This document shows positions 1 through 6,313 of a stretch of 6,313 nucleotides of DNA, one piece after another. Positions within the stretch are counted from its first letter, which is position 1. Every line of letters starts with the position of its first letter. A model generated the notes under the pieces. It made no database searches and was not told the DNA's origin. It worked only from the letters and a program-made list of their open reading frames with translations. Made by a program: the position numbers and the translations under genes. This DNA comes from an uncultured Lentisphaeria bacterium (GTDB taxonomy: Bacteria; Verrucomicrobiota; Lentisphaeria; JABSQK01; CAJWLW01), in the NCBI GenBank assembly GCA_913042885.1, contig CAJWLW010000287.1:1-6313 (forward strand), in the 5' to 3' direction.

Positions 1-899
1 TCGGCCGGATCATCCGGCGCTGGGGTTTTCAGCAGCCGTACAAGCGGATTTTTCAGGCGCGTGCTTATGTTTATCCGGTACCTTTGAGCGACGAGAATCC
101 CGAGCTCGGGGATCGCCTTGCGCCCAACGACCGGCTTGTCCTGCCCTTGTTCGATTTTGAGGGCTTGTGCTACGTGGCCTTCATCTTTGTGCTGGCCTTG
201 TGCATCGCCCGACGCAAACATCTGGTTTCGTCGTTTCGTTGCTGGTGGCGCCGCGGTTGGCCGTTGTTGGCGATCCTGGCAGTCTATTTTGCGGCGCATA
301 TCATCGGTCTCCCGCTGCAGCAGTACCGATTGGTCATCGAACCACTGCTGGTCGTGCTGATGATCGGACTGGTCGTACAGTTGCTCGGCATGCCGGGTCG
401 CTTCGGCGGCGTGCATCGGTCTGTGACCGGACGGGCGCACGTTGTCCCAGCGCTCACGGCGACCGTTGTGGTGTTGCTGTATGCCGGCATTTACCAGTTT
501 CAGTTTGGCATGGCGCCGAAGCCGATCAAATACCCGAAACTTTCGGGCAAAGCGGACGAACCGATGCTGCTCAGCTATTCGCAGGCAAGGGATATGCAAT
601 GGCAGGCACAAGGCGACCTCCCGGCCGGCACAGTCATCTACGCTGCCGGCATTGTCCGGCATATCGGACCGCAGCCCGATCCTCATTTATCTTTCCCGGA
701 CAGGCGGATAGTCAAGGCCAAGCTCGAAGTGCACAAATATGCGGACGACGGACACCCTTTGGGAATCGGCGACATTTACGTCAATTTTCTCTCCTGTGAG
801 GCGCCCGAGGAGGACACCTGCATCAAAGTCACCGGGCGGGCGACCGTCGGCCCCTTCAAGGAAATCACGATCGATGTCGTGGGATGGAGCCACCTATGA
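1..899 (+). CDS. Polytopic membrane protein, GT39/ArnT-like C-terminal part (5' partial)
   Basis: The frame is open from the first complete codon (position 3) to the TGA at 897-899, giving 298 visible residues, so the gene begins upstream of the window. A TTG at 84 is possible but has no ribosome binding site and would cut a continuous frame. Four hydrophobic segments lie at about residues 55-69, 85-102, 113-129 and 148-165. The start of the third reads QYRLVIEPLLVVL, which resembles the late (R)YR-x-P-x-EP-L-hydrophobic helix of GT39/PMT/ArnT-type polyprenyl-phosphate-sugar glycosyltransferases. The last ~110 residues are soluble and beta-rich in appearance, with alternating hydrophobic strands and glycines (GTVIYAAGIV, GDIYVNFL, IKVTGRATVG, ITIDVVGW), possibly an OB-like fold. 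The catalytic N-terminal half is not visible, so the enzyme assignment is inferred. Its stop overlaps the start of a UbiA-family gene, consistent with shared lipid-linked sugar metabolism. It could instead be a non-enzymatic membrane protein. Confidence 0.55.
   Translation, partial: GRIIRRWGFQQPYKRIFQARAYVYPVPLSDENPELGDRLAPNDRLVLPLFDFEGLCYVAFIFVLALCIARRKHLVSSFRCWWRRGWPLLAILAVYFAAHIIGLPLQQYRLVIEPLLVVLMIGLVVQLLGMPGRFGGVHRSVTGRAHVVPALTATVVVLLYAGIYQFQFGMAPKPIKYPKLSGKADEPMLLSYSQARDMQWQAQGDLPAGTVIYAAGIVRHIGPQPDPHLSFPDRRIVKAKLEVHKYADDGHPLGIGDIYVNFLSCEAPEEDTCIKVTGRATVGPFKEITIDVVGWSHL
886..889 (+). promoter_or_regulatory. Ribosome binding site of the UbiA-like gene
   Basis: GGAG sits six bases before ATG 896 and inside the 3' end of the preceding gene. 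It decides between the two in-frame ATGs at 884 and 896 in favour of 896, and together with the ATGA stop/start overlap it suggests translational coupling. Confidence 0.6.
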
Positions 900-1699
900 A
901 TCCCCTCAGTCGTCCGGCGGTGTTTCTGACGCAATCGCGTTTCGTCGAGTTTCTGTTTGCCGCCGGCCTGCCGCTCATCGGCTACTGCCTGGCGATCACG
1001 TCGCTCGACGCGCTGCCGTACATCTGGCTGATGCTGATCGCCACCGGGCTTACCGGCGCTCATATCCTGGCGTTCAACGACGCCTGCTTTCCCGAGCGGC
1101 GACAGACGGCCCGGTTACTGGGCATGCATGCCTGTGTCCTGGTGCCCCTGTTTATTTTCGTTTGGAATCGCGGTCATCACGCTGCCGTGCTGACGCTGCT
1201 GCTGATGATCGTCAATTGGGATTTATACGCCTGGACCGGCAAGCGAAACTGGCTGCTGTCACTGCTGCATCACTGTATCGGCGGCACCTTGCACGTCGCA
1301 GCCGGCTTTCTCTTCGCCGGCGGCGACTGGCGGCAAGCAACATTTGTCGGGGTGTATTTCGGTCTGTGCATGGCCGGCGCTGCCATGCATCATGAAGCGA
1401 TCGATGTGGACGAGGACCATACTGCGGGCTTCACATCAGGCGCCGTCCGTTTCGGGTTCCGCCGGTGGTTCGTATTGGGCGTCGTCCCAATGACGCTGGC
1501 GCATCTATGGCTGCTGCAGCAAATCGACCGATTCGCGGTGCTTATGTTGAGCGCCTTTGCGGTGTACATCGTGCTGTTGGCGGTCTGCACAGTTCGCAGC
1601 ATCGATCACCGCCGGGCCATGGTCTTTCGCATGTATTGCCGAATTGTCTATGGACTGGCGGGTGCGGTGTATCTTCTGTGGCGATTGGTGACTTTGTAG
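896..1699 (+). CDS. UbiA-family membrane prenyltransferase homologue
   Basis: This encodes a 267-residue, highly hydrophobic protein with about seven to nine membrane segments, a usual size for UbiA-superfamily enzymes, which transfer prenyl groups to aromatic or sugar-phosphate acceptors in the membrane. The family's second motif is clear at residues 167-187: E-A-I-D-V-D-E-D-H-T-A-G-F-T followed by AVRFG, close to the usual E-x-x-D-x-x-x-D-x-x-x-G-x-x-T-x-x-x-x-x-G. The first motif, normally NDxxDxxxD, is reduced to NDACFPER at residues 61-68, so the later aspartates are missing. I chose ATG 896 over the in-frame ATG 884 because GGAG lies at 886-889, six bases ahead, and because it forms an ATGA overlap with the upstream stop. 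The partner gene suggests a role in polyprenyl-phosphate sugar donors, for example a DPPR-synthase-like step, but the substrate cannot be read from the sequence. Family membership is fairly secure; activity is uncertain because of the altered motif. Confidence 0.8.
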   Translation: MNPLSRPAVFLTQSRFVEFLFAAGLPLIGYCLAITSLDALPYIWLMLIATGLTGAHILAFNDACFPERRQTARLLGMHACVLVPLFIFVWNRGHHAAVLTLLLMIVNWDLYAWTGKRNWLLSLLHHCIGGTLHVAAGFLFAGGDWRQATFVGVYFGLCMAGAAMHHEAIDVDEDHTAGFTSGAVRFGFRRWFVLGVVPMTLAHLWLLQQIDRFAVLMLSAFAVYIVLLAVCTVRSIDHRRAMVFRMYCRIVYGLAGAVYLLWRLVTL

Positions 1700-1748
1700 C
1701 AATCCCTCAGCGGCCGCCAAGCATTCCGCGGCGTAGCACATCACCCCG

Positions 1749-2780
1749 CTAATACGTAATCTTCTGCCAGTACAGTACGTAATCCTTCGGTAAATTACGC
1801 AAGTCGAGGGTGGCAACCATACGTCTGGTGATGTCGCCGTTGTTATAGCCGGCCCGTACTTCGATCGTGTAGACACCGAAGGCCCGCAGCGACATCCGGG
1901 TGTTGAGCTTGTTGAACAACTCCAGATACAGACACTCTTCCAGCGGTGTCTGCACCTCGTACCACGACTGAATACACTCCTGCAACTGCACCATCTCGTC
2001 GCCGTCGATCCCGGCGGCCGTGCGGATCACCGCCTCCGACGACGAAAAAACGTTCGGTTTGCCGGTAAAGTTGCCGACGTTCCGCGGCGGTACGATGCGC
2101 ACCAGGTCCTGCGGCAACACCTCCATCTCGTTGTCGCGGCGCGGGATTAACAGCTCGATGTTCGGCAGCCAGTATATCTCTTCGCGCAGCGACAGCCGGT
2201 CGTTGCGGGGAAACTCCTCAAGCCCGAAAGCACTGTACTCGTCGCGCTCCATGCCGAGTTCACGCGGCTCGTCGTTGCCGTCGAGGTAGTCCTCGAGAAC
2301 GTCGAAGAAGGCGTCGAGCTGATCACGTCGTTCCTCGTCATCACCGATCGTCGCGGCAAACGACTGGCGCGTCTGCCGCGCGGCCTTCAGCGTCGAGAAA
2401 TCCCAGCCGCGGGCAGCATCGAGCACCCGCACGTGGGCCAGGATATCGTCGGTCACCCAGACATCGTGCCGTTTGCCGTCGGCCATCCAGGACTCGGTAT
2501 CGACGGCTTCGCGTTGAATATCGCGGAAACCGAGGCGGCGGTTTGGAAAACGGCGGCGATCGGACATGATCATCCACTGTCCGTATGCCAGTGCGGACTC
2601 CGCAGCGTATTTCATCTGGCTGCGCTCGGTGTTGACCTTGGTCACGATACGTGAGGTCTGGGCGCTGGTAATCATCATGGCGGCGAGCACTGCGAACAGC
2701 GCCGCCGAACCCAGAACAATGACCAAGGCCATGCCGTGATCCCTGCAGCGACGATTGCCGGATGTTCGGTTACTGGTCAC
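1749..2780 (-). CDS. gspK: T2SS minor pseudopilin GspK
   Basis: GspK is the large minor pseudopilin that, with GspI and GspJ, forms the tip complex of the T2SS pseudopilus in the periplasm. The chosen GTG start gives 343 residues, near the usual length. A 16-residue basic leader ends RDHG, followed by MALVIVLGSAALFAVLAAMM as the membrane helix (about 17-38). As is typical for GspK, there is no Glu at +5. Helix continuation AAESALAYGQW (about 59-69) matches the K-type N-terminal helix. Residues ~161-182 (LEDYLDGND, then GMERDEY) and ~190-205 (FPRNDRLSLREEIYWL) match the family's D-(W/Y)-x-D-x-(D/N) and Asn-rich/EL segments. An upstream in-frame ATG at 2885 would add 35 residues but lies deep in gspJ and would bury the leader. 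GTG 2780 has GGAGG just ahead and overlaps the gspJ stop by 11 bases. It is the last gene of the operon here; gspL and gspM do not follow. Confidence 0.83.
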   Translation of the reverse strand: MTSNRTSGNRRCRDHGMALVIVLGSAALFAVLAAMMITSAQTSRIVTKVNTERSQMKYAAESALAYGQWMIMSDRRRFPNRRLGFRDIQREAVDTESWMADGKRHDVWVTDDILAHVRVLDAARGWDFSTLKAARQTRQSFAATIGDDEERRDQLDAFFDVLEDYLDGNDEPRELGMERDEYSAFGLEEFPRNDRLSLREEIYWLPNIELLIPRRDNEMEVLPQDLVRIVPPRNVGNFTGKPNVFSSSEAVIRTAAGIDGDEMVQLQECIQSWYEVQTPLEECLYLELFNKLNTRMSLRAFGVYTIEVRAGYNNGDITRRMVATLDLRNLPKDYVLYWQKITY

Positions 2781-3465
2781 TCCGCCTCCGGACGCGAGAT
2801 CTCTGACGATCGGACTGCCAACTGCCGTGACGCTCGTATAAGCCGGCGCCGGCGGTGCGGCGCAGCCAGTTCTCATGGCGGCCACCGAACCACTTCACCT
2901 GCATCAAAATAGCCAGCGGCAAATAAGCGTGTTCGGGATCCCAGGTATCTTCAAAGATTAATTCATCGTTGTTCATGTCGCCGTACTGGAAGGCGATGTT
3001 CTCGACGCCGGCCGCCAGATAGGATTTTTTTATCTTCGGGTCGTTGAGATCGCTCGGAAACGGCGGGTAATCGCAATAATAGGCATACAGATCGCTGTGG
3101 CGATCGATGAAAAAACCGCAGTACCGGATGGCACCGTCCTCAAGCCGGTTGAACTGGTGCAGGTAGGAAACGATCATGTGGTCCGGTTCGCCGACAAAAA
3201 TCTGAACCGGCTTGGGCTGACGTTCTCCAATGTCCGCCGGCCAGGTAAACGGGACGACATTGGAAAGGATCGAATCGATGGTGCGATCCAGCACCAGAAT
3301 TTCTTCGAGATGCTCGGTATGACTGTTCACCCGTGACCACGACTCGACGATGGTATATGTGCCCGACACAAGAATTGTCAGGATCACTGCCAGCAGCGCC
3401 GCAGCGATCACGACCTCCAGGAGTGTGAAGGCGTGGGCGCCGAATCTGGTGCGCAGCGATCTCAT
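2770..3465 (-). CDS. gspJ: T2SS minor pseudopilin GspJ
   Basis: This 231-residue protein begins with a 12-residue basic leader, then AFTLLEVVIAAALLAVILTILV: the class III signal with Phe at +1 and Glu at +5, followed by a membrane helix (about 13-35). The residue before the cleavage site is Ala, not Gly. Downstream, ENIAFQYGD (155-163) and LPLAILMQVKW (182-192) match the GspJ pattern of a beta-strand region, a Trp-containing loop and a final strand stating the predicted change. GspJ bridges GspI and GspK in the pseudopilus tip. ATG 3465 overlaps the gspI TGA (ATGA) and has a strong upstream GAGGAGG. The last ~30 residues are very basic and Gln/Ser-rich (QRSRVRRR) and overlap the gspK start; they look poorly structured. 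Assignment rests on motifs plus gene order between I and K. Confidence 0.82.
   Translation of the reverse strand: MRSLRTRFGAHAFTLLEVVIAAALLAVILTILVSGTYTIVESWSRVNSHTEHLEEILVLDRTIDSILSNVVPFTWPADIGERQPKPVQIFVGEPDHMIVSYLHQFNRLEDGAIRYCGFFIDRHSDLYAYYCDYPPFPSDLNDPKIKKSYLAAGVENIAFQYGDMNNDELIFEDTWDPEHAYLPLAILMQVKWFGGRHENWLRRTAGAGLYERHGSWQSDRQRSRVRRRSDQ
2785..2789 (-). promoter_or_regulatory. Ribosome binding site deciding the gspK GTG start
   Basis: On the minus strand GGAGG lies four bases before GTG 2780, inside the last codons of gspJ. The spacing is a little short, but no comparable site precedes the ATG at 2885. This supports the shorter GspK with a normal 16-residue leader. Confidence 0.6.
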
Positions 3466-3920
3466 TCCGGGTCCTCCTCGAAAATGAGTTTGTTGACGAT
3501 GTGCTCAACGCTTCGACCGCTTTCGTCGGTGATCACGATGCGATAGGTGCCAAGGATCCAGCCATTGCTTGCTTCCTGAGCGTAGTCGGGCAAGCCCTCG
3601 AGATCGACGTAGATCTCGCAGGAGGCGTGCAGCTTTCGCGGAATAAGGCCGTCCGGCAGGCTGGCAACCGTCGGATCGGGTGTCAGCAGGTAAAACTCGG
3701 TAGCTTGCTCCAGCGCATGCTGCAGGGACCATTCACTCTCAAGCGTCGCAATATTGAATTTCGCCTGTCCCGACAGTGTCAGTGTAGCGCCCAGCGCCAG
3801 CGCCAGGACAGCGATAGCGACCAGCACCTCGATCAGCGTGAACCGGAGCCGCGCGAAACTTGCGAACTCTGCAACGTGCCGCCCAATACGCCGCGCAGTT
3901 GGACTGTTGCTCGTGCTCAC
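3462..3920 (-). CDS. gspI: T2SS minor pseudopilin GspI
   Basis: This 152-residue protein has a long 26-residue leader rich in Arg, Ser and Ala, then FTLIEVLVAIAVLALALGAT at residues 27-46, the standard pseudopilin helix with Glu at +5. The residue at -1 is Arg. FTLIEVLVA(I/L)AV(L/I) and the short length are typical of GspI, which initiates the I-J-K tip complex by anchoring in the inner membrane. The C-terminal part (YRIVITDESGRSVEH) resembles the family's closing beta strands. The start is GTG 3920, forming a GTGA overlap with the gspH stop; no other ATG, GTG or TTG exists in frame before the FTLIE motif, so the long leader is real unless a rare start is used. No clear ribosome binding site precedes it, so translation probably depends on coupling to gspH. 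Position between H and J supports the call. Confidence 0.78.
   Translation of the reverse strand: MSTSNSPTARRIGRHVAEFASFARLRFTLIEVLVAIAVLALALGATLTLSGQAKFNIATLESEWSLQHALEQATEFYLLTPDPTVASLPDGLIPRKLHASCEIYVDLEGLPDYAQEASNGWILGTYRIVITDESGRSVEHIVNKLIFEEDPE
3473..3479 (-). promoter_or_regulatory. Strong ribosome binding site of gspJ
   Basis: GAGGAGG on the minus strand lies seven bases before ATG 3465. It is built into the Glu-Glu-Asp codons at the end of gspI. It is the clearest Shine-Dalgarno sequence in the operon; gspF, gspG and gspI have only weak or no such sites. Confidence 0.7.
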
Positions 3921-4438
3921 TGCTCGGTGATCGGCGCCATGATGGCACGGCCGTTGAGCCTGTCCACTTCGATGGCAGTGTGCAGCTCGTCGATGCGCAC
4001 CGGCAGGTACGGGCCGGTGGCCTCGCCGTTCGGGAAGAATTCGTAGTAGGCGGCCTGCCCGTCGTGATCGAACGACTCCTCGTCAAGCCTAACGCCCTCG
4101 GGCAACGGAAACCGCTTCAACCGGTTGAGAGCAGAGGCAACGTCGAAGTTGTCGGCATCGCTGTAGGCGCCCTCGGTAGCGGGGCGCATGCGCTGGACGT
4201 TGGCGGCCTCGATGCGGATCTGCCGGTTTGCGAATTCGATGTGCACCTTGACCTGGCGCCCGGTGGCCATCGCCAAGGTAGTCGCGGCGTTGAAGGAGGC
4301 CCCAACGGAATCAGCAAACTGCGTGACCCGGATGCCACGCGGCACGAGGCCAAGGCGCGGCATGACGACAGCAATTACCGTAGCGACGACAACGAGCACG
4401 ACAATCATCTCCAGCAGTGTGAAGCGGCGCCGGTTCAT
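3917..4438 (-). CDS. gspH: T2SS minor pseudopilin GspH
   Basis: This 173-residue pseudopilin has a very short leader, MNRRR, followed by FTLLEMIVVLVVVATVIAVV (6-25) with Glu at +5 and a Pro at mature position 22. Arg occupies -1. The globular domain contains QVKVHIEFANRQIRI (62-76), the paired beta strands typical of GspH/FimT proteins, and YYEFFPNGEATGP (131-143), matching the conserved F-x-P-x-G-x-(S/A)-x-G strand-turn near the C-terminus. GspH is thought to lie near the tip of the pseudopilus and to connect it to the shaft. The ATG overlaps the gspG TAA by one base (TAATG), with GAGGA three bases before it. FimT-type pilus proteins share this fold, but the flanking gspG and gspI favour GspH. 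Confidence 0.82.
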   Translation of the reverse strand: MNRRRFTLLEMIVVLVVVATVIAVVMPRLGLVPRGIRVTQFADSVGASFNAATTLAMATGRQVKVHIEFANRQIRIEAANVQRMRPATEGAYSDADNFDVASALNRLKRFPLPEGVRLDEESFDHDGQAAYYEFFPNGEATGPYLPVRIDELHTAIEVDRLNGRAIMAPITEQ

Positions 4439-4860
4439 TATTCCTCGTACCAGCTACCGATATCGGCGTCGTTCTTCTGACCGCCGGAAGCGCCGTCTTT
4501 ACCGTAGCTGTAAATGTCGTACCCCCGCCCGTCCTGGCCTGGCAGATCGAAATAATACTCATTGCCCCAGGGGTCCTTGGGGATGGCACTGCTCTTGAGG
4601 TACGGGCCGTTCCATTTGGCTGACGACCCGGGATTTTTGACCAGGTCGTTGAGCGTGCGGGGATGTTCCTTCATGTCCAGGTAGTACGAGAGGACGGCAT
4701 CGTCTAGTACTTTAATCTGCGCCTTCGCAGCGTGCCGATTGCTCTTTTCCAAACCGCCCATGACATTGGGCAGAACCAGCCCGGCTATGAGTGCGATGAT
4801 CGTGACGACAACCAGCATCTCCACAAGCGTGAAAGACCGGCGATAGACAACGTTCTTCAT
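4438..4860 (-). CDS. gspG: T2SS major pseudopilin GspG
   Basis: GspG polymerises into the periplasmic pseudopilus that pushes exoproteins through the outer-membrane secretin. The protein is 140 residues, the usual length. A nine-residue leader (MKNVVYRRS) precedes FTLVEMLVVVTIIALIAGLVLP-type helix residues 10-31, with Glu at +5 and Pro at mature position 22. The -1 residue is Ser instead of Gly. The helix continues with AKAQIKVLDDAVLSYYLD (45-62). The diagnostic GspG C-terminal features follow: a W-x-x-x-Y(L) segment at 83-88, P-x-DPWGN at 94-100, YDIYSYGKDG at 114-123 and DADIGSW at 131-137; the last two are the calcium-binding loop region of the family. It starts at ATG 4860, 39 bases after the gspF stop, with only a weak GAG ahead. 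This is the most secure assignment in the operon. Confidence 0.95.
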   Translation of the reverse strand: MKNVVYRRSFTLVEMLVVVTIIALIAGLVLPNVMGGLEKSNRHAAKAQIKVLDDAVLSYYLDMKEHPRTLNDLVKNPGSSAKWNGPYLKSSAIPKDPWGNEYYFDLPGQDGRGYDIYSYGKDGASGGQKNDADIGSWYEE

Positions 4861-4899
4861 TATTGCTCGATTGGGGTGAAGCGTTGAAGAGTTAAACAG
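4861..4899 (-). other. gspF-gspG spacer
   Basis: This 39-base, relatively AT-rich gap is the largest in the operon. It holds no convincing stem-loop, promoter or strong ribosome binding site. It sits before the major pseudopilin gene, where processing or extra translation control would be expected because GspG is needed in excess, but nothing in the sequence demonstrates that. Confidence 0.3.
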
Positions 4900-6099
4900 T
4901 TACAAGCCGCCCTGCATATCCATCACCGCCATGAACAGCATCAGAACGATCGAACCGACGACGAGGCCCAGCACGATGATGACGATCGGTTCGAACCAGG
5001 ACAACGCCCGTTTCACAAGGTGCTTGAGGTCGTCGTCGTAGCGATCGGCAACGCGTTCCAGCATGACATCGGAAGCGCCCATTTCCTCGCCGACAGCGAG
5101 CATGCGGATGACCATTGTCGGCACGTACGGACTGCGTCCCAGGGCAACGCTGAGGCGTTCACCGCGGCGCAGGTCGGCAGCCAGGGTGGAAATCGAACTG
5201 CGCAGCCTGCTGTTCTGAATAACGCGGGCAGCGATGGCAACCGTATCAAGCAGGTGCACGCCGTTGCGCATCAGGATAGCCATGGTACGCACCAGGCGCC
5301 CGATATTAGCAAGCAAGACCATACGGCCGAGGATCGGCACTTTGAGCACGAAGTCATCCCAGCGTGCCAGAATACGTTCGTCACGCGACGCCTCGCGGAT
5401 GGCAATGACAGCAACCGCCAGCAGGATGACACCGATCCACCAGTAATCGTGCAGACCAGTCGACAGGGCCAGCAGGAGTGCCGTCGACCCCGCGGCCGGC
5501 TGTCCGGAAGTCGTGATGACTTCGCCGAATTTCGGTACGACAATGCCAAGCAGAATCATCACGACACCGCCACACACAAACAGGACGAACACCGGATAAA
5601 TCGATGAGGATACAACGAAATTTCGCATCTCCCGCTGCATGAGCAGAAAATCACGGAGTTGCGCCAGCACCTGTGGCAACGCCCCCGCTTCCTCGCCGGC
5701 CTCAACGATACTGGCGTACATACGCGGAAACTGCCGGCCGCGATCGCGGATCAGCTGCGATAGTTTGCGGCCCTCATGCAGACCGCGACGCAGGCCGGCG
5801 ATGAGTTCTTTTTCTTCCTGGCTTTCGCTGGTTTCCTCGATGATGCCAAGAGCGCGTTCCAGCGGGATGTCGGCCTGCAGCAAAGGCACCAGACGATCAC
5901 TGAAGTCAGCGACGTCGAACTTGCGACGAAATCCCCAAGAGCGACCGCCACCTCTGGAATCACCGTGGCCGAGAAACTCGATCGGAATCAGCGAGCGCGA
6001 ACGTACACGCCGGGTCGCTTCGCTCTCGCTCTCGCTCTCGATCAGGATTTCTTCGATCTTCCCGGCGGCATTGGCGACTTTGAACTTGAAAAGCGGCAT
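4900..6099 (-). CDS. gspF: T2SS inner-membrane platform protein GspF
   Basis: GspF is the polytopic core of the inner-membrane platform; it contacts the GspE ATPase and drives pseudopilus assembly. The 399 residues match the family length. The N-terminus (MPLFKFKVANAAGKIEE, then SEATRRVRSRSLIPI) is the cytoplasmic cap typical of GspF/PilC. Two T2SSF repeats follow, about 66-189 and 268-391. Each has the Gly-Glu-x-x-Gly signature, EAGEEAGALPQVL at 133-145 and VGEEMGASDVML at 336-347. Membrane segments lie at about 167-189, 218-235 and 370-391; the last starts with the conserved EP (FEPIVIIVLGLVVGSIVLMLF). PilC of type IV pili is the main alternative, but the gspG-K genes directly downstream settle it. 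Residues 21-27 read ESESESE from a hexamer repeat. ATG 6099 lies three bases after the preceding stop without a good ribosome binding site, which suggests coupling. Confidence 0.93.
   Translation of the reverse strand: MPLFKFKVANAAGKIEEILIESESESEATRRVRSRSLIPIEFLGHGDSRGGGRSWGFRRKFDVADFSDRLVPLLQADIPLERALGIIEETSESQEEKELIAGLRRGLHEGRKLSQLIRDRGRQFPRMYASIVEAGEEAGALPQVLAQLRDFLLMQREMRNFVVSSSIYPVFVLFVCGGVVMILLGIVVPKFGEVITTSGQPAAGSTALLLALSTGLHDYWWIGVILLAVAVIAIREASRDERILARWDDFVLKVPILGRMVLLANIGRLVRTMAILMRNGVHLLDTVAIAARVIQNSRLRSSISTLAADLRRGERLSVALGRSPYVPTMVIRMLAVGEEMGASDVMLERVADRYDDDLKHLVKRALSWFEPIVIIVLGLVVGSIVLMLFMAVMDMQGGL
6020..6040. repeat. Hexamer microrepeat within gspF
   Basis: The plus strand shows the unit TCGCTC three times in tandem plus a partial fourth copy. 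On the coding strand it encodes alternating Glu-Ser (residues 21-27 of GspF). Because the unit is six bases, gain or loss of a copy would keep the frame. Confidence 0.7.
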
Positions 6100-6102
6100 G
6101 GG

Positions 6103-6313
6103 TCAATCGCCGTCGGCTGCATTTTTTGTCTGTTTCTGCTGCATGATGAAGATTCGGCGCATCATGACCGGGACGTTATCGATGCGGAATTCCAGCCAGT
6201 ACTCGCCGGTGTTGCGAAAGCAGACGCCCTGGACATTGAACACCAGATCAACCACCTGCATCGGATCCTTGAACGCCACTTTACCTTTGACCGCGAGAGC
6301 ATTGGTATCGGTT
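6103..6313 (-). CDS. C-terminal end of an unrecognised protein, possibly DUF6941-like (5' partial)
   Basis: A minus-strand frame is open from the window edge to the TGA at 6103-6105, giving 69 residues. It has beta-strand character: LAVKGKVAF, then VVDLVFNVQGVCF, then a turn NTGEYWLEFRIDNVPVMMRRIFI, and a short charged tail QQKQTKNAADGD. The pattern of a hydrophobic strand, F-x-x-(P/N)-G-x-Y-x-(F/L)-x-(F/L)-x-(I/V)-(D/G)-(N/G) and a final strand resembles the C-terminal end of DUF6941-type small beta-sandwich proteins, but this is from memory of the pattern only. The stop is three bases from the gspF start, so it is probably cotranscribed with the T2SS genes. It does not resemble GspE, GspD or GspC, the usual neighbours upstream of gspF. 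Function unknown. Confidence 0.6.
   Translation of the reverse strand, partial: TDTNALAVKGKVAFKDPMQVVDLVFNVQGVCFRNTGEYWLEFRIDNVPVMMRRIFIMQQKQTKNAADGD

Follow-up and report, generated by a model that had tools for sequence, protein, structure and literature searches.

Loss of Gly-1 from FTLxE-type sites across the class Lentisphaeria suggests a prepilin peptidase with a relaxed S1 site

The Gly residue at position -1 of the prepilin peptidase site appears to have been mostly lost from FTLxE-type proteins throughout the class Lentisphaeria, and the T2SS operon found in the window, the whole stretch of 6,313 nucleotides analysed here, represents a local instance of this class-wide state. Among F[T/S]LxE sites, Gly occupies -1 in 195/3639 of those from 50 genomes of the class, versus 861/1236 in 95 non-class genomes of the same phylum, the two sets being divided by class membership and not by low-Gly grouping; a wider draw of 78 class genomes yielded 282/6159. 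Of twelve genomes singled out in the phylum sample as low in Gly, 11 are class members and one (G127) comes from outside the class. These counts agree with the remark in an earlier, sequence-only reading of the DNA that non-Gly FTLIE proteins are frequent in Lentisphaerota; the "four independent changes in one operon" that it proposed are the wrong framing for what is a class-wide state.

All six genes of the operon are encoded on the minus strand. The inner-membrane platform gene gspF (4900..6099) matches PF00482 (5.9e-49) and TIGR02120 (9.4e-93), the latter with 311.6 bits, which is under the model cut-off of 424. The major pseudopilin gene, gspG (4438..4860), matches PF08334 and TIGR01710, the score of 123.4 bits exceeding the cut-off of 88.85, and its translation begins MKNVVYRRS/FTLVEM (the slash separates -1 from +1), with Ser at -1 (codon TCT, 4836-4834), Phe at +1 (4833-4831) and Glu at +5. 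It is followed by a gspH-like gene (3917..4438), whose product has a leader of 5 residues, MNRRR/FTLLEM, with Arg at -1 (CGC, 4426-4424); by a gspI-like gene with a GTG start (3462..3920; ...SFARLR/FTLIEV; Arg at -1, CGG, 3845-3843); and by a gspJ-like gene (2770..3465; MRSLRTRFGAHA/FTLLEV; Ala at -1, GCC, 3432-3430). The last gene, gspK-like (1749..2780), matches NF037980 with an E value of 1.2e-11, under the cut-off; it probably starts at GTG 2780, given the overlap with the gspJ stop, although the mechanical ORF starts at 2885, within gspJ. The GspK leader, ...RRCRDHG/MALVIVLG, has Gly at -1 (2735-2733), Met at +1 and no Glu at +5; the Gly of this fifth pseudopilin had been overlooked in the sequence-only reading. 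GspH, GspI, GspJ and GspK are recognisable by GspH, GspI, GspJ-type and GspK models, respectively, all under curated cut-offs, and two of the four FTLxE proteins, GspI and GspJ, fall narrowly short of the cut-off of the Pfam N_methyl motif.

The translation confirms Ser, Arg, Arg and Ala at -1 of GspG, GspH, GspI and GspJ before an intact FTLxE, so all four indeed lack the conserved Gly, as had been claimed; the count of unusual residues is three and not four, because Ala, present in GspJ, is tolerated by studied enzymes. GspG to GspJ each have the basic hydrophilic leader and the following hydrophobic stretch with Glu at +5 that are expected of a class III signal peptide, and the leaders of three of the five window pseudopilins end in neither Gly nor Ala (GspG Ser, GspH Arg, GspI Arg). 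By homology and by gene order with GspF, GspG to GspK are classed as pseudopilins despite the textbook Gly/Ala criterion.

The nearest relatives of the operon genes place the window in Lentisphaerota: of the 80 fetched loci, the four from Lentisphaerota rank above all others for F, I, J and K, whereas for G and H only L001 ranks first. GspF of genome G153, a member of the same class as the Victivallaceae genome G001, is 95% identical to that of the window. Compared with G153, the six intact genes have dN/dS values of about 0.08-0.27, and the operon is under purifying selection; the earlier argument against random damage is thereby upheld. That the T2SS is dying and its operon decaying locally, as the loss of a critical residue from several genes might suggest, is barely credible and is contradicted by the intact reading frames, the gene overlaps, the dN/dS values and the class-wide extent of the -1 pattern. 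The sequence-only reading had named, as findings that would speak against it, a decayed operon in a genome whose other pilins mostly have Gly; what was found is an intact operon in a class whose FTLxE-type sites are mostly non-Gly.

Across the window, G153, G048, G151 and G128, in this order, the -1 residue reads S, S, Y, Y and F in GspG, R, R, H, R and R in GspH, R, R, Q, H and S in GspI, A, A, K, W and R in GspJ, and G in all five in GspK. Among the matches listed for GspG (120 of 476, of which 119 were counted, P0047 having no motif match), the six nearest to the window carry P, S, P, F, M and M at this position, and GspH has Arg in the five closest of the six homologues found and Ala in the sixth. 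Sequencing or frame error was rejected as the cause of the non-Gly state, because the relatives share it with differing residues. In the 62 loci that we grouped as Proteobacteria/Thermodesulfobacteriota (three of the 80 loci having no motif), -1 of F[T/S]LxE is Gly in 164/166 sites and Ala in the other 2, and measured against these loci the non-Gly set of the window is not a product of chance.

Within the class, the -1 position is close to unconstrained. In G085, a single contig of 5.7 Mb, Gly is found at 1/116 sites, and the 85 sites with a base other than G at the first codon position are distributed as R19 L11 C10 S10 H9 F8 T8 M3 K2 N2 Q1 Y1 P1, which is near-random. Some genomes retain residual Gly (G108, 4/14; G099, 17/97; G060, 14/83), and the number of F[T/S]LxE-type sites in the class goes up to 291 per genome. 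The mature side is fixed: at TLIELLV-core sites of 78 class genomes, Phe occupies +1 in 4494/4508 and Glu occupies +5 in 4494/4511. Among 79 leaders read from class loci, -1 is Gly in 2 and Ala in 7, and the leaders are still basic, with a K+R fraction of 0.35-0.58 at -1 to -4. The earlier suggestion of cleavage elsewhere is less supported by this pattern, in which +1 Phe is kept while -1 is free. Since Gly or Ala precedes the bond cut by canonical enzymes, according to a passage of a 2023 review (PMC10191384), the cut could have moved to a bond upstream or downstream of X/F that still follows a small residue; this seems highly improbable, given that no relocated Gly was seen in the class leaders (Gly in 1 to 5 of 77-79 at each of -1 to -7), that the GspH leader is just MNRRR, with neither Gly nor Ala, and that such a cut would leave the fixed +1 Phe without a reason.

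An internal contrast is provided by the GspK-type proteins, which lack Glu at +5. Among the class matches read (by eye, in 30 loci and a further 20 fetched from a longer list), -1 is Gly in 37/39, several of these proteins being near-identical relatives, with Asn in the two exceptions (L195 and L208); long GspK-like relatives have Gly in 20/20. The family search favours Gly, because the GspK model begins at about the -1 residue; in the seven loci where the model match starts after position 2, there are five Gly and two Asn. Three GspK-type proteins (L185, L186 and L190) have Phe at +1, lack Glu5 and still have Gly at -1, which suggests that Glu5, more than Phe, may be what replaces the need for Gly-1.

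The retention of Gly in most GspK-type proteins would also fit a state in which only these are processed and the FTLxE proteins of the class stay uncleaved and signal-anchored, their -1 residue having drifted, as loss of Gly-1 would be neutral once cleavage was lost; bulky -1 residues block studied enzymes, according to a part of one such study (PMC6497953). We consider this unlikely. Both +1 Phe and +5 Glu are conserved at the frequencies given above although the leader side is free, the leaders have stayed basic, and a PilD with a methylase-type domain is retained. In the T2SS, assembly would not be expected of a GspG that keeps its leader, yet purifying selection acts on the operon.

The sequence-only reading had proposed finding the GspO/PilD homologue and comparing its substrate-facing residues; such an enzyme exists in the class and is changed beside its active site. 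A peptidase A24 match is present in 50/50 class genomes of the phylum sample by hand count, a single one in 30/50 and two or three in 20/50; single-match genomes with both substrate kinds include G001, G003, G009, G012 and G102. One A24 enzyme therefore probably serves both FTLxE and GspK-type substrates in the class. The sharp difference at -1 between the two kinds, and the 20/50 genomes with additional A24 matches, might instead point to a second, unrelated peptidase that trims FTLxE proteins and leaves the GspK-type Gly substrates to PilD. This is very unlikely in view of the genomes with a single match, some with both substrate kinds, though genome completeness is not given for them; moreover, no further peptidase that would remove such leaders on the cytoplasmic side is known to us. 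A regular-expression search of the 80 T2SS loci found no PilD gene in them.

The class PilD set was drawn from other genomes than that of the window, with one enzyme per genome from 35 genomes, a part of the class members; three short A24 enzymes (L103, L106, L110) and L089, for which no ORF was found, were left out. These were aligned with 30 of 34 non-class PilDs (L086, L088, L109 and L177 excluded). In the resulting 65 sequences, D147, D219 and Cys 66, 69 and 94 are invariant and Cys 91 is conserved in at least 90%; both catalytic Asp residues are present in 35/35 class enzymes, and PF06750 and PF01478 score above cut-off in 8/8 PilD proteins scanned, six of them from the class. As judged from this alignment, the class enzyme differs from that of the rest of the phylum beside the active site: D147+4 is R in 26/35, the x of GxGD is W in 24/35, and D219+3 is F or Y in 26/35, versus L in 29/30 outside the class and in E. 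coli GspO. The changes are not uniform within the class, and Trp at GxGD was rejected as the sole determinant on account of its incomplete occurrence. In a tree rooted on a single E. coli GspO with a very long branch, a single branch with support 100/99 sets all 35 class PilDs apart; because the changes arose in one clade, they are tied to the state of -1 by a single event only. The likely substrates of these enzymes are mostly without Gly at P1. A search by sequence for a solved relative gave none convincing, since the profile matches were for the most part to zinc fingers of CTCF, through the Cys motif, and with Foldseek nothing matched at an E value of 0.001 or lower; a second structure aligner ranked FlaK first.

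We think it probable that the Lentisphaeria PilD has a relaxed S1 site and cuts X/FTLxE directly before the conserved Phe, whose N-methylation would then be possible. The identity of -1 would be nearly irrelevant for substrates with Phe+1 and Glu+5, recognition residing on the mature side (Phe...Glu), and GspK-type substrates, in which Gly mostly persists without Glu+5, would probably still require it. Cleavage at X/F, PilD as its agent and the permissive PilD residues are what we infer from the sequences. Several observations weigh against a relaxed PilD: the residual Gly sites, the two Asn among 39 GspK-type proteins and the Arg of the five closest GspH homologues, as well as the Ser of the window GspG, a residue that blocks processing in Streptococcus sanguinis PilE1, so that a differing enzyme is needed. 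More tentatively, and with rather less than even confidence given that most GspK-type proteins came from a family search with a bias towards Gly, the enzyme might read substrates in two modes, as any residue before Phe...Glu5 or as Gly before a start without Glu5. Glu5 is held dispensable for prepilin processing; were the two-mode reading true, it would now be part of the cleavage signal in Lentisphaeria, and the class, freed from Gly-1, would have expanded to the high site numbers seen.

No earlier report of the loss of Gly-1 in Lentisphaeria was found among the open-access papers listed by literature searches. Thousands of exceptions within one bacterial class, with +1 and +5 fixed and the GspK-type proteins as contrast, would make the class a natural experiment that shows which features a prepilin peptidase really reads. 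Proteins of this kind may also escape motif tools that rely on Gly-1; half of the FTLxE proteins of the window fall narrowly under the Pfam cut-off. The leader is described as invariably ending in Gly or Ala in the 2023 review (PMC10191384), and Gly-1 as absolutely critical in a passage of a 2014 review (PMC4471445). The gsp operon of E. coli K-12 (NC_000913.3) shares the gene order F-G-H-I-J-K and the TLxE core with the window, and its GspK (RG/VALLIVL) has Gly at -1 like that of the window, whereas GspG, H, I and J all have Gly there in place of S, R, R and A; from E. coli GspO (PF06750 and PF01478, A24) the class enzymes mostly differ at D147+4, at x of GxGD and at D219+3. In S. sanguinis, as described in part of one study (PMC6497953), replacement of Gly-1 by Ser, the natural residue of the window GspG, abolishes processing of PilE1, and PilA, with a degenerate signal that lacks Glu5 and has Gly-1, is cleaved and resembles the class GspK in both features. 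A parallel is offered by archaeal class III signal peptides and FlaK-type peptidases, for which a section of the 2014 review (PMC4471445) notes many exceptions to Gly-1, as in Lentisphaeria; the present case differs in concerning a bacterial class, in which +1 Phe and Glu+5 are fixed and -1 is nearly unconstrained, including Arg, Lys, Trp and Pro.

The sequence-only reading had described four pseudopilins lacking Gly at -1, the last leader residue before the prepilin peptidase site (marked by a bar in the motifs), and reading the FTLxE proteins of the operon confirmed all four. They are encoded in one compact operon on the minus strand of the window, comprising gspF (6099-4900), gspG (4860-4438; S|FTLVE), gspH (4438-3917; R|FTLLE), gspI (3920-3462; R|FTLIE), gspJ (3465-2770; A|FTLLE) and a gspK-like gene (probably 2780-1749; RDHG|MALVIVLG). 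The last encodes a fifth pseudopilin, absent from that reading, which keeps Gly at -1 and is a useful contrast to the four FTLxE proteins. The minus strand also carries, immediately upstream of gspF, the C-terminal piece of a protein resembling DUF6941 (6103-6312; 25.2 vs 27 bits). Convergent with the operon is a UbiA-like prenyltransferase ORF (884-1699, plus strand; 31.0 bits, just under the Pfam cut-off of 34.2), which overlaps the end of the preceding ORF (3-899, plus strand), a probable membrane protein truncated by the window edge, with only a sub-threshold DUF4175 match (E 0.073).

The -1 position varies freely in the window's lineage. Among the matches listed, the six GspG homologues nearest to that of the window (about 64-93% identity) carry P, S, P, F, M and M at this position, and Gly is found in 110 of the 119 listed GspG matches with a readable motif. 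GspH has Arg in all five closest homologues and Ala in the sixth, so that variation at short range is not seen in every gene. Across five operons (the window and genomes G153, G048, G151 and G128, in this order), the -1 residues are S/S/Y/Y/F in GspG, R/R/H/R/R in GspH, R/R/Q/H/S in GspI and A/A/K/W/R in GspJ, with Gly in 5/5 for GspK. Genome G153, with a GspF sharing 95% identity with the window's, shares the class Lentisphaeria with genome G001 (it carries the Victivallaceae contig L007), as do G002 and G003, with contigs titled Lentisphaeria and Lentisphaerae. Among 80 named loci, the four from Lentisphaerota take the top four places when compared by GspF, GspI, GspJ or GspK; by GspG or GspH, L001 is the only one of them at the head of the ranking. 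Between the window and G153, the operon genes show dS of 0.20-0.32 and dN of 0.022-0.072, and the resulting dN/dS (about 0.08 for F, 0.27 for G, 0.20 for H, 0.27 for I, 0.11 for J and 0.17 for K) indicates purifying selection on the operon.

The near-absence of Gly at -1 is class-wide. Sites were counted across whole genomes, an evenly drawn set of 145 from the phylum of G001, with a degenerate DNA pattern (F[T/S]LxE plus three further residues) that either did or did not include a Gly codon in front; chance matches enter class and non-class counts alike (the reversed pattern yields 0-7 per strand and genome). Gly precedes 195/3639 sites in the 50 class genomes vs 861/1236 in the 95 others, and the median Gly share in genomes with at least 10 sites is 6% (43 genomes) vs 73% (62 genomes). 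The two ranges overlap by one small case, the class maximum being 29% (G108, 4/14) and the lowest shares outside it 20% (G127, 2/10) and then 40%. A wider draw of 78 class genomes gave 282/6159. These counts score Gly alone; the share of Ala, a residue that studied enzymes accept, comes from 79 leaders read from class loci, with Gly in 2 and Ala in 7. F[T/S]LxE sites are greatly expanded in some genomes (291 in G012, 261 in G014, 200 in G027), far in excess of a single T2SS.

In the same 78 genomes, Phe precedes TLIELLV at 4494 of 4508 sites and Glu fills the gap of FTLI.LLV at 4494 of 4511; in this commonest motif form, +1 and +5 are therefore essentially fixed, while -1 can be almost any residue. 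On the single 5.7 Mb contig of G085, Gly is found at 1 of 116 sites; 85 sites whose -1 codon does not start in G carry R, L, C, S, H, F, T, M, K, N, Q, Y or P, and the remaining 30 Ala, Val, Asp or Glu. The 79 class leaders are still basic, the -1 residue is acidic in one of them, and none has Gly shifted to another leader position. The main rival explanation, that FTLxE proteins of the class remain uncleaved, would leave the -1 position free, but the fixation of Phe at +1, the retained methylase-type domain of PilD and the retention of the entire operon argue against it.

GspK-type pseudopilins lack Glu at +5, and those of the class have Gly at -1 in 37 of 39 cases and Asn in two. The 39, some closely related to one another, comprise the window, L001, L007, L017, L041, L245-L248 and 30 family-search loci, every one of whose matches is under the NF037980 cut-off. 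Gly also occupies -1 in 20/20 long proteins with a GspK-like start (open frames of 562-1317 aa), chosen for a match start there, and the family search likewise favours Gly because the model starts about there; the seven of the 30 loci with a later match start have five Gly and two Asn, and the nine located through neighbouring genes or by resemblance to the GspK of the window (itself included) all have Gly. Three GspK-type proteins (L185, L186, L190) with Phe at +1 and no Glu at +5 still have Gly, so the loss is mostly confined to sites with both Phe+1 and Glu+5. The Asn proteins, L195 (G212) and L208 (G099), read ..RHN|AAL[IV]AVL, and G099 has an unusually high Gly share at FTLxE sites (17/97). 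The long proteins (L214-L233), starting with G|[V/I/S]AL..., occur in many Lentisphaeria genomes (e.g. G012:C36:4587, G085:C1:4372923), the G|VALLFALG type being recurrent.

At T2SS loci outside Lentisphaerota, Gly at -1 is nearly fixed. In a looser motif scan of ORFs from loci retrieved because they resemble the GspG group of the window, and classified by record titles, it was found in 164/166 (Proteobacteria/Thermodesulfobacteriota group, 62 loci), 9/12 (Planctomycetota, 4 loci) and 19/21 (seven other loci), the rest being Ala, vs 0/13 in four Lentisphaerota loci. The distributions, contrasts, selection and enzyme conservation are observed here; that the leaders are cut, at which bond, and which residues allow it are inferred. 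On the simplest account, the class PilD would cut before Phe irrespective of the -1 residue, and substrates without Glu+5 would still depend on Gly.

No earlier report of Gly-1 loss in the class was recognised in searches of open-access full text. Gly-1 is critical in the systems studied (PMC6497953), and reviews describe the -1 residue as invariably Gly or Ala (PMC10191384), or as Gly with archaea excepted (PMC4471445). E. coli GspK starts RG|VALLIVL, the same kind as the class GspK-type proteins. According to PMC6497953, bulkier -1 residues abolish processing in P. aeruginosa, and S. sanguinis PilE1 is processed with Gly-1 changed to Ala and unprocessed with Ser; the Ser that blocks PilE1 is the natural -1 residue of the window's GspG.
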